Below are positions 1 to 64,000 of a stretch of 64,000 nucleotides of DNA, piece after piece. The position numbers and the translations under genes are program-made. Source of the stretch: Epilithonimonas caeni DSM 17710. Its GTDB lineage: Bacteria; Bacteroidota; Bacteroidia; Flavobacteriales; Weeksellaceae. The notes beneath the pieces are model-generated. The model made no database searches and was not told where the DNA came from. It saw only the letters and a list, made by a program, of their open reading frames with translations. The stretch covers positions 310,001-374,000 of the forward strand of contig NZ_AUFK01000009.1 of the NCBI RefSeq assembly GCF_000426465.1. The letters run 5' to 3'. Every line of letters begins with the position of its first letter. Position 1 is the first letter of the stretch.

Positions 1-53
1 AAGTGATGACAGACATCTTAAAAATCGCAAACGAACTGAATCACAAAAAATAA
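1..53 (+). CDS. 3' end of an upstream gene (partial)
   Basis: An open frame enters from the left edge and ends at TAA 51-53, leaving about 16 residues ending in ANELNHKK. The gene cannot be identified from this tail. A MarR-type regulator is common ahead of this beta-oxidation operon in related genomes, which is a guess here, not something the sequence proves. Confidence 0.4.
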   Translation, partial: VMTDILKIANELNHKK

Positions 54-60
54 AGATAAA

Positions 61-120
61 CTCTCGCTGATTAAGCAAATCGAGCAGATTAATCTGCAAT
101 ATCAGTGAAATCTGCGAGAG
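61..120. repeat. Inverted repeat ahead of fadB with nested palindrome
   Basis: Twelve-base outer arms, CTCTCGCTGATT (61-72) and AATCTGCGAGAG (109-120), pair with one mismatch. Inside sits the perfect 14-base palindrome GCAGATTAATCTGC (84-97). The same word, CTCTCGCAGATTT, recurs at 36819-36831, so this looks like a dispersed repeat rather than a gene-specific operator. It could also act as the terminator or processing hairpin of the upstream gene, but no T-run follows. Confidence 0.6.
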
Positions 121-165
121 AAAACTCTTCTGTAAAATATTAAATCATAAAAATATCTTCTAATA

Positions 166-2538
166 ATGAACAGAAAAATAAAACACGTTACGGTTCTCGG
201 TTCCGGCGTGATGGGTTCCGGGATTGCCTGTCATCTCGCAGGTAACGGCATTCAGGTTTTGATGTTGGATATGCCTCCGAAAGATTCGGAAAATGCCGAC
301 AAAAAAACAAGGAACAGCGTTGCACAAGGTCATCTTGACAACGCTTTGAAAAGTAATCCTTCACCAATCTATGACAAATCTTTTGCCTCCAGAATTACGG
401 TTGGAAATTTCGAAGATGATTTGGAGAAAATCAAAAATTCGGATTGGGTCATTGAGGTGATTGTCGAGAGACTGGACATCAAACAATCGATGTTTGAGAA
501 AGTGGATAAACTTCGTAAAGAAGGAACTTTGGTAACTTCTAACACATCGGGAATCCCGATTCATCTGATGTCGGAAGGAAGGTCAGAAGATTTCCAGAAG
601 CATTTCTGTGGAACGCATTTCTTCAATCCACCGAGATATCTGAAATTATTTGAAGTAATTCCTGGTCCGAAAACAGACAAATCTGTGATTGATTTCTTTA
701 TGTCTTACGGTGAAAAGTTCCTTGGGAAAACAACGGTTCTTTGTAAAGATACACCAGGATTTATCGGAAACAGAATCGGAGTTTATTCGATGGCGAAAAT
801 TATGGAATTGACGGAAGAAATCGGTTTAACGATTGAAGAAGCCGATTCTTTGACCGGAGATTTGCTGAATCGTCCTAAAACCGGGACTTTCAAATTGGGA
901 GATTTGGTTGGATTAGATACGGCTTTCAACGTAACCAAAGGACTTCAGGCGAATCTTAAAGACGATGAGATGGTTCAGGCACTTAAAGACTCGAAAACTC
1001 TGAATTTCCTGATTGAAAATAAATTTCTTGGTGATAAAGCTAAAAAAGGATTCTATTATAAAGAAAAAGATGCTGGCGGCAATGTGAACCGTTTCGTTCT
1101 TAACTATGAAACGTTGGGCTACGAACCGACAAAACAACCTAAACTTCCTATCGTTACAACAGCGAAAGAAGCCGGAAGTTTGAAAAACCGTTTGCCGATT
1201 TTGTTGAAAGACCAATCCAAAGCCGGAGAATTGATTAGAAAACATTTTGCTTCATTGTTCGCTTACGTTTCTCAAAGAGTTCCGGAAATCACGGATGTAT
1301 TCTACTCTATCGATGATGCAATGAAAACCGGTTATGCCTGGAAATACGGACCGTTCGAAAACTGGGATTTTGTTGGTGTTCAGAAAGGAATTGATTTGGT
1401 AGAAAGTGAAGGCTATAAAGTCGCTGATTGGGTAAAAGAAATGCTGGCTTCCGGAAACGAATCTTTCTACAAGCTGGAAAACGGAAAGCAATTATTCTAC
1501 AATCAGAATACAAAATCGTACGAACCAATTCCTGGTCAGGATGCTTTCATTATACTTAATAATATCAGAAAAGAAAAAACAGTTTGGTCTAATTCCGAAT
1601 CTGCATTAATTGACCTTGGTGACGGTATTTTGAACTTTGAGTTCCGTTCAAAAATGAATTCTCTTGGAGGGGGTGTTTTGGAAGGTCTTAATAAATCCAT
1701 AGACATTGCTGAGAAAGATTACAGAGGTTTGGTTGTTGGAAATCAGGCTGACAATTTCTCAGTCGGCGCTAATCTCGCAATGGTAATGATGATGGCTGTT
1801 GAACAGGATTGGTACGAACTGAATATGGCCATCGCAATGTTCCAACAGACTTCTATGAAGCTAAGATATTCATCAATTCCTGTCATCGCTGCACCTTTCG
1901 GAATGACGCTTGGTGGCGGATGTGAATTCTCGATGCACGCGGACAAAATCGTTGCTGCAGCGGAAACTTACATCGGTTTGGTAGAAGTCGGCGTTGGTTT
2001 GATTCCTGGAGGTGGCGGAACAAAAGAATTTGCATTGAGAGCATTGAAAGGAACGCTTCCAGACGATGTTAAGACCAATCATCTTCGAAATTATTTTATG
2101 AATATCGCAACGGCAAAAGTGGCAACTTCTGCTCACGAAGCCAAGCAAATGGGAATCTTGACCGACAAAGATATTATCGTTGTGAACAAAGACCGACAGA
2201 TTGCTGAAGCCAAACGTCAGGCGATTGTTTTGGATGAATTAGGCTACACGCCGCCAGTTCCTGAGAAAGTTAAAGTTCTAGGAAACGAAGCAATGGGAAT
2301 GTTCTACGTTGGAACTGACCAAATGGTTGCAGGTGGTTACGCATCGGAACACGATAGAAAAATCGCTAACAAAATTGGTTATGTAATGACCGGCGGTAAT
2401 CTTTCTGAACAGACAGAGGTTTCTGAACAATATCTTTTAGATTTGGAAAGAGAAGCATTTTTATCACTTTGTGGAGAAAGAAAAACGCTTGAGAGAATCG
2501 GTGGAATGTTGAAAACAGGAAAACCGGTGAGGAACTAG
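166..2538 (+). CDS. 3-hydroxyacyl-CoA dehydrogenase/enoyl-CoA hydratase fusion (FadB/FadJ-like)
   Basis: This 790-residue protein carries out the hydration and NAD-dependent oxidation steps of fatty acid beta-oxidation. The dehydrogenase is N-terminal: the Rossmann loop GSGVMG is at residues 12-17 and the catalytic histidine lies in CGTHFFNPP (His151). The enoyl-CoA hydratase half follows from about residue 500, with its oxyanion-hole glycines in GGGCEF and the stretch ETYIGLVEVGVGLIPGGGG near 600-620. The domain order is opposite to E. coli FadB, as is usual in Bacteroidetes. The thiolase at 3190 and the acyl-CoA dehydrogenase at 4810 complete the cycle. A REP unit begins two bases after the stop codon, so the 3' flank has been remodelled by the transposase module that follows. 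Confidence 0.93.
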   Translation: MNRKIKHVTVLGSGVMGSGIACHLAGNGIQVLMLDMPPKDSENADKKTRNSVAQGHLDNALKSNPSPIYDKSFASRITVGNFEDDLEKIKNSDWVIEVIVERLDIKQSMFEKVDKLRKEGTLVTSNTSGIPIHLMSEGRSEDFQKHFCGTHFFNPPRYLKLFEVIPGPKTDKSVIDFFMSYGEKFLGKTTVLCKDTPGFIGNRIGVYSMAKIMELTEEIGLTIEEADSLTGDLLNRPKTGTFKLGDLVGLDTAFNVTKGLQANLKDDEMVQALKDSKTLNFLIENKFLGDKAKKGFYYKEKDAGGNVNRFVLNYETLGYEPTKQPKLPIVTTAKEAGSLKNRLPILLKDQSKAGELIRKHFASLFAYVSQRVPEITDVFYSIDDAMKTGYAWKYGPFENWDFVGVQKGIDLVESEGYKVADWVKEMLASGNESFYKLENGKQLFYNQNTKSYEPIPGQDAFIILNNIRKEKTVWSNSESALIDLGDGILNFEFRSKMNSLGGGVLEGLNKSIDIAEKDYRGLVVGNQADNFSVGANLAMVMMMAVEQDWYELNMAIAMFQQTSMKLRYSSIPVIAAPFGMTLGGGCEFSMHADKIVAAAETYIGLVEVGVGLIPGGGGTKEFALRALKGTLPDDVKTNHLRNYFMNIATAKVATSAHEAKQMGILTDKDIIVVNKDRQIAEAKRQAIVLDELGYTPPVPEKVKVLGNEAMGMFYVGTDQMVAGGYASEHDRKIANKIGYVMTGGNLSEQTEVSEQYLLDLEREAFLSLCGERKTLERIGGMLKTGKPVRN

Positions 2539-2539
2539 G

Positions 2540-2616
2540 AAGCTCCGTAGGAGCGACCTGTTAATAGATAACAATATTATCGTTAAGCGGAGCCTCGTAG
2601 AGGCGACCTGATAATT
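2540..2616 (+). repeat. Two REP hairpin units left of transposase 1
   Basis: Unit 1 (2540-2566) has the stem GCTCC-GTA-GGAGC followed by GACCTGTTAATA. Unit 2 (2583-2616) has GCCTC-GTA-GAGGC followed by GACCTGATAAT. The loop and the tail are conserved while the stem bases change in compensating pairs, which argues that the folded form is what is maintained. Both units point toward the transposase gene, and inverted copies lie on its other side. Confidence 0.85.
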
Positions 2617-2625
2617 AATCCAAAA

Positions 2626-3087
2626 ATGGCAAATACCTATACACAAATTTATATTCAAATTGTCTTCGCTGTAAAAGGAAGGCAAAATCTGATTCCAAAA
2701 GAGAATCGGGAAGAACTGCATAAATTTATGACAGGTATAATTTCTAATAGAGGACAGAAATCATTCGCCGTTTTTGCAATGCCAGACCACGTCCATATTC
2801 TGGTAAGTATGAATCCAAATATTTCGGTCTCAGATTTAGTAAGGGATATTAAAGCTGGTTCATCCAAATTTATAAATGATAAGAATTGGATTAACGGAAA
2901 GTTCAGCTGGCAAGAAGGATACGGGGCATTTTCATATTCCAGAAGGGGTGTGGATGCTGTGGTGAAATATATCTTAAACCAGGAAGAACATCATATGAAC
3001 AAATCTTTCAAAAACGAATATTTGGATTTTTTAGAAAAATTCGAAATCGAATATGATTCTAAATATTTATTCGAATGGATTGAATAA
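2626..3087 (+). CDS. REP-associated tyrosine transposase (RAYT, IS200-like Y1 family)
   Basis: This is a 153-residue single-domain Y1 transposase. The HUH motif is visible in MPDHVHIL (His55, His57), and the candidate nucleophile is Tyr115 in VVKYILNQEEHH. Enzymes of this family nick and rejoin single-stranded DNA at hairpins. There is no accessory TnpB. Two hairpin units flank it on each side in inverted orientation (2540-2616 and 3089-3165), the arrangement expected of a RAYT with its cognate REPs. The module sits between fadB and fadA in the same direction, so it is probably read with the operon. It is about 38% identical by impression to the second copy at 24584 and shares the same motif spacing, but has a different REP family. 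Confidence 0.9.
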   Translation: MANTYTQIYIQIVFAVKGRQNLIPKENREELHKFMTGIISNRGQKSFAVFAMPDHVHILVSMNPNISVSDLVRDIKAGSSKFINDKNWINGKFSWQEGYGAFSYSRRGVDAVVKYILNQEEHHMNKSFKNEYLDFLEKFEIEYDSKYLFEWIE

Positions 3088-3088
3088 A

Positions 3089-3165
3089 ATTATCAGGTCG
3101 CTCCTACGGAGCTCCGCTAAAATAAAAAATAATATAGCTATTAACAGAAAACCTCTACGAGGCAC
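3089..3165 (-). repeat. Two REP hairpin units right of transposase 1
   Basis: Read on the minus strand, 3089-3121 gives GCGGAGCTCCGTAGGAGC then GACCTGATAAT, and 3139-3165 gives GCCTCGTAGAGG with a degenerate tail ending CTGTTAATA. They are inverted copies of the two units at 2540-2616, with one stem of each sequence type on both sides. Confidence 0.85.
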
Positions 3166-3189
3166 ATCAAAAATAATAAAATCAAAAAT

Positions 3190-4365
3190 ATGGAAGCATA
3201 TATAGTAACAGGATACAGAACAGCAGTTGGTAAAGCGCCGAAAGGTTCTTTGCGTTTTACCCGTCCGGATGATATGGCGGCAACTGTGATAGAACGTCTG
3301 ATGAAAGATGTTCCAAATCTTGATCCGGCCCGCATCGACGATTTGATTGTCGGTTGTGCAATGCCGGAAGCAGAACAAGGACTGAATGTCGCAAGACTCA
3401 TTTCACTAATGGGATTGGATACGGACAAAGTGCCGGGTGTGACAGTCAACAGATATTGCGCCTCAGGCTCAGAATCGATTGCGATTGCAGCGGCGAAAAT
3501 CAAAGCCGGAATGGCAGAATGCATCATCGCAGGTGGTGCGGAAAGTATGTCTTACATCCCAATGGGCGGTTACAAACCAATCCCGGATACGGATTTAGCC
3601 AAATCAAATCCCGATTACTATTGGGGAATGGGATTAACGGCCGAAGCGGTTGCGAACGAATTTAAAGTGGGTCGTGAGGAACAAGACCAATTTGCCTACA
3701 ATTCACATCAGAAAGCAATTAAAGCGATACAGGAAGGAAAATTTGAAAATCAGATTGTTCCGATTGATGTGAAATATAATTTCCTTGACGAAAAAGAAAA
3801 AATCCAGACCAAAGAATATGCATTCAAACAGGATGAAGGTCCGAGAGCTGATACTTCAATCGAGGCCTTGGCAAAACTTCGTCCGGTTTTCGCTGCGAAT
3901 GGTTCTGTAACAGCAGGTAACTCTTCTCAGACTTCTGACGGTGCTGCTTTCACAATGGTAATGTCCGAAAGAATGGTCAAAGAATTAAATCTGACGCCAG
4001 TTGCAAGACTTCTCTCCTATTCTACAGTTGGTGTTCCGCCAAGAATTATGGGAATTGGTCCAATGTACGCCATTCCAAAAGCGTTGGAACAAGCTGGCCT
4101 TAAACAATCGGATATCGATTTATTTGAATTGAATGAAGCTTTTGCTTCTCAATCCGTTGCCATTTTAAGAGAATTGAGCATCAATCCAGACATCGTTAAT
4201 GTCAACGGAGGCGCAATTGCACTCGGACATCCACTAGGCTGTACAGGAACAAAATTAACAGTCCAACTTCTTGACGAAATGAAACGTAGAAACAGCAAAT
4301 ACGGTGTTGTGACAATGTGCGTTGGAACAGGTCAGGGTGCAGCGAGTGTATTTGAATTGTTATAG
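3190..4365 (+). CDS. Acetyl-CoA C-acyltransferase (beta-ketothiolase, FadA-like)
   Basis: This 391-residue thiolase cleaves 3-ketoacyl-CoA with CoA, the last beta-oxidation step. The nucleophilic cysteine is Cys90 in NRYCASGSES. The C-terminal catalytic motifs are GHPLGCTG (active His) and CVGTGQG (second Cys). Length and motif spacing are those of full-length thiolases. It probably works with the FadB-type fusion upstream, although the two genes are now separated by about 650 bases holding a transposase module. The gene ends 11 bases before the left arm of another inverted-repeat element. Confidence 0.94.
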   Translation: MEAYIVTGYRTAVGKAPKGSLRFTRPDDMAATVIERLMKDVPNLDPARIDDLIVGCAMPEAEQGLNVARLISLMGLDTDKVPGVTVNRYCASGSESIAIAAAKIKAGMAECIIAGGAESMSYIPMGGYKPIPDTDLAKSNPDYYWGMGLTAEAVANEFKVGREEQDQFAYNSHQKAIKAIQEGKFENQIVPIDVKYNFLDEKEKIQTKEYAFKQDEGPRADTSIEALAKLRPVFAANGSVTAGNSSQTSDGAAFTMVMSERMVKELNLTPVARLLSYSTVGVPPRIMGIGPMYAIPKALEQAGLKQSDIDLFELNEAFASQSVAILRELSINPDIVNVNGGAIALGHPLGCTGTKLTVQLLDEMKRRNSKYGVVTMCVGTGQGAASVFELL

Positions 4366-4376
4366 ACAAGGAGAAA

Positions 4377-4788
4377 AAAGAATAAAGAGAAAAGACTTTT
4401 TATAATGAAGCATAATTTTAAGAATCTGAATATTTGGAAATTATCCCTAGAATTAGCTGATGAAATTTATGCAATTACAGAAAGTTTTCCTAAGAATGAA
4501 GAATTCGGGTTAAGATTCCAAATCAGAAGATGTACAGTTTCTGTGGCTTCTAATATTGCGGAAGGTTCAAGCAGAACTTCACAAAAAGATTTCAATCGAT
4601 TTCTAGAAATAAGTCTAGGTTCTCTTTATGAATTACAAACTCAAATAATTATTTCCTCAAGAAGAAATTATATTGAACAATCGAAATTTGAATTAATTGA
4701 AAATAAAATCACCGAATTACAGAGAATGATTTCAGGCTTTCAAAAAACATTGAAATGGTAAGTCTTAATTCTTTTCTCTTTATTCTTT
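4377..4788. mobile_element. Intervening-sequence-like element: inverted repeats around a four-helix-bundle gene
   Basis: Perfect 19-base inverted repeats AAAGAATAAAGAGAAAAGA (4377-4395) and its complement (4770-4788) enclose a single gene, with only 9-10 bases between each arm and the reading frame. In the operon transcript the arms would form one long stem closing a loop of about 370 nucleotides. This matches the layout of the 23S rRNA intervening sequences of Leptospira and others, which also encode this protein family, but here it lies between two protein-coding genes. That it is mobile is inferred. Confidence 0.65.
4405..4761 (+). CDS. Four-helix-bundle protein (23S rRNA-intervening-sequence / S23 family)
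   Basis: The 118-residue product starts MKHNFKNLNIWKLSLELADEI and contains RRCTVSVASNIAEGSSR and KDFNRFLEISLGSLYELQTQ, the hallmarks of the four-helix-bundle family found inside 23S rRNA intervening sequences and, as Avd, in diversity-generating retroelements. Family members form barrel-like pentamers that bind nucleic acid; no enzymatic activity is known. No reverse transcriptase or variable repeat is nearby, so a retroelement accessory role is unlikely. The flanking perfect inverted repeats make it part of a discrete element inserted between the thiolase and acyl-CoA dehydrogenase genes. Confidence 0.85.
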   Translation: MKHNFKNLNIWKLSLELADEIYAITESFPKNEEFGLRFQIRRCTVSVASNIAEGSSRTSQKDFNRFLEISLGSLYELQTQIIISSRRNYIEQSKFELIENKITELQRMISGFQKTLKW

Positions 4789-4809
4789 AATCTAAAAAAA
4801 TAAAATATT

Positions 4810-6597
4810 ATGTCAACAGATACAAAAACATTAGACGGCGGCGAATTTCTTGTAAAGGAAATCACTGCAAACGAAATATTCTCTATTGAAGAATTGTCCG
4901 AAGAACAAAAGATGCTTCGTGATTCTGCTAAGGAATTCATCGATAAAGAAGTGGTTCCGAATAAGGAAAGATTTGAGAAAAAAGATTACGCTTACACGGA
5001 AGAAGTGATGCGTAAAATCGGGGAAATGGGATTCCTGGGAATCGCTGTTCCGGAAGCTTACGGCGGTTTGGGAATGGGATTCGTGACCACAATGCTGGCC
5101 TGCGATTACCTTTCCGGTTCTACAGGTTCATTGGCAACGGCTTATGGCGCGCATACCGGAATCGGAACGCTTCCTATCCTGCTTTACGGAACCGAGGAAC
5201 AAAAGCAGAAATACCTTCCGGACTTGGCTGCCGGAACTAAATTCGGAGCCTATTGTTTGACTGAGCCGGATGCAGGTTCGGACGCCAACAGCGGGAAAAC
5301 AAAAGCTAAACTTTCCGAGGACGGAAAACATTATATTATTAATGGACAAAAAATGTGGATTTCCAATGCCGGATTTGCAGATACATTTACTTTGTTTGCT
5401 AAGATTGATGATGACAAAAACATCACGGGATTCGTTATCAACCGTTCAGAATTAGAAAATCCGGAAAGTCTGACTTTCGGAGAGGAGGAACACAAATTGG
5501 GAATCCGTGCGTCTTCTACGCGTCAGGTTTTCTTCAATGATATGAAAATTCCTGTTGAAAATCTTTTGGGCGAAAGAAACAACGGTTTCAAAATCGCTCT
5601 TAATGCATTGAATGTTGGTCGTATCAAATTAGCTGCAGCCTGTCTGGATGCCCAAAGAAGAATCCTGAATTACTCTTTGAATTATTCGACTGAGAGAAAA
5701 CAATTTGGGGTTTCTATTAATACATTTGGAGCCATTCGCAAGAAACTGGCAGAGATGGCAACGGGTGCTTTCGTGAGCGAAGCTGGTTCTTACAGAGCAG
5801 CGAAAAATGTGGAAGACAAAATCGAAGAACTGGTTGCCGGCGGAATGAACCACGAGCAGGCAGAACTGAAAGGTGTGGAAGAATTTGCAGTTGAATGTTC
5901 TATCCTGAAGGTTTTCGTATCAGATTTAGCCCAGCATACAGCAGATGAAGGCATCCAAATCTACGGTGGAATGGGATTCTCAGAAGATACACCAATGGAA
6001 GCGGCCTGGAGAGATTCCAGGATTTCCAGAATCTACGAAGGAACCAATGAAATCAACAGACTTTTAGCCGTTGGGATGTTAATCAAACGGGCGATGCAAG
6101 GCAAAATCGATTTGTTAACACCTGCGAAAAACGTCGCTAAAGAATTGATGGGCATTCCATCTTTTGACATTCCAGATTATTCAGAATATATGTCTGAGGA
6201 AAAAGAAGTGATTAAGAACTTGAAGAAAGTATTCTTAATGGTTTCCGGTTCTGCCCTTCAAAAATATATGATGGACATCGAGAAACAACAGCATTTATTA
6301 TTAAACGCTTCCGAAATCCTGAACCAAATCTATATGGCAGAATCCGCCATCCTGAGAGCTGAGAAACATTTCTCAACAGATTCTGTAGAAGCGGCAATGG
6401 CAAGACTGAACCTTTACAAAGCAGTTGAAATCATCACAACCAACGCTAAAGAAGGTATCGTTTCTTTCTCCGAAGGTGACGAGCAAAGAATGATGCTAGC
6501 CGGATTAAGACGTTTTACAAAATACGTCAACACACCAAATCCAATTGCATTGACAGAGAAAATTGCAGCTCATTTTATTGAAAAAGGTTCTTACTAG
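4810..6597 (+). CDS. Acyl-CoA dehydrogenase with C-terminal extension (VLCAD-like)
   Basis: This 595-residue FAD enzyme catalyses the first oxidation of acyl-CoA. Recognisable stretches are GAYCLTEPDAGSD (flavin-binding N-terminal/middle domain), WISNAGFAD, and the C-terminal YEGTNEINR, which follows the ETPMEAAWRDSRI region. It is about 200 residues longer than short-chain family members; the extra C-terminal helical domain (from about residue 440) is typical of the very-long-chain-like dehydrogenases of Bacteroidetes. It is the last gene of the beta-oxidation operon and ends before a strong terminator. Two degenerate copies of its last codons plus terminator occur downstream, at about 6801-6904 and 12905-13020. 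Confidence 0.93.
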   Translation: MSTDTKTLDGGEFLVKEITANEIFSIEELSEEQKMLRDSAKEFIDKEVVPNKERFEKKDYAYTEEVMRKIGEMGFLGIAVPEAYGGLGMGFVTTMLACDYLSGSTGSLATAYGAHTGIGTLPILLYGTEEQKQKYLPDLAAGTKFGAYCLTEPDAGSDANSGKTKAKLSEDGKHYIINGQKMWISNAGFADTFTLFAKIDDDKNITGFVINRSELENPESLTFGEEEHKLGIRASSTRQVFFNDMKIPVENLLGERNNGFKIALNALNVGRIKLAAACLDAQRRILNYSLNYSTERKQFGVSINTFGAIRKKLAEMATGAFVSEAGSYRAAKNVEDKIEELVAGGMNHEQAELKGVEEFAVECSILKVFVSDLAQHTADEGIQIYGGMGFSEDTPMEAAWRDSRISRIYEGTNEINRLLAVGMLIKRAMQGKIDLLTPAKNVAKELMGIPSFDIPDYSEYMSEEKEVIKNLKKVFLMVSGSALQKYMMDIEKQQHLLLNASEILNQIYMAESAILRAEKHFSTDSVEAAMARLNLYKAVEIITTNAKEGIVSFSEGDEQRMMLAGLRRFTKYVNTPNPIALTEKIAAHFIEKGSY

Positions 6598-6619
6598 ATA
6601 ATCGATTTAATTATAACCA

Positions 6620-6655
6620 AAAGCTCCTTAGAAATTTCTGAGGAGCTTTTATTTT
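6620..6655 (+). terminator. Intrinsic terminator of the beta-oxidation operon
   Basis: Ten-base arms AAAAGCTCCT (6620-6629) and AGGAGCTTTT (6641-6650) pair perfectly around TAGAAATTTCTG, which itself can extend the stem, and are followed by ATTTTA. Confidence 0.85.
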
Positions 6656-6691
6656 AAATATGCATCAGTCATCTTCGAGCGATATAGATTG

Positions 6692-6757
6692 CCACACTCG
6701 CTCGAGTGTGGGTGTCAACTTCGGGCGTATGTGGCAGACACACTCGGGCGGGTGTGT
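6692..6757. repeat. Pair of palindromes (REP-like)
   Basis: CCACACTCGCTCGAGTGTGG (6692-6711) is a perfect inverted repeat with a two-base loop. ACACACTCGGGCGGGTGTGT (6738-6757) is a second hairpin closed by ACACAC/GTGTGT. A 26-base linker separates them. This hairpin-linker-hairpin plan matches the other REP units in the window, but the sequence belongs to a different family, and the GC-rich composition contrasts with the surroundings. Confidence 0.7.
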
Positions 6758-6773
6758 CGTTCCATTATTTTTT

Positions 6774-6915
6774 ATTGACTTATAAAATAATTATTCTCTC
6801 CAATGCTACTGTTCCTATAGACAAAATGCCTCTCATTTTATTGAGAAAGAGTATTACTGAAATCAATTTAAATATACCAAATATTGCTTTAGAAATTTCT
6901 AAGTTGACATTTAAT
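6774..6915 (+). pseudogene. Decayed copy of the acyl-CoA dehydrogenase 3' end and terminator
   Basis: CTCATTTTATTGAGAAAG (6832-6849) matches CTCATTTTATTGAAAAAG of the intact gene, followed by TATTACTGAAATCAATTTAA against TCTTACTAGATAATCGATTT, and then TTAGAAATTTCTAAG against TTAGAAATTTCTGAG of the terminator loop. Upstream similarity is weaker (CCAATGC and GACAAAATGC). The alignment was made by eye. The copy carries only the last roughly 25 codons and is not translated. Confidence 0.6.
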
Positions 6916-6972
6916 AAACTAAACCTTGCCATCTTAAGTGATAAGGTTTAATTATTAATATGAAAAATAAAA

Positions 6973-7548
6973 TTAGTTTTCTCCGGCGTTAATTGGATTT
7001 CCTGTTTTGTATCCGTAATTGAAAATGGTGATTTTATCTTTTGAAATCAACAGTTTTAGCCAGCCATAAGAAGCAAATTCTGTATTGCCCCCAATGTTGA
7101 AGCCTATGTAAAAAGTTTCATCAAGTTTAACTGTGTTAGCTGCATTATTGGTATTATTGTAATAGTTAATAATAGGAAGTGAACCTGAAAAATATCCCAT
7201 TCCCGAATTAATACTAATACCTTCAGGAACATTATAAATTGTACCGCCATTGCTTTTGGCAAATCCTAATGGTGGATTGATAAGAACAGACACCAAATAT
7301 TGCTGAATAGTTCCGTTATTATATAATATTTTGTAATAGGATATAGTATAATTGTAATCTGTATCATTGATTCTCAGTGTCCCTATATAACTTTGGCTGT
7401 TATTGTTAGAAACTGTGATTTCTTTGTTAACATCTACAGTTTGAACCTTGTCGCTGAAAACTAATCCTTCTATCTGACTTCTGTCACTACAGCCGATTAG
7501 GATTGTTAAGCAAATAGAGAAAAATATTTTATTGATGTAGGTATTCAT
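6973..7548 (-). CDS. Hypothetical lipoprotein
   Basis: With the start at 7548 the product is about 191 residues beginning MNTYINKIFFSICLTILIGC, a lipoprotein signal with the lipobox cysteine in LIGCSD. A longer frame reaches 7611, but its extra residues precede the signal sequence and overlap the upstream gene. The mature part is rich in N, Y, T and G, predicted all-beta, with no family I recognise. It follows the beta-barrel-containing gene on the same strand within about 25 bases, so the two may be co-expressed cell-envelope proteins. The function is unknown. Confidence 0.7.
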   Translation of the reverse strand: MNTYINKIFFSICLTILIGCSDRSQIEGLVFSDKVQTVDVNKEITVSNNNSQSYIGTLRINDTDYNYTISYYKILYNNGTIQQYLVSVLINPPLGFAKSNGGTIYNVPEGISINSGMGYFSGSLPIINYYNNTNNAANTVKLDETFYIGFNIGGNTEFASYGWLKLLISKDKITIFNYGYKTGNPINAGEN

Positions 7549-7573
7549 TTTTAATAGTGTTTTTAGTTTGACA

Positions 7574-9391
7574 TTACCAAAGCCTTCCTGTTCTTGTAAA
7601 TCTGATTCCAAAATAAGATTTGTCTGTTCTTTCCAGAGTTGATGGATACATTACCGTTCCACCTATGAAATATTTTGGAGAATAATAAAATTCCAGACTT
7701 CCTATTTGGTTATACATCCCTTGCAAAGTAAATCCAAGATTTGGTTTGATACCATTTGGATAGAAAGACGGCTTATCAAAGAAGACACCAGCTTTGACAT
7801 AAAATTCTTCGGTGTCATCCACCTGATGAAGCATCATCCCACCTCCATATCGTATTACAGAATAATTATATTCACCATCCCTCACATCATCTGTAGCTGT
7901 GGTAGCACCTGAGCTTTGAGCTGCCGCATCTGCATCATAATGGTAATCTCCAACACGCTTGAAATAGCCAGCTTCTGCATAAAATTTTAATGGAAATTCT
8001 TTATCCCAGTTTCCGAGAACCAATGCTGTTCCGCCGTATTCTATACTTGAGCCGCTTACTCCGGCAGCGAATGCGCTGATATTGTAACTCAATTTTGGAT
8101 TTAGATAAAGTGATACTTTTTTGTTGTTAGCAATTCCGAAAATCAAACCCAAATCAAAACCGGGTCTGAACGGTGCTTCTACATAAGATTTGTTGGCGTG
8201 GTAGGAGTTTGTGTTGTTGGAAATCATAGGTATTTGCTCCATATTAAGTCCCAAATATATTTTACCAGAAGTGAAACCTAGGCTCGGTTTATCTTGCAAA
8301 AGAGCCATTGCACCTGCCGTAGCTGTGAGGCCAGAGGCATACGCTATATTTTCTTGTTCATCTCTTTTTTTCTGCTCGGCTACTCTTATTTTTCTCTCTG
8401 CAGTTTTTTTAGCTTCAAAAGCCTGGTTATATTTGTTTTCAGCGGTAGAACGTTCCATATCAGTGCTTGCATATTGTTTAGCGTTTTGGTAATGGTTCAT
8501 TGCAGAAGCGTAGTCTTCGCTTCGCATAGCCTGGTCACCTTGTTCTATATAGGAGTTATATCTTTCCTGCTTTTCTTGGGCAAGGCGTTGTTTTTCTTCT
8601 TCCTCCTGTTTTGATGAACCTTGCAATTCTTCCAAAATACTTTCCAGTTTGTGGCAGTCTTTTTTTAAGGCATCAACAGCATAAGGCTTTTTTTCATTAT
8701 CATTGATTGTTTCTCTTGTATTGCAAGGATAATCGCTTCTCAACACATATTTTGCCCTTTTGTCCAAATATGGAATTTTTTGACAAAGTTCTTCTCTTCT
8801 TCTCCAATATTTATCATATTCTTCAACCGAAGAAAGTCCAGAATTTAAATTATTGTTCTGAGGATTTGATGTATTACTTGTATTGGTGTTTTGAGAATTC
8901 CCAAAGAGGTTGTTTCCATTTTGGTTATTATTAGAATTTTTACAATTAGCATCACAAACTTTTTGTCCACCACTACAAGTATAAGATGGAATTCCCCAAT
9001 CATCTTTAGAATTCTCTATATATCTTCTAACGGTAAAAGTAAAACCCGTAATTTGGTTAGGAGGAAAGTCACTAAAAGTTCCATCCATACCATTATTATA
9101 TTCTCCGCCATTTGCTTTTAGGTCGAATCTTCCGGAAAAAAATCTTTCACCATTAGATAAATGTCCCTCTGTACTAAAATGTATATTCTGCGAACCTGTA
9201 TTTCTAATTTTAAAGCGATATTCATATTTTTTAACAGATGAAGACCAACCGTTAGATTTCATAGAAAACTGTACATTAGGAAAGCAAGACAAAGAAGACC
9301 AACTTGACCAATTTGTTTTTCCATAACCTTCTTTTTGTCCAAAAGCAAACGAGCAAAAAAGTAATATCAATAGCAAAATTGTTTTTTTCAT
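7574..9391 (-). CDS. Secreted protein with coiled coil/TPR-like segment and C-terminal beta-barrel-like domain
   Basis: The 605-residue product has a signal peptide (1-18, cleaving near FAFGQ), a beta-rich region with paired cysteines (about 20-150), an N/Q-rich linker (152-185) and a charged coiled coil. Within the coil, a TPR-like unit GDQAMRSEDYASAMNHYQNAK lies near 285-306. The C-terminal 240 residues (about 365-605) have alternating amphipathic strands with aromatic ends, finish in Trp, and resemble a small outer-membrane barrel. No enzyme motif is visible. It overlaps nothing and lies four bases from the lysozyme-like gene. The whole group lies behind the acyl-CoA dehydrogenase in an accessory block. 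Confidence 0.75.
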   Translation of the reverse strand: MKKTILLLILLFCSFAFGQKEGYGKTNWSSWSSLSCFPNVQFSMKSNGWSSSVKKYEYRFKIRNTGSQNIHFSTEGHLSNGERFFSGRFDLKANGGEYNNGMDGTFSDFPPNQITGFTFTVRRYIENSKDDWGIPSYTCSGGQKVCDANCKNSNNNQNGNNLFGNSQNTNTSNTSNPQNNNLNSGLSSVEEYDKYWRRREELCQKIPYLDKRAKYVLRSDYPCNTRETINDNEKKPYAVDALKKDCHKLESILEELQGSSKQEEEEKQRLAQEKQERYNSYIEQGDQAMRSEDYASAMNHYQNAKQYASTDMERSTAENKYNQAFEAKKTAERKIRVAEQKKRDEQENIAYASGLTATAGAMALLQDKPSLGFTSGKIYLGLNMEQIPMISNNTNSYHANKSYVEAPFRPGFDLGLIFGIANNKKVSLYLNPKLSYNISAFAAGVSGSSIEYGGTALVLGNWDKEFPLKFYAEAGYFKRVGDYHYDADAAAQSSGATTATDDVRDGEYNYSVIRYGGGMMLHQVDDTEEFYVKAGVFFDKPSFYPNGIKPNLGFTLQGMYNQIGSLEFYYSPKYFIGGTVMYPSTLERTDKSYFGIRFTRTGRLW

Positions 9392-9394
9392 CGT

Positions 9395-10195
9395 TTAAAA
9401 ATTTAAATTATTTACCATTGCTGCTATTTGGGAGATTCTTTCTCCTCCTTTTTTCAAAACCGCCCAGTACAGTCCGCTACTAAGAGCAATACTGTTTTTT
9501 CTTCTGATTTGGTAGGCAAGAATTCTTATTCCAAACTCCAGATTGTATTGGGCATTAAAAATTGTTTTTGCAGGATCATTATCCTTTAGATTTTTATCTT
9601 GCTCCCAATTAAAATCACACTGCAAAAAATGATAATTTGGTTTATCCTGATAAGAAAGTTGTAGCAACCCTTCACTATATACTGGTCTTTTTGTTACACT
9701 ATCAATACCTTGTGTTGTTTCCTGATATCTACAGATCGTTTTCCAATTGCTTTCAAATTTTGCCATTGCACAAATAAGCTCACCCCAGACTATAATCCGC
9801 TGTTCTTTTGATAAACTATAATAGTCCTTTCTGAAATCGGAAATATCATCACATTTGGAAAAGGAAGTATCAAATAGTTCTTCAATACTCCTTAAGGTAA
9901 TTTCCGTCCAGTTTCTGTCAATGCCTTGCCTGTCCCAGGAAAGTGTTACTTTGCCACTATGGTCAATATATTTTCTCAATTCTACTTCCATCACCCTCAT
10001 TGTATTTTTGCCAATGATACCATCTATTACTAAGCCTTCTTTTTCTTGGAGTTTTTTTAGGGCTTTAAGGGTTTGATTTCCAAATATTCCGTCAATGGTT
10101 AAATTAGCAATTCCTTTTTCTGCTAAGATTTGTTGAATCGTTTTCACATCTTCTGATTTATCCCCAAAATGTGGTATTGAATTAATTGTCTTCAT
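9395..10195 (-). CDS. Peptidoglycan-binding protein with lysozyme-like domain
   Basis: Residues 8-70 form a PG_binding_1 repeat (FGDKSEDVKTIQQIL, then IDGIFGNQTLKALKKLQ). The C-terminal half looks like a soluble lytic transglycosylase/lysozyme fold: AMAKFESNW places the candidate catalytic Glu at 148, SEGLLQLS (174-181) matches the glycine-rich GLLQL motif, and NLEFGIRILAYQI follows. There is no signal peptide, so export is either by another route or the protein acts in the cytoplasm or after lysis. It is first in a three-gene minus-strand cluster, divergent from the sensor kinase at 10322. Peptidoglycan cleavage is inferred. Confidence 0.75.
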   Translation of the reverse strand: MKTINSIPHFGDKSEDVKTIQQILAEKGIANLTIDGIFGNQTLKALKKLQEKEGLVIDGIIGKNTMRVMEVELRKYIDHSGKVTLSWDRQGIDRNWTEITLRSIEELFDTSFSKCDDISDFRKDYYSLSKEQRIIVWGELICAMAKFESNWKTICRYQETTQGIDSVTKRPVYSEGLLQLSYQDKPNYHFLQCDFNWEQDKNLKDNDPAKTIFNAQYNLEFGIRILAYQIRRKNSIALSSGLYWAVLKKGGERISQIAAMVNNLNF

Positions 10196-10267
10196 CTTAT
10201 TGTAATTTTTGATTAATGCTCCAAAATTACCTCACCTTCTTATTTATCATTTGATACAAAATCCTAA

Positions 10268-10285
10268 AAAAATCCTAGGATTTTT
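10268..10285. promoter_or_regulatory. 18-base perfect palindrome in the divergent intergenic region
   Basis: AAAAATCCTAGGATTTTT is a perfect palindrome, preceded by a half-site AAATCCTAAA at about 10259-10267. It lies between the divergent lysozyme-like gene and the sensor kinase gene, about 28 bases upstream of a TAAATTTG box. That position would suit an operator for the LuxR-type regulator encoded just downstream, which is an inference. Confidence 0.5.
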
Positions 10286-10312
10286 CTTAGTCGTCCACGA
10301 AAAATTTATTTG

Positions 10313-10320
10313 TAAATTTG
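10313..10320 (+). promoter_or_regulatory. Bacteroidetes-type -7 box before the sensor kinase
   Basis: TAAATTTG fits TAnnTTTG. It directly abuts the ATGATG at 10322, so the transcript would be nearly leaderless or the true start would be internal. No clear -33 TTG is placed at the expected distance. Confidence 0.4.
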
Positions 10321-10321
10321 A

Positions 10322-12250
10322 TTGATGATGAAAAATCTACTTATTGCAATGTGCTTGTTTATTGGAATTTGGATTACTTCCCAAATGAAAGCCGATACAA
10401 TGTTTGTAAATGGTGGTAACTGGATTCCTCTCTTTTCTAAGTCCTCATACTATATTGACAGCAGCAACTCAAAAAATGTTTTTCAGATTAGTCAAATCAA
10501 TAATAATTTTAGAAAAGTAGACCATCCTTCCAATCTTATTCTGAAAAAGCAGACCAAAACGGTTTGGGTACATACTTACATAAAAAATACTGGTAACAGA
10601 AAAGATTATTGGCTGGGAATATATTCTCAACTGGATATTCTTAATGTATATAGAAAAACAGAACAAAGTATTGTACTTTTAAAAAAATATAATATTTCTT
10701 ACGCTAATAAGCAGGATATTCCGGATATTCGGTTTCATTATGTTCCCTTCGTACTTAATAAGAGCGAAATTGCAGAAATCTATATGGAGATACGGAATCT
10801 ACGTTACTATCAAAATATTTATTCGGATTTTACCACACCTGTTGAAAACCTCTTTTGGGAGAATGGATTTTATTGGGAAATAGGTTTTGTCATTGGTGTT
10901 ACCTTTATAATTGCGGTTTTAAGTTTAGTGGTGGGCATTATTCTGAGGCGGAGATTTTATTTCTTGTATTCTTTATATCTTGCTTTGATTGCTATAATTG
11001 TAATTAGGGAAGAATTTTTTATTAATATTATCAAAGTCCCTTTCTTATACTATTCAATTCTGAAAACCAATTCTCTCTTTTTGCTTGTCATTGCAATGGG
11101 GCTGAGTATGAAGATTATGACAGGATTTCTGGACTTTAGAAAAAAAAATGGCGGGCAGTTCAGAGTACTCAATACAATTTTTGATTTTTATGTTACATTT
11201 GGGATTCTTGCTAGTCTTTGGTTTTATATAGATTACGCCAATACAACCTTTGACAATCCTATTTATAATGGTATCTGGAATATTTCAATTGGGCTCTCTG
11301 CTCTGGCGGTTCTGATACAGATAACAATATTAATCTGGCTGGGATTACAAAATAAGAGACCATCGCTAGGTATTCTGGCAGCACTATTATTCGGCTTTAT
11401 CAATCCTGTAACTTATTTTTTCAATTATTCACGAATTTTGACAATATATGAAATCAGCCATCCCAATTACTTTTATTATGTTTTGTTGCTGGAGATTTTT
11501 ATAATGGGAATTGCCATAGCATACAGCTATCGCAAAATCAAATCACAATATATATCAACCCTGGAAGATAAGCTGAAACTGGAAGAAGAAAACAGCAAAA
11601 TAAAACAAATGGAGGAAGAGAAAATAAAGCAAAGCATCCTGGAATCTCACGAGCATCTTCTGAAAAACCTTTCCAAAGACCTGCACGACGATATAGGACA
11701 AAAATTGAGCATCATCAATTTCTCTGTGGAGAATCTAAGATTTGCAGTGTCCTCCAAAGAATCAATTAACGAGATAAGAAGTTCTATTTTGGAAATATCG
11801 GATTCTGTAAGAGACCTTAGTCATTGGCTAAATGACTTCAGTATTGGTAAAAATACCATTGATGAAATAATAATGAATGAAGTGGAACGTATCAGAAAAA
11901 CAAACATTATAAAAATTAATTTTGAAAAAATAAATAATTCCTCAGAAAACTATGGAACCAGTACAGAAGAAAACATTATACTTTACAGATGTTTTCAGGA
12001 GAGTATTAATAACATCCTAAAGCATTCTGATGCTTCCCAAATAAATATAATAATAGATTACACAAATATAATATCCATCAGCATTGAAGACAATGGAAAT
12101 GGTTTTGATGTCAACAACCAATTCGGAAACGGCATCAAGAATATAAAAGAAAGAGCAACTCTCATTGGATTTTCTTGTACAATACAATCTAATCCGGAAA
12201 AAGGAACCAAAATCTCAATTTACAAAAATGATAAACCTAGTAATCACTGA
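10322..12250 (+). CDS. 7TMR-DISM type sensor histidine kinase (HisKA_3/NarX-like)
   Basis: The 642-residue protein begins with a signal/anchor, then a periplasmic beta domain (about 25-175, 7TMR-DISMED2-like), seven membrane helices (about 185-405) and a coiled coil (410-448). A dimerisation/phosphoacceptor segment SKDLHDDIGQKLSIINFSVENL follows with His455, then an ATPase domain with ESINNILKHSDAS (Asn box) and EDNGNGF/FGNGIKNIKERA (G boxes). This kinase class partners LuxR-type regulators, and one starts 23 bases inside its 3' end. The ligand is unknown; DISM domains are thought to bind carbohydrates or similar small molecules. The neighbouring lysozyme-like and barrel genes are plausible targets. 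Confidence 0.88.
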   Translation: MMMKNLLIAMCLFIGIWITSQMKADTMFVNGGNWIPLFSKSSYYIDSSNSKNVFQISQINNNFRKVDHPSNLILKKQTKTVWVHTYIKNTGNRKDYWLGIYSQLDILNVYRKTEQSIVLLKKYNISYANKQDIPDIRFHYVPFVLNKSEIAEIYMEIRNLRYYQNIYSDFTTPVENLFWENGFYWEIGFVIGVTFIIAVLSLVVGIILRRRFYFLYSLYLALIAIIVIREEFFINIIKVPFLYYSILKTNSLFLLVIAMGLSMKIMTGFLDFRKKNGGQFRVLNTIFDFYVTFGILASLWFYIDYANTTFDNPIYNGIWNISIGLSALAVLIQITILIWLGLQNKRPSLGILAALLFGFINPVTYFFNYSRILTIYEISHPNYFYYVLLLEIFIMGIAIAYSYRKIKSQYISTLEDKLKLEEENSKIKQMEEEKIKQSILESHEHLLKNLSKDLHDDIGQKLSIINFSVENLRFAVSSKESINEIRSSILEISDSVRDLSHWLNDFSIGKNTIDEIIMNEVERIRKTNIIKINFEKINNSSENYGTSTEENIILYRCFQESINNILKHSDASQINIIIDYTNIISISIEDNGNGFDVNNQFGNGIKNIKERATLIGFSCTIQSNPEKGTKISIYKNDKPSNH

Positions 12251-12872
12251 TGACCATAAAATTCTGAGACAAGGCATTATAAAACTTCTAAAAAACCTCG
12301 GCGATTACAATATTCTCGCTGAACTTAATGATGGTGAAGAACTGCTTCGGAATTTCGGAACTCTCAAAGAAAAAACAGACCTTTTTATATTAGACCATTC
12401 TCTTCCGAAAAAAAACGGAATAGAAATCCTCACAGAGCTACAATCTATACTGAACGAAGAAAAATTTCTTATCCTTACACAAAATGATTCTGTAAATATC
12501 AAATCCCAATTTTATAAATTGGGAGCCAGAGGCTTCTTATCTAAAACTTGCACAGGAGAAGAACTAAAAGAAGCTATCGAACAAATCATCAACACCGGAT
12601 ATTTTAATCTTCAGGAGAATATCAAAATGTTGAGAAAAAATGACCCGGAATTCAGTCCGATTTTCTTCCTTAGTAAAAAAGAACTGGAACTGATAAAATG
12701 GATTTGCTGTGAAGAAGAATATACTTATGAACAAATCGCATCCAAAATGAATATCAGTATAAAAACCGTAGACTATTATCGGAATAATCTGTTCGAAAAA
12801 TTCAATATCAGCTCAAAAACAGGATTGGTTTTATTATCTCATAAACATAAACTCACACCTCCTTTTTTGTAG
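12228..12872 (+). CDS. LuxR/NarL-family response regulator
   Basis: Starting at 12228 the product is 214 residues beginning MINLVITDDHKILRQG. The frame extends upstream to 12165, but those codons lie inside the kinase gene and precede the conserved receiver start. The receiver has Asp8/Asp9, phosphoacceptor Asp56 in LFILDHSLP, Thr84 and Lys106. The C-terminal HTH is GerE-like: LSKKELELIKWICCEEEYTYEQIASKMNISIKTVDYYRNNLFEKF. The 23-base overlap with the kinase suggests translational coupling. It should be phosphorylated by the kinase and regulate genes in the accessory block or its own promoter. Confidence 0.9.
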   Translation: MINLVITDDHKILRQGIIKLLKNLGDYNILAELNDGEELLRNFGTLKEKTDLFILDHSLPKKNGIEILTELQSILNEEKFLILTQNDSVNIKSQFYKLGARGFLSKTCTGEELKEAIEQIINTGYFNLQENIKMLRKNDPEFSPIFFLSKKELELIKWICCEEEYTYEQIASKMNISIKTVDYYRNNLFEKFNISSKTGLVLLSHKHKLTPPFL

Positions 12873-12904
12873 AAAAATATCAATAATTTAATACAAAAAA
12901 CCTA

Positions 12905-12985
12905 TTTCCTGTCCATTATCCAATTGCGCTGACAGAAAAAATTGCCACATTGAGAAAGGTTCTTACTAAAGAATCAATTGAATTG
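12905..12985 (+). pseudogene. Second decayed copy of the acyl-CoA dehydrogenase 3' end
   Basis: CCAATTGCGCTGACAGAAAA (from 12920) matches CCAATTGCATTGACAGAGAA at 6541 in the intact gene. GAGAAAGGTTCTTACTA follows against GAAAAAGGTTCTTACTA, with a few bases missing in between, then AGAATCAATTGAATT against GATAATCGATTTAATT. Only the last roughly 20 codons are present and the stop is changed to an open AAA. A terminator follows immediately, as in the parental copy. This marks the far edge of the accessory block. Confidence 0.75.
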
Positions 12986-12990
12986 AAATA

Positions 12991-13020
12991 AAAAACCTCA
13001 GAGATTCTGAGGTTTTTTTA
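12991..13020. terminator. Intrinsic terminator between response regulator and beta-propeller-like gene
   Basis: AAAACCTCAGA and TCTGAGGTTTT (11-base arms, loop GAT) form a perfect stem with A-runs and T-runs on the two sides, so it can stop transcription in both directions. Confidence 0.85.
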
Positions 13021-13030
13021 TTGTCTCGAA

Positions 13031-13801
13031 TTATTCTAATGGTTTTATAAGTGTAAAAGATTTTTTATTGAATTTGAAAAATGTTCCATTATCTGTTCCT
13101 ATAAGACTTTTTTCACTTGATTCAATCTTCTCTAATATCTTTAGCTTCAAATTCCAAACGAAAAATGAAGTTTTATCACGATAAGAAGAATGAAAAATAA
13201 TGTTCTCGCCTTTTGTTGAAATCGAACTTGCACCTGAAAAATCTGGTGGACAATCAAAATCAGAAATTGTTAGATTTTCTAAATTTAATTCGTGAAGTTG
13301 AAAATCACTATAACCATAAAATATAATTTTATTATTTCCATAATTTGTCATACAATAACAATCTATGAATTCATTGTTAGAATATTTTGATTTATATCCA
13401 AAAATCTGATTTCCGTTAAAATCAAAAACAGAAACCCCATCATTATTTGGTCCTGATTTTCCTAATACACCTTCATCAAAATAAGAAACAATAATTTTCT
13501 TTTTGACAATTTTAATTTCCTGAATGTATATTCCAACATGAAATTTACATAAAACATTTCCAAAAAAATCAATCAAAAAAGCATTGTCTTTTAGTTTTGA
13601 GCTATCGTCAACAATCAAAAATTTTTCATTATCAACTATTCTTATCAAGGGAAATTCAAAATTTTGATTTAACGAAATTTCAAAATCATTCCCAATAATA
13701 TTATTTTGAGAAGTTATTGCAATGAAATTATTAAAACTATCAACAGAAATATTTTTAATATTTTCTTGATTCAAGTCCAATTCTACAAAATTTGTTTTCA
13801 T
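13031..13801 (-). CDS. Hypothetical beta-propeller-like protein
   Basis: This 256-residue cytoplasmic protein has no signal or membrane segment. It is built of short hydrophobic strands with recurring turn motifs such as LIDFFGNVLCKF, VFDFNGNQIFGYK and LHELNLENLTISDF, the rhythm of a beta-propeller or repeated-strand protein. No catalytic motif is seen. The gene downstream on the same strand (13844-14404) shows the same DxFGN turn motif, so the pair may be related. Such small propeller proteins are sometimes immunity proteins, but no toxin gene is present here. The function is unknown. Confidence 0.6.
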   Translation of the reverse strand: MKTNFVELDLNQENIKNISVDSFNNFIAITSQNNIIGNDFEISLNQNFEFPLIRIVDNEKFLIVDDSSKLKDNAFLIDFFGNVLCKFHVGIYIQEIKIVKKKIIVSYFDEGVLGKSGPNNDGVSVFDFNGNQIFGYKSKYSNNEFIDCYCMTNYGNNKIIFYGYSDFQLHELNLENLTISDFDCPPDFSGASSISTKGENIIFHSSYRDKTSFFVWNLKLKILEKIESSEKSLIGTDNGTFFKFNKKSFTLIKPLE

Positions 13802-13843
13802 AAAAGCAATTAAAAAATATTTACTAAATAAAAAAACTTAAAT

Positions 13844-14404
13844 CTATAATATTCTACCACCAAAATCAATTATATATCCCGTTCCTATAATATCTTTTAA
13901 AATAATATTATCATTATTAAGCTGAAAAGCATCTTCTTCATCCATAGAAACAAAAATATCAGCACCACCAAATTGCCAAATAATATTTCCAAAACTATCA
14001 ATTCTTGTAATTTCTAATTCTCCGTGAATTACAAAATCATTTTCAATTTTAAAGATTTGGAAACAAGTTGCCATATCTAATTTCTTAACCCAATTTAATT
14101 TTAAATCAACGATTGAAATAGAAAAAACCGAGTCAGAACAACAAATGAGGATATTGTCATTATCTAAAATAGAAGAGTTTGGATGGATAGTTGTTGCTCC
14201 ACCTGAACCAATAATTAAACAATTTTTAATTTCTTTATCATTATCAATCAATTTAATTCCGTGTTTTGAAGTTGGATATTCTTCAGCATCTTCTCCAAAG
14301 TAGATATTCTCATAAACTTTCAAATTATCATTTGAATTAAGAGAAAAAAATGTTGAATCATTAAAAACCTCAATCGTTAAATTATTGTAAAAATATTTAT
14401 TCAT
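13844..14404 (-). CDS. Hypothetical beta-propeller-like protein, second of pair
   Basis: The 186-residue product starts MNKYFYNNLTIEVFNDS and contains IDSFGNIIWQFGGADIFV and YIIDFGGRIL, turns of the same type as in the neighbour at 13031. It is acidic, strand-rich, and has no signal sequence. It is short for a complete propeller, so it may dimerise, form a partial blade set or pack differently. It is upstream of its relative in a two-gene minus-strand unit with a 42-base gap that holds nothing else. No function can be assigned. Confidence 0.6.
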   Translation of the reverse strand: MNKYFYNNLTIEVFNDSTFFSLNSNDNLKVYENIYFGEDAEEYPTSKHGIKLIDNDKEIKNCLIIGSGGATTIHPNSSILDNDNILICCSDSVFSISIVDLKLNWVKKLDMATCFQIFKIENDFVIHGELEITRIDSFGNIIWQFGGADIFVSMDEEDAFQLNNDNIILKDIIGTGYIIDFGGRIL

Positions 14405-14416
14405 AAAATTTAATTA

Positions 14417-15628
14417 TCAAAACAAACTCAACTGAATCCCGTCATTCGGTTTCGGAGGTTTCGCATTACCAAAAACAGTTTTTCCACCAAATCGCCAAGA
14501 GTTTTGCCGTTCCTCTTCTATCACTTTTTCAAGACTAAAATCCGGCGTAAAATTCTCTTCGGTTCTCACAGCAATCTCGTGTAGTTTTTTAATCGCCTGA
14601 TTCTTATCCGTGTTTCCCAACTTAGCTTTCTCTATGCCGGTTCTTAGGATAGAAATCGTTTCATCATAAGTTTTGGTAGGAACAGGGAACGGATGACCGT
14701 CTTTTCCGCCGTGCGCAAAAGAAAAACGCGCAGGGTCTGTAAATCTGGAAGGCACCCCGTGAATCACTTCACTCACCAAAGCCAGAGACTGCATCGTTCG
14801 CGGACCAACACCTTTCAGCATCAGCAAATCTTCAAAATTCTCAGGTTCATTTTCTCTCGCCAGCCAAAGAATATTCCCAAGCTTTTTCATATCCACATCG
14901 CTCGCCAAAACCTCGTGATGAGCCGGCAAAATCAAACGCTGGAAATCCTGCATCCATTTCTCGGAATCGGTTTTGGTTATGTCAACGATGCCGTTTCTGT
15001 TTTGTTCTGCTTCGGAAGATGTGAGGTTGAGAATATTGCCACGATTAACGCCGGAGATTCCCGTGTGAGGTTCATTGACAAAAGAAGTTACATTTTCCGA
15101 CAGCCAATGATAACGTCTCGCCGTTCCGTCAGAATCATGCATCCCTTGCTGGACAACCGCCCAATTCCCTTGGTCAGACAAAATAAAATTATGCAGATAA
15201 AGTTGGTAACCATCCTGGATAGCCGTGTTGTCAACCTTCGCAGACAACTTACTGCAACGCACTAGTTCATCACCATTCAATCCGGTTGAATCTGCGATTT
15301 TCAAAAGTTCATTTGGTGCATCTTTGGAGAATTTTCCTTTTCCGCCGGCAATGTAAATTCCGAGAGATTTTGAATTCGGATTAATGGCTCGTTTCAAAGC
15401 ACCCATCACAGAAGTCGTGATGCCTGAAGAATGCCAGTCCATTCCCATCACTGCTCCAAAACTCTGGAACCAGAACGGGTCGGCCAATCGTCGTAGGACT
15501 TCATCTTTGCCATAATCTGCAAGAATGACTTCCACAATCGCCAGCCCAAGTTTCGACATACGTTCATACAGCCAGGGCGGAACCTGACCGTAATGAAGTG
15601 GCAAATCTGCAGTTCCGGAACGTTTCAT
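14417..15628 (-). CDS. DUF763 domain-containing protein
   Basis: The 403-residue product starts MKRSGTADLPLHYGQVPPWL, the signature opening of DUF763, and contains FGAVMGMDWHSSGITTS, GIYIAGGKGKFSKDAP, DESDGTARRYHWL-type and RTMQSLALVSEVIHG stretches. Its C-terminal part includes a helix-hairpin-helix-like GVGPRTM segment. Members are widely distributed in bacteria and archaea and have no settled biochemical role; DNA-related activity has been suggested because of the HhH-like segment. Length is standard. It is the first gene of its strand group and is likely monocistronic. Confidence 0.9.
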   Translation of the reverse strand: MKRSGTADLPLHYGQVPPWLYERMSKLGLAIVEVILADYGKDEVLRRLADPFWFQSFGAVMGMDWHSSGITTSVMGALKRAINPNSKSLGIYIAGGKGKFSKDAPNELLKIADSTGLNGDELVRCSKLSAKVDNTAIQDGYQLYLHNFILSDQGNWAVVQQGMHDSDGTARRYHWLSENVTSFVNEPHTGISGVNRGNILNLTSSEAEQNRNGIVDITKTDSEKWMQDFQRLILPAHHEVLASDVDMKKLGNILWLARENEPENFEDLLMLKGVGPRTMQSLALVSEVIHGVPSRFTDPARFSFAHGGKDGHPFPVPTKTYDETISILRTGIEKAKLGNTDKNQAIKKLHEIAVRTEENFTPDFSLEKVIEEERQNSWRFGGKTVFGNAKPPKPNDGIQLSLF

Positions 15629-15655
15629 TTTCTATTTTTGAATGATAAATTTAAG

Positions 15656-15703
15656 CAAAAAAAAAATCTTATTCCTCAAGCCGAAGCCAAGAAATAAGAT
15701 GAT
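15656..15703 (-). terminator. Terminator of the ArsC-like gene
   Basis: Read on the minus strand, ATCTTATT and AATAAGAT (15693-15700 and 15666-15673) close a loop holding a small GGCTTCGGCTT hairpin, and a run of nine or more T residues follows. Confidence 0.75.
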
Positions 15704-15725
15704 TTTAAGCAAAAATTATTTATAA

Positions 15726-16088
15726 TCAATCCTCTTTTAGAGAGAAGAAGTATTCTTTTAATTTACCAAGATTAGCTTTGTCGTTACCGATAAAAATTTC
15801 GTTATCAGTCAAGAAGACTGGGCGTTTCAGGAACGTATAATGGTCAAGGAGTAATTCTTTGTAATCCTTTTCCTGCAAAGCTTTTGGGTCAATTTCCTGC
15901 AATTTTATCTGAGTAGATTTCTTATTGAAAAGTGCTTCATAAGAACCAGAAATTTTGTACATATCCTCAACTTCTTCCTCAGTGATCGGGTTGGTTTTTA
16001 TTTCACGCAGTTCCCAATTTCTTGTATCATATTGTCCTAATATTTTTCTACAAGTATCGCAAGTTTTAAGATAAAATACTTTTTTCAT
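15726..16088 (-). CDS. ArsC/Spx-family thioredoxin-fold protein
   Basis: With the ATG at 16088 the product is 120 residues: MKKVFYLKTCDTCRKILGQY. This start is preferred over 16115 because the family begins at this strand and the extra codons show no conservation pattern. CDTC (Cys10, Cys13) occupies the ArsC active site position, and KRPVFLTDNEIFIGND matches the C-terminal 'RP' segment of ArsC/Spx proteins. Whether it reduces arsenate is uncertain, because no ars genes adjoin it. A general redox or Spx-like role is equally possible. Confidence 0.85.
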   Translation of the reverse strand: MKKVFYLKTCDTCRKILGQYDTRNWELREIKTNPITEEEVEDMYKISGSYEALFNKKSTQIKLQEIDPKALQEKDYKELLLDHYTFLKRPVFLTDNEIFIGNDKANLGKLKEYFFSLKED

Positions 16089-16311
16089 TTCGCAAAAGTA
16101 CGTTTTATCTTCCACATCCCGGCTATATCACGGACTTATCTTATATTACGCCCAAAGCGAGGTGTCATCTGCTGTGCTTTATAGACACTGAACTTTAATT
16201 GAGGTTCGAGCCTGTCGAAGTAGCAGATTTAGTGTATAAATAGGATTTGTCTTCCAATCAAAATTTCCATTCCCATCAAAAACCTTACATTTGACATAAA
16301 TTTTCAGAAAA

Positions 16312-16779
16312 ATGGACAACCAGCCAATCACTTTCCAGTTTATTTCCGAACCTACAGATGTCAACTTTGGAGGCAATGTTCATGGGGGAAGCGTGATGAA
16401 GTGGATAGACCAGGTTGGTTATGCGTGTGCCAGCAATTGGTCATCCAGTTACTGTGTGACGGTTTACGTTGGCGGAATCCGTTTTTATCAGCCGATCAAA
16501 ATTGGAGAAATTGTCAAGTTAGAATCCCGCGTGATTTACACTGGAAGTACGAGTATGCATATCGCCATAGACGTCTATTCCCGAAATATCAAAGAAAAAA
16601 TCTTCGAAAAGAAAACGCATTGTATTATCGTTTTTGTTGCAGTAGATGAAAACGGAAAATCGGTCCAGGTTCCAAAATGGATTCCAACATCAGAACAGGA
16701 AATCCAAATGCAGGAATACGCCATAAAACTAATGAACCTCCGTCGGGACATAGAAGACGAGATGAAACCATTTCTATAA
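16312..16779 (+). CDS. Acyl-CoA thioesterase, hotdog fold (YciA/BACH-like)
   Basis: The 155-residue single-hotdog protein contains DVNFGGNVHGGSVMKWIDQVGYACASNW, the substrate-binding helix with its conserved catalytic Asp after VHGG, and FYQPIKIGEIVKLESRVIYTGSTSMHIAIDV, the strand region typical of acyl-CoA hydrolases. It would release fatty acids from CoA, a function compatible with but not linked to the nearby beta-oxidation operon. It is transcribed alone, and the 196 bases upstream hold no other gene. Confidence 0.88.
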   Translation: MDNQPITFQFISEPTDVNFGGNVHGGSVMKWIDQVGYACASNWSSSYCVTVYVGGIRFYQPIKIGEIVKLESRVIYTGSTSMHIAIDVYSRNIKEKIFEKKTHCIIVFVAVDENGKSVQVPKWIPTSEQEIQMQEYAIKLMNLRRDIEDEMKPFL

Positions 16780-16888
16780 AACGAGATTTGTTATTTGACA
16801 ATTGATTATTTGAAGAATCTCAATTCATAATCGTTATAAATTGAATACAATTTAACAAGCTGATTTATTATATCCGGTCAACAATACA

Positions 16889-16896
16889 TAATTTTG
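16889..16896 (+). promoter_or_regulatory. Bacteroidetes-type -7 box before the T9SS protein
   Basis: TAATTTTG matches TAnnTTTG. Transcription would begin near 16901-16903, which excludes the TTG at 16894 as the translation start and favours the TTG at 16921. Confidence 0.5.
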
Positions 16897-16920
16897 CCTT
16901 GGATTTATAAATTTATTAAA

Positions 16921-18471
16921 TTGAATAAAAAAATTATCAGTTTATTAGCCTTATCATTATTGGTTAATATCAATGCGCAGGTTTTCAATGCTGGTTTCGA
17001 GAACAACAACGGAACACCTTTATCACAATTCAAAACGATCAATGCAGATGGATTAACAGTTCCGGAATGGGGACAGGTCCAGGATTTTAATGAGAAAGCG
17101 TGGATTCAGTTCTATGATGGTTATGACAACAAAATTGCTTTCAGTACGTCTTATTACGACCCAGAAGGCCAGGCCAACGATTGGTTGATCACACCGGCAA
17201 TCACCATTCCAAATACAGGAACACCAACACTTTACTGGAAAGGAAAATCCTATGATTTTGAATACACAGATTCTTATGCCGTCAAAATTTCGGAAACGAA
17301 TGACGATATGGCATCGTTTACAACCCTGACTCAGATAGACAATGAGCAGCCTTTTGATTATGCCAGCCATACATTGGACCTTTCAAATTATAAAGGAAAA
17401 ACAGTTTATTTGGCTTTCGTTAATAATACCAACAGCGGAACTTATCTGGCTTTGGATGATCTGTATATCAGCCAGTCTCCAGACTGTATGATGCCTTCAT
17501 TAGACGGATTTTCGGTTTCGGATCTTAAACCAAATTCAGTAACGGTCAATTGGTCTGCAACCAGCGGAATTAATAGCTATGATACGGGATTGACGACTTT
17601 TGACACTACTGTTTCTTCCAAGGGAACAACATCATCTACAAGCAAAAACTTTGACAACCTCCAGGCTGGAAAAAGATATCAGTTCTTCCTGAAAAATGCA
17701 GGTTGTGGTTCCGGCTGGGCTGGTCCGAAATCAGTTTGGACGCCAACAGAACTTCCCTATTCCTACGATTTCGAAAAAACAGTTGAGAACTATGGCGAAT
17801 ATGACTCGGATGGCTGGGCTTCTACAACTTGGTTGATGGGAGAAAATGAAGCTGTTGCTCAAAATGGAAGTGGTTATGCTTATAATAATACAAGTACTTC
17901 TGCTGCTGGGAAAAATGACTGGATTTTTTCTTATCCGATCTATCTGAAAAACGGTGAAACGGTTACAGCAAAATATTATACATCAATAGGAAACGAATCT
18001 GCTGAACCTGCTACTTTGAAGGTTGCTATAGCAAGTGCCCCAGACAAAAATAATATCACTGTAGATCTAAGTACACAAACTGTCTCTCAACAAACTTATA
18101 CAGAACATTCCGTGAGCTATACGACGACGGCTGACGGTGTTTATTACATAGCCTTTGGAAATACAACTCCAAAAGTTACGACAACAACTGCTTTGAGATT
18201 GGATAATATCAGTTTTACAAAAAACAATTTGGCAGTAATTGATATCAATAAAACCAATATCAAGACTTATCCTAATCCAGTTATCGATTTCTTGAATATT
18301 AAAACTGATGACGTAATCAGATCTGTAGAAATCTACGCTCTTGATGGTAAATTAATTAAAAAAATTGAAGGAAATAACAACAAGATCGACTTCAGAAATT
18401 ATCAAAAAGGTACTTACTTGGTGAAAATTGAGACCAACGAATCAGTTACAAGTCAGAAGGTTATAAAATAA
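16921..18471 (+). CDS. Secreted T9SS cargo protein with choice-of-anchor J/FN3-like domains
   Basis: From a TTG at 16921 the product is 516 residues: a signal peptide (NKKIISLLALSLLVNINAQ), then a cleaved-adhesin/jelly-roll type domain (about 22-190, with WLITPAITIPN and LALDDLYISQSPDC). A fibronectin III-like domain (SVTVNWSATSG) and a second jelly-roll domain follow. The last 75 residues form a type A T9SS sorting domain (KTYPNPVIDFLNI to GTYLVKIETNESVTSQKVIK). The frame has no upstream ATG; a TTG at 16894 is also open but lies too close to the promoter box. It is likely exported and attached or released at the cell surface. No enzymatic motif is seen. Confidence 0.85.
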   Translation: MNKKIISLLALSLLVNINAQVFNAGFENNNGTPLSQFKTINADGLTVPEWGQVQDFNEKAWIQFYDGYDNKIAFSTSYYDPEGQANDWLITPAITIPNTGTPTLYWKGKSYDFEYTDSYAVKISETNDDMASFTTLTQIDNEQPFDYASHTLDLSNYKGKTVYLAFVNNTNSGTYLALDDLYISQSPDCMMPSLDGFSVSDLKPNSVTVNWSATSGINSYDTGLTTFDTTVSSKGTTSSTSKNFDNLQAGKRYQFFLKNAGCGSGWAGPKSVWTPTELPYSYDFEKTVENYGEYDSDGWASTTWLMGENEAVAQNGSGYAYNNTSTSAAGKNDWIFSYPIYLKNGETVTAKYYTSIGNESAEPATLKVAIASAPDKNNITVDLSTQTVSQQTYTEHSVSYTTTADGVYYIAFGNTTPKVTTTTALRLDNISFTKNNLAVIDINKTNIKTYPNPVIDFLNIKTDDVIRSVEIYALDGKLIKKIEGNNNKIDFRNYQKGTYLVKIETNESVTSQKVIK

Positions 18472-18540
18472 TTTACAAATAGTTAGGTTACAATTTATAG
18501 ATTTTCGAAAAAAAATTGTTGCAGAATTAAAAATCATTTC

Positions 18541-18548
18541 TAAATTTG
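18541..18548 (+). promoter_or_regulatory. trp operon promoter (-7 box)
   Basis: TAAATTTG fits TAnnTTTG, with a TTGTTG about 20 bases upstream (18517-18523) as a -33 element. The predicted transcription start falls near 18553-18555, a few bases before the leader peptide. Confidence 0.65.
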
Positions 18549-18562
18549 TCCCAATGAAACTT

Positions 18563-18631
18563 ATGAACAACAATAACTGGTGGTGGCTTTCAAACTCTTT
18601 GTCGGGTCTGGAAGGATTATCGGTGTTCTAA
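18563..18631 (+). CDS. trp operon leader peptide
   Basis: This 22-codon frame reads MNNNNWWWLSNSLSG and onwards to TAA at 18629-18631, with three consecutive TGG codons at 18578-18586. An in-frame ATG at 18554 would add MKL, but it coincides with the predicted transcript start. Stacked Trp codons before a terminator and trpE are the signature of ribosome-mediated attenuation: when charged tRNA-Trp is scarce the ribosome stalls and transcription continues into trpE. Confidence 0.9.
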   Translation: MNNNNWWWLSNSLSGLEGLSVF

Positions 18632-18660
18632 AATTCTGAACTAACTATAACTCAATCATA

Positions 18661-18698
18661 ATAAGACTTCGACATTTTTTGTTGAGGTCTTTTTTATT
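18661..18698 (+). terminator. trp attenuator terminator
   Basis: AAGACTTCGAC and GTTGAGGTCTT pair with two G-U wobbles around ATTTTTT and are followed by TTTTATTTT. It lies 30 bases after the leader peptide stop and 44 before trpE. The competing antiterminator pairing could not be resolved by eye. Confidence 0.8.
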
Positions 18699-18741
18699 TT
18701 AGGGCTTCGACAAGCCTTAATAAAAATGAAAATTATTTAAA

Positions 18742-20160
18742 ATGAACTTAAAAAACATAATCAATATAAAAACCTCTGTTAAATCCCGTTTAGCAGACCT
18801 TTACACGCCAATTGGAATCTATCTTCGCCTTCGCGACCAATTTCGTGATACGATTCTTCTGGAAAGCGCAGGAAATCAGAATTCTGAAAATTCGTTTTCG
18901 TTTATTTGTGTCAATGCGATCGCAGGAATAGAAATCCGAGATTATCAAGAAGCTGAACTTAAATTTCCTCTTGAAAATCCACAGAAAATCAATCTTGAAA
19001 ATGAGAAATTGTCTGATTTGATGCAGAAATTTTCTAACTGTTTCCAATGCGAAAAACCAAACCACGAGATTGGAAAGCAAGCACAGGGATTTTTCGGATA
19101 TACAAGTTATGATGCGATTCCGTTTTTTGAGAATATCAAATTCAAGGAACAATCGGAGGAAAATAAAATTCCGTTGATGCGTTATCGTCTTTATCAATAT
19201 GTGATTGCAATCAATCATCACAACGACGAAATGTTCCTGATTGAAAATAAAATCAATGGATTGAAATCAGAACTTTCAACATTGGAAAACATCATTAATC
19301 AAAAAAACGCACCGGTCTTCCCTTTCGAATCTCTTGGCGAGGAAACATCCAATTTAACTGATGAAGAATATTTGGAATCGGTAGAATTTGCGAAGAAACA
19401 TTGTTTCCGCGGCGATGTTTTCCAGTTGGTTTTGAGCAGAAGATTTGAACAGAAATTCCAGGGTGACGAGTTCAATGTTTATCGTGCTTTGCGAAATATC
19501 AACCCTTCTCCTTACCTGTTCTTTTTCGATTACGGCGATTACAAATTAATAGGTTCCAGTCCGGAAAGCCAATTGATAATCAAAAATGGAAAAGCGATTA
19601 TTCATCCCATTGCAGGTACTTTCAAAAGAACTGGAAACATCGAAAAAGATTTGGAATCAGCAGAAGAACTCAAAAAAGACCCGAAAGAAAATGCGGAACA
19701 TACGATGTTGGTAGATTTGGCAAGAAATGATTTAAGCATTCACGGGAAAAACACAACAGTTTCAAAACTGAAAGAAATCCACTTTTTCTCTCACGTCATT
19801 CATATGGTTTCCGAAGTTGTAACCGATGTTAAAGAAGACCAGAATCCGTACGAAATGATTGCAACTACTTTCCCACAAGGAACTTTGAGCGGTGCTCCAA
19901 AATACCGTGCAATGCAATTAATTGATGAGCACGAGAAAACGTCCAGAAGCTATTATGCAGGTTGTATCGGTTTTGTAGGTTTTGACGGAAGTTGTAATCA
20001 GGCGATTATGATTCGAACTTTTTTAAGTAAAAATAATACTTTATTCTACCAAGCCGGAGCCGGAATTGTTGCAAAATCTATTGCAGAAAACGAACTTCAG
20101 GAAGTTAATAACAAATTAGGCGCTCTGAAAAAAGCTATACTAAAAGCAAACAATATTTAA
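18742..20160 (+). CDS. trpE: Anthranilate synthase component I
   Basis: The 472-residue chorismate-using subunit makes anthranilate with ammonia delivered by TrpG. The feedback-inhibition motif LLES is at residues 39-42 (TILLESAGNQ), which predicts tryptophan inhibition. Catalytic-domain signatures are IGSSPESQLI, HPIAGTFKRTG, EHTMLVDLARNDLS, TFPQGTLSGAPKYRAM and YQAGAGIVAKS. Length is typical for Bacteroidetes TrpE. It is the first structural gene after the attenuator. Confidence 0.96.
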   Translation: MNLKNIINIKTSVKSRLADLYTPIGIYLRLRDQFRDTILLESAGNQNSENSFSFICVNAIAGIEIRDYQEAELKFPLENPQKINLENEKLSDLMQKFSNCFQCEKPNHEIGKQAQGFFGYTSYDAIPFFENIKFKEQSEENKIPLMRYRLYQYVIAINHHNDEMFLIENKINGLKSELSTLENIINQKNAPVFPFESLGEETSNLTDEEYLESVEFAKKHCFRGDVFQLVLSRRFEQKFQGDEFNVYRALRNINPSPYLFFFDYGDYKLIGSSPESQLIIKNGKAIIHPIAGTFKRTGNIEKDLESAEELKKDPKENAEHTMLVDLARNDLSIHGKNTTVSKLKEIHFFSHVIHMVSEVVTDVKEDQNPYEMIATTFPQGTLSGAPKYRAMQLIDEHEKTSRSYYAGCIGFVGFDGSCNQAIMIRTFLSKNNTLFYQAGAGIVAKSIAENELQEVNNKLGALKKAILKANNI

Positions 20161-20163
20161 AAA

Positions 20164-20703
20164 ATGAAAGACAAAACACAATATTTTATTATTCCCGGAT
20201 TGGGAAATTCTGGTCCCAAACATTGGCAAAGTTATTTCGAAACATTCGGTGAAAATTTTCACCGAATAAATCAAAAGGAATGGGATGCACCAGATTGTAC
20301 AGATTGGATTGACAATATAGAAGAAACAATTTCAAGATTTAAAACTTCAAATGTGGTTTTAATAGGTCATAGCTTAGGTTGTGCGACAATTGTAAAATGG
20401 TTTGAAAAATACAAAAAACAAATTAAAGGAGCTCTCCTGGTTGCTCCAAGTGATATAGAATCGCCTATTTATACTTTTCCAGCAACAGGTTTCTCTCCTA
20501 TTCCTTTAGAAAAATTACCTTTTACATCCATAGTTGTTACTAGTTCTGATGATGTTTGGGTAAGTTTGAAAAAAGCACAGTTTTTTGCACAAAGATGGGG
20601 AAGCGAATTAATAAACATTGGAAATGCTGGGCATATCAATGCTAATTCTGGGTTTGGAGAATGGAAAGAGGGTTTAGAAATGTTAAAAAAATTTGAAAAA
20701 TGA
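20164..20703 (+). CDS. RBBP9/YdeN-type alpha/beta serine hydrolase inside the trp operon
   Basis: The 179-residue product begins FIIPGLGNSGPKHWQSYFE, characteristic of the RBBP9/YdeN family. The nucleophile Ser lies in LIGHSLGCATIVKW, a likely Asp in SSDDVWVS and the catalytic His in GNAGHINANSGFGEW. It lies three bases after trpE and overlaps trpG by ATGA (20700-20703), so it is translationally coupled to trp genes. No tryptophan-pathway step needs a serine hydrolase, so it is either a passenger or acts on a pathway side product. The substrate is unknown. Confidence 0.88.
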   Translation: MKDKTQYFIIPGLGNSGPKHWQSYFETFGENFHRINQKEWDAPDCTDWIDNIEETISRFKTSNVVLIGHSLGCATIVKWFEKYKKQIKGALLVAPSDIESPIYTFPATGFSPIPLEKLPFTSIVVTSSDDVWVSLKKAQFFAQRWGSELINIGNAGHINANSGFGEWKEGLEMLKKFEK

Positions 20704-21266
20704 AAATATTAGTCTTCGATAATTATGACAGTTTCACGTACAATCTTGTTCAAATTATTGAGCAGATTGTCGGCGAAAAAGTAGATGTTTACAGAAACGA
20801 CCAGATTCCTTTGGAAAATATCGAAAAATATGACAAAATCATTCTTTCCCCAGGTCCCGGAATTCCCGAGGAAGCCGGAATTTTATTGGATGTGATCAAA
20901 AAATATGCGCCTACAAAATCAATTTTCGGAGTTTGTCTGGGACAGCAAGCTATTGCGGAGGCTTTTGGCGGAAGTCTGATTAATCTTTCCGAGATCTATC
21001 ACGGCGTTGCGACTGAAGCCACACAAACCAATGAGCATAAAATTTTTAATAATTTACCCAAAACCTTGGAAGTTGGAAGATATCATAGTTGGGCTGTAAA
21101 TCCTGTTGATTTCCCTGCGGAATTGGAAATCACAAGCGTTGATAAAAGTGGAATGATTATGAGTTTGAAACATAAGACTTATGATGTTCACGCCGTTCAA
21201 TATCATCCGGAAAGTATCTTGACGCCTGATGGAAAACAGATTTTAGATAACTTTTTAAATGGTTGA
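20700..21266 (+). CDS. trpG: Anthranilate synthase component II (glutamine amidotransferase)
   Basis: The 188-residue class I amidotransferase has the triad Cys79 (GVCLGQQ), His169 and Glu171 (VQYHPES). It opens KILVFDNYDSFTYNLVQ and contains LSPGPGIPEEAG. It supplies ammonia to TrpE. The start overlaps the stop of the hydrolase gene. Its last two codons and stop lie in the left arm of a C/A-rich inverted repeat. Confidence 0.95.
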   Translation: MKILVFDNYDSFTYNLVQIIEQIVGEKVDVYRNDQIPLENIEKYDKIILSPGPGIPEEAGILLDVIKKYAPTKSIFGVCLGQQAIAEAFGGSLINLSEIYHGVATEATQTNEHKIFNNLPKTLEVGRYHSWAVNPVDFPAELEITSVDKSGMIMSLKHKTYDVHAVQYHPESILTPDGKQILDNFLNG

Positions 21267-21328
21267 CAGTTGCTCGTTGTCTGTTGATAGAAAAAAACCG
21301 ACAACTAACAACCATCAACTAACAACTA
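21261..21328. repeat. C/A-rich repeat forming an imperfect hairpin between trpG and trpD
   Basis: The left arm (21261-21290, rich in GTTG) and right arm (21298-21328, CCGACAACTAACAACCATCA and onwards) are imperfect complements separated by a run of A. The right-arm motif recurs in the coding sequence of trpF at 23862-23897, 24243-24274 and 24398-24430. Confidence 0.7.
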
Positions 21329-21332
21329 TATT

Positions 21333-22322
21333 ATGAAACAAATCCTACAATATCTTTTCAATCATCAGACTTTGACGAAAGCCGAAGCTAAGGCGATTCT
21401 GATTGAAATTTCACAAAATAAATTCAACGAAAGCGAGGTCATTTCTTTCATTACGGTTTTCCTAATGAGAACAATTACTTTGGAAGAACTCGAAGGTTTC
21501 CGCGAAGCGTTACTTCAGTTGGCAAAACCTGTCGATCTGGGAACAAAAGATCTGGTTGATATCGTTGGAACTGGCGGAGACGGAAAAAATACATTCAACA
21601 TTTCGACTTTGGCAAGTTTCATCGTTGCCGGAACCGGACAGAAAGTTGCGAAACAAGGTAATTACGGTGCATCTTCTATTTCTGGTTCATCCAATGTTCT
21701 GGAAGAATTGGGATACCAATTCAAAGATAATTCCGAAGATTTGAAAGCCGATCTGGAAAAAGGAAACATCTGTTTTTTGCACGCTCCGTTATTCCACCCC
21801 GCTTTGAAGTCAGTTGCGCCACTTAGGAAACAGCTTGGTCTGAAAACTTTTTTCAATCTGCTTGGGCCTTTAGTTAATCCTGCACGTCCGGATTTCACAA
21901 TGATTGGTGTTGCGAATTTGGAAATTGCAAGAGTCTATCAATATCTTTTGCAGAAGCAAAAAAGCGAGTTTATGATTGTTCACGCTTTGGACGGTTATGA
22001 TGAAATTTCCTTAACCGGTGATACTAAAATCTTCAGCAAATCAGGTGAAAAAATATATTCCGCAGAAGATTTGAAATTCAAAAATGTTTCTCCAGAAAGT
22101 ATTTTCGGTGGAGAAACCAAAGAAGATGCTGCAAAATTATTCATCAAGATTTTAGAAGGTAATGGAACTGAAGAACAAAATTCAGTCGTTCTGGCAAATG
22201 CTTCAATTGCTTTAGAAAACACAGGAAAATATGGGAATTATGAGGATTGCTTGGCTTTGGCAAAAGAAAGTTTAAAAAGTGGAAAAGCGTCGAATTGTTT
22301 AAACTCTTTGGTTAAAAATTAA
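21333..22322 (+). CDS. trpD: Anthranilate phosphoribosyltransferase
   Basis: The 329-residue enzyme transfers phosphoribose from PRPP to anthranilate. GTGGDGKNTFNISTLASF holds the PRPP/Mg-binding loop, KQGNYGASSISGSSNVLEELGY and FHPALKSVAPLRKQLGLKTFFNLLGPLVNPA are family signatures. It is full length. It follows trpG after a 66-base gap occupied by the C/A-rich repeat. Confidence 0.95.
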   Translation: MKQILQYLFNHQTLTKAEAKAILIEISQNKFNESEVISFITVFLMRTITLEELEGFREALLQLAKPVDLGTKDLVDIVGTGGDGKNTFNISTLASFIVAGTGQKVAKQGNYGASSISGSSNVLEELGYQFKDNSEDLKADLEKGNICFLHAPLFHPALKSVAPLRKQLGLKTFFNLLGPLVNPARPDFTMIGVANLEIARVYQYLLQKQKSEFMIVHALDGYDEISLTGDTKIFSKSGEKIYSAEDLKFKNVSPESIFGGETKEDAAKLFIKILEGNGTEEQNSVVLANASIALENTGKYGNYEDCLALAKESLKSGKASNCLNSLVKN

Positions 22323-22332
22323 TAGTTACAAA

Positions 22333-23043
22333 ATGATGGATATAATAACAGAGCTAAAAAAAAGTGAAAAATTCACAGAAGGAAAAAATACTTCTGTGAA
22401 ATATTGCCAGTGTGAAAAATGCTTAATTTCAAGATATAGGCATACCCACGAGCCTAATTTATCCGACCCCAATCATTCATATTGGCAATATTTGAAATTT
22501 TGTATCGAACAAGCTGATACCAATGGAATTTGGTTAGAATTTGGAGTTGGTTCTGGCAAATCCATTTCCTTTATAGCAAAACAAAATGAAAAAGCTAAAA
22601 TATATGGATTTGATAGTTTTTTTGGACTCCCTGAAGATTGGATATTTAGTAATAATAAAGTTTACAAAAAAGATTCTTATTCCAGAAATGGACTAGCGCC
22701 GAATATAAATCAAGAAAATATTGAATTAATTATTGGATTATTTAATGAGACATTACCTGAGTTTTGTAGTAAAAATAAGAATAGGGCTTCTTTAATACAT
22801 ATTGATTGCGACTTATACAGCTCTACTAAAGACGTATTGGATATTCTATATAGTCATTCAATGATTAAATCCGGAACAATAATTTTGTTTGACGAATTTT
22901 ACAATTACCAAAATTATGAAAACTATGAGTATAAAGCATTTACTGAATTCATTAAAGAAACTAGAATAAATTATGAGTGGATTGCTCACACTGAAAGTTT
23001 TGTTGATTGGAATGGAAATCAAGCTGCCTTAAGAGTATTGTAG
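22333..23043 (+). CDS. Class I SAM-dependent methyltransferase (TylF/MycF-like) inside the trp operon
   Basis: The 236-residue protein has a Rossmann-type methyltransferase core: GIWLEFGVGSGKSISFIA (SAM-binding loop), YGFDSFFGLPEDW, LIHIDCDLYSST and GTIILFDEFYNY with acidic metal-ligand candidates, as in macrocin-type O-methyltransferases. An N-terminal CQCEKC cluster (about residues 25-30) could bind metal and is unusual. It lies 10 bases after trpD and 19 before trpC. It has no role in tryptophan synthesis and looks like a passenger acquired in the operon. The substrate is unknown. Confidence 0.82.
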   Translation: MMDIITELKKSEKFTEGKNTSVKYCQCEKCLISRYRHTHEPNLSDPNHSYWQYLKFCIEQADTNGIWLEFGVGSGKSISFIAKQNEKAKIYGFDSFFGLPEDWIFSNNKVYKKDSYSRNGLAPNINQENIELIIGLFNETLPEFCSKNKNRASLIHIDCDLYSSTKDVLDILYSHSMIKSGTIILFDEFYNYQNYENYEYKAFTEFIKETRINYEWIAHTESFVDWNGNQAALRVL

Positions 23044-23062
23044 AAACTAATTACTAAATAGA

Positions 23063-23839
23063 ATGAATATCTTAGATAAAATCATAGAAAGAAAAAAACA
23101 GGAAGTTGCAGAAGCAAAATCCAAAATTTCTGTTGAACAACTAAAAGATTCGGCGTTTTTTGGCAGGCCAACTTTTTCGTTAAAAGAAACGATCAAGACA
23201 AAATCCGGAATTATCTCCGAATTCAAAAGACAATCGCCAAGCAAAGGTATTATCAATGACAAAGTTTCACCTTTGGAAGTTGCTTCACAATATGAAAATT
23301 TCGGAGCAAGTGCGGTTTCTATTTTGACGGACAAAGATTTTTTTGGAGGAAGTTTTGACGATATTTTGAGTGTCAGAAATCACGTTAATATTCCTATTCT
23401 GAGGAAAGATTTTATGATTGATGAATACCAGTTTTATGAAGCAAAATCAATCGGAGCAGACGTCATTTTGTTGATTGCTGCTTGCCTTTCTCCAAATCAG
23501 GTTTTGGAATTTACAGAATTGGCGCATTCTCTCGATCTCGAAGTTTTATTGGAAATCCATTCTGAAGAAGAATTAAAACAGATCAACAAAAATGTTGATT
23601 TTGTAGGAATCAACAACAGAAATTTAAAAGATTTTAAAGTTGATTTGCAGCATTCCGTAGATTTGAAAAACCAGCTTCCAAAAGATATTTTCTCTGTTGC
23701 AGAAAGCGGAATCTATAACGAAGAAGATTTTAATTTTTTAAGAGAAAAAGGATTTGATGGATTTTTAATGGGTGAATATTTTATGAAAAATGAAAATCCG
23801 GGAAATAAATTCGCAACTTTTGTAAAAAGTATAATGTAA
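23063..23839 (+). CDS. trpC: Indole-3-glycerol-phosphate synthase
   Basis: This 258-residue TIM barrel closes the indole ring. Signatures are IISEFKRQSPSKG (catalytic Lys), ILRKDFMIDEYQFYEAKSIGADVILL, VGINNRNLKDF and SVAESGI. It is a separate protein, not fused to TrpF. It ends two bases before the trpF frame. Confidence 0.95.
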   Translation: MNILDKIIERKKQEVAEAKSKISVEQLKDSAFFGRPTFSLKETIKTKSGIISEFKRQSPSKGIINDKVSPLEVASQYENFGASAVSILTDKDFFGGSFDDILSVRNHVNIPILRKDFMIDEYQFYEAKSIGADVILLIAACLSPNQVLEFTELAHSLDLEVLLEIHSEEELKQINKNVDFVGINNRNLKDFKVDLQHSVDLKNQLPKDIFSVAESGIYNEEDFNFLREKGFDGFLMGEYFMKNENPGNKFATFVKSIM

Positions 23840-23840
23840 A

Positions 23841-24539
23841 ATGTACAAAGTAATGAGTACAACTAACCGACAACCAACAACCAAAAACTATCAACTAAAA
23901 GTCTGCGGATTAACAAAACTAAATCAAATTAAAGAATTGGTTGATTTGAAAATTGATTTTCTAGGATTTATCTTTTATGACAAATCTCCAAGATATGTTT
24001 TGAATCATTTGAGTTTAAAACAAATTGCGGAAATTCCACATTTCAAAAAAGTGGGTGTTTTTGTAAACGAGAGTATCAAAGGAATTGCTAAAATAGTTTC
24101 AGAAGCTCATCTTGATATAATTCAATTACATGGTAATGAAGATGAAAAATATATAAAGCTATTAAGGCAAATGATAGGTGAAAGTATTAAAATCATCAAA
24201 GTCATTAGAATAGGAAATCAAACTATAGAAGAGTTACAAAAAACCATCAACCAACAACCAACAACTATCAATTATCTCCTATTTGACACCGATTCCCAAG
24301 CTTTCGGCGGAACAGGAAAAACCTTTGACTGGAACATTTTAAATGACATCAAGATTCCAATTCCTTATTTTTTAAGCGGGGGGATTTCATTGGAAAACAG
24401 CCATCAACTGTCAACCATCAGCCATCAACCTTTTGCGCTCGACATCAACTCAAAATTTGAGATCGAACCTGGAAATAAAGATTTAGAAAAAGTAAAAAAA
24501 TTTATAAAAAAAATAGAAAGTTCCGAAGGAATGACTTAA
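23841..24539 (+). CDS. trpF: Phosphoribosylanthranilate isomerase with repeat-derived insertions
   Basis: The 232-residue product has all TrpF motifs: LKVCGLTKL (catalytic Cys), LDIIQLHGNE, LFDTDSQAFGGTGKTFDW (catalytic Asp), FLSGGISLEN and ALDINSKFEIEPGNKD. It is about 20-25 residues longer than usual. The extra residues coincide with three copies of a C/A-rich repeat: the N-terminal STTNRQPTTKNYQ, the internal TINQQPTTINY and SHQLSTISHQP. Starts at 23841 and 23853 are both possible, because the canonical protein begins only near LKVCG. The last codons and stop (SSEGMT*) lie in a REP unit. The insertions fall at loops, so activity is probably kept. Confidence 0.9.
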   Translation: MYKVMSTTNRQPTTKNYQLKVCGLTKLNQIKELVDLKIDFLGFIFYDKSPRYVLNHLSLKQIAEIPHFKKVGVFVNESIKGIAKIVSEAHLDIIQLHGNEDEKYIKLLRQMIGESIKIIKVIRIGNQTIEELQKTINQQPTTINYLLFDTDSQAFGGTGKTFDWNILNDIKIPIPYFLSGGISLENSHQLSTISHQPFALDINSKFEIEPGNKDLEKVKKFIKKIESSEGMT

Positions 24540-24566
24540 CAAAGAATAGGATATAATCCTATTAAA
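24521..24566 (+). repeat. Composite REP unit left of transposase 2, overlapping the trpF 3' end
   Basis: A small stem TTCC-GAA-GGAA, linker TGACTTAAC and a perfect second stem AATAGGAT-ATA-ATCCTATT (24545-24563) match the plan of the unit at 25040-25084. The first stem and linker encode the last residues and stop codon of trpF. Confidence 0.75.
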
Positions 24567-24583
24567 ATAAAAACACAAATAAA

Positions 24584-25036
24584 ATGCCTCAGTCTTTAGT
24601 AAAAAATTATGTACATATTATTTTTAGCACTAAACATAGAAATGATTTTATAGACGAAAAAATTGAATCCGAATTGTTTTCATACATAGCAAAGATTTGC
24701 AAAGATTTTGAAAGTACTGCATTGCAAATAGGAGGAACTGATAATCACATTCATATCCTTTGTCTCCTATCCCGGAAAATTGCCTTAATGAAATTGGTTC
24801 AGGAAGTAAAAGCACATTCTTCGAAATGGATAAAAACAAAAGGCAAAAAATATGAAGACTTTTTCTGGCAAGATGGTTATGGAGCATTTTCAGTAAGTCC
24901 TAATAACATTTCTTTTGTGAAAAAGTATATTAAAAATCAAAGAGAACATCACAAGGAATTTGACTTTAAAACAGAAATCATTAATTATTACAAAAAATAC
25001 AATATGGAATACAATGAGAAATACCTTTGGGATTGA
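24584..25036 (+). CDS. REP-associated tyrosine transposase 2 (RAYT, Y1 family)
   Basis: This 150-residue Y1 transposase has HUH residues His55 and His57 in DNHIHIL and candidate nucleophile Tyr115 in FVKKYIKNQREHH, at the same positions as the copy at 2626. FFWQDGYGAFSVS corresponds to FSWQEGYGAFSYS there. It is bracketed by hairpin-linker-hairpin units (24521-24566, 25040-25084, inverted 25187-25233), a different family from the first module. It sits between trpF and trpB in operon orientation. Its stop codon lies inside a CCTTTGGGA/TCCCAAAGG inverted repeat (25024-25049). Confidence 0.9.
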   Translation: MPQSLVKNYVHIIFSTKHRNDFIDEKIESELFSYIAKICKDFESTALQIGGTDNHIHILCLLSRKIALMKLVQEVKAHSSKWIKTKGKKYEDFFWQDGYGAFSVSPNNISFVKKYIKNQREHHKEFDFKTEIINYYKKYNMEYNEKYLWD

Positions 25037-25039
25037 AAA

Positions 25040-25233
25040 GTCCCAAAGGGACGATTTAACAAAGGATAAGATACAATCCTATCAAAAAAAGTAATTAATA
25101 AAGGATAAAATGCAATCTCCTATCAAAATAAAATTTGATATTTTGTATTTGAATATTCCATATCGTATATTATATATGATATGTTTAATAGGACTAGCGT
25201 CCTACCCTTTATTAAATCGCCACTTTGTGGCTC
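25040..25233. repeat. Composite REP cluster right of transposase 2
   Basis: Unit 25040-25084 has stem GTCCC-AAA-GGGAC, linker GATTTAACAA and stem AGGAT/ATCCT. A partial unit at 25097-25127 repeats the second stem. 25187-25233 is an inverted complete unit: on the minus strand GCCAC-AAA-GTGGC, linker GATTTAATAA and stem AGGAC/GTCCT. Loop and linker are conserved while stems change on both sides. Between them, 25158-25182 is an A/T palindrome-like stretch (CATATC...GATATG). Confidence 0.8.
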
Positions 25234-25259
25234 ATCAGAACAATAAAAAATTAAAATAA

Positions 25260-26438
25260 ATGAACTTTCAAAACCCAGATAAAAATGGTTACTACGGCGA
25301 TTTCGGAGGTGCTTTCATTCCCGAAATGCTTTATCCGAACGTTGTCGAATTACAGGAAAAATATATCCAAATCATTGAGTCCGAAGAATTTCAAACAGAA
25401 TTTCAGGATTTGTTGAAGAACTATGTCGGGCGTGCTACTCCACTCTATTTCGCAAAAAACCTGAGCGAAAAATATCAGACTCAAATCTATCTAAAAAGAG
25501 AAGATTTGAATCACACTGGAGCTCACAAAATCAACAATGCTTTAGGACAAGCTTTATTAGCCAAAAAACTAGGAAAACGCAGAATCATTGCAGAAACCGG
25601 AGCCGGACAACACGGCGTTGCAACGGCAACAGCTTGTGCATTATTAGGTTTAGAATGCATTGTTTATATGGGCGAGATCGATATCCAAAGACAAGCGCCG
25701 AACGTTGCCCGAATGAAAATGCTTGGTGCAACAGTAATCCCTGCAACATCCGGTTCCAAAACCCTGAAGGATGCTGTGAATGAAGCTTTGCGAGACTGGA
25801 TCAACAATCCTTCAACAACACATTACATTATCGGAAGTGTGGTTGGGCCGCATCCTTTTCCTGATTTGGTAGCAAGATTTCAAAGTATTATCTCGAAAGA
25901 AATCAAAGAGCAATTGAACGAAAAAATCGGTAGAGAAAATCCGGATTATGTCATTGCCTGTGTTGGCGGCGGAAGCAATGCAGCCGGAACTTTTTATCAT
26001 TTTGTAAATGAGGAAAGTGTAAAAATCATTGCAGCGGAAGCAGGAGGCTTTGGTATCAATTCCGGTAAATCTGCAGCGACTACTTTTCTTGGAACTTTAG
26101 GAATTCTGCACGGAAGTCAAAGTTTGGTAATGCAGACTGAAGACGGACAAGTTATTGAGCCGCATTCTATTTCTGCAGGTTTGGATTATCCGGGAATCGG
26201 CCCTATGCACGCTAATCTTTTCAGGCAAAAACGAGCAGAATTTTTCAGTGTCAATGATGATGAAGCTTTGAAATCAGCTTTTGAAATGACAAAAATAGAA
26301 GGCATTATTCCGGCTTTGGAAAGTGCACACGCTTTGGCGGTTTTGGACAAGAAGAAATTTGAAAAAAATGATATTGTTGTGATTTGTCTTAGCGGCCGTG
26401 GCGACAAGGATATGGAAACGTATTTGAAGAATTTATAG
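25260..26438 (+). CDS. trpB: Tryptophan synthase beta chain
   Basis: This 392-residue PLP enzyme condenses indole with serine. The PLP lysine is Lys90 in [30 protein letters not shown] and the phosphate loop [10 protein letters not shown] are intact. Length is normal. The REP cluster occupies most of the 223 bases between the transposase and this start, so trpB expression must pass through several RNA hairpins. Confidence 0.96.
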
Positions 26439-26449
26439 AATATTTTATT

Positions 26450-26722
26450 ATGATTAATAGAAATGATTTTCGTTTAAATGAATTGAATGAGCTTATTTAT
26501 TCAATGGTCTTAATTAAAAGTGCAGACAAACAATCATTCAATAATCTAACTGAAAAAATATTAAAGCACTTAGAAAAAGGAACTGACGAAAATATACTGA
26601 AAAGAGTCATTGAATCTGAACTTTGTACAACTTATGGATATTTTCATATGAATTTGATTCTGAGCAAATTTCAAAGGATATTTTTAAATGGTGGGAAAAT
26701 TCTAATTATTAAAAATTTGTAA
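26450..26722 (+). CDS. Small hypothetical protein between trpB and trpA
   Basis: The 90-residue, mostly helical and charged product starts MINRNDFRLNELNELIYSMVLIKS and has no signal peptide or known motif. It is 12 bases after trpB and 19 before trpA and in the same orientation, so it is co-transcribed. It is a plausible real gene by spacing and codon use. It does not resemble tryptophan enzymes and may be another passenger. Confidence 0.6.
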   Translation: MINRNDFRLNELNELIYSMVLIKSADKQSFNNLTEKILKHLEKGTDENILKRVIESELCTTYGYFHMNLILSKFQRIFLNGGKILIIKNL

Positions 26723-26741
26723 TAATAAATTTAAAAACAAA

Positions 26742-27476
26742 ATGAAAAAACTAAACATATATTTCACAGCCGGAATTCCGAAATTGGAAGACACCGGAAA
26801 AATTGCAAAGCTGATTCAGGAATCTGGAGCGGATATGATGGAAATAGGGATTCCTTATTCCGACCCGGTTGCGGATGGACCAGTGATTCAGGATGCACAT
26901 TCTCTGGCTTTGAAAAACGGAATGTCTATCAAAAAGTTATTCGAGCAATTGGCTGAAATCAAAGACTCTGTTACGATCCCGAAGATATTGATGGGTTATC
27001 TGAATCCGGTTCTTCAGTTCGGATTCGAGAACTTTTGTCAGAAATGTGCTGAAGTCGGTGTTGCCGGATTGATTATTCCGGATTTGCCACCCATTGAATT
27101 TGAAAATAAATATGGTGAAATTCTTAAAAAACACAATCTGAATTTCACTTTTCTAGTAACGCCGGAAACTTCGGAAGAACGCATCAAATATCTGGATTCT
27201 TTGAGTTCAGGGTTTTTATACGCCGTGAGTTCCTCTTCCACAACCGGAAACGACAATGCTCTTCTGAAGAATGAAAATTATCTGGACAGATTAGCTTCTT
27301 TAGATTTGAAAAATCCAGTTTTCATAGGATTCGGAATCAAAAATCAATCTGATTTTGAAAACGTAACCGAAAAAGCCCAAGGTGGAATTATCGGAACTGC
27401 ATTTGTGAAAATTCTGCTGGAAAACCAAGATTGGCAATCAAAAGCAGAAAGCTTTATCAAAAGTGTTATAAATTAA
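26742..27476 (+). CDS. trpA: Tryptophan synthase alpha chain
   Basis: This 244-residue TIM barrel cleaves indole-3-glycerol phosphate and passes indole to TrpB. The catalytic pair is Glu34 (MMEIGIPYSDP) and Asp45 (PVADGPVIQ). GVAGLIIPDLPP and SSSSTTG (phosphate binding) are present. It is the last gene of the operon, followed by a terminator. Confidence 0.95.
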   Translation: MKKLNIYFTAGIPKLEDTGKIAKLIQESGADMMEIGIPYSDPVADGPVIQDAHSLALKNGMSIKKLFEQLAEIKDSVTIPKILMGYLNPVLQFGFENFCQKCAEVGVAGLIIPDLPPIEFENKYGEILKKHNLNFTFLVTPETSEERIKYLDSLSSGFLYAVSSSSTTGNDNALLKNENYLDRLASLDLKNPVFIGFGIKNQSDFENVTEKAQGGIIGTAFVKILLENQDWQSKAESFIKSVIN

Positions 27477-27480
27477 TAAA

Positions 27481-27518
27481 AAACAGTCTTACTTTCTCAA
27501 ATAAGACTGTTTTTATTT
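27481..27518 (+). terminator. trp operon terminator
   Basis: AAACAGTCTTA (27481-27491) and TAAGACTGTTT (27502-27512) pair perfectly and run into TTATTTTT. The stop of the minus-strand gene follows directly, so it may serve both. Confidence 0.9.
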
Positions 27519-28412
27519 TTAGAAAAAATATTGATTCAGTTCTTCAACAAAACTTTTCTCAGAAGGATTCCAACCTAATTTTTCCTGAGTCTTCAAACTT
27601 GTTGCGGGACAATCTGCTCCAACAAAAAACGTCATCCAGGTAAAATATTCCGGAGCTTCTTCTATAGACAAAGATTTTACAGGAATATTCAGTTTTTCAC
27701 CTATCAGTTCTGCAAATTCTTTCATTGACAACTGTTTATCATTATTTACAGCATTGTATCTCGCTCCTTTCTCACCTTTTTCAAGAGCTAAACGAAACAA
27801 CTTCGCCGCATCCAAACGATGAACCGCTGGCCAGACATTATTGCCCTTACCAATATAAGCCGCTGATCCTTTAGCCTTTGCTAGTTCAGCAAGCATTACT
27901 CCAAAACCTCCCTTGAAACCTAATTCAGAATTTCCATAAACACTTGGTGAAAGACGAACGATTGATGCGTTAACACCTGATTCTGATAAGTCAAGAAAAG
28001 CTTTTTCAGAAAACCTGATGGATTCTGCTGGTGCTTTGCTTTCTTCCGTTATTTTTCCTTCAATCAATGGTAATCCTAATGTTCCGCCTGTTACTACAAT
28101 GGGCTTATCAGTTCCTTTCAAAACTTCGCCCATGGCTTCGATTGCTTTCTGGTCTTTGATTGCATTGCTTTGATAATCCGAAAAATCGTGGATAAAGGCT
28201 GTATGAATAACGCCATCCGCCTCCCTTGCTCCTTTTTGCAAAATATCAAGACTGTCCAGATCGCCCATCAAAACTTCTGCTCCAGATTCTTTGATGGATT
28301 GTGCAGATTCTTCCGAACGTGCCAATCCAACGACTTGATGTCCGTTTGCTAATAATTCTTTTACAACTGCTGAGCCTACAAATCCTGAAGCTCCTGTTAC
28401 AAATACTTTCAT
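27519..28412 (-). CDS. Atypical/extended SDR NAD(P)-dependent oxidoreductase
   Basis: The 297-residue Rossmann protein begins MKVFVTGASGFVGSAVVKEL, with the glycine-rich motif TGASGFVGS and GDLDSLD as the second nucleotide-contact segment. SVYGNSELGFKGGFG occupies the active-site region (the usual YxxxK is not evident), which suggests a reductase or nucleotide-binding member of the atypical SDRs. It is divergent from the Crp-like regulator at 28551. The substrate is unknown. Confidence 0.85.
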   Translation of the reverse strand: MKVFVTGASGFVGSAVVKELLANGHQVVGLARSEESAQSIKESGAEVLMGDLDSLDILQKGAREADGVIHTAFIHDFSDYQSNAIKDQKAIEAMGEVLKGTDKPIVVTGGTLGLPLIEGKITEESKAPAESIRFSEKAFLDLSESGVNASIVRLSPSVYGNSELGFKGGFGVMLAELAKAKGSAAYIGKGNNVWPAVHRLDAAKLFRLALEKGEKGARYNAVNNDKQLSMKEFAELIGEKLNIPVKSLSIEEAPEYFTWMTFFVGADCPATSLKTQEKLGWNPSEKSFVEELNQYFF

Positions 28413-28550
28413 ATTCTTAAATTTTGTTCTTATTAAAATTACTGATACAAATTTAGTAGTGACCGAATCTCAAAACCGAGGTCATTTGACACAATTTTTA
28501 AATTAATCCAATAAAAAGAATTAATTTTAAATATAATTTCAGTTTTGAAA

Positions 28551-29138
28551 ATGTCAGAGATTCTTAAAAATTATTTTCAGAAAGTGCTTCCCGATTTCAC
28601 GGATGAAAAGTTCAATTTCATTTTATATAAAAGTAAATTGATAAAACTTCAACGAAAAGAGACCATATGTAAACAAGGGGATATTTGCAATTTGAAAATC
28701 TTTGTGGCTAAAGGGCTTTTGCGAAATTATTCAATCTCCGAAGACGGAAACGAACATATTCTCCAGTTCGTAAATGAAATGTCCTGGACAACCGACCCCG
28801 AAAGTTTTTACAACAATGCGCCTTCAAAACTCAATATCGAAGCGATGGAAGCCTCAGAGATCTTTGCTTTTAATCTTGAGGATTTTGCCGAACTGAGAGA
28901 ACAAATCCCTGAACTCAATATTTTTGTAGAAAATATCCTGACAAGAAAATCAATGGAAATCCACAGACGCCTCTTGATGAATATCAGCAGCAGCCCGGAA
29001 GAGAAATATCTGGATTTTATCAATACTTATCCTGACATCTTCAATAGAGTTCCTTTGCATATGGTCGCTTCTTATCTGGGACTTTCCAGAGAGACCTTGT
29101 CACGTGTGCGAAGGAATATCCTGAAAACTGTCCTGTAA
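28551..29138 (+). CDS. Crp/Fnr-family transcriptional regulator
   Basis: From the ATG at 28551 the product is 195 residues. A TTG at 28545 would add two residues and is less likely. A cyclic-nucleotide-binding beta-roll (KLIKLQRKETICKQGDICNLKIFVAKGLLRNY) is followed by a C-terminal HTH (VASYLGLSRETLSRVRRNIL). The cAMP-contact residues are not well kept, so another ligand or none may be bound. It is divergent from the SDR gene, which is a likely target by the usual neighbour rule. Confidence 0.85.
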   Translation: MSEILKNYFQKVLPDFTDEKFNFILYKSKLIKLQRKETICKQGDICNLKIFVAKGLLRNYSISEDGNEHILQFVNEMSWTTDPESFYNNAPSKLNIEAMEASEIFAFNLEDFAELREQIPELNIFVENILTRKSMEIHRRLLMNISSSPEEKYLDFINTYPDIFNRVPLHMVASYLGLSRETLSRVRRNILKTVL

Positions 29139-29152
29139 AAATATAACGACAT

Positions 29153-29297
29153 ACTGGAAAGCAATAGGGATAGTAGCGGTTACCCTGCAGGCCGACGACG
29201 AAGCGTAGCGGAGACGTTGGCCGAGGAGTATGAGCGGATAGCCCGACCCGAGGTTTGGACCTGGAGTTGGTAAGGGAATTGCCCAAATGAATATTAT
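29153..29297 (+). ncRNA. Structured intergenic element, copy I
   Basis: A GC-rich island of about 145 bases between a Crp-like gene and a terminator. GGCCGACG (29189-29196) pairs with CGTTGGCC (29214-29221) around a purine-rich loop. Further on, GGATAGCCCGACCCGAGG and the end GGGAATTGCCCAAAT match the ends of the copy at 36942-37042. It has no open reading frame. A transcribed structured RNA or RNA-derived repeat is plausible; no Rfam search could be run. Confidence 0.4.
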
Positions 29298-29301
29298 AAA
29301 A

Positions 29302-29336
29302 AAAGAGTTTCAATTTCTTGAAACTCTTTATGTTTT
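29302..29336. terminator. Bidirectional terminator
   Basis: AAAGAGTTTCA (29302-29312) and TGAAACTCTTT (29319-29329) are perfect arms flanked by A- and T-runs. It serves the transcript from the left and the minus-strand membrane gene on the right. Confidence 0.85.
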
Positions 29337-29681
29337 TTAATCGTTGCTCTCGAATATCGTAGAGAAAGCTGATGTTACCAGTGATAGCAAAATACTGAAG
29401 AGCAATGCCCAAAGGAAGCCATCAATCTGCATACTGTCCATAAAATAATCGGTCAGAAGAATCATCAATGCATTGATAACGAAGGAAAACAATCCTAATG
29501 TGATAATCGTAATTGGCAATGACAGGATCGAGAGAATCGGTTTTACGAATACGTTCAGGATTCCCAGAACGATAGCGAAAATAATAGTAGCACCAAAGCT
29601 TTCAAAATGTACGCCTGAAAGGATCTTGCTGAGTAAAAATGCTGAAATGGCAGTTATCAGCAAACGAATAATAAAGTTCAT
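29337..29681 (-). CDS. Small four-helix membrane protein ('phage holin family', YvlD-like)
   Basis: The 114-residue product has four hydrophobic helices (about 3-22, 28-48, 52-75, 88-108) and the motif VLGILNVFVKPILSILSLPITIITLGLFSFVINALM, diagnostic for the YvlD/DUF360 group that databases label 'phage holin family'. There is no phage gene around, so the holin name is only a family label. The role is unknown, possibly in envelope stress. Confidence 0.85.
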   Translation of the reverse strand: MNFIIRLLITAISAFLLSKILSGVHFESFGATIIFAIVLGILNVFVKPILSILSLPITIITLGLFSFVINALMILLTDYFMDSMQIDGFLWALLFSILLSLVTSAFSTIFESND

Positions 29682-29760
29682 AGTTTTAGGGTTTTATGAT
29701 TGGCTTTTCCTATTCAAAAACCAGACCTAACTGATTTTCGGCAATTGGCTTATGTCTTAC

Positions 29761-30381
29761 TTATTTAGATTTCTGGTAAACTTTTACTTCTTTGTACTGT
29801 GATCCTTTTTCTCTTTCCAGTTTATCAGGGATCAAGATCCCCGAAAGGTGGTCTATCTCGTGCTGGAAAATCACGGCCGTGAAACCTTCCACCATCTCGT
29901 CGTGCTTTTTATTCTCGAGGTCATAATATTCCAGACGGATACTGTAACTTCTGTAGAAAACATCACGGAAATTCTCGATGGAAAGGTCGCCTTCCGGCCC
30001 TTTGTTCAGCAGTTCGGACCACCACGTAATCTTCGGATTGATAAAATATTCCACTGGTGCATCCTTCTTATCAAAACGCTGAACCAAAATTATACGTCTG
30101 TTGATACCAACCTGCGGTCCGGCAATCCCAACACCTCCGCCTGTTCCTGCCAAAGCCAGTTTCATCCTTTCAATCAAAATCGGCAAGGTTTTATCCTTTG
30201 GCGATATTTCTTCCGACTGCGCCAGCAAAACCTTGTGCTGTTCCTCGTTATCGATTTGGTAAATCGGCAAAGCAGTTTTCACATCGCCCGCCAAGATGAG
30301 GACTTTTTCTTCTTTAGAAAATTTCTGAGAAAATCCGTGGAAGCCTATAACTAGTAATAATATCAAGATAAAATTCCGCAT
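29761..30381 (-). CDS. Secreted peptide deformylase-like protein with Cys-to-Asp change
   Basis: The 206-residue product has an N-terminal signal peptide (MRNFILILLLVIGFHGFSQ). The deformylase motifs follow: GGGVGIAGPQVG (motif 1), PEGDLSIENF (motif 2) and QHEIDHLSG (motif 3: His174, Glu175, His178). In peptide deformylases motif 2 is EGCLS and its Cys is a metal ligand; here position 132 is Asp, read directly from GAC. Asp could still bind a metal, perhaps zinc, but the site is altered, and the protein is predicted outside the cytoplasm where N-formyl-methionine chains are not made. It is probably not the housekeeping deformylase. Confidence 0.85.
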   Translation of the reverse strand: MRNFILILLLVIGFHGFSQKFSKEEKVLILAGDVKTALPIYQIDNEEQHKVLLAQSEEISPKDKTLPILIERMKLALAGTGGGVGIAGPQVGINRRIILVQRFDKKDAPVEYFINPKITWWSELLNKGPEGDLSIENFRDVFYRSYSIRLEYYDLENKKHDEMVEGFTAVIFQHEIDHLSGILIPDKLEREKGSQYKEVKVYQKSK

Positions 30382-30409
30382 AATTTAATTTTAAATCAAA
30401 GATAATAGT

Positions 30410-30515
30410 TTGGGTACCTAATCCGCCTTCCACTCCCAATCTTTTTTGCAGAAAGTTTTCACATCAATAGAATGTAGTACAAGCAAAAAAGGATTTTCGC
30501 TCAAGTCGGGGTGCG
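30410..30515 (-). ncRNA. Structured intergenic element, copy II
   Basis: On the minus strand it reads CCCCGACTTGAG near the 5' end, then CTTTTTTGC (30483-30491), a loop of about 35 bases, GCAAAAAAG (30441-30449), and finally GGAAGGCGGATTAGGTACCC. The copy at 36942-37042 has the same order of CCCGACTTGAG, CTTTTTTGC, GCAAAAAAAG and GGAAGGCGGA. There is no coding frame. The function is unknown. Confidence 0.45.
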
Positions 30516-30633
30516 CTTTGCCAAATAGAAATTGAAAAATTCCAACCAATATTTCAATAAAATCGAAGCTGTTTCAAAGCTAAAAAATGACCTTTGCAAA
30601 GTACTGTGAACAGAGCGTTTACACAAGGTATTA

Positions 30634-30673
30634 AAAACAACTTGATGTTTTCACAAAAAGGTCAAGTTGTTTT
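30634..30673. repeat. Perfect 12-base inverted repeat
   Basis: AAAACAACTTGA (30634-30645) and TCAAGTTGTTTT (30662-30673) enclose 16 bases. The related words CTTGATGTTTT at 30641 and TCTTGATGTTTTTA at 30684 suggest a decayed tandem arrangement. Confidence 0.6.
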
Positions 30674-30742
30674 AATGAAAAGGTCTTGATGTTTTTAATA
30701 AAAAATACGGACGTTTTTTGAATTTCTCAAAGACAAACAAAA

Positions 30743-30771
30743 CGTTCCTCTGGAAAAATCCTGGAGGAACG
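30743..30771 (-). terminator. Candidate terminator for the RND efflux operon
   Basis: CGTTCCTC and GAGGAACG enclose a 13-base loop. On the minus strand the stem is followed by TTTTGTTTG. It lies about 195 bases past the end of the pump gene. Confidence 0.55.
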
Positions 30772-30805
30772 CAAATAATAGAGAGAAAAATGTAACAACA
30801 TACAT

Positions 30806-30856
30806 CGGGTTTCACCCGACGCTACTAAACTTAAGCCACTTCGTGGCTATCCATAA
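30806..30856. repeat. REP unit (same family as 34083-34258)
   Basis: Stem GGGT-TTC-ACCC, linker GACGCTACTAAACTTA and stem AGCCAC-TTC-GTGGCT (30835-30849). TTC loops and hairpin-linker-hairpin order are shared with the three tandem units in the efflux operon. Confidence 0.65.
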
Positions 30857-30965
30857 ATATTATTTCTATCCTGTAAGAGCTTTGAGAGCCTCAACCCGAC
30901 ATTGTTACCAATTAACCAGTGATGCTAAGGCTGCCATCCAGAGGCTCTCGAAGTATCTCAATAAT

Positions 30966-33900
30966 TTAATCTATAACTTCATTTTTTCTTCTATTGAAAA
31001 TCCAGAAGATAATTGGGAAAATCAATAGCGTCAAAACAGTTGCGGTAATCAGCCCGCCAATAATTACAATCGCCAAAGGCTTCTGAGATTCAGAACCGAT
31101 TCCTGTAGAAAGTGCTGCAGGAAGCAAACCGATTGAAGCCATTAATGCGGTCATCACTACCGGTCTGGTTCTTACTTTTACACCTTCCATTATCGATGTA
31201 TCCAGAGACAAGCCGTTCTTGACATTCTGATGAAACTCGGAAATCAGAATCACACCATTCTGGATGCAGATTCCAATCAGAGCAATCATTCCGACTCCGG
31301 CAGAAATCCCGAAATTCATATGCGTCAGATGAAGCGCGATAATCGCACCAATCAAAGCAAAAGGAACGTTAGCCAAAACCAAAAGTGAATCCTTCATATT
31401 CCCAAACAAAATGAACAACAGGAAGAAAATCCCGAGAATACTGATCGGAACCACTTGCGCCAATCTCTTCGTAGCACGTTGCTGATTTTCAAATTGTCCT
31501 GTCCATCCGATCGAGTAACCATCCGGCAATTTAATTTTAGCCACTTTCTTCTGGGCATCGGCAATCGTTCCTCCCAAATCTCTGTCTCGTATAGAAAATT
31601 TGACACCGATGTAACGTTTGATATCATCTCGGTAAATAAACGCAGCTCCATTCTCTTTCTCAATCGTACTGATTTCCTTTAACGGAATCTTAGCGCCATC
31701 CTGCGTCGGAACCATCAGAGAAGCGATGTCTTCTTCATTCTTTCTGTAATCTTCAGCATAACGAAGTCTGATTGGGAATTTTCTTTCACCATCAAACATT
31801 TCAGACGCTGTTTTACCACCGAAAGCCATTTCCAGAACCGCTTGGGCATCGGCAGGCAAAACACCATATGCAGCCATTTTGTTTCTGTCAAGAACCACAC
31901 TTATTTCCGGCTGACCAATATTTTTAATGATTCCAGGTTCTTTTACGCCTTCCACATCTTTGATAGAAGCCAGAACTTCTTCTGCCAATCTATCTAATGT
32001 ATGAAGGTTATCACCGTAGATCTTGATTCCGTTTTCCGCTTTGAAACCTGCAACGGCTTCTGCCACGTTATCGGAAATCGGTTGAGAATAATTGAAGGTA
32101 ATTCCTTGATAGTTTTTCAGTTTTTTATCAATCTCTTCCACCAGTTCATCATAAGTGATTTTTCTTTTCCATTCTTCTCTTGGCTTCAGACTCACGGCAA
32201 ACTGTACGAAACCAAATCCGTTCGGGTCAGTTCCGTCATTACTTCTACCCGTCTGCGCCAAAACACCTGTCACTTCGGAGAAGCTCATAATATCTTTTTT
32301 GAGAACGTCAGCCGTTTTCAGAGATTCTTTAAGCGATGAACTCATCGGCATTTCTGCGGTAATCCAAAGCGAACCTTCATTTAACTGAGGTAAGAATTCA
32401 GTTCCCAGGAATTTGGCTGAGAATAAAGTAATAGCAAGAATTACAGTTGAAACTAGAAGACTAATCTTTTTATTTCTAAAAGTGAATTTGAAGCCTTTCA
32501 TCACACTTCTATCCCAAAAGTTCACGAATGGATTGTTCTTTTCTCTTACATTTTTCTTTAATAACAAATGAGACATTACGGGAACTAAAGTCAGAGTAAA
32601 TATCAATGCTCCTAATAACGCAAATCCTAGTGTAAATGCTAATGGAGAGAACATTTTACCTTCTACTTTCTGGAAAGAAAAGATTGGTAATAGTGACGTA
32701 ATAATAATCAGCTTTGAGAAGAAAATCGCTTTTCCCAATCCGGTTCCGGTTTGTTTTATCCAACCTGCTTTCGCCATTTTGTTGAAACGTTCCATTCCAT
32801 ATTTGTGAGCCTTGTGGTCGAGCATTACGAATAACCCTTCGACCATTACGACGGCGCCATCTATAATAATTCCAAAATCGACTGCTCCCAATGATAATAG
32901 GTTAGCGCTCATTCCTGCCATTCTGAGACAGAAAAATGCAAATAACAGCGATAATGGAATGATGATGGAAACAATCAAAGTGGTTCGCCAGTCTGCCATA
33001 AAAATCAAGACAATAACCGTTACCAGAATGATTCCTTCCAACAGGTTGTGCATTACTGTTTTGGTGGTAAAATCCATTAGGTTCTGACGGTCGTAGAAAG
33101 TTTTCATCTTCACATCTTTCGGAAGGATCTTGTTGTTCAATTCATCGATTTTGGCTTTTACCGCAAGCAGAACTTCCTGTGCATTCTCACCTTTTCGCAT
33201 TACCACGATTCCTTCAACCGTGTCTTTTTCATTATCCAATGAAGCCTGACCAACTCTTGGCAAAGAACCTTCGTGAACATCGGCTAGATTCTTAACCAGA
33301 ATCGGGTTTCCGCCATCACTGTGAACTGTAATATTCTCAATATCTGAAATCGATTTCACCAAACCTATTCCTCGGACTACATAAGCCTGGCCGCTTTTCT
33401 CGATAACATCTCCACCAACATTCAGATTACTGTTGGTTACAGCATCCAGAACTTCGGAAGGTGTAAGGTTATATTTGTCTAATTTTCTTGGGTCGATACT
33501 CAATTCAAATACTTTATCCTGACCTCCGAAAACGTTGATATCCGCAACACCTGGAACACTTCGTAATGCTCTGTCAACTACCCAAGTCTGTAATGTTAAA
33601 AGGTCTCGTGAATCTCTGCCTTTACTTTCGAGTGTGTATCGGAAAATCTCTCCGGTTGGTCCGTAAGGTGGCTGGACTTCGGGGTCAATGCCTTCCGGTA
33701 AGCTTACTGTTCTCAGCTGATTGTTAACCATATTTCGGGCGAAGATGTCATCCACACCGTCCTCGAATAAAATCTTGACAATGGAAAGTCCAAACATTGT
33801 GGTACTTCGTACGCTTGTCTTCTTCTGAACCGGACTCATTGCCAGTTCGATTGGTGTGGTAACGAAACGTTCTACTTCTTCTGCACTTCGTCCGTTCCAT

Positions 33901-34064
33901 TGGGTGATGATGACAATTTGGGTATTGGTTACATCCGGAAATGCTTCAATCGGCATATTCTTGAAACTGATGAATCCCGAGACCGCCAAAATCGCCACCC
34001 AAATGAATGTGAAAGCTTTGTTCTTGAGTGAAAATGCTATGATATTTTTGATGAATTTGTTCAT
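30966..34064 (-). CDS. Heavy-metal efflux RND transporter (CzcA/CusA family)
   Basis: The 1032-residue inner-membrane proton-driven pump has the 12-helix RND plan. The N-terminus NKFIKNIIAFSLKNKAFTF is followed by the first periplasmic domain, then helix 4 LGAVDFGIIIDGAVVMVEG with the Asp/Glu proton-relay residues typical of the metal (HME) branch. The second periplasmic domain and GVGMIALIGICIQNGVILISEFH near the C-terminus complete it. It should assemble with the adaptor and TolC-type protein upstream to export monovalent or divalent metals. The metal cannot be fixed from sequence; no obvious methionine cluster of the CusA type stands out. A 290-base repeat-filled gap separates it from the adaptor gene. 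Confidence 0.93.
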   Translation of the reverse strand: MNKFIKNIIAFSLKNKAFTFIWVAILAVSGFISFKNMPIEAFPDVTNTQIVIITQWNGRSAEEVERFVTTPIELAMSPVQKKTSVRSTTMFGLSIVKILFEDGVDDIFARNMVNNQLRTVSLPEGIDPEVQPPYGPTGEIFRYTLESKGRDSRDLLTLQTWVVDRALRSVPGVADINVFGGQDKVFELSIDPRKLDKYNLTPSEVLDAVTNSNLNVGGDVIEKSGQAYVVRGIGLVKSISDIENITVHSDGGNPILVKNLADVHEGSLPRVGQASLDNEKDTVEGIVVMRKGENAQEVLLAVKAKIDELNNKILPKDVKMKTFYDRQNLMDFTTKTVMHNLLEGIILVTVIVLIFMADWRTTLIVSIIIPLSLLFAFFCLRMAGMSANLLSLGAVDFGIIIDGAVVMVEGLFVMLDHKAHKYGMERFNKMAKAGWIKQTGTGLGKAIFFSKLIIITSLLPIFSFQKVEGKMFSPLAFTLGFALLGALIFTLTLVPVMSHLLLKKNVREKNNPFVNFWDRSVMKGFKFTFRNKKISLLVSTVILAITLFSAKFLGTEFLPQLNEGSLWITAEMPMSSSLKESLKTADVLKKDIMSFSEVTGVLAQTGRSNDGTDPNGFGFVQFAVSLKPREEWKRKITYDELVEEIDKKLKNYQGITFNYSQPISDNVAEAVAGFKAENGIKIYGDNLHTLDRLAEEVLASIKDVEGVKEPGIIKNIGQPEISVVLDRNKMAAYGVLPADAQAVLEMAFGGKTASEMFDGERKFPIRLRYAEDYRKNEEDIASLMVPTQDGAKIPLKEISTIEKENGAAFIYRDDIKRYIGVKFSIRDRDLGGTIADAQKKVAKIKLPDGYSIGWTGQFENQQRATKRLAQVVPISILGIFFLLFILFGNMKDSLLVLANVPFALIGAIIALHLTHMNFGISAGVGMIALIGICIQNGVILISEFHQNVKNGLSLDTSIMEGVKVRTRPVVMTALMASIGLLPAALSTGIGSESQKPLAIVIIGGLITATVLTLLIFPIIFWIFNRRKNEVID

Positions 34065-34082
34065 ACGTTTTGGTTTTACCTT

Positions 34083-34258
34083 AGATCGTATCTACGGTTA
34101 TTGATATTGAACCCTTCGGGTTCTATTTGTATGTTGAATATTTTCCATAGGTTTCACCTACGGCTATTCATATTGAATCCTTCGGATTCTGTTTTTTGTG
34201 TCGTTGTCTTTTCCATAGGTTGCGCCTACGGCTACTCAAATTGAATCCTTCGGATTCT
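34083..34258. repeat. Three tandem REP units between adaptor and pump genes
   Basis: Units at 34083-34122, 34145-34190 and 34212-34258 each contain a first stem of the TAGGT-TTC-ACCTA type, linker CGGCTATTCATATT (with changes) and a second stem GAATCC-TTC-GGATTC; the first unit has GAACCC-TTC-GGGTTC. The GAACCC/GAATCC pair is a compensated change. They lie in the transcript between the two co-oriented genes, and could attenuate or stabilise parts of the mRNA. Confidence 0.85.
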
Positions 34259-34354
34259 TCCGATGAATTTTCAATATTAATTATAAAGATATCTTCAGAG
34301 ATAAAAACAAAAGATTGTAGGTCTTTTATCTTTTCTCTATCATCTTTAATCTCA

Positions 34355-35437
34355 TTAGTTATTCAAAGAGCGATAAATCAATAATTGATTGTTCGTCACG
34401 ATACTTTCTCCTTCGGAAAGTCCTTCTGAAACATAAGTTGTCTCCGAGTTTTGTTTCAAAATCTTAAGTTCTTTAACCTTGATATCGGTCTGCGATTTAT
34501 AAACCACGGCAAAATATCTGTTATCATCAAAAATCACGGCTTTGGAAGGGATTGCCAAGGCTGTTGCATTTTCGGATTTGGAAACTTTTATCGTCGCTTT
34601 GCTGTCGGGAATCAGCAATCCCTGCGAATTGTCCAACACTACTCTAGCCTGCATCGCATTGGTATCCGGGTCTATGATTTTGAAAATCTTATCGATTTGT
34701 CCGTAAAAAACTTTGTCTGGATATGACAATGTGGATACCTGAGCTTTCATTCCCAACGTAATTTTATCGATGTCTGCTTCGTTGACGTTCATAATGGCCC
34801 AAACATTTTTGGTGTTGGCAACATCGAAAATATTCTCGCTTCTGTCGCTTCTCAGTTCCATATCTTTGTTGATGTCCTTGTGAACGATATAACCGTTAAT
34901 AGGCGAAATAACACTGTAGATATTCCCTTTTTTCACATTATAAACCGTGCTGACGTCATTGGAACGTCGTAAAGCATCTTTTGCTTTTTTGACTTCGCTT
35001 TCGGCTTCCAGAACGTCTTTTTCGGTATTCAATTTGCCTGCGTAAAGCTCTTTTGCGACACGAAGGTTGTTCTCTGCGACTATCAAATCGGTTTTGGAAT
35101 CGCTGACATCTTTCTGAACTTCTGCCAACTCCGTACTTCTAATCGTTGCCAGGACCTGACCTTTGTGAACATAATCTCCCAATTCCACATTCACGCTGAG
35201 AACGTTACCGCCAACCAACGGAAAAATGTCGATGTATTTATTTTTATCTGCGGAGATTTTACCGTAAAAGCTGAATTCGTCCTCGATAAATTTCTTTTCA
35301 ACCTTTGCAAAAGTTGTGCTTTTCAGCATAGTATTGCTCAGTTCAAAACCTTTTGTTTCTTCCGGTTTTACTTCTTCTTGCTTGGAACAAGACAGCAAAA
35401 GTGTTGAAAGTATAATTGATGTAATAATTTTTCGCAT
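34355..35437 (-). CDS. Efflux RND periplasmic adaptor subunit (CzcB/CusB-like lipoprotein)
   Basis: The 360-residue product has a lipobox (STLLLSCSKQ, Cys at about 17). Next come a barrel-sandwich/lipoyl segment (VGGNVLSVNVELGDYVHKGQVLATI), an alpha-helical hairpin (about 105-160), and the returning lipoyl half (YSVISPINGYIVHKDI) with beta-barrel and membrane-proximal domains. It bridges the pump and the outer-membrane channel. Its ATG overlaps the stop of the TolC-type gene by one base (35437), showing tight coupling. It lacks a visible metal-binding His/Met-rich extension. Confidence 0.92.
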   Translation of the reverse strand: MRKIITSIILSTLLLSCSKQEEVKPEETKGFELSNTMLKSTTFAKVEKKFIEDEFSFYGKISADKNKYIDIFPLVGGNVLSVNVELGDYVHKGQVLATIRSTELAEVQKDVSDSKTDLIVAENNLRVAKELYAGKLNTEKDVLEAESEVKKAKDALRRSNDVSTVYNVKKGNIYSVISPINGYIVHKDINKDMELRSDRSENIFDVANTKNVWAIMNVNEADIDKITLGMKAQVSTLSYPDKVFYGQIDKIFKIIDPDTNAMQARVVLDNSQGLLIPDSKATIKVSKSENATALAIPSKAVIFDDNRYFAVVYKSQTDIKVKELKILKQNSETTYVSEGLSEGESIVTNNQLLIYRSLNN

Positions 35438-36684
35438 TAATAAAAGATTTTGGTTTGTACTAATTGGTTCAGGTTTTCTGCAGAAATCATAATCTGCTTT
35501 TTCATCTCATAAATCTGTAAAACAGTCTGTTTGTAACTCTCCATAAAATCGGTGAATTCTATCAAGCTTATATTGCCGTTTCGGAAGTTTTTGAGGATTC
35601 CGTTATAAACTGTTTCCAAATTTTCCAAATCGGTTTGTTTCAATTCAAAATATTGGTCATATTGGTTTTTCCAGGTTTGATAAGCAGATTCTACCTGAGT
35701 TTGGAGATTCAGTTTTTGATATTCTGAGTTTTTCTCGTTTTGCTGAATGGCATATTTTGCTTTTTCAACATTACCTTTATTCACTTTCCAAAGCGGAATT
35801 GGAATTCCGATTTTTAAATTAACTTCATTATTGAAAGTACCGGAAGCCTGGTCATATTCGGCTCCCAGATTAAGGTCCGGCGTATTCAGTGATTTTTGCC
35901 ATTGTGCGTAAAGCTTGCTGTTGTCAATCAGTTTTAATTGATAGAGATAATCTGCATTGTTTGCTAGAGCTTTTTCCTTAAGAATTTCCAAATCTCCGAA
36001 AGGCTGTGAAATCAGGATTTCATTTTCTTCCGGCTTTGAGAAATTAGCAATGGTTTTTTCCGAATTTCCAGTCAAAACTTTCATCGTCTGCTGGAATCCA
36101 AGAATATTGTTATTGATTTCAATCTTATCATTATTCAGCTGAATCACAATACTTTGAAGTCTCACAAAATCTTTAAGCGAAATATTTCCTTTGTCTGTCT
36201 GAACTTTGTACGCTGCCAAAAGTTCATTCATATATTTCAGCTGAGCATCGATGCTAATTTGTTTTTTTTGCTCATAAATCAGATTGTAATAAGTCTCTCG
36301 AAGCTGTGAACGAAGGTCAACCAATAATTGGTTAAACTGCAATTGCGAAAGTTCTTTGTTGGATTTTGCAAATTGGATTTCGTTTTTCTTTTTCCCGCCC
36401 AGATAAATCAATTGCGTGATTTCCACACCTTTTGCTCGCTCTACATCGAAAACTCTTTTGTCCTGTGGGTTAATTGCATTGACATAACCTTCTATTTGAG
36501 GAAGTTCCCAAATCTTTGCCTGAATAATATCGGCATCAGCCATATTGATATTGTATTGTGCGGCGAGAAGCTGGAGGTTGTTTTTTTGAAATGCCAGTTC
36601 GCAATCCTGAAGAGACATCTGCTGCTGCCCGGAAAGACAAACAAATGCCGAAACGGATAACACCAGCGTTGTAATTTTGTTCAT
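35437..36684 (-). CDS. TolC-family outer membrane channel (CzcC/CusC-like)
   Basis: From the ATG at 36684 the product is 415 residues beginning MNKITTLVLSVSAFVCLSGQ, a signal peptide. The frame opens eight codons earlier, but those precede the signal. Two repeats of long helices plus strands are visible: LQDCELAFQKNNLQLLAAQYNI and LNLGAEYDQASGTFNNEVNLKIGIPIPLWKVNKGNVEKAKY are characteristic OEP segments. It forms the outer-membrane trimer of the efflux system. It is first in the operon, with a candidate response-regulator operator 39-67 bases upstream. Confidence 0.9.
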   Translation of the reverse strand: MNKITTLVLSVSAFVCLSGQQQMSLQDCELAFQKNNLQLLAAQYNINMADADIIQAKIWELPQIEGYVNAINPQDKRVFDVERAKGVEITQLIYLGGKKKNEIQFAKSNKELSQLQFNQLLVDLRSQLRETYYNLIYEQKKQISIDAQLKYMNELLAAYKVQTDKGNISLKDFVRLQSIVIQLNNDKIEINNNILGFQQTMKVLTGNSEKTIANFSKPEENEILISQPFGDLEILKEKALANNADYLYQLKLIDNSKLYAQWQKSLNTPDLNLGAEYDQASGTFNNEVNLKIGIPIPLWKVNKGNVEKAKYAIQQNEKNSEYQKLNLQTQVESAYQTWKNQYDQYFELKQTDLENLETVYNGILKNFRNGNISLIEFTDFMESYKQTVLQIYEMKKQIMISAENLNQLVQTKIFY

Positions 36685-36722
36685 TCTTATCTCGTTTTGG
36701 TTTTGCAAAAATGGCTTACCGA

Positions 36723-36751
36723 GATTAAAACGGACTTAAATGTGACTTAAA
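36723..36751 (-). promoter_or_regulatory. Candidate operator for the metal-responsive regulator
   Basis: GACTTAAA occurs at 36733-36740 and 36744-36751 (11-base period), with a weaker half-site GATTAAAA at 36723-36730. On the operon strand this reads as tandem TTTAAGTC repeats about 50 bases upstream of the TolC-type gene. OmpR-type regulators bind tandem repeats with 10-11 base spacing, and one is encoded at 38474. Confidence 0.55.
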
Positions 36752-36855
36752 AAAAGCTTAATTGTTGTTTTAGATGATAGAAAATAGACAGATAGATGAA
36801 AGATTTTGATAAATTACTCTCTCGCAGATTTAGGAAATTTCGCAGATTTAAAACG

Positions 36856-36915
36856 CAATATTGTCATTCCGGAAGAATCTCAGCAGTTTAGATTCTGTCA
36901 GAATGACAAATATTG
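36856..36915. repeat. Long palindromic repeat (MITE-like)
   Basis: CAATATTGTCATTC (36856-36869) pairs with GAATGACAAATATTG (36901-36915) with one bulge, and inside it GAATCT pairs with AGATTC. The TGTCATTCCGG...GAATGACA form is a familiar dispersed palindrome in this bacterial group. Confidence 0.65.
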
Positions 36916-36941
36916 TATTTTTATAAACAAATGTTGATTCG

Positions 36942-37042
36942 AAGCTGAAAGCCGCAGCCCGACTTGAGTGGAGCTCTTTTTTGCATTGGGAAGAGCTTGG
37001 CAAAAAAAGCGGGAACGGAAGGCGGAAATAGCTGCCCAAATA
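36942..37042 (+). ncRNA. Structured intergenic element, copy III
   Basis: GCCGCAGCCCGACTTGAG (36951-36968) begins the element and GGAAGGCGGAAATAGCTGCC (37017-37036) ends it; GCAGC and GCTGC of the two ends can pair. Inside, AGCTCTT pairs with AAGAGCT, while CTTTTTTGC pairs with GCAAAAAAAG. These two pairings overlap and exclude one another. It corresponds in order and sequence to copy II at 30410-30515. There is no reading frame. Confidence 0.45.
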
Positions 37043-37046
37043 AAAA

Positions 37047-38411
37047 TTACTTGTTGAAAATCACTGTGAAAAGATTTTCTTTGTTGGAAAGCGATGTGTA
37101 GGAAATTTCTGCTCTATGGTATTCCAGAATACGTTTTACAATGCGTAGACCTAATCCAGAACCTGTTTTATTGTGCGAATTGCTACCACGCATGAAAGCA
37201 TCGAAGAGTTTTTCTCTTTCCTCAACCGGAATGGTAGTCCCAACGGAAAAGACTTTCACAATAATTCTAAAATCGGTTTCCTTGATAGAAATGTCAACTT
37301 CCTGATTATCCGAATATAAAGCCGCATTTTTGAACAAATTAACAAATGTGATCTCCAATAAGGATTTGACGCCTTTTACTGTCAAAATCGAATCTTCAAC
37401 ACTTTCTTCGTCAATCAAGAAATCCATTTTGAAGTCTGGGAAATTACGATGAACAGTCTCAAATGCATCGAAAACTACTTCATCAATTCTTACTTCTTCA
37501 TAAACACTGGCAATTCCCTCTTTATCGAACTTTGATAATAAAAGCAAGGATTTTGTAAGGTCGGACAACTGGTGGACATCCTGCAACATTTGTTGCAAAG
37601 TAGTTTTTGTTTTTGGAGAATGACTCTCCAACTGAATCAAATTTTCCAACTGGAAAGCCATTCTCGTCAAAGGCGTTCTAATCTCATGTGCCGCACTGGA
37701 ATTGAAATCTTTCTGTGACTGAAAAACATCGTCCAATCGACTGGTCATCAGATTAAATGATTTTGCCAAAACGCCAATTTCATCATTAGAATTTTTAACA
37801 ACAACAGGCGAAGTAAGCTTGTGAACACTGATATCCGAGATTTCTTGTTTGAGAATTTCCAATGGTTCAAGGAATTTTGAAACCAAATAATAACTGAAAA
37901 ACCAAATCAATATAATACTTACGAAATATGAAAAAATCAAAGTGTATTTTAAAAAGTCGAGTTTTGACTGACCTGTAATATCCTGAGCACTAGTCAAAAT
38001 GTAATAATTTTCGCCCTTTATGTTCCGAAGTGCGGCGTAAATTTCCGGAACCGAATATTCATTATAGATTGTTTTTTCTTTATCCAGTCTTTCTAAAAGA
38101 TTTTCGTCCCAAGTTATTTTTTTGTCTTTCAGCGTGCTGTAAACTAAATTTTTCTCGTTTCCGAAAATCATGATATTCTCATTAAGAAGGACATCATCCG
38201 AATTTTCGTCGAAAAAAATGGGCGCTTCTTTTTCAAAATCTTTTGATTTCTCGATAAAATTGACCGTAAAAACCAGACGTTTCTGAAATCTTTCCTTGAA
38301 CTCATCTCTCCGGAAATCATTAAACGAAACATACACAATGAACATCATAATCCCAAAAATAAGGGAAAATGCGATGCTTAAACTGAGCGCTATTTTACGT
38401 TTTAATGACAT
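37047..38411 (-). CDS. HAMP-containing sensor histidine kinase (CusS-like)
   Basis: The 454-residue kinase has two membrane helices (about 8-30 and 155-178) enclosing a periplasmic sensor of about 120 residues, then HAMP (FLEPLEILKQEISDIS). The phosphoacceptor box NSSAAHEIRTPLTRM has His242, followed by an N box (NLFKNAALYSDNQ) and G box (GSGLGLRIVKRIL). Its position beside a metal RND operon and an OmpR-type regulator suggests metal sensing. The periplasmic domain has few His, Cys or Met residues, so the metal site is not obvious. Confidence 0.9.
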   Translation of the reverse strand: MSLKRKIALSLSIAFSLIFGIMMFIVYVSFNDFRRDEFKERFQKRLVFTVNFIEKSKDFEKEAPIFFDENSDDVLLNENIMIFGNEKNLVYSTLKDKKITWDENLLERLDKEKTIYNEYSVPEIYAALRNIKGENYYILTSAQDITGQSKLDFLKYTLIFSYFVSIILIWFFSYYLVSKFLEPLEILKQEISDISVHKLTSPVVVKNSNDEIGVLAKSFNLMTSRLDDVFQSQKDFNSSAAHEIRTPLTRMAFQLENLIQLESHSPKTKTTLQQMLQDVHQLSDLTKSLLLLSKFDKEGIASVYEEVRIDEVVFDAFETVHRNFPDFKMDFLIDEESVEDSILTVKGVKSLLEITFVNLFKNAALYSDNQEVDISIKETDFRIIVKVFSVGTTIPVEEREKLFDAFMRGSNSHNKTGSGLGLRIVKRILEYHRAEISYTSLSNKENLFTVIFNK

Positions 38412-38473
38412 AAACTAATGATAAATGATGAGTGATAAATTATATAATTGATTTTGATGCAACTCTCAAACTC

Positions 38474-39151
38474 TTACAGTGGACTAAGGTAATATCCGAA
38501 ACCAGGTCTTGTGTGGATAAGTTTTGTTTTGAAATTTTTATCGATTTTTTTTCTCAGAAAGTTGATGTAAACTTCAATGGCATTGTTTGTAGATTGGAAT
38601 TGGTTTTTCCAGACTTCGTCAGAAATATATTGTTTGGAAAGCGTTCTTCCATTTGCTCTTGCCAATAAAACCAACAATTGAAATTCTTTCACGGTCAAAT
38701 TGATTTCTTCTCCGGAACGGAAAACCTTGCTGTCTTCCGGGTAAATAATCAGATCTTCGATAACGATTTTTTCCTTTTCTTCCGTTTTCGGGGTCAGTCT
38801 TCTCATTTGAGAATTAATTCTGAGTAGCAATTCTTCCAACAAAAATGGTTTTACCAAATAGTCATCAGCAGCTCTCAGAAAAGCTTCTTTTTTCTCCTCG
38901 ATTCCGTCATAGGCCGAAATAATGATGATTGGTGTTTCGGAATTGCTCTCGCGAATAGTTTTACAAATTTCCAATCCGTTGATTTTCGGAACATTGATAT
39001 CCAAAAGAAAAATATCATAATGCTTCTTTGAGAATACATCTAAAAATATTTCTCCGTCTTCTGCCTTATCTGTTTTGATAGACCTGGATTCCAAAAAAAG
39101 TGCAATTTCCGATGACAGAACAGAATCGTCCTCTAAAAGTAATGCCTGCAT
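38474..39151 (-). CDS. OmpR-family response regulator (CusR-like)
   Basis: The 225-residue product has a receiver with Asp8/Asp9 and phosphoacceptor Asp51 (IFLLDINVPKING), then Thr/Lys switch residues and a winged-helix DNA-binding domain (FQLLVLLARANGRTLSKQYI, then NAIEVYINFLRKKIDKNF and HTRPGFGYYL). The kinase gene follows after 62 bases. Together they probably control the efflux operon through the tandem repeats at 36723-36751. Confidence 0.92.
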   Translation of the reverse strand: MQALLLEDDSVLSSEIALFLESRSIKTDKAEDGEIFLDVFSKKHYDIFLLDINVPKINGLEICKTIRESNSETPIIIISAYDGIEEKKEAFLRAADDYLVKPFLLEELLLRINSQMRRLTPKTEEKEKIVIEDLIIYPEDSKVFRSGEEINLTVKEFQLLVLLARANGRTLSKQYISDEVWKNQFQSTNNAIEVYINFLRKKIDKNFKTKLIHTRPGFGYYLSPL

Positions 39152-39220
39152 TATGTGATGATTTATTTTACAAATATGGGGAAAAGTAATTAAGTAATTT
39201 TTTTGCCTTTAATTTATAAT

Positions 39221-39228
39221 TATATTTG
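39221..39228 (+). promoter_or_regulatory. -7 box before the hypothetical gene at 39267
   Basis: TATATTTG fits TAnnTTTG and lies 38 bases before the ATG. TTTTGCC at about 39201 is the nearest upstream TTG, slightly closer than usual. Confidence 0.45.
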
Positions 39229-39266
39229 AGGAAAATCGATAATTTCTGATTAAATCCCAAATTAAC

Positions 39267-39866
39267 ATGGAAAAACACGAGTTAGATGATTCAATTTATA
39301 AAAAAATATTAATGTCGGCAGAATTATTCTTGAAAAAAGAAACTGACAGGAGTGTCTTTATTGCAGATGCTCTTGATTGGCTGAATGACATAATGGAAAA
39401 TGAAGACTTAAATAGAGTGACCGACATACACATTTATGAGGAAGGTTTTAGCCAAAATGATAAAGATTTAAAAAACACAATTTTACATATGATCACATCA
39501 ATCATTGCAGATAAGTATTCTGATGATAATTTGCTGTATTTGGAAGAAATTATTTTGTTTGAGGACAATTTTAAAAGTGACCTCAGTTTTGATTATTATT
39601 TAAAAATAGGTAGATATCATACAAAATTTTTAAATCGTATTTTGACTTTTACTGAAAATAATATTAATAGTTTCACAAAAAATAAACTCAACGCAACTGC
39701 TTTTTATATGATGAAGGTCTATGGAATGAGTTCAAGAAATAAGAAATTATTCAATACTTCAAATACACTTCACCAAGAAAAATATCCGTCAGCTAAAAAT
39801 CAAAACACATCCGAAACCACTCAAGAAATAATACAAAAGCCAAAACAATGGTGGAAGTTCTGGTAA
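39267..39866 (+). CDS. Hypothetical protein with tryptophan-rich C-terminus
   Basis: The 199-residue, acidic, mainly helical cytoplasmic protein starts MEKHELDDSIYKKILMSAELF. It ends in PKQWWKFW after a polar, low-complexity linker (about 170-190), so the tail may be a short linear interaction or membrane-contact motif. No family was recognised. It stands alone with its own promoter box and a shared terminator. Confidence 0.7.
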   Translation: MEKHELDDSIYKKILMSAELFLKKETDRSVFIADALDWLNDIMENEDLNRVTDIHIYEEGFSQNDKDLKNTILHMITSIIADKYSDDNLLYLEEIILFEDNFKSDLSFDYYLKIGRYHTKFLNRILTFTENNINSFTKNKLNATAFYMMKVYGMSSRNKKLFNTSNTLHQEKYPSAKNQNTSETTQEIIQKPKQWWKFW

Positions 39867-39910
39867 TTTTCAAATATAATTTAGTAAGCTTTCCATATTG
39901 TAGAAATCAT

Positions 39911-39940
39911 AAACCCTTCAAAAATTTTGAAGGGTTTATA
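39911..39940. terminator. Bidirectional terminator
   Basis: AAACCCTTCAAAA (39911-39923) and its complement TTTTGAAGGGTTT form a long perfect stem between convergent genes. Confidence 0.85.
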
Positions 39941-39944
39941 TGTT

Positions 39945-42491
39945 TTAAGCAGAGTTCCTACTAGCATTGATATTTCCAAATAAAGATCGCATTACGAGTT
40001 TTTCATAACTCTCTCTGTTACCTTCTTCTTTCTGTATTTTTATCAGCGCATATTGCTGGATACTCAATAGTGGAAGTACGATCTTCTCACGGATCCTGAT
40101 GGATTTTCTATTAATAGGTTCTTCTTGCATCAGGATATTATACCCGGTCAGCTCCAGCATCATAGCTTTGGATAATTCAAATTCGGAGAAGAGAATGTTC
40201 CAGAATTCTCCAAATTTCTCGTTGTTCCTCATATAATAAGTCAGTGGAAAGTAGGTCTTATTCATACTCATCATCGAGTTGAGAACTAAAGTTTTAAAAA
40301 AATCCGAACCTTTGTAAAGTTCTTTGATCTCATCAAATCTTCCGGCATCCTTCAAGTCCTTCAAAGCTGATCCGAAGCCGAAGAAACCAGGGACGTTCTG
40401 CCTCAATTGTGCCCAAGACCCAACAAATGGAATAGCTCTCAGATCTTCAAATTTCAGTTCAGAACCTGCACCTCTTTTGCTTGGCCGGCTTCCAATATTT
40501 GCCCTTCCATAATATTCTAAAGTACTCATTTCCTGAAGATATGGAACAAACATTGGATGTGCCTTCAGATCAGAATATTTTCTGTAACTGATGTCCGCTA
40601 ATTCAGTGATCAACACTCTTTCTTCCTCATTAAGTTCTTTTTTTGAACTTTTGAATGCGTCATTTTCGATACCTGCTGTCAGCAGCTGTTCAAAATTGAA
40701 TTTAGCCTGGTCTTTATTTCCAAATACACTGGTAATGGTCTGACCTTGTATAGTCAATTCGATTTTGTTATTGGCAATGGTTTTACCCTGAGAAGCGTAA
40801 AAATCATGCGTTTTTCCACCACCTCTTGCCGGAGGTCCACCTCTGCCATCAAAGAAAATAACTTTGATATCATTGTCTTCCGAGACCTTTGTCAGCTTTT
40901 CTTTGGAGGTATAGATCTGCCAGTTGGCTTTCAGATAGCCGCCATCTTTAGTCCCGTCTGAGAATCCAAGCATGATCACTTGTTTTCTGTTACGTCTATT
41001 CAGATGTTTCTGATAAATTTTATCATTGTACAAAGTCTGCATGACTTGCTCAGACTTATCAAGGCCTTCCATTGTTTCAAAAAGCGGGACAATATCGATA
41101 TTGATGTCTTCTTCAGAATAACCGCATAATCTCATCATTACATAAACGTTCATTACGTCTTTCACCTCGTCGGAATTTGAAATGATGTAACGGTGCAAAC
41201 CTCGTTCGCCATTATTTTTCTGGATCAATTTGATATTGTAAATACTCTTAAGAGTTTCCTTGGTCATATCATCTTCAAAATCATCAGGATCCAAAACAAC
41301 ACCCGAATCCAATAACAGTTGAATTTTCTCATCGTTTGTTTTTGAATCTATATCTTCATCAATAACTTTCTTATAGATATCATTGATCACATTCTGATGA
41401 ATCCTGCTATCCTGACGAATATCCAAGGTTGCAAAATGGGTCCCGAATATCCTGACACGATCTCTGAAATCATCCAAAACATCTAGAAAAAGCCCATTGT
41501 GCTCTTCTACAAGAATCTTTTCGGCCTTATTAAGTTCAATAATGATCTCCTCTGCTGAGACTTTTACACCTTCCTGGAAAATAGCATCATAGATTCTCTG
41601 GCTTATAGCTTTCAAAATATCTGAAACACCTCGGAAGCTCAATCTTCTTCGTACAATTTTCAAATGTCCATAATAATCTTTCAGAATCGAAATCCTCAAT
41701 TCTTCGGCAACCTTCAAAGTAATGTCAGATGTTACAAAAGGATTACCATCTCTGTCTCCTCCCGGCCAAAATCCTAACTGAATTATATCTGGATTTGGCG
41801 TAAAATTAGACGTTCCAAAAGTCTGTTTTATTTTCTTATATAATTCTCCAATACTTTGATAATAAACATATCTCAGATAATAGATAATGCTCATCGCTTC
41901 ATCCAAAGGGGTTGGTTTCTCCTTATTTACAAAAGGGGTTTTTCCCAACTGCTGAAGCAAAGTATCAATTTGAGTTACTGAGTCATTAATGATCGCATCT
42001 CTCAAATCGTGGATGATTCTCTGGACAGCATTCGGATAGAACTGGGTTGGGTGAGCCGTAAAAACGATCTTGATCGCAAAATCATCCATTTTCTTTCTGA
42101 TCGCAGCCAAATGATGTTCCTGATTTGCACGGTCATAAAGATTGAGGATCGTTCCCGGATCACTTTCCGAATGTAGCTTTTGGAAAGCGGCATCTTCTAT
42201 ACTATCAAACAATACGACCTGTCTTTCTATGTACTGAATGATCTTGAAAAGTAATTCCAATTTTTGATCTTCGGTCTTCAGCTCTGTATGTTTCTGAAAA
42301 AATTCTTCTACAATTTCTTCAGGGGACTTGCCTTGTTGATAACCTTCTTTACTTTCTTCTGCAAGAAAGGGAAGCAACATCCCGATATTTGTCATTTTAT
42401 CATATGGCAAACTCATAAAGAGTGAATTGTAGATCTGAAACTTATTTTCTACAATCTGCCGGAATTTTTCAATTTTCTGATCGTTTAGCAT
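39945..42491 (-). CDS. ppc: Phosphoenolpyruvate carboxylase
   Basis: The 848-residue enzyme makes oxaloacetate from PEP and bicarbonate. Key motifs: FTAHPTQFYPNAVQR (the catalytic His segment, usually VLTAHPT), GFWPGGDRDGNPFV, GFSDGTKDGGYLKANW (usually GYSDSGKDAG), FFDGRGGPPARGGGKTHDF (the flexible catalytic loop with GRGG) and GSRPSKRG. It is slightly shorter than the roughly 880-residue enterobacterial enzyme, as is common in Bacteroidetes. Monocistronic. Confidence 0.95.
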   Translation of the reverse strand: MLNDQKIEKFRQIVENKFQIYNSLFMSLPYDKMTNIGMLLPFLAEESKEGYQQGKSPEEIVEEFFQKHTELKTEDQKLELLFKIIQYIERQVVLFDSIEDAAFQKLHSESDPGTILNLYDRANQEHHLAAIRKKMDDFAIKIVFTAHPTQFYPNAVQRIIHDLRDAIINDSVTQIDTLLQQLGKTPFVNKEKPTPLDEAMSIIYYLRYVYYQSIGELYKKIKQTFGTSNFTPNPDIIQLGFWPGGDRDGNPFVTSDITLKVAEELRISILKDYYGHLKIVRRRLSFRGVSDILKAISQRIYDAIFQEGVKVSAEEIIIELNKAEKILVEEHNGLFLDVLDDFRDRVRIFGTHFATLDIRQDSRIHQNVINDIYKKVIDEDIDSKTNDEKIQLLLDSGVVLDPDDFEDDMTKETLKSIYNIKLIQKNNGERGLHRYIISNSDEVKDVMNVYVMMRLCGYSEEDINIDIVPLFETMEGLDKSEQVMQTLYNDKIYQKHLNRRNRKQVIMLGFSDGTKDGGYLKANWQIYTSKEKLTKVSEDNDIKVIFFDGRGGPPARGGGKTHDFYASQGKTIANNKIELTIQGQTITSVFGNKDQAKFNFEQLLTAGIENDAFKSSKKELNEEERVLITELADISYRKYSDLKAHPMFVPYLQEMSTLEYYGRANIGSRPSKRGAGSELKFEDLRAIPFVGSWAQLRQNVPGFFGFGSALKDLKDAGRFDEIKELYKGSDFFKTLVLNSMMSMNKTYFPLTYYMRNNEKFGEFWNILFSEFELSKAMMLELTGYNILMQEEPINRKSIRIREKIVLPLLSIQQYALIKIQKEEGNRESYEKLVMRSLFGNINASRNSA

Positions 42492-42561
42492 TTAACAAAT
42501 GTAAGAGATAAACTTAGAATCTCAATATCCACAAATGTTATTTTATCTTAAATTTTCAACT

Positions 42562-43002
42562 CTAAGCATTTTCTAAAATTTCAATAATTTCTATACCATA
42601 TCTTTTGATCTTTGATTCTCCCAAACCACTTATTTGTTCCAAATCTCGCAAATTATATGGTTTGAACTTCGCAATAGACATCAAGTGCGTGTTGTGAAAA
42701 ATAATGTAAGGAGGTTGATTAAGTTCTTTAGACTTTTCGAATCTCCAATCTTTTAGTTTATTATAAATGATTTTCTCTTCTTCGGAAAGTTCTTCTTCTG
42801 AGTTCACACTGACTTTACTAGAATTGGTCTGTTTTGACTTTTCTTGATAATAGACTAAAACGGACCAATAATTTATTTCATCCTGAACTAATTTTGAATT
42901 CAAATTCACTACATCGTATCTGGAAAGAAAATCATTGACGAGAGTTTCATCTTTAGTTTGAAATCCCTCGGAAATCCTTACCTTCAAAGCTTTAACTTTC
43001 AT
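42562..43002 (-). CDS. HRDC domain protein
   Basis: The 146-residue product has an N-terminal segment of unclear fold and a C-terminal HRDC domain (LKDWRFEKSKELNQPPYIIFHNTHLMSIAKFKPYNLRDLEQISGLGESKIKRYG, about 80-145). HRDC domains bind single-stranded or branched nucleic acid at the ends of RecQ helicases and RNase D. Here the domain stands without an enzyme. It follows the SSB gene on the same strand, which fits a DNA-metabolism role but does not prove it. Confidence 0.8.
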   Translation of the reverse strand: MKVKALKVRISEGFQTKDETLVNDFLSRYDVVNLNSKLVQDEINYWSVLVYYQEKSKQTNSSKVSVNSEEELSEEEKIIYNKLKDWRFEKSKELNQPPYIIFHNTHLMSIAKFKPYNLRDLEQISGLGESKIKRYGIEIIEILENA

Positions 43003-43021
43003 AATGATATTTTGGAAATAA

Positions 43022-43056
43022 AAACCTTGACAAACCTTAGAAGCTTGCCAAGGTTT
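43022..43056 (-). terminator. Terminator after ssb
   Basis: AAACCTTGGCA and TGTCAAGGTTT (minus strand) pair with one G-U, enclosing a 13-base loop, and are followed by TTATTTCC. Confidence 0.65.
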
Positions 43057-43061
43057 AACAA

Positions 43062-43394
43062 TTATTTTGAACCTAGAAGAATTAATTCATCAATTCTAAT
43101 CTCTGTTACAAATCGTTTTATCCCATCTTTGTCATCATAGGATTTGTAGGTCAATTTTCCTTCGATGGCAATTTCTTTTCCTTTCGGAACATATTTTTCG
43201 AGAATATCGACAGTTTTCCCAAAGGCGACTAAATTGTGCCATTGTGTTTCTTCTACCCTTTCGCCCGCAGAATTTGTATAAAAATCGTTGGTTGCGAGCG
43301 TAACATTCGCTTTTTTGTTACCATTTTCGAAATTGAAGACCTCAACATCTTTCCCTGTGTGGCCGATAAGCATCACTTTGTTTCTTAAAGACAT
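43062..43394 (-). CDS. Short single-stranded DNA-binding protein
   Basis: This 110-residue OB-fold protein (MSLRNKVMLIGHTGKDVEVF, NVTLATNDFYTNSAGERVEETQWHNLVAFGKTVDILEKYVPKGKEIAIEGKL, ending ELILLGSK) covers only the DNA-binding domain. The acidic C-terminal tip that recruits other replication and repair proteins is absent, so this is unlikely to be the essential chromosomal SSB and more probably an accessory paralogue. No frameshift is apparent at its 3' end. Confidence 0.85.
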   Translation of the reverse strand: MSLRNKVMLIGHTGKDVEVFNFENGNKKANVTLATNDFYTNSAGERVEETQWHNLVAFGKTVDILEKYVPKGKEIAIEGKLTYKSYDDKDGIKRFVTEIRIDELILLGSK

Positions 43395-43575
43395 AATATT
43401 AAATTTTTAAATTAGATTTTTTAAAAGCAGGACGTATCGTCTGTTTCCTGATTTTCTTGTTGCAAATTTTCATCAAAAGGAAAAATTGATTCGGTTAAAA
43501 AGCATTTATATCCGTTTGTAATCATTTGTAAATGAATATAATTTATCTATCTTTATAAAAAAACCAAACACACAA

Positions 43576-43932
43576 ATGGAAACTCCAACATGCCCGGAAT
43601 GTGGCGACAAAATAATCGGCAGATCGGATAAGAAATTCTGTTCCGATGCCTGTCGCAATGCTTATAACAATAAGCAAAACAAAACTTCTACAAACTATAT
43701 GCGGAACATCAACAACAAGCTCCGCAAAAACTATCGCATACTTTCTGAATATAATTTTGAAGGAAAAACAAAAGTCAATCGTCTTAAGTTACTAAGTGCC
43801 GGTTTCGATTTTGAGTATATCACACAGATCGTAACGTACAAAAACGGTTCACAATACTTTTTCGTTTATGAACAAGGTTACAAGATCCTTGATAACGAAT
43901 GGTTACTATTAGTAAAAAAAACGACTGAATAA
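43576..43932 (+). CDS. Zinc-ribbon protein of unknown function
   Basis: The 118-residue product starts METPTCPECGDKIIGRSDKKFCSDACRNAYNN, with zinc ligands Cys6, Cys9, Cys22 and Cys26 in a zf-ribbon/DUF2116-like arrangement. The remainder is basic and strand-rich (about 45-115). It may be a nucleic-acid-binding regulator. It ends 3 bases before the MBL-fold gene and is probably co-transcribed with it. Confidence 0.8.
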   Translation: METPTCPECGDKIIGRSDKKFCSDACRNAYNNKQNKTSTNYMRNINNKLRKNYRILSEYNFEGKTKVNRLKLLSAGFDFEYITQIVTYKNGSQYFFVYEQGYKILDNEWLLLVKKTTE

Positions 43933-43935
43933 ATT

Positions 43936-45021
43936 ATGATCATTACATTTCTCATCCTGCTTTTGGCTTCAGCAATCTATCTTTATAACCTTCCTGTATT
44001 CGGAGGGAAGGCCGAAGGAAAACGCCTTGTAAGAATGAAACAATCATCTAATTACAGAGATGGTGCTTTTCAAAACCTGAGTTTTACACCACCTTTGGCG
44101 GAAGGTTACACAATGAGAAAAGTGATGTGGGAATTCCTAACCGATAAAACCGCAAACAAAAAACCAGACTTTCTCCTGCCAACTAAAAAACAGAATCTGA
44201 AGGAGCAGCCAATCTCAGACAATTTCCTGGTTTGGATGGGACACTCCTCTTATTATTTTCAGCTGGATGGAAAACGATTTTTGGTTGATCCGGTCTTCAG
44301 TGGAAATGCGTCACCAATCCCCGGAACTACCAAAGCTTTTACAGGAACGGATATCTATTCTTCAGAAGACTTCCCGGAGATTGATTTTCTTATTATTTCC
44401 CACGACCATTACGACCATCTTGATTATAAGACCATTAAAAGTTTAAAGTCAAAAATTGATAAAGTGATCTGTGGTCTGGGTGTTGGTTCTCATTTTGAAA
44501 AATGGAATTTTGATGAAGATCAGATCATTGAGCTCGATTGGTATGAGGATGCAGAAATAACTGAAAATTTCAAAATTACTTCTACTCCGGCACGCCATTT
44601 TTCCGGACGAATGTTCAAAAGAAACAATACACTCTGGTCATCTTATGTTTTGGAAACTCCGACTAAAAAAATCTTTGTGGGTGGTGATAGCGGCTATGAT
44701 TTTCATTTTAAAGAAATCGGGGAAAAGTTCGGACCTTTTGACTGGGCTATTTTGGAAAACGGACAATACAATGAAAAATGGCAATACATCCACACTTTAC
44801 CACATGAATTCGTAAAAGTTGCAGAAGAACTGAATGCTAAAAATGTCTTGCCCGTACATTCAGGGAAATTCGCTTTAGCTCAACATTCATGGAATGAACC
44901 TTTACAAAAATTATCAGAAAATTCTAAAGATAAAAACTTCAGAATATTCACACCTTTAATTGGTGAAAAACTTGAGTTCGATAATGATTCTCAAAGTTTT
45001 TCTGAGTGGTGGAAATCTTAA
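43936..45021 (+). CDS. MBL-fold metallo-hydrolase (UlaG/NAPE-PLD-like)
   Basis: The 361-residue product has an N-terminal membrane anchor (about 1-20) and the metal-binding HxHxDH motif in ISHDHYDHLDY. Further ligands are in TPARHFSGRMF and GGDSGYDFHFKEIG, with GHSSYYFQLDGKRFLVDPVF as the lead-in strand. The layout resembles the lipid-hydrolysing NAPE-PLD/UlaG group. The anchored enzyme would face the periplasm. The substrate is unknown. Confidence 0.88.
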   Translation: MIITFLILLLASAIYLYNLPVFGGKAEGKRLVRMKQSSNYRDGAFQNLSFTPPLAEGYTMRKVMWEFLTDKTANKKPDFLLPTKKQNLKEQPISDNFLVWMGHSSYYFQLDGKRFLVDPVFSGNASPIPGTTKAFTGTDIYSSEDFPEIDFLIISHDHYDHLDYKTIKSLKSKIDKVICGLGVGSHFEKWNFDEDQIIELDWYEDAEITENFKITSTPARHFSGRMFKRNNTLWSSYVLETPTKKIFVGGDSGYDFHFKEIGEKFGPFDWAILENGQYNEKWQYIHTLPHEFVKVAEELNAKNVLPVHSGKFALAQHSWNEPLQKLSENSKDKNFRIFTPLIGEKLEFDNDSQSFSEWWKS

Positions 45022-45097
45022 TTTTTTATATAAATTTTACCGACAATCAAAACATTACTTATTTGGAAAATAAATTTTAAATTTCAAAGTGCAAAAA

Positions 45098-45130
45098 AAG
45101 CCGAATATTTTCATTCGGCTTCTTTAATTT
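45098..45130. terminator. Bidirectional terminator
   Basis: AAGCCGAAT (45098-45106) and ATTCGGCTT (45113-45121) pair perfectly between the convergent MBL and terC genes. Confidence 0.85.
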
Positions 45131-45149
45131 TTTATTATTTCAAATATTA

Positions 45150-46175
45150 CTACACTGCGTCTTTACTTTCATCCTCTTTATCCGGAAACATTATAGAGAT
45201 GACAACTGATAAGATCAAGATGCCACCAACAATTCCCAATGAAACAGGAGACGAAATATGATACCAAGGCGAGATCAACATTTTAACTCCAATGAAACTC
45301 AAGATAACAGCCAATCCGTAGGGTAATTTGCTGAACATGTAAATGAAATTGGATAGCAGGAAATACAAAGACCTAAGCCCTAAAATTGCAAAAATGTTAG
45401 ATGTGTAAAGGATAAATGGATCTTTCGAGATCGCAAATATCGCTGGAATAGAATCTACTGCAAACAATACATCCGTAAACTCAATTACTGCAACTACAAC
45501 CAAAAGAGGCGTTGCCATTTTTATTCCGTTTTGTACAGTGAAAAACTTGTCGCCATCATAATTATCAGAAACTTTCCAGAAACTTTTGATCAATTTTGCC
45601 CCGGCACTTTCACTGTAATCTTGCTCATCATCATCATCTCCTCCACCCCAGGATTTGATTCCCGCATAGATCAGGAACAGTCCGAAAAGTGTCATTACCA
45701 CATTGATCTTTACTGGATGACCAAAAACATCCATTTCTGGCAGGTAGGTCAAATCAATAAGCTCAACACCTGCAAAAATGAAAATAGCTCTGAAAATCAA
45801 TGCACCAATAATTCCCCAAAACAAAACCTTATGATGAAGATGTCTTGGAACTTTGAAAAATCCAAACACCAAAATAAATACAAAGAGATTATCAACTGAT
45901 AACGCTTTTTCTATCCAATAGGCGGCCTGGAACTGGGTGAACTTTTCTATTGCCAAAGCATGTCCGCCCGCATCCTGATTGAATACCCAATAAACGACAA
46001 CTGAAAAGACCATTGATAAAGAGATCCAGACAATAGTCCAGATCGTAGCCTCTTTGGAAGACACCTCGTGCGCCTTTTTGTTAAAAATCCCAAGGTCTAA
46101 TAATAACATCACCACCACAACGATAGCGAAACCTATTATAAGACCAGGATGCAAATCGATAATACTCTTATCCAT
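45150..46175 (-). CDS. TerC-family integral membrane protein
   Basis: The 341-residue protein has eight or nine hydrophobic helices with the TerC signatures DLGIFNKKAHEVSSKEA, WIEKALSVDNLFVFILVFGFF, FTDVLFAVDSIPAIFAISKDPFILYTSNIFAILGLRSLYFLL. The acidic residues in these helices may handle metal ions. It is the last gene of the ter group on this strand, 105 bases after the preceding terD-like gene. TerC proteins link the ter system to the membrane and to metal, tellurite and phage stress. Confidence 0.92.
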   Translation of the reverse strand: MDKSIIDLHPGLIIGFAIVVVVMLLLDLGIFNKKAHEVSSKEATIWTIVWISLSMVFSVVVYWVFNQDAGGHALAIEKFTQFQAAYWIEKALSVDNLFVFILVFGFFKVPRHLHHKVLFWGIIGALIFRAIFIFAGVELIDLTYLPEMDVFGHPVKINVVMTLFGLFLIYAGIKSWGGGDDDDEQDYSESAGAKLIKSFWKVSDNYDGDKFFTVQNGIKMATPLLVVVAVIEFTDVLFAVDSIPAIFAISKDPFILYTSNIFAILGLRSLYFLLSNFIYMFSKLPYGLAVILSFIGVKMLISPWYHISSPVSLGIVGGILILSVVISIMFPDKEDESKDAV

Positions 46176-46280
46176 AACTATTTTTATTTTTTTACGTTTT
46201 ACATCTATCAGCTCTTATCAAAATAATAAAAGAGCTATAATTGTGTAAACGTTTTGCAGATCAGCTCTATTATTTAATTT

Positions 46281-46892
46281 TTATAAATAATTCTGTTTCA
46301 CGGTCTCTACAGTTTCTTGTAGTTTTCTGTCACGAGTAGGTTCTCCCACTGCATTGAATTTCCACTCGCCATTTTTTTTGTAGAATACGCCCATTACCAT
46401 GGCAACATGTCCGGAAAAATTGTCACCTTTAGCAATATTATATGTAGCAAAAACTTCCGTCACACGTGTAGGAGTTCCCTCATAGATCCGGATAGAAGCA
46501 AATGGAATGGTCTTGAAATCCTGACCTTTATAACTATTAAGGACAAATGCCACATAATTCACATTTGGACTTAATTTTGAAAAGTCTAGTGTGATCACCT
46601 CGTTATCAAGACCATCATCTCCGGACATATCTCCGGTAAGGTCATCCCCACTATGTCTCACAGATCCATCTTTGGATTTTAGCTGCCCGAAATACACAAC
46701 GTCCAACACATTTTTAGCCTCATCATACAAAGCGCAGCTTGCATCCAGGTCTACAGCTTCTTTTGTAATGCTTCCCAACCAGCTTTTTTTCTCGATTGCA
46801 CCCCAGTTAACACCCACACATATATTTTGTAATGTAGATCCATTGTCTTTCTGAAGGTTTATCCTTTGTCCTTTTTGTAAATTAATTGCCAT
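46281..46892 (-). CDS. TerD-family protein 1
   Basis: The 203-residue product opens MAINLQKGQRINLQKDNGST and contains VGVNWGAI, DLDASCALYD, SGDDLTGDMSGDDGLDNEVITLDFSKL. Those acidic positions are the calcium-binding sites of the TerD fold. It is cytoplasmic and believed to assemble at the membrane with TerC. It lies one base after the next upstream gene in the operon (46894), indicating coupling. Confidence 0.92.
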   Translation of the reverse strand: MAINLQKGQRINLQKDNGSTLQNICVGVNWGAIEKKSWLGSITKEAVDLDASCALYDEAKNVLDVVYFGQLKSKDGSVRHSGDDLTGDMSGDDGLDNEVITLDFSKLSPNVNYVAFVLNSYKGQDFKTIPFASIRIYEGTPTRVTEVFATYNIAKGDNFSGHVAMVMGVFYKKNGEWKFNAVGEPTRDRKLQETVETVKQNYL

Positions 46893-46893
46893 G

Positions 46894-47862
46894 TTATTGT
46901 AATTTGTTATTTAAATTTAAGTTAAGCATAGAATTGAGGATGTTCATTTCCTCATCTACATTGATCACCTGATCAATGACCTTTTGGTTATCCAAGGTCT
47001 CCTTGTATCGTTTTAATAATAGTAAAATATCTTCCGGAAGGTCGGTTTTGATAGTTTCTGATTTTGTTTTCAATTCGGCATTACGATTCTTCAGCTCGTT
47101 TATTATACTTTTTTTCGAGCAAGTGTTGGCGGATCTATCCAGAAGCAAGGCGATATCATCTGCCAAGAAATAAAACTCATTGGTTTGTAAATTCCAGATA
47201 AAATCTTCCTCGTTATCAGATATTTTATACAATTCAAAAACTTGATCTTCGATATTATATCCACAGACAAATCTGACCTTGAAATTCCCGGCATTCAGTT
47301 TTCCTAATAACTTTCTTTCTATTTTTATATTGTTATATTCATAATATCTGGTATCCGAAAAACTCATCAGGTATTCTCTTTTAGCCGTTTTCCTATAATA
47401 ATCGATTGAATAGTTATTCGATAGGCTTTTGATTTTAGTAAAATCCATTTCTTTTTTATTGTCCGTCAAATTATCATACAATGCCCGTAAGAATCCTGAC
47501 ATGAGAGCATTCTGATATTTCCTGTCGATGTCGAAGTTTTTTTCACCACTTTTTTGAGATACATATTTATCAATATATTCTTCATTAGTATCCATCTCTT
47601 TATAGATTGCAAGGATATTGGCCTCTTTTTGTTTTTTGATTTTTTCTAAAAGGACGATCAGCGTATCAGTATATTGCAAATGAAACAATTCCAATTTATT
47701 GATATCAAGTCCGTTAAGGGAGTCAGCATCAAAATAAGATTGAATAAGTTCTGTCCTAATGATGATGTTGATGATCTCTACCTTATCAAAAAACTTGCTC
47801 AGAAGCTTTAGTTTCTGTAATCTTTTTTTACTTTTTTTTAATATCTCTTTATTGTGGTCCAA
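46894..47862 (-). CDS. Ter-operon hypothetical protein
   Basis: The 322-residue, lysine-rich, helical product has no signal or membrane segment. It starts MDHNKEILKKSKKRLQKLKL and includes SGEKNFDIDRKYQNALMSGFLRALYDN and a strand-rich middle (KVRFVCGYNIEDQVFELYKISDNEEDFIWNLQ). I recognise no domain. It lies 9 bases after telA and one base before the terD-like gene, so it is a translationally coupled part of the ter operon and probably a partner of TelA or TerD. Confidence 0.75.
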   Translation of the reverse strand: MDHNKEILKKSKKRLQKLKLLSKFFDKVEIINIIIRTELIQSYFDADSLNGLDINKLELFHLQYTDTLIVLLEKIKKQKEANILAIYKEMDTNEEYIDKYVSQKSGEKNFDIDRKYQNALMSGFLRALYDNLTDNKKEMDFTKIKSLSNNYSIDYYRKTAKREYLMSFSDTRYYEYNNIKIERKLLGKLNAGNFKVRFVCGYNIEDQVFELYKISDNEEDFIWNLQTNEFYFLADDIALLLDRSANTCSKKSIINELKNRNAELKTKSETIKTDLPEDILLLLKRYKETLDNQKVIDQVINVDEEMNILNSMLNLNLNNKLQ

Positions 47863-47870
47863 TTTCTAAT

Positions 47871-48956
47871 TTAAGAATTTTGAATTTGTTTTTTCAAAGT
47901 ATCTTCAAGGTTTTTCAACTCAATATCTAACTGTTGTCTGGACTGCGCTCCTTGTTGTTGGATCTGTTTCACTTCATTCAAAGTGCTGATCAAGGAACTT
48001 GTCGTATCACGAAGTGTGTCTATCGAAACAATGGTCTGTTCATTGGCACGGGCAACATCTATCGTATTTTGCTGCAATCTCTGTGCATTTTTTCTAAGGA
48101 TTTCTTCCGTAGTAGACGACACTTTTTTCTGGACATCGATATTCTGTTGCTGGCGGTGCATTGCAACTGCCAAGGTCAATTGGTTTTTCCAAACCGGAAG
48201 TGTGGTTGTCAAAATAGTTTGCGCTTTTTCAGCTATAGAAACATTGTTGTTCTGAATCAATCTGATTTGAGGCAACGACTGCAATATAATAAAACGAACG
48301 ACTTTCAGATCGGCCAATCTTCTGTCTAATCTTGCAATAAAATCTCTTTTGTCAGCAATCTGATAATCCTGATAATTGGCCGCATTGATCTCCATCAAAG
48401 CCAATTCCTCACTGGATTTCTGCATTCTGAGGCTTCCTGCAATGATATAGTCCTCGATTTTTTTTACAGACTCTATATTGCTTGTGAAAATCGTTTGCAA
48501 AACAGCATTATCCTTTGTGGAATTGATAATACCTGCATTCACTTTGTTAGAAATATCAGATATATTATTGACGATCTTATCATATTTTACAAACAAAGTT
48601 TCTACAGAGGTCACCATTTTCTTGAAGAACGGGATCTTCTTAAGGAACTTTTTCACAGAGTTTCCTTCCAGTTCATCAACATCGACATAGTTAAGCTCTA
48701 CCAAAAGTTTATTGATAAGTTCACCTACTTCGCCAGAATTTGATTTTCTGACATTATTCAGAAAAGAATCGCTTTGATTAGCTAAAGAATTCTGCAATTC
48801 CGATCCAAAATTGATGATCGAATTCGGATTCTGTTCATCTATTGAGCCAGAAAGGCTATCATATTTCTGAACATCAACAGTCTGGAGCTGAGCCAGATCT
48901 ACGTTGCCATTTTTGTCAATGACAGTATTGGTAACTTGAGGTAAATCCATTTCCAT
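47871..48956 (-). CDS. telA: Toxic anion resistance protein TelA
   Basis: From the ATG at 48956 the product is 361 residues starting MEMDLPQVTNTVIDKNG. The frame extends to 49025 but would overlap the upstream terD-like gene; instead the stop and start share one base in TAATG. The helical TelA family core is recognisable in LNYVDVDELEGNSVKKFLKKIPFFKKMVTSVETLFVKYDKI, ISNKVNAGIINSTKDNAVLQTIFTSNIE, LPQIRLIQNNNVSIAEKAQTILTTTLPVWKNQLTLAVAMHRQQ. TelA proteins accompany TerD in tellurite and stress resistance. Confidence 0.9.
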   Translation of the reverse strand: MEMDLPQVTNTVIDKNGNVDLAQLQTVDVQKYDSLSGSIDEQNPNSIINFGSELQNSLANQSDSFLNNVRKSNSGEVGELINKLLVELNYVDVDELEGNSVKKFLKKIPFFKKMVTSVETLFVKYDKIVNNISDISNKVNAGIINSTKDNAVLQTIFTSNIESVKKIEDYIIAGSLRMQKSSEELALMEINAANYQDYQIADKRDFIARLDRRLADLKVVRFIILQSLPQIRLIQNNNVSIAEKAQTILTTTLPVWKNQLTLAVAMHRQQQNIDVQKKVSSTTEEILRKNAQRLQQNTIDVARANEQTIVSIDTLRDTTSSLISTLNEVKQIQQQGAQSRQQLDIELKNLEDTLKKQIQNS

Positions 48957-49510
48957 TATTGATATAAACTTAAATATTTGGCCAAACCTTCTCTTTGTCC
49001 GTTTCCTACCGCTTCGAATTTCCATTCTCCGTTTCTCTCATAGATCCTACCGAATTCCACTGCTGTTTCTATGGAGAAATCCTCGTCCAGTTCGTATTTC
49101 AAGATCTCTTCATTCGTTTCTGTATTGAAGATCCTGATGAATGAATTCCTTACCTGTCCGAAATTTTGATTTCTGGTATCAGCCTCATGGATGGTTACCA
49201 CTACGATGATCTCCTTGACCCTGGAATCTATTCCCGTAAGGTCTATTTTGATCTGCTCATCATCGCCGTCGCCATCTCCTGTCAAATTATCTCCCGTATG
49301 TGTTACCGCTTTGTCCGGCGTTTGAAGATTGTTGTAAAAAACAAAAAATTCATCAGCTATCAATTTCTTATTCTCTCCCAATACAAAAACTGAAGCATCC
49401 AGATCAAAAGCGCCTCCCGTAGAAGAATTATTAGCATCCCAACCTAGACCGATTGTGAATTTTGGAGCGTTAATGTTTTGTCTTTGTCCTTTTTGTAAGT
49501 TAATTGCCAT
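48956..49510 (-). CDS. TerD-family protein 2
   Basis: This 184-residue canonical TerD reads MAINLQKGQRQNINAPKFTIGLGWDANNSS, with GGAFDLDASVFVLG and HTGDNLTGDGDGDDEQIKIDLTGI (calcium-site acidic residues), and ends KFEAVGNGQREGLAKYLSLYQ. Its start overlaps the 3' end of the phosphoribosyltransferase gene by 67 bases, and its stop shares a base with telA. Confidence 0.93.
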   Translation of the reverse strand: MAINLQKGQRQNINAPKFTIGLGWDANNSSTGGAFDLDASVFVLGENKKLIADEFFVFYNNLQTPDKAVTHTGDNLTGDGDGDDEQIKIDLTGIDSRVKEIIVVVTIHEADTRNQNFGQVRNSFIRIFNTETNEEILKYELDEDFSIETAVEFGRIYERNGEWKFEAVGNGQREGLAKYLSLYQ

Positions 49511-50319
49511 TGTACTTTATCTTTTAATTTAATAATATTTTTTTGATACTCTTCCACTTGATGATAATTGTTGCTTATCGCCCAGTGTAACATTTCTTCA
49601 CGTCTTTGCCCGGAAATATTCTGATAGATCTGCTCAAAATCAGAATCTTCCATCAATAATATGAACTTGGTGATCCTTGTATTGAATCGGAAATGTTCAC
49701 TATTCATCACTTCTATCAGGTCTTGTGTGGTCTTGATCCTGTAATAGTTGTAATGGTTTTCAATTTTTGGATGAATATCATTATTCATCAATTCTGCGAA
49801 ATAGACAAAAATGAATTCCCCATTCACATTATATTCTTTCAAAATTCTATCTACAGTTTTCTCATGGCTTCCCGTGATCTTTATATCGTCTATAAAAATA
49901 CAGAATTTCCCGTCAACAAAGCTTTTATCAATATAATAAGTATCATTGGAAATCAGTGTGATCCTTTCTTCGAAGCTCATATTCCCATAATCCTGGACAT
50001 AAGTCTGTTGTCTGTGTATCTTTCCTTCTATGCAACCTGCCCTATTATTTTCAAATAAAAAATAATTAAGATGTTCTTTGAAATAGGAACATAGAAAATT
50101 AGATGCGGTAGGGATAGAATTGTAAGGGCTCGGAAAAAGGATGATCTCATTCTGGGCCAAGATCTCTTGTCCAAATTCCTTAATAAACCCGTCAAATAAT
50201 TCTGTCGCAAATGACTTCGCATAATAAGTGTCCCCAAATTTGAACCGGCTGTATCCTGCTTCATCAAAAGGACAATCAAACTCATTTTCTATTTTGTGTA
50301 AACTAAATCTCTTATTCAT
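49444..50319 (-). CDS. Ter-operon phosphoribosyltransferase
   Basis: The 291-residue product contains FCIFIDDIKITGSHEKTVDRIL, a PRPP-binding loop of the type I phosphoribosyltransferase form (hhhDDhxxTGxT), with FPSPYNSIPTASNFL as an N-terminal phosphate-contact segment. A PRTase and a HAD phosphatase next to terD are described components of ter-linked gene clusters thought to make a nucleoside-like metabolite (Anantharaman, Iyer and Aravind analysis of Ter systems). Both neighbours fit here. The base substrate is unknown. Confidence 0.85.
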   Translation of the reverse strand: MNKRFSLHKIENEFDCPFDEAGYSRFKFGDTYYAKSFATELFDGFIKEFGQEILAQNEIILFPSPYNSIPTASNFLCSYFKEHLNYFLFENNRAGCIEGKIHRQQTYVQDYGNMSFEERITLISNDTYYIDKSFVDGKFCIFIDDIKITGSHEKTVDRILKEYNVNGEFIFVYFAELMNNDIHPKIENHYNYYRIKTTQDLIEVMNSEHFRFNTRITKFILLMEDSDFEQIYQNISGQRREEMLHWAISNNYHQVEEYQKNIIKLKDKVQWQLTYKKDKDKTLTLQNSQSV

Positions 50320-50323
50320 GTTT

Positions 50324-50989
50324 TTAAAATTTCACCAGTTTTGCATTCATCCCGTATGATAGAGCACCGTTTTGGTCGGCGATTTTGCTATCACCTACGT
50401 GGATGATCTGCGACCGGTGCAGTGGTCGTAATTCTTGTGTTTTTTTATAAAGATATTCAAATATTTTAATATTCGGTTTTGACATTCCTATTTCATCCGA
50501 AAAAATCATAAAGGAAAAATATTGTTCCAGCTCCAATTGCCTTAAAACCTTCCGCAGAGAATCTCCATGGATAAAAGCTGTATTGCTCAGGATACTTGCT
50601 GTTTTTTCTTTTTCTTTTATTTTTTTCAGTAAATGATCAATATCTTTCCAAATTATCAGCGGAATGTTTTCCAAGAACAACTTATCTGATCGAATAAAAA
50701 ATCCGCGAAGGTCATCCACAGAGATCCCTTGTATATCTTTTCCCAAAGATGCTAATATCAGGAAAAAAACCTCTTCTCTTTCTATATGATTGCCTGTTTT
50801 TTCTGAAATGACATTGAACAAGTTATCATAATGACGAATAACCTTATTAATTTCCTCTACATTTTTATCAATATCAAAATATTCTTTTAATAAGACTGTC
50901 CTTTTCGGTTTGAATTGAGGATTGGACCTAATGATCGTCATCCACAGATCAAAAGAAAAATGCTCGTATGAATCTATATCTATTTCCAC
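50324..50989 (-). CDS. Ter-operon HAD-superfamily protein with altered motif I
   Basis: The 221-residue HAD protein has motif I FSFDLWMTII. The nucleophile Asp is present, but the second Asp (D-x-D) is replaced by Trp, which usually impairs phosphatase turnover. Motif II is ILSNTAF, motif III the Lys in GMSKPNIKIF and motif IV HVGDSKIADQNGA. It precedes the PRTase by 4 bases. It may be a weak phosphatase or a ligand-binding HAD. Confidence 0.87.
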   Translation of the reverse strand: MEIDIDSYEHFSFDLWMTIIRSNPQFKPKRTVLLKEYFDIDKNVEEINKVIRHYDNLFNVISEKTGNHIEREEVFFLILASLGKDIQGISVDDLRGFFIRSDKLFLENIPLIIWKDIDHLLKKIKEKEKTASILSNTAFIHGDSLRKVLRQLELEQYFSFMIFSDEIGMSKPNIKIFEYLYKKTQELRPLHRSQIIHVGDSKIADQNGALSYGMNAKLVKF

Positions 50990-50995
50990 AAATAA

Positions 50996-51088
50996 TTATT
51001 TAATCCGTTTGTCCACTATGCATTTCTCAATTATATCTTTGATCGAACTAATATCAATTTTCTGACCTTTTTGCAAGAGTACAGTCAT
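50996..51088 (-). CDS. Micro-ORF with TerD-like N-terminus, first in the ter operon
   Basis: A 30-codon frame starts MTVLLQKGQKIDISSIKD and ends CIVDKRIK before TAA. MxxxLQKGQ is the opening of the two TerD proteins in the operon (MAINLQKGQ), but the rest of a TerD domain does not follow in any frame before the next gene, only six bases away. It may be a real leader peptide or small interaction peptide that mimics the TerD N-terminal strand, or the remnant of a deleted terD. A minus-strand TATTTTTG box (51121-51128) lies 33 bases upstream. Confidence 0.5.
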   Translation of the reverse strand: MTVLLQKGQKIDISSIKDIIEKCIVDKRIK

Positions 51089-51645
51089 AAATCATGTTGT
51101 TCTTTTTTAGGTTTTAATATTCAAAAATAAATTCCGCACAATGCGATAAAAAACGTCTAAATATAGAAAAAGCAATTGAAAGAAAAAAACGATAAAACCG
51201 TAAAGAAATCATAAAAAATCAATAGAAATATTTTTGATTCTATCTGGAAAAAGATTGATGAGGAATTAGAATATCATAAATCAGAATTCAGCTTAAAATG
51301 CCTGTCAGATTGTATGAAAAGAAGATGATCAGTATTGGCCCCGAAGGAGTTCCTGATCATGGATCCAACAGCATTCAATTCATAAACTTTTCAAAGTATA
51401 CTGAGAATATCTATTGTAAAGATGGGCAAGCTTTGTTTGGGAAGCTTTTCTGCGAATTTCCGAACCTTATTGATGTCAGATGCTTAAATTAATAATAAAA
51501 CATTGTTTATTAAGTACTTGTTCAAAGTTTTGACAGATCCTTTTACCGAAAAAGGACTAACAAATTTTACAGAAAATCGGTCATTAAATTTTTTGCATAC
51601 AACATCTTTATTAAATTTGAAATTTATTTACATAACGCAATATAG
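51089..51645. other. 557-base divergent region between ter operon and AraC/TPR gene
   Basis: Apart from the ter promoter box I see nothing firm. The sequence is very A/T-rich up to the ATG at 51646. A 64-codon frame at 51298-51492 has no recognisable character and is not called. Confidence 0.5.
51121..51128 (-). promoter_or_regulatory. Candidate ter operon promoter box
   Basis: On the minus strand TATTTTTG fits TAnnTTTG. It is the only such match in the 550 bases upstream of the operon that is suitably placed. Confidence 0.4.
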
Positions 51646-53259
51646 ATGAGGTTATACCAAAAAAATTGGAGAAAAATTTTCTTTTTTTTAATTACCGTAG
51701 TTTTCGTAAGAATCAGCGGACAGAATCCTGAAGAATACAATAAGATTTATACAAAAACTTTTATTGATATTTCCCAAAAAGATTTTCCCAGAGCACTGAA
51801 AATCGCTGACTCGCTGTATAGCATTTCGGAAACCCCTCGTTTCAAGATAAAAAGCCTTATGTTATCCGCATCATTACTGCAACAGTCTGGTGATATCAAA
51901 AAAGCTATCGGATATGCAGTTACAGCGCAGCAGATAAGCAATGATAATGATGATTTCATATGGAAGGCCAAAATATCAGGCTTTCTCGCTTCTCAATATC
52001 GGCAACTGAAACTTTTTGAGCAATCTAAAAAGTATATTGATGAAACGATAGAAGCCACAAAAAAGATCAGTGACCAAAAAATTGTCGATCAGACCATGGG
52101 CTTCATTATGCAGGAAAAGGCCTATTATGAACTTGAGATGAAGAATTATAAGAAATCGGTTTCTTATGTTTTGGAAGCTCAAAGATATTTTGATCTAAAT
52201 GGGCAAACCAATCCTTTTATAATCGCTAACAACAATCAGCTTTTAGGCCTGAATTATTATTATCTCAAAGAATACGATAAGGCTCTTGGCTATTATGACA
52301 TAGCACTCAAAAATCTAGGGCAAATGCCGGACAATTTTATGAAAGCACTTGTTATCAATGGCATTGCCCGGATATTTATCGCAAAAAAAGATGTTGATCA
52401 GGCAAAAAAAAGACTGGATGAGGCTAAACGTCTTGCAGAAGAATCATCATATTTAAGCTTAAAGAGCGAGATTTACGAAACCACCCAACAGTATTACGCT
52501 TTGACCAAGGATATCGATAAGCTTCAAGAGACCAAAGTCAAGCAAGACTCGATTATTGATAAGATCACAACCAACTCTTCTTCCTTCATAAGCGACTCTG
52601 TTTCAAAACTTACCAAAAACAATGATGACATAAAGAAGGAAACGGAGAAAAAAAACATTGCAATTTGGATAGCATTGTTGCTTATTATCCTGGGGATAAT
52701 TTACTTTTTTTTATATAGAAGAAGACAAAAAAACAATTTCAATAAATTCAAGCAGTTCATGGAGAATCAGATAAAGACCCAGGACCTGAATTTTGAAATT
52801 CCCCCAAATAATCTTAACAATGAGCTCCATAATGAAACCAATTCTGACGATCAATCGGAAGGTTCAGAACAAAATACCATGATGACGCCTGCGACAGAGA
52901 AAAAAATACTGCTTAAGCTCGAGAAGTTTGAACAATCAAAATTATTTACCCGCAGCACAGTCTCCCTTTCGTATTTGGCCTCATATTGTAATACCAATAC
53001 AAAATATCTTTCTTATGTTGTGAATACATATAAAAAGAAAGACTTTAAGAATTACATCAACGAATTACGTATCAAGTATATCATCGATAAATTAAAAAAT
53101 GACCCTCAATATCATAAATATAAAATTTCCACACTAGCTGAAGAAGTTGGATTTTCTTCCCAAAGTAAATTCGCTGCAGCATTTAGGAAAATAACAGAAT
53201 TGTCACCATCACAATTCATCGAACATTTAAAAAAGAACTCTAATTTACTGGTAAAATAA
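51646..53259 (+). CDS. TPR membrane protein with cytoplasmic AraC-type HTH (one-component regulator)
   Basis: The 537-residue product has a signal/anchor (FFFLITVVFVRISG), periplasmic tetratricopeptide repeats (about 30-330), a membrane helix (IAIWIALLLIILGIIYFFLY, about 345-365) and a cytoplasmic C-terminal AraC DNA-binding domain (about 430-530: LSYLASYCNTNTKYLSYVVN for the first HTH, ISTLAEEVGFSSQSKFAAAFRKITELSPSQF for the second). This TPR-TM-AraC layout is common in Bacteroidetes and senses envelope or extracellular signals without a kinase. The surface-protein genes downstream are natural candidate targets. Confidence 0.9.
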   Translation: MRLYQKNWRKIFFFLITVVFVRISGQNPEEYNKIYTKTFIDISQKDFPRALKIADSLYSISETPRFKIKSLMLSASLLQQSGDIKKAIGYAVTAQQISNDNDDFIWKAKISGFLASQYRQLKLFEQSKKYIDETIEATKKISDQKIVDQTMGFIMQEKAYYELEMKNYKKSVSYVLEAQRYFDLNGQTNPFIIANNNQLLGLNYYYLKEYDKALGYYDIALKNLGQMPDNFMKALVINGIARIFIAKKDVDQAKKRLDEAKRLAEESSYLSLKSEIYETTQQYYALTKDIDKLQETKVKQDSIIDKITTNSSSFISDSVSKLTKNNDDIKKETEKKNIAIWIALLLIILGIIYFFLYRRRQKNNFNKFKQFMENQIKTQDLNFEIPPNNLNNELHNETNSDDQSEGSEQNTMMTPATEKKILLKLEKFEQSKLFTRSTVSLSYLASYCNTNTKYLSYVVNTYKKKDFKNYINELRIKYIIDKLKNDPQYHKYKISTLAEEVGFSSQSKFAAAFRKITELSPSQFIEHLKKNSNLLVK

Positions 53260-53733
53260 GCAATGAAGCAATAAAATAACTTTTCTTTCCCATGAAAATG
53301 TATATTGCTGATTTCTAAAGCTTACAATTGTCCTATTTTTTAATTTTCATCCATTTTTGTTTATTCATTTTCCCGAATACGCACTTAACAATGTTTGTTT
53401 AAGGCTTTGCCTGCCTGTACTTTCGTAAAAAGTTTTCTTGCAACACTACAAAATACAAATGATGAAAAAAGCACTTACTTTTCCCGATCTTATATTGGGA
53501 AAAGTATTTTTAAGGTATGATCTCTCATTACCATGGATCAGTTCTCTACAAATACGATCGAGCAGCATTATAACCTTCATCAAAATTATACCGGTCAAAT
53601 CGGCCTATACTTATACCAATGCATTATTTACACTATTGTTGTTACAAAGCATTGCACATAGCCGCATTCTATATTTCTCAATCTCGACAAGCCCAAATAT
53701 TAGACTGAAAATATTTTTATATCCCAATACTTA
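53260..53733. other. 474-base region before the surface-protein gene
   Basis: No convincing gene lies here. A 98-codon frame at 53438-53734 starts at TTG, runs into the next ATG, and reads as A/T-rich hydrophobic sequence without a family. It may instead be leader RNA of the 53734 gene. TTTTCCCGATC and GGGAAAAG (53478-53508) could form a hairpin. Confidence 0.4.
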
Positions 53734-56700
53734 ATGAACACAAAAATGAAACAAAAAACTTTACAAACTCTTGGCTTCTGGCGAATCATACTGACAACCT
53801 TATTGCTGATCAACAGCAGCTATCTCTTCGCAGATGGATCAAAAAATCTTTATCCAAGTGGTGTCTTGGGAGGAAGGGCATTTTTGTACAGCAATTCCTA
53901 TAATGGAACCTCGGGTACAACTCTGGCATCTTGGCCATTTAAGACCACAGGAACGCATTATGCATATGTTAAAGCAGGCGAAATATTACATGTTGCATCC
54001 AGTGCTCAGGGAATTGGGAACGGAAGAATTACTTTGACAGACCCGAATGGTACTGTATATACATCAGCAAATAATACAATAGGACAAATAACTAACAGAA
54101 CCGCTGAACTGGCTGGGCCTAGATTATCTTCACAAGGGACAGGAGGTAATCGATATTCTACATTTAACAGGACAGCAGCATCTAATCAGGAAGGAATTTG
54201 GAAAATAGATTTTTTACCGACCGGTGATGTTAGCTCATCCAGCTCCCCTTCTGTCACCAGTGTGGCAGCAGACTCCAATTGGACGCAGGGAACAAGTACA
54301 GAGTTGATCGCAGCCTGGGATATTTCAGTAGAATCTTCAGGAGCATGGGTGCCTGGACGTGTCTATACCAATGTCGTGAATCTACATATAAGCAGTAGTC
54401 AAACTTCAGGATTTTATGGAGAATTATTTGCACTCACAAGGGATGGTTATATCTACAGGGTGAATAACAACGGCAGTAATGGCGTTGGTTTTACTTTTTT
54501 TGTTAACAATAGAGGATTTATATCCGGAAATAATAATCTCTATAAGAGTATGGATTTTTCGAGTGGTATATCATCGTATGTTCAACCACCAACAGCCGCT
54601 GATACAGCACAGAATATAACCCATAAAATATTCTATGCCCAACCAGCAACAGATATGCCGACAAGTGCAAGTGGTAGCGTACCCGGAAATAGCACATGGC
54701 TTAAAAATAATGTTATAACACCTACTGTAAACAATGTAGCTCTCGTGGGAGCAGAAAGCACACCAGGACAAGTAAGCAGTATAAAAGGAGGTTATATAAA
54801 TTTCAATGCTGCTGTATTAGGATCATACACCGTTAGTATTGAAAGTTTATCTACGCCAGCAAGTTTTGCAACAAGAACATTGACAGGAATAGCAGATGCT
54901 GGTGCCAATACTATTTTTTGGGATGGTAAAGATGGGAATGGTAATACTTTACCGCAAGGAGATCAACCTATAGGCATAAAGGTACAGCTACGTGGCGCGG
55001 AGGTCCATTTTCCATATATCGACATGGAGATCAATCCATCTGGTATCGTATTAGAACTTTTGAATGGGATGGACTCGTCCAATGAGCGGTTCCGTGTATA
55101 CTGGGATGATACTGATATCACCATCTCTTCCGGGAATAATCAAGGGAAAGCTTCCAATCCCCTCAATACAAGTGTTAACGGTTCTTTAAGCGGACCTACA
55201 GGAACAGGCGGACATATGTGGGGTCAACAGACGGCCAATACAAACCCGCTACCAACAGCCAATCTTGGAAATGGATTTGGAAATGAAAAATCGATAGATA
55301 CCTGGTCATATATCAAAGGACCAATAGCGCAATCTGATACATCCGTCACTGTTAAGACAGCCGACCTGCAAGTTACAGCATTAACCGTAGATAAAACCAA
55401 CGTAACCACAGGAGATGACCTTACTTATACTATCAAGGTAAAAAACAATGGTCCCAGCGATGTGGAAGGTGCTCCTTTTACTTTTACTCTCCCTTCCGGG
55501 TTAGACCCTAAATCATTTACTTTCACAGGGAACTCTTGCGGTAGTCAGTCTGTAGTATTGACATATAATTCATCTACCCATACTTATTCATCGGAGATAA
55601 ACCTTCCTAATGGTTGTGAAATTACTTATTCTATTACTGTAAATATTACAAATCCATCAATTACAGGGAGCATTCAGTCGCAAGCATCAATCCTCCGTCC
55701 TAATGATGTTACCGACCCAGATGCTACAAACACAACTCCTGGGGTTCCGCCAACAGATGCTGAATATGAATGTGCCAACAATGGTCTGGGAGGAAATTGC
55801 AATAATATTTTGACAAACAATGCAGTTTCGTTCACTCCCGGAGAGGTATGTACAGAACCTGTCAATGGTAATACTTTTCAATGGAATTATTCTGCTTCGC
55901 CAGAACCTTTTATAACTCAGAATATCACACAACCACCTTCTAACTATGGGTTTGCACTTGATATATATGAACTGGACAATTCCTTTAATCTAAATATAAA
56001 TGGTACGCTCATTGCCACGCAGGAACTTCAGTTTCAATCTTCCGGAACATCCGGCATCAACATTCAATTTGCCGATGGAGATCAATATGAAACAAATACA
56101 ACTGATAATGGAGCATCAGCACAAATTTGGCAAATGAGAGGAAATGCGGAAAATCCATTGATACGTATAGTTATTAGCCCATCAGGAGCGATCTCGCTTT
56201 TTGGTAGCAAAGCTTCTTATGGTCCATTATTCCCTCTTGTCCTAACAAATGGGAACACATTGAATACAATCACGTGGAACCAGTCAGGAACCAACAACAT
56301 TACTGTTACACAAAATGTCGTTGGCGTTACGATCATGGACGGTTATGGTTACGGGTTGAATATCGCTCCGTGTGCATGCTACAGACCACCACTGATTACG
56401 GGTAATGGCCCAGACACAAAAACAGGCATCACTCTATTAAAAAGAGCCGGAAGCGATGATTCGGGTAATTGGCCTATGGTAAGAAAATCAGGACACATTG
56501 CTTTAGAGTCCAATACAAAAGGGTTTGTAATCACCAGACTTTCAACGATCGATATCGAAGGACAAAATAGTCCTATCGTCATTGCACCTAAAATAGCCAG
56601 TCCTCAAGAAGGTATGTTGGTATATGATACGACAGCAAAATGTATGAAAATCTATCATGATGGCATTTGGAGTTGTTTCGATAAGCCAGCTTGTCCATAG
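53734..56700 (+). CDS. Large surface protein with DUF11 domain and shared C-terminal domain
   Basis: The 988-residue product has a signal peptide (LTTLLLINSSYLFADG) and an N-terminal region of about 500 residues without a known family that contains FlgD-like FWDGKDGNGNTLPQGD. A DUF11/CARDB-like domain follows (ADLQVTALTVDKTNVTTGDDLTYTIKVKNNGPSDV, near 545-640), then another beta domain. The last 80 residues (GHIALESNTKGFVITRLSTIDI to GMLVYDTTAKCMKIYHDGIWSCFD) also occur in the smaller gene at 56807. There is no T9SS type A signature; the shared end may be the exposed or anchoring part. ATG at 53746 is an alternative start. Confidence 0.8.
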   Translation: MNTKMKQKTLQTLGFWRIILTTLLLINSSYLFADGSKNLYPSGVLGGRAFLYSNSYNGTSGTTLASWPFKTTGTHYAYVKAGEILHVASSAQGIGNGRITLTDPNGTVYTSANNTIGQITNRTAELAGPRLSSQGTGGNRYSTFNRTAASNQEGIWKIDFLPTGDVSSSSSPSVTSVAADSNWTQGTSTELIAAWDISVESSGAWVPGRVYTNVVNLHISSSQTSGFYGELFALTRDGYIYRVNNNGSNGVGFTFFVNNRGFISGNNNLYKSMDFSSGISSYVQPPTAADTAQNITHKIFYAQPATDMPTSASGSVPGNSTWLKNNVITPTVNNVALVGAESTPGQVSSIKGGYINFNAAVLGSYTVSIESLSTPASFATRTLTGIADAGANTIFWDGKDGNGNTLPQGDQPIGIKVQLRGAEVHFPYIDMEINPSGIVLELLNGMDSSNERFRVYWDDTDITISSGNNQGKASNPLNTSVNGSLSGPTGTGGHMWGQQTANTNPLPTANLGNGFGNEKSIDTWSYIKGPIAQSDTSVTVKTADLQVTALTVDKTNVTTGDDLTYTIKVKNNGPSDVEGAPFTFTLPSGLDPKSFTFTGNSCGSQSVVLTYNSSTHTYSSEINLPNGCEITYSITVNITNPSITGSIQSQASILRPNDVTDPDATNTTPGVPPTDAEYECANNGLGGNCNNILTNNAVSFTPGEVCTEPVNGNTFQWNYSASPEPFITQNITQPPSNYGFALDIYELDNSFNLNINGTLIATQELQFQSSGTSGINIQFADGDQYETNTTDNGASAQIWQMRGNAENPLIRIVISPSGAISLFGSKASYGPLFPLVLTNGNTLNTITWNQSGTNNITVTQNVVGVTIMDGYGYGLNIAPCACYRPPLITGNGPDTKTGITLLKRAGSDDSGNWPMVRKSGHIALESNTKGFVITRLSTIDIEGQNSPIVIAPKIASPQEGMLVYDTTAKCMKIYHDGIWSCFDKPACP

Positions 56701-56806
56701 TTTATTTATAAGAATAAAAAAGTATAAAAAATTAATTCCGCTCTTCAGAATTATATTTAACATTTTTCAAATTGTCTAACAAAATATATCGAGTAAAAAT
56801 CAATAA

Positions 56807-57394
56807 ATGAAAAAAATGAAAAATTTATTTTTAGCAATTTCCCTAGCATTTTACAATTTCAGTTTTTCACAAGTAATCTTTGGGAATACGGCAGGAACAG
56901 TTCCTGCGGGACAAAAAGACTCTGTCCTTCTCGAATTTGCCACAGGCCAGAACAAAGGTATCATTCTTCCTTATGTCAGAACAGTACCTTCCGGATCTGG
57001 CTTGGTGGAAGGCACATTGATATTAGATGCAACAGATGCTACAAAAGCAAAAATAAAGTACTACAATGGAGTGACCTCTGCGGAATCGCCAGATGGATGG
57101 ATAGACTTAAGCAATGGAAATACGGCTGACATCTCTGCTGCCATCAATATTCAGCCAACTTCAGCTGTGGTCACCGAGGAGTCTGCTGCCAAAGTTATTA
57201 TTGGATCAGACACAACTAGTGCAGAGGGCGTCTTAGTACTAGAATCCGACACCAAAGCAATGGTTTTACCTATGGTTGATAGTACTGACGATGTTCCGGA
57301 CCCAGCTCCCGGCATGCTGGTATACATCAATAAAAGCGGCGCTAAAAGGCTCGCACTTTTTAATGGCGAAGGTTGGACATTTTGGAAACCATGA
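56807..57394 (+). CDS. Small surface protein with two copies of the same domain
   Basis: The 195-residue product has a signal peptide (NLFLAISLAFYNFSFSQ) and two related units: VLLEFATGQNKGIILPYVRTVPSGSGLVEGTLILDATDATKAKIKYYNGV and GVLVLESDTKAMVLPMVDSTDDVPDPAPGMLVYINKSGAKRLALFNGEGWTFW. Both align with the C-terminal domain of the protein encoded upstream (common elements LESxTK, GMLVY and a final W). Two domains and almost nothing else suggest a modular surface or adhesive repeat. It is co-oriented, 106 bases after the large gene. Confidence 0.8.
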   Translation: MKKMKNLFLAISLAFYNFSFSQVIFGNTAGTVPAGQKDSVLLEFATGQNKGIILPYVRTVPSGSGLVEGTLILDATDATKAKIKYYNGVTSAESPDGWIDLSNGNTADISAAINIQPTSAVVTEESAAKVIIGSDTTSAEGVLVLESDTKAMVLPMVDSTDDVPDPAPGMLVYINKSGAKRLALFNGEGWTFWKP

Positions 57395-57503
57395 TCAAGA
57401 ATTCTATTATTTTATAAATCTGCCAGATAGTCGTTTTTTTATAAGAGATATCATTTATCCTTTAATTTGTGTTTTTTGACTATCTGGCTTTATCATTACA
57501 TCA

Positions 57504-57950
57504 ATGAAAGTAAGCAATAAAAAAAATATCGAAGCAGTAGGAACATTATTGTTATTTTTGATTCCCACGAACCTAATAATTATAATATGGTACCTCTTGG
57601 TACTAAAAAAAACAGACGTGATTTTCTTTTCCTTTCTGTTATTATTAATTATAATAGCCTTTTCTCTTGCAAAATTAAGATATACTGAATTTGAAAATTC
57701 AGGTTATGTTATAACTATTAAGAGAAAACATCCACTCAGGGCAGACAGTTTTGTATTTCCAGTCTTAGAATTTCCGATAGCTTTATTACAGCATTCTTAT
57801 CTGAAAGGGAATACTATTTACTTGAATGTTATCACTTCTGAATCTGAAAAATTACACGTTTTCAAAATGTCATTAATTGGATTCAATTCAAAACAGCGCT
57901 TAGAGATTCTGGCATCATTGATAGAGACGCTTAAAATATTAAAAGAATAA
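57504..57950 (+). CDS. Small membrane protein of unknown function
   Basis: The 148-residue product has two helices (about 10-33 and 38-57) followed by a cytoplasmic beta-rich tail resembling the bacterial PH-like membrane domains, but no clear motif. It lies 109 bases after the small surface protein. The 202 bases that follow it contain no gene. Confidence 0.65.
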   Translation: MKVSNKKNIEAVGTLLLFLIPTNLIIIIWYLLVLKKTDVIFFSFLLLLIIIAFSLAKLRYTEFENSGYVITIKRKHPLRADSFVFPVLEFPIALLQHSYLKGNTIYLNVITSESEKLHVFKMSLIGFNSKQRLEILASLIETLKILKE

Positions 57951-58152
57951 TGTTGCAGTCCGGTTTTAAAATAATTTGATTTTTAAAATCTTGAACCAAA
58001 AGTTTGGTAATTAAAATAGGCATCTGAGAGTTTCTGCACTGTCCATAAATTATTTTAAAGAATACAAAATCCATTTCGTTTACAATATAATTTAATTATC
58101 ATGTTTTAACATTATCCGGTCAAAACAATCCAAAGAAGAAATTATTATAAGT

Positions 58153-58920
58153 ATGAAAAAATATTTTATTCTATTCTTCTTTGCTTTCAACATTCTTATT
58201 TTTTCTCAAACCACAAAGAATTATAATATAGATGGTACATCCCGAAAAGCAATCATCTATGAACCTACTGCAAAATCAGGTAAGGTTCCGGTGGTCTTTG
58301 TTTTTCACGGTCATGGTGGCAATGCTAATTTTGTAAGTAAAAGGATTGATGTTCAAAATTATTATAAAGAGGCTTTAGTAATTTTCATGGAAGGCCTACC
58401 TGGTAGAAAAGTTCCGGGCATTGACCCGAATGGTAGAATGAATGGCTGGCAGATTTTCACAGATGATCTGGAAGGCCGCGATATCCAATTTTTTGATGAG
58501 GTCTTTTCGGATATCCATAAGAGTTATAAAATAGACGACAGTAGAATCTATCTCATCGGGCATTCCAACGGTGCCAGATTTGCGAACGTACTTTGGAAGA
58601 TGAGAGGCGACAAAATCACAGCCATCTGTTCCGCATCTGCACAAGGTGGCAATCTTATTTCCGATGCTGTTCCTATTTCGGTCTGGATGTACATCGGAAA
58701 CAATGACAGAATTGTTTCTCCACAAAGTCAGGAGCAGTCTATCCCGATTGTCAAAAAAAATCTTGGAATCACCGATAAAGGAAAAACCGAAGGAGACAAA
58801 ACCTATTTCACAGGAAAAAACAATACCGAACTTGTCCTTCAGCAAAGCAATGCAGGTCACGAATTTCCGAAATCCTCACTTGCTGATATTGTAGTGTTTT
58901 TTAAGAGCCATAGTAAATAA
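58153..58920 (+). CDS. Secreted esterase, PHB depolymerase/LpqC-like
   Basis: The 255-residue protein has a signal peptide (MKKYFILFFFAFNILIFSQ). The oxyanion segment VFVFHGHGGNA, nucleophile Ser138 in LIGHSNGARF, Asp185 in IGNNDRIV and His236 in NAGHEF make an intact catalytic triad. Family members cleave polyester or feruloyl-type esters; the natural substrate here is unknown. Monocistronic. Confidence 0.87.
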   Translation: MKKYFILFFFAFNILIFSQTTKNYNIDGTSRKAIIYEPTAKSGKVPVVFVFHGHGGNANFVSKRIDVQNYYKEALVIFMEGLPGRKVPGIDPNGRMNGWQIFTDDLEGRDIQFFDEVFSDIHKSYKIDDSRIYLIGHSNGARFANVLWKMRGDKITAICSASAQGGNLISDAVPISVWMYIGNNDRIVSPQSQEQSIPIVKKNLGITDKGKTEGDKTYFTGKNNTELVLQQSNAGHEFPKSSLADIVVFFKSHSK

Positions 58921-58921
58921 A

Positions 58922-58950
58922 AAAACTCTCCAATTTTGGAGAGTTTTCTT
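58922..58950. terminator. Bidirectional terminator
   Basis: AAAACTCTCCAA (58922-58933) and TTGGAGAGTTTT (58936-58947) pair perfectly between the esterase and gcvP. Confidence 0.88.
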
Positions 58951-59005
58951 TTATAATCAATGAATCATAATTTATAATTCGTAATTAATCATTAATTATT
59001 AAAGT

Positions 59006-61864
59006 TTACATATACGCTTCAATCGGCTCACAAGTACAAATCAAGTTTCTGTCGCCATACGCTTCATCCACTCTTGCAACAGTAGCGAAGAACTTGTGCG
59101 TTCTCACCCATTCCAATGGATAAGCCGCTTTTTCTCTACCATAAGGTTTATCCCAATTGTCAGAGATAACCAATTGCTCTGTATGGGGTGCGTTTTTCAG
59201 AACGTTGTTTGAAGCATCTGCATCTCCGTTGGCAATTTCTTCGATTTCATTTTTGATGCTGATCAAAGCTTCTGCAAAACGCTCGATTTCTTCTTTGCTT
59301 TCAGATTCAGTTGGTTCGATCATCAACGTTCCGGCTACAGGGAAACTCACTGTTGGGGCGTGGAAACCATAATCCATCAATCTTTTCGCAACATCAGCCA
59401 CTTCAATTCCCAAAGATTTGAACTGACGGAAGTCCACGATACACTCATGTGCCACTCTACCATTCGCATTTGCGTAAAGAATCGGGAAATGTTCTGCCAG
59501 TAATTCTTTCAGATAATTAGCATTAAGAATTGCATATTCAGTAGCTTTTTTCAAACCGGAAGTTCCTAATAATTTGATGTAAGCATAAGATATATTCAGA
59601 ATCAATCCAGAACCGTAAGGCGCTGCAGAAATCCCTTCAATCGCATCTTTTGTTCCTACCGGGATATTAGCATTGGTAGGAAGGAACGGAACCAAATGTT
59701 CAGCCACACAGATAGGGCCAACACCAGGACCACCACCACCATGAGGAATGGCGAAAGTCTTATGAAGATTCAAGTGACAAACGTCCGCTCCGATATTTCC
59801 AGGACTTGTGAATCCAACCTGAGCATTCATATTAGCACCGTCCATATAGACTTGTCCGCCGTGTTCGTGGATCAGTTTTGTAATTTCCTTGATGTTTGCA
59901 TCGAAGAATCCGTAAGTTGAAGGGTAAGTAATCATTACCGCAGAAAGATTCTCAGAATGCTGTTCAGTTTTCGCTTTCAAATCTTCAAAATCGATTTCTC
60001 CATTCTCAAGATTTTTCACAACTACGATCTTCATTCCCGCCATTGCTGCCGAAGCCGGATTGGTTCCGTGTGCAGATTGAGGAATCAATACAATATTTCT
60101 GTGACCTTCTCCTCTATTCTTATGATATTCGCGGATGACCATTAGCCCTGCATATTCACCTTGAGCACCTGAATTTGGCTGTAGTGATGTTCCTGCAAAA
60201 CCAGTAATCTCAGCTAAATCTTTTTCAAGCTGTTTAATCATTTCCTGATAACCGCCAGCCTGTTCTGTCGGGATAAATGGATGAATACTTCCCCATTCTG
60301 CCCAAGACAACGGAATCATTTGCGTTGCCGCGTTCAGTTTCATTGTACAAGAACCCAAAGAAATCATCGAATGTGTCAAAGACAAATCTTTTCTTTCCAG
60401 ACGCTTGATGTAACGCATCAATTCAGTCTCCGTATGGTATTTGTTGAACACTTCTTCTTTAAGGATTTCATCCGTTCGCAACAATTCTGCCGGAATCGAA
60501 TATTCTTCTTTAAGTGTCAATTTATAACCTTGTTTAGCTTTGAACTGAGCAAAAGCTTCAACCAATCTATTTAGTTTTTCAACCGTTGTAGTTTCATTGA
60601 TAGAGATACTTACAATCCCTTGAGAGAAATAATTAAGATTGATTTTCTGGTCTCTCATCTTCATTCTCAAAGACGTTTTCTCTTCCTCGTGAAGTCTGAA
60701 TTTTACCGTATCAAAAACCGGTTCGTCTACGATATCGTAACCCAAAATTCTCAAGGCATCTGCTAAAGCATTTGTCTTATAATGGATTTGGTCAGCGATA
60801 AAATTAAGACCTTTTGGACCGTGATAAACAGCGTACATCCCAGCCATTACGGCTAAAAGAACCTGCGCTGTACAGATATTAGAAGTTGCTCTTTCTCTTT
60901 TGATATGTTGCTCTCTGGTTTGAAGTGCCATTCTCAGTGCACGTTTCCCGTACATATCCTGAGAAACACCGATAATTCTACCAGGAATATCTCTTTTATA
61001 ATCGTCTTTACAAGCGAAAAATGCTGCATGAGGCCCTCCATAACCAATCGGAATACCAAATCTCTGGGTTGTTCCAACAGCGCAATCTGCACCCATTGAA
61101 GCAGGAGATTTCAGTTTAACCAAAGACATCGGGTCACAAGCTACAACCACCTGCAAATCGAATCCTTTTACAGAAGTGATGAAATCTGTATAATCCAGAA
61201 CGATTCCGTTTTTACCCGGATATTGCAACAATACGCCATAATAAGAATCATTGAACTGATGTGTAGCGTGATTCCCTACAATAATATCAATTCCAAGACC
61301 TTCTGCCTTTGTTTTAAGAACAGAGATCGTTTGTGGTAAAACCAGATCAGAAACAAAGAACTTAATCGCGTTGTTTTTCTTTTGGTCTTTTGTTCTGTTA
61401 TTGAAGAACATATGCATTGCTTCTGCCGCCGCAGTAGATTCATCCAAAAGTGAAGCATTTGCCATTGCAAAACCGGTCAGGTCGCAAACTACGGTCTGGA
61501 AGTTCAAAAGAGCCTCCAATCTACCTTGTGCGATCTCTGCCTGATAAGGCGTGTAAGCAGTGTACCAGCTCGGGTTTTCAAGAATATTCCTTTGGATCGG
61601 AGAAGGCAAGATCGTGTTGTTATACCCGAATCCGATATACGTATCAAAATCGACATTCTTAGATGCCAGATCTTTGGAGTGAAGCAACATTTCGTATTCA
61701 GAAAGTGGCTCAGAAAGCTCCAGATCCTTCTCTAGTCTGATACTGTCCGGAATGGTTTGTGAAATGAGTTCATCGATACTGTTAACCCCGATTTTGTCTA
61801 GCATTTCCGCTTTGTCAGTTTCATTTAGACTGATGTGGCGGTTTACAAATTGCTGTGTGTTCAT
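59006..61864 (-). CDS. gcvP: Glycine dehydrogenase (decarboxylating), P protein
   Basis: The 952-residue PLP enzyme of the glycine cleavage system has its PLP lysine in HLNLHKTFAIPHGGGGPGVGPI, SLGSCTMKLNA in the C-terminal half, and the duplicated N-terminal half. It is a single long polypeptide (the alpha2-type form), not split into gcvPA/gcvPB. No gcvT or gcvH is adjacent, and no glycine riboswitch was evident in the upstream bases 61865-61967. Confidence 0.96.
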   Translation of the reverse strand: MNTQQFVNRHISLNETDKAEMLDKIGVNSIDELISQTIPDSIRLEKDLELSEPLSEYEMLLHSKDLASKNVDFDTYIGFGYNNTILPSPIQRNILENPSWYTAYTPYQAEIAQGRLEALLNFQTVVCDLTGFAMANASLLDESTAAAEAMHMFFNNRTKDQKKNNAIKFFVSDLVLPQTISVLKTKAEGLGIDIIVGNHATHQFNDSYYGVLLQYPGKNGIVLDYTDFITSVKGFDLQVVVACDPMSLVKLKSPASMGADCAVGTTQRFGIPIGYGGPHAAFFACKDDYKRDIPGRIIGVSQDMYGKRALRMALQTREQHIKRERATSNICTAQVLLAVMAGMYAVYHGPKGLNFIADQIHYKTNALADALRILGYDIVDEPVFDTVKFRLHEEEKTSLRMKMRDQKINLNYFSQGIVSISINETTTVEKLNRLVEAFAQFKAKQGYKLTLKEEYSIPAELLRTDEILKEEVFNKYHTETELMRYIKRLERKDLSLTHSMISLGSCTMKLNAATQMIPLSWAEWGSIHPFIPTEQAGGYQEMIKQLEKDLAEITGFAGTSLQPNSGAQGEYAGLMVIREYHKNRGEGHRNIVLIPQSAHGTNPASAAMAGMKIVVVKNLENGEIDFEDLKAKTEQHSENLSAVMITYPSTYGFFDANIKEITKLIHEHGGQVYMDGANMNAQVGFTSPGNIGADVCHLNLHKTFAIPHGGGGPGVGPICVAEHLVPFLPTNANIPVGTKDAIEGISAAPYGSGLILNISYAYIKLLGTSGLKKATEYAILNANYLKELLAEHFPILYANANGRVAHECIVDFRQFKSLGIEVADVAKRLMDYGFHAPTVSFPVAGTLMIEPTESESKEEIERFAEALISIKNEIEEIANGDADASNNVLKNAPHTEQLVISDNWDKPYGREKAAYPLEWVRTHKFFATVARVDEAYGDRNLICTCEPIEAYM

Positions 61865-61931
61865 TATATACTTTAGAAAATTAGATTTTAATAAAATTGG
61901 TTTGTAAATTTAGTGAATTTTGTAAAAATAA

Positions 61932-61958
61932 AAAATCCCTATTTGCACAGAGATTTTA
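61932..61958 (-). terminator. Terminator of the acyl-CoA ligase gene
   Basis: On the minus strand AAAATCTC and GGGATTTT (with G-U pairs) enclose TGTGCAAATA and are followed by TTATTTTT. Confidence 0.65.
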
Positions 61959-61967
61959 TGTTAGAAC

Positions 61968-63734
61968 TTATTCGTGATGATACATTGCATCGATGATACT
62001 TTTATATTTTTGGATGACAATGTTTCTTTTGATTTTAAGAGTCGGTGTGATCTCGCCACTTTGAATTTCGAAATCAGCAGGCATCAAAACGAATTTTTTG
62101 ATTTTCTCAAAACCAGGAAGATCCTTCTGAATATCATCGATCAATTGATGATAAAAAGAAAGTACCTTTTCGTTTTTCACGACTTCTACCCAATTCGTGA
62201 ATGTCACACCTAAACTTTTTATTTTCTCCGTCATCGATTCGAAATTTGGAACAATGACAGCAGTTACATAAGGTTTATCTTCCGCCACCAACATTATCTG
62301 ATTGATGTAACTGTTATTCGAAAACATATTCTCAATGGGTTGTGGAGCGATATATTTTCCGTTGGAAGTTTTCATCAGGTCTTTGATCCGGTCTGTGATC
62401 ACAAGGTTGCCTTCATCATCCATAAATCCGGCATCACCTGTTTTCATCCAGCCATCATTATCAAAAACTTTCGCCGTTTCTTCCGGTTTGTTGTAATAAC
62501 CTTTCATTAGCCCGCTTCCTTTCACTAGGATTTCATCATTCTCACCAATTTTGATCTGAGAATCTCCTAATAATTTTCCTGCAGTCCCGTATTTATATTT
62601 AGTAAAAGGAAAAGCTGTAATTGTAGCCGTAGTTTCCGTCATCCCGTAACCAACGGTGATATGGATTCCCATTGCATCAAAAAACTCGGTCACTTCAGCT
62701 GAAATAGAGGCGCCTCCGCAAGGCATGAACCAAAGTTTTCCACCCAGTTTTTTCTTTACTTTACCAAAAACCAGAGCATTGGCGATTTTATTTTTAATAC
62801 TCAATCCAAATGGAATACTTTGATTCAATCGTTTTTTCTCGGAAAATAAACTTCCGTTCTCAATTGCCCAACTGAATATCTTCTTTTTTAAATCCGAACT
62901 GGAATTGACCATTTCGTTCAGTCCTGCATAGATTTTCTGATAGAATCTTGGAACAGAGCACATCATTGTCGGTTTCACTTCGGTCAATGCAGATGCAATC
63001 AGTTTTGGATTTTCCAGGAAACTGACCTTTGCACCGAAATGTAAACAAAGCAATGTCCAGCTTCTCTCGAAAATGTGTGTCAACGGCAAAAATGCCAACG
63101 AATGTTCGTCTTCAAAACGTTTGAATTTGAAAAATTCCATATGTGCCTCAAACGCTTTTAGGAAATTGGAATGTGTGATCATAACGCCTTTCGGAACTCC
63201 GGTTGTTCCTGACGTATAAATCAATGTTGCCAAATCATCTTCTCCTCTTTCAACAATTTCCAAATCCTCCGATGCTGATTCGATGAAAGTTTCTAAGTAG
63301 GAAGAATTTTCTTTTAGCTTGATATATTTTTTCGAAACAATAATCTGCTTAAGAGGCAAACCTTTCTTCAAAAGATTTTGGCAGACATTGTATTGCTCCT
63401 GATTTCCTGCAAAAATAATCTCTGCTCCGGAATCCTTGATGATGTATTCCACCTGGTCTTCGCCATTGGTAGAATAAACCGGAACTGTAACCGCTCCAAT
63501 CGCCATAATTGCCAAATCGAAAATAATCCACTCGGCAGAATTATCCGCATATATAGAGACTTTGCCGTTTTCTTTTACGCCACTTGCTTTGAGTGCGTTG
63601 GCGGTTTTAAAGACTAATCTTTTGAGTTGATACCAGCCAAGCTCTTTCCATTCGTGGTCTTTTTTGAAACCTAGCGCTGGTTTGGTCGGATATAGGTTAA
63701 CGTTTTTTTGAAGAAAACTAGTAACGTTGCTCAT
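61968..63734 (-). CDS. Long-chain fatty acid-CoA ligase (AMP-forming)
   Basis: The 588-residue adenylate-forming enzyme has the P-loop-like LIYTSGTTGVPKGVMITHSNF, GYGMTETTATIT and GWMKTGDAGFMDDEGNLVITDRIKDLMKTSNGKYIAP, in the usual order, with the catalytic Lys near the C-terminus in TPTLKIKRN. It activates fatty acids for the beta-oxidation operon seen at the other end of the window, though the loci are far apart. Length matches the FadD/FACL group. Confidence 0.92.
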   Translation of the reverse strand: MSNVTSFLQKNVNLYPTKPALGFKKDHEWKELGWYQLKRLVFKTANALKASGVKENGKVSIYADNSAEWIIFDLAIMAIGAVTVPVYSTNGEDQVEYIIKDSGAEIIFAGNQEQYNVCQNLLKKGLPLKQIIVSKKYIKLKENSSYLETFIESASEDLEIVERGEDDLATLIYTSGTTGVPKGVMITHSNFLKAFEAHMEFFKFKRFEDEHSLAFLPLTHIFERSWTLLCLHFGAKVSFLENPKLIASALTEVKPTMMCSVPRFYQKIYAGLNEMVNSSSDLKKKIFSWAIENGSLFSEKKRLNQSIPFGLSIKNKIANALVFGKVKKKLGGKLWFMPCGGASISAEVTEFFDAMGIHITVGYGMTETTATITAFPFTKYKYGTAGKLLGDSQIKIGENDEILVKGSGLMKGYYNKPEETAKVFDNDGWMKTGDAGFMDDEGNLVITDRIKDLMKTSNGKYIAPQPIENMFSNNSYINQIMLVAEDKPYVTAVIVPNFESMTEKIKSLGVTFTNWVEVVKNEKVLSFYHQLIDDIQKDLPGFEKIKKFVLMPADFEIQSGEITPTLKIKRNIVIQKYKSIIDAMYHHE

Positions 63735-63830
63735 TAATGATAATTAAGTAGATGAAAGATAATAGATATGAGATAATAGACTTACAATCACTCTGTTTTA
63801 TTGATGAAATTTATCTTTAATTCATAATCT

Positions 63831-64000
63831 TTATATTTTTTGAGATTCCATGTAATTTTTGAGATGGAAATCTATACTTTCAGAAACCGGAATAAATTGA
63901 TAATTCAGAAATTCTGTTATTTTTTGATTAGAGACTTTGGAATCTGTTCTTACCGTTTCGATGTTATCTTTACTCAATAATTTCAGAATCGGAAATAACC
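63831..64000 (-). CDS. NAD-dependent epimerase/dihydroflavonol reductase-like protein (partial, C-terminus)
   Basis: An open frame enters from the right edge on the minus strand and ends at the stop 63831-63833. The roughly 55 visible residues include LLSKDNIETVRTDSKVSNQKITEFLNYQF and IPVSESIDFHLKNY, which resemble the C-terminal end of extended SDR epimerases. The identification rests only on the tail and is tentative. Confidence 0.5.
   Translation of the reverse strand, partial: LFPILKLLSKDNIETVRTDSKVSNQKITEFLNYQFIPVSESIDFHLKNYMESQKI

Follow-up and report, generated by a model that had tools for sequence, protein, structure and literature searches.

A small IVP gene between inverted arrays of seven-nucleotide words: a probable mobile cassette in a fad operon spacer

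The spacer between a thiolase gene and an acyl-CoA dehydrogenase gene of the window, by which we mean the whole stretch of 64,000 nucleotides analysed here, harbours what is probably a promoterless mobile cassette that resembles the intervening sequences (IVSs) of ribosomal RNA. It comprises a single IVP gene between inverted arrays of seven-nucleotide words, which would be its ends. We put the probability of this reading at about 60%, the recognition of the ends by the protein and the movement of the cassette being the parts that we infer. The cassette would settle immediately after the stop codon of an upstream gene, from which it would presumably be transcribed by read-through, and would pass from species to species into the same spacers of operons, thereby displacing other cassettes. 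Solved relatives of the protein (2gsc and 2rld) have five chains in each entry, and a pentameric IVP protein probably recognises the heptad arrays; each of its subunits might read about one word, at either end of the cassette, be it as DNA ends or as single strand. Matching words may be kept in both arms because each arm can template the other when folded, and spread could be achieved by protein-assisted annealing plus homologous recombination of the host.

The element is compact. Its 5' arm core of 19 nt (4377–4395, forward strand, AAAGAATAAAGAGAAAAGA), recognised from the sequence and by repeat search, has its exact reverse complement in the 19-nt 3' arm core at 4770–4788 of the same strand. 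The arms embrace, with gaps of 9 and 8 bases on the 5' and the 3' side, respectively, a forward-strand gene (4405–4761) for a four-helix-bundle protein of 118 amino acids, which by profile matches belongs to PF05635 (23S_rRNA_IVP) and TIGR02436; its PF05635 score is 131.9 bits at a cut-off of 33.8. It is the sole sense-strand ORF of at least 60 amino acids in the spacer. The host genes, both on the forward strand and identified by family matches, are the thiolase gene (fadA, 3190–4365), behind whose stop codon TAG (4363–4365) the cassette directly follows, and the acyl-CoA dehydrogenase gene (4810–6597), here called fadE. The first-pass annotation had claimed perfect 19-base inverted repeats closely enclosing a small four-helix-bundle gene, membership of the protein in the family known from 23S rRNA IVSs, and a location between these two genes. 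All of this is borne out.

With imperfect pairing the inverted repeat extends to 27 nt at 89% identity (4372–4398/4767–4793). Read by eye, the 5' arm with its flanks consists of four seven-nucleotide AG words, AGAAAAA-AGAATAA-AGAGAAA-AGACTTT (4372–4399). The arm cores are well conserved: among nine orthologues none of the 19 sites of the 5' core and one of the 19 sites of the 3' core vary, that is 1/38, as compared with 22/53 in the adjoining spacer (p = 1.4 × 10−5) and 65/354 in the gene (p = 0.011). A profile search revealed no transposase domain in the IVP protein, and the element thus lacks the own transposase of an insertion sequence. Nothing in Rfam matched at gathering score across 2400–5000. 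A phage collection searched at E 1 × 10−5 gave no match either, and carriage by a phage was therefore rejected.

Relatives show that the junction is a place of exchange. No genome of the genus has an empty fadA-fadE spacer (23/23 filled), and four kinds of insert occur there. Kind A, the cassette of the window, is found in nine genomes; kind B, in five, has an IVP about 50% identical to that of the window and other arms; kind C, also in five, has an IVP from another subfamily and again other arms; kind D, in the remaining four, is a nuclease gene of about 1 kb, of which the one tested encodes 335 amino acids of the YhcG/DUF1016 type. At least two of these cassettes look broken, one by an internal stop (kind C in G005), the other by a frameshift (kind B in G009). 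From other genera of the family 47 genomes matched, 26 were taken as loci, and fadA was seen in 25. Nine of these 25 junctions are empty (22–95 bases without an ORF of 60 amino acids), and 11 contain IVP genes, one of them a short ORF (L321). The rest, sorted by eye, comprise a 337-residue ORF that begins much like kind D, other or broken contents at two junctions, and geneless heptad-like arrays at two more (L337 and L340). The L340 spacer consists of 111 bases of inverted heptad-like arrays and looks like an internally deleted cassette. In a single other genus the junction is empty in two genomes and filled in one; a comparison by eye between empty and filled junctions in one other genus (L326, L327, L328), where the spacer is short and A/T-rich, did not establish a target-site duplication.

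The proposal that an IVS-like element had been inserted into the spacer of an mRNA thus stands, on account of the PF05635 protein, the inverted arms, and the empty junctions and other cassettes in relatives. Empty sites, which the proposal led one to look for, do exist outside the genus, but not within it. A gene with its arms conserved at this place in all relatives and present nowhere else would look different: 9/25 junctions are empty, other species carry other cassettes at the same place, and PF05635 has eight matches in the own genome, seven of them above cut-off. That the type A arm is a dispersed repeat was considered and set aside; exact copies of its 17-nt pattern occur outside the slot at three places in the 23 genomes (in G001, G009 and G013), and copies with one mismatch are commoner than those of a reversed control. 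Type A cassettes are mostly more alike between species than the neighbouring host genes. In 32 of 36 pairs their distance is smaller than that of the host gene over the 600 bases next to them; the corresponding figures are 5/10 for kind B, 8/10 (with one tie) for C and 2/6 for D, the pairs being non-independent in all kinds.

A second slot is found in the same operon. Between fadB and fadA of the window (2541–3163, forward strand) a Y1 transposase gene (2626–3087) lies between REP-like palindromes. In the 23 genomes of the genus this slot is empty in four (29–30 bp), holds a Y1 transposase in five and a decayed one, judged by the palindromes, in two, an IVP gene in 11 and another ORF in one. 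The 11 IVP inserts represent three further kinds of IVP cassette. The spacers of one metabolic operon are, hence, slots where unrelated small genes replace one another between close species. A PDDEXK_3 nuclease gene lies some 2 kb before fadB of the window, between arms of yet another type (L060, 1023–1403); among the 11 genomes of the genus in which both neighbours were found, the spacer of this gene has measured lengths between −34 and 613 bases.

The contents of the slots are only weakly linked to the tree of the flanking genes. On a tree built from fadA and fadE of the genus, 8 of whose 20 inner branches are unresolved, the fadA-fadE contents require 10 parsimony changes (minimum 3, shuffled mean 12.2), a count reached or undercut in 17 of 200 shuffles. 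For the fadB-fadA contents 13 changes are needed (minimum 5, shuffled mean 13.7), with the same or fewer in 81 of 200. The fadA-fadE slot retains a trace of vertical signal. Contents near random relative to the flanking tree are what frequent recombination predicts, and one could imagine that the cassettes have no mobility of their own, that their heptads grow by slippage and that they are alleles shuffled solely by homologous recombination between the flanking genes. The numbers of heptads do vary. This explanation, however, does not account for several unrelated IVP cassettes at one junction, for similar cassettes and words at places without flank homology, or for the word pattern that they share; we regard it as quite unlikely.

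The family is not confined to this operon. In the genus PF05635 matches number 1–9 per genome, and all 23 genomes carry IVP genes. Of 126 IVP ORFs in the genus, 107 loci were kept after removal of repeats; three loci (L008, L070, L122) have no ORF. In the class, which we take to be Bacteroidia, the family is present in 93 of 119 genomes, and 69 loci come from among the best-scoring matches, 29 of them as supplied and 40 by our own selection from the matches listed. This class sample first had 72 rows; L182 and L238 proved to be the same place twice, L196 a broken gene split in two, and a recount was made on 70 rows, while the counts of period, stop codon, wobble and motif still use 72. A third, named sample holds 87 IVP genes; its 80 loci are the best-ranking ones among 568 confirmed candidates from one peptide pattern. 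Bacteroidota make up most of it, beside a small number of metagenome bins that bear the names of other phyla, and three of its IVP ORFs have no flanks. The three samples share no row. A plasmid protein search yielded 28 records with IVP, mostly cyanobacterial, of which 16, all cyanobacterial, form a plasmid set that stands outside the motif model. L238, a piece of 10.3 kb from G051, contains three IVP genes with different arms within about 8 kb.

IVP genes follow the direction of the gene before them. In the genus the upstream gene, where one was called, is co-oriented in 105/105 cases, or in 55/55 if distinct upstream gene ends are counted, against a baseline of 134/173 for adjacent genes of the same loci; the downstream gene is co-oriented in 90/101. 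In the class sample, with doubles removed, the figures are 63/68 upstream and 44/62 downstream, at a baseline of 9/11 that comprises 11 gene pairs only. In the named sample they are 78/80 and 65/74, with a baseline of 43/60. The upstream anchor genes include what we presume to be fecC, an ABC ATPase gene and a ferritin-like gene. The gene preceding an IVP cassette ends with TAG in 75 of 175 cases, as compared with 87 of 400 other genes; the first AG of the array is, therefore, often the end of that stop codon.

The arms belong to the individual cassette. The score of each pair was compared with the scores obtained on combining arms from different cassettes. The 95% level of these cross pairs is surpassed by the own arms in 86/107 genus, 49/70 class and 58/87 named cases, and the 99% level in 61/107, 34/70 and 31/87, respectively; 21 of the 107 genus loci, being below the 95% level, are IVP genes without significant arms. 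For the 5' arm of the window, no 3' flank of any other cluster scored equally well. The repeats are inverted, not direct: as direct repeats just 8/70 class and 9/87 named cases exceed the 99% level, and the median score of 67 cluster-and-slot representatives is 14 for inverted versus 8 for direct. Control genes of 90–250 amino acids surpass the 95% level in 10/56 and the 99% level in 7/56 cases. Judged by size, sequence and place, four of these seven are Y1 transposase genes and the other three PDDEXK_3 genes, all with arms that are not heptads; without them the control values fall to 3/49 and 0/49.

Do arms and gene move together? Mostly, the arms travel with the gene. Among IVP pairs without flank homology beyond the arms, the sharing of arm 6-mers is 0.082 at 20–50% protein identity, 0.093 at 50–60%, 0.149 at 60–70% (123 pairs) and 0.280 at 70% or more (37 pairs); related pairs are non-independent, and the trend was the same in an earlier version that used called neighbours. 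Some IVPs of 74–86% identity at different places (cluster 2; L255/L257) share no arm words. Different kinds of cassette at one host junction carry different words.

What the arms have in common is a grammar. They are mostly mirrored arrays of degenerate seven-nucleotide words, the 5' arm being approximately a repeated AGWNNWN and the 3' arm its reverse complement. Self-matching peaks at 7, 14 and 21 nt in the genus, class, named and plasmid samples; weaker peaks at 8 nt, in places also at 16 and 24, are seen in the flanks of the first three. The excess of matching at lag 7, upstream and downstream, is +0.115 and +0.073 in the genus, +0.116 and +0.129 in the class, +0.118 and +0.147 in the named sample and +0.203 and +0.192 on the cyanobacterial plasmids, whereas gene bodies give −0.014 and 91 other spacers −0.005. 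A free-phase motif model found a similar word independently in the 5' arms and in the reverse-complemented 3' arms: a G with a frequency of 0.51–0.80, a preceding A with 0.41–0.75, then A or T, the remaining positions being weakly constrained. A motif of width 7 scores 4.68 per sequence versus 2.37 after shuffling, one of width 8 scores 3.24 versus 2.61; with widths 5, 6, 9 and 10 the score differs little from that of shuffled sequence. The grammar is loose, the motif clear in the class and named samples and weakest in the genus. Around plasmid IVP genes plain heptanucleotide arrays are found, such as AGGGAGT/ACTCCCT in Nostoc edaphicum, AGGGAAC in Nostoc C052, AGGTGAC in Anabaena 90 and AGGGTGT in Calothrix brevissima. 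Own arms of the plasmid set exceed the 95% cross level in 8/16 and the 99% level in 6/16 cases; the arrays of L348 are direct, not inverted.

The first-pass annotation had also suggested that the arms pair in the transcript, that RNase III cuts the resulting stem and that the operon mRNA is thereby split. Protein family and architecture are indeed those of rRNA IVSs, and IVP genes are co-oriented with the upstream gene. A Coxiella IVS with a 28-bp stem is cut by RNase III in vitro, according to the available text of PMC4990558. The stem is part of the minimum-energy fold predicted for the element of the window, but the z-score of this fold against shuffles is only −1.69. A sense-RNA stem would, moreover, favour mismatches that still pair as G-U, and of these there is no excess: in 190 arm pairs, 221 transitions are compatible with G-U pairing in the sense strand versus 319 incompatible ones (p = 3 × 10−5 by column; counted by element, 55 versus 78, p = 0.056). 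This result speaks against an RNA stem as the maintained function; the count of 221 versus 319 is the reverse of what selection for such a stem would give, and that reading was set aside. To our knowledge, a periodic word of seven nucleotides is not among the requirements of RNase III. Finally, 3 of the 16 cyanobacterial plasmid copies are antisense to their upstream gene. An mRNA intervening sequence is, all in all, an unlikely account of the element. Processing of the stem may occur, but it is not what keeps the arms alike; the pattern of mismatches leaves a role of the arms at the DNA level or as single strand. As to the earlier idea, its insertion half holds, with a generality well beyond what had been suggested, while the excision at the RNA level is unsupported.

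Heptad arrays also occur without an IVP gene. In 411 kb, made up of the window and operon sequence of the genus with orthologous stretches included, 73 heptad blocks were counted; 37 of them lie within 150 nt of an IVP gene, 36 do not. In the window, a geneless array on the forward strand occupies the spacer (21294–21331) before the gene starting at 21333, and another (23819–23901, forward strand) runs over the end of the gene at 23063–23839, the spacer and the start of trpF (23841–24539). Two more, at 24232–24284 and 24396–24434, lie in frame inside trpF. This gene, the only one scanned in this way, has at least one heptad block in 23/23 genomes of the genus, and the same loops contain different words in different species, e.g., CAACCAT, ATCTAAA or AGTCAGA. 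The geneless blocks and the heptads in the coding sequence of trpF imply that arrays spread or persist on their own, too. Between the trp genes of the window, labelled by us on assumption as trpC, trpD, trpE and trpG, lie genes for a serine hydrolase (20164–20703), a TylF-type methyltransferase (22333–23043) and a Y1 transposase (24584–25036). In view of these genes, the trp spacers, too, look like insertion slots.

Arrays without a gene would be at home in a different scheme, in which the heptads are regulatory or structural sites of the host, acting in DNA or RNA, e.g., in translation control or as G-quadruplex, and the IVP genes merely share their spacers. Proposals of this kind are found in the available texts on TAACTGA repeats (PMC4679880) and GGGAATC repeats (PMC4692102). 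Against it we have to hold that the arrays come as inverted pairs on the two sides of the IVP gene, that their words are specific for the cassette, that they mostly accompany the gene to other places and that they differ between cassettes at one host junction. The last point is incompatible with a regulatory hairpin of the host as the whole story. The scheme appears improbable to us.

Helpers encoded elsewhere were also considered. PF05635 proteins resemble Avd, the accessory protein of diversity-generating retroelements (available text of PMC10053308), and an Avd-like protein might be moved by a reverse transcriptase in trans. The window protein, however, reaches 34.2 bits against DivGenRetAVD, the cut-off of which is 80 bits, and for 14 of the 23 genomes of the genus, the own one included, a search with RVT_1 at E 0.001 gave no match, although all 23 have IVP genes. 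The homology of the four-helix bundles notwithstanding, we consider a retroelement highly improbable, and reverse transcriptase in trans was rejected because of the 14 genomes. A Y1 transposase as obligatory helper fared no better: two IVP-bearing genomes of the 23 gave no Y1 match at E 1 × 10−8. Within the limits of these searches neither enzyme is required in the genus. REP elements with their RAYT/Y1 transposases are a parallel at the same sites, being likewise single-gene cassettes between palindromes in the very operon slots that IVP cassettes use; they differ in the transposase family and in palindromic arms without heptads.

The promoterless IVP cassette, our preferred reading, has a close counterpart in the 23S rRNA IVSs with an S23/IVP ORF of Salmonella, Leptospira and Coxiella. 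There, too, one short ORF for a PF05635-type protein stands within inverted repeats. Those IVSs, however, sit in rRNA, whereas the element of the window lies in the spacer of a protein operon, within a stretch (2400–5000) that has no Rfam match; the cassettes described here further differ by several alternative cassettes per slot and, perhaps, by arms made of heptad arrays. Since the content is IVS-like and the location is not, the element is filed as a heptad-armed IVP cassette.

The other relatives are repeats. IVP arms share their tandem seven-nucleotide units with STRR-like repeats, STRR being, as we understand it, the name applied to tandem heptanucleotide repeats; this is seen from the lag peaks in four samples, the width test and the 5' arm of the window. 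TAACTGA is found in the arms of the IVP cassette L037, and compared by hand it fits the 3'-arm pattern. As far as the available texts go, the tandem heptanucleotides of cyanobacteria, reported, e.g., from Calothrix (PMC4692102), the TAACTGA repeats of Beggiatoaceae (PMC4679880) and the GGGAATC repeats of Xanthomonas (PMC4692102) are, as here, seven-nucleotide units in spacers near stop and start codons, with some of the Xanthomonas arrays forming inverted pairs. The TAACTGA and GGGAATC repeats are described as stand-alone, and neither paper mentions S23 in its main text. A link between the PF05635 family and heptamer repeats was not found in the literature searched, which left most subscription papers uncovered and is, thus, weak evidence of novelty. 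MacGregor raised a repeat-binding mobile protein as one possibility for the TAACTGA repeats (available text of PMC4679880), for which IVP now is a concrete candidate with a testable word pattern.

Two puzzles are thereby tied together, namely what the S23/IVP four-helix bundle does and where the heptamer arrays between genes come from, and mobile IVP cassettes may explain how some of the puzzling heptamer repeats of bacteria arose. A bolder generalisation is offered tentatively, and we would not be surprised to see it fail. IVP/S23 proteins could be the mobility and recognition factors of widespread elements, pentamers that read AG-anchored heptads at inverted ends; the known heptamer repeats of cyanobacteria, perhaps also those of Beggiatoaceae and Xanthomonas, could be ends, relics or landing products of such elements, in-frame insertions in trpF loops included, and the rRNA IVSs a special case that landed in 23S rRNA.

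On cyanobacterial plasmids IVP genes are also seen inside CRISPR gene clusters (L348, L355, L356), two of them in cas6-cas4 and one in cmr2-cmr3.
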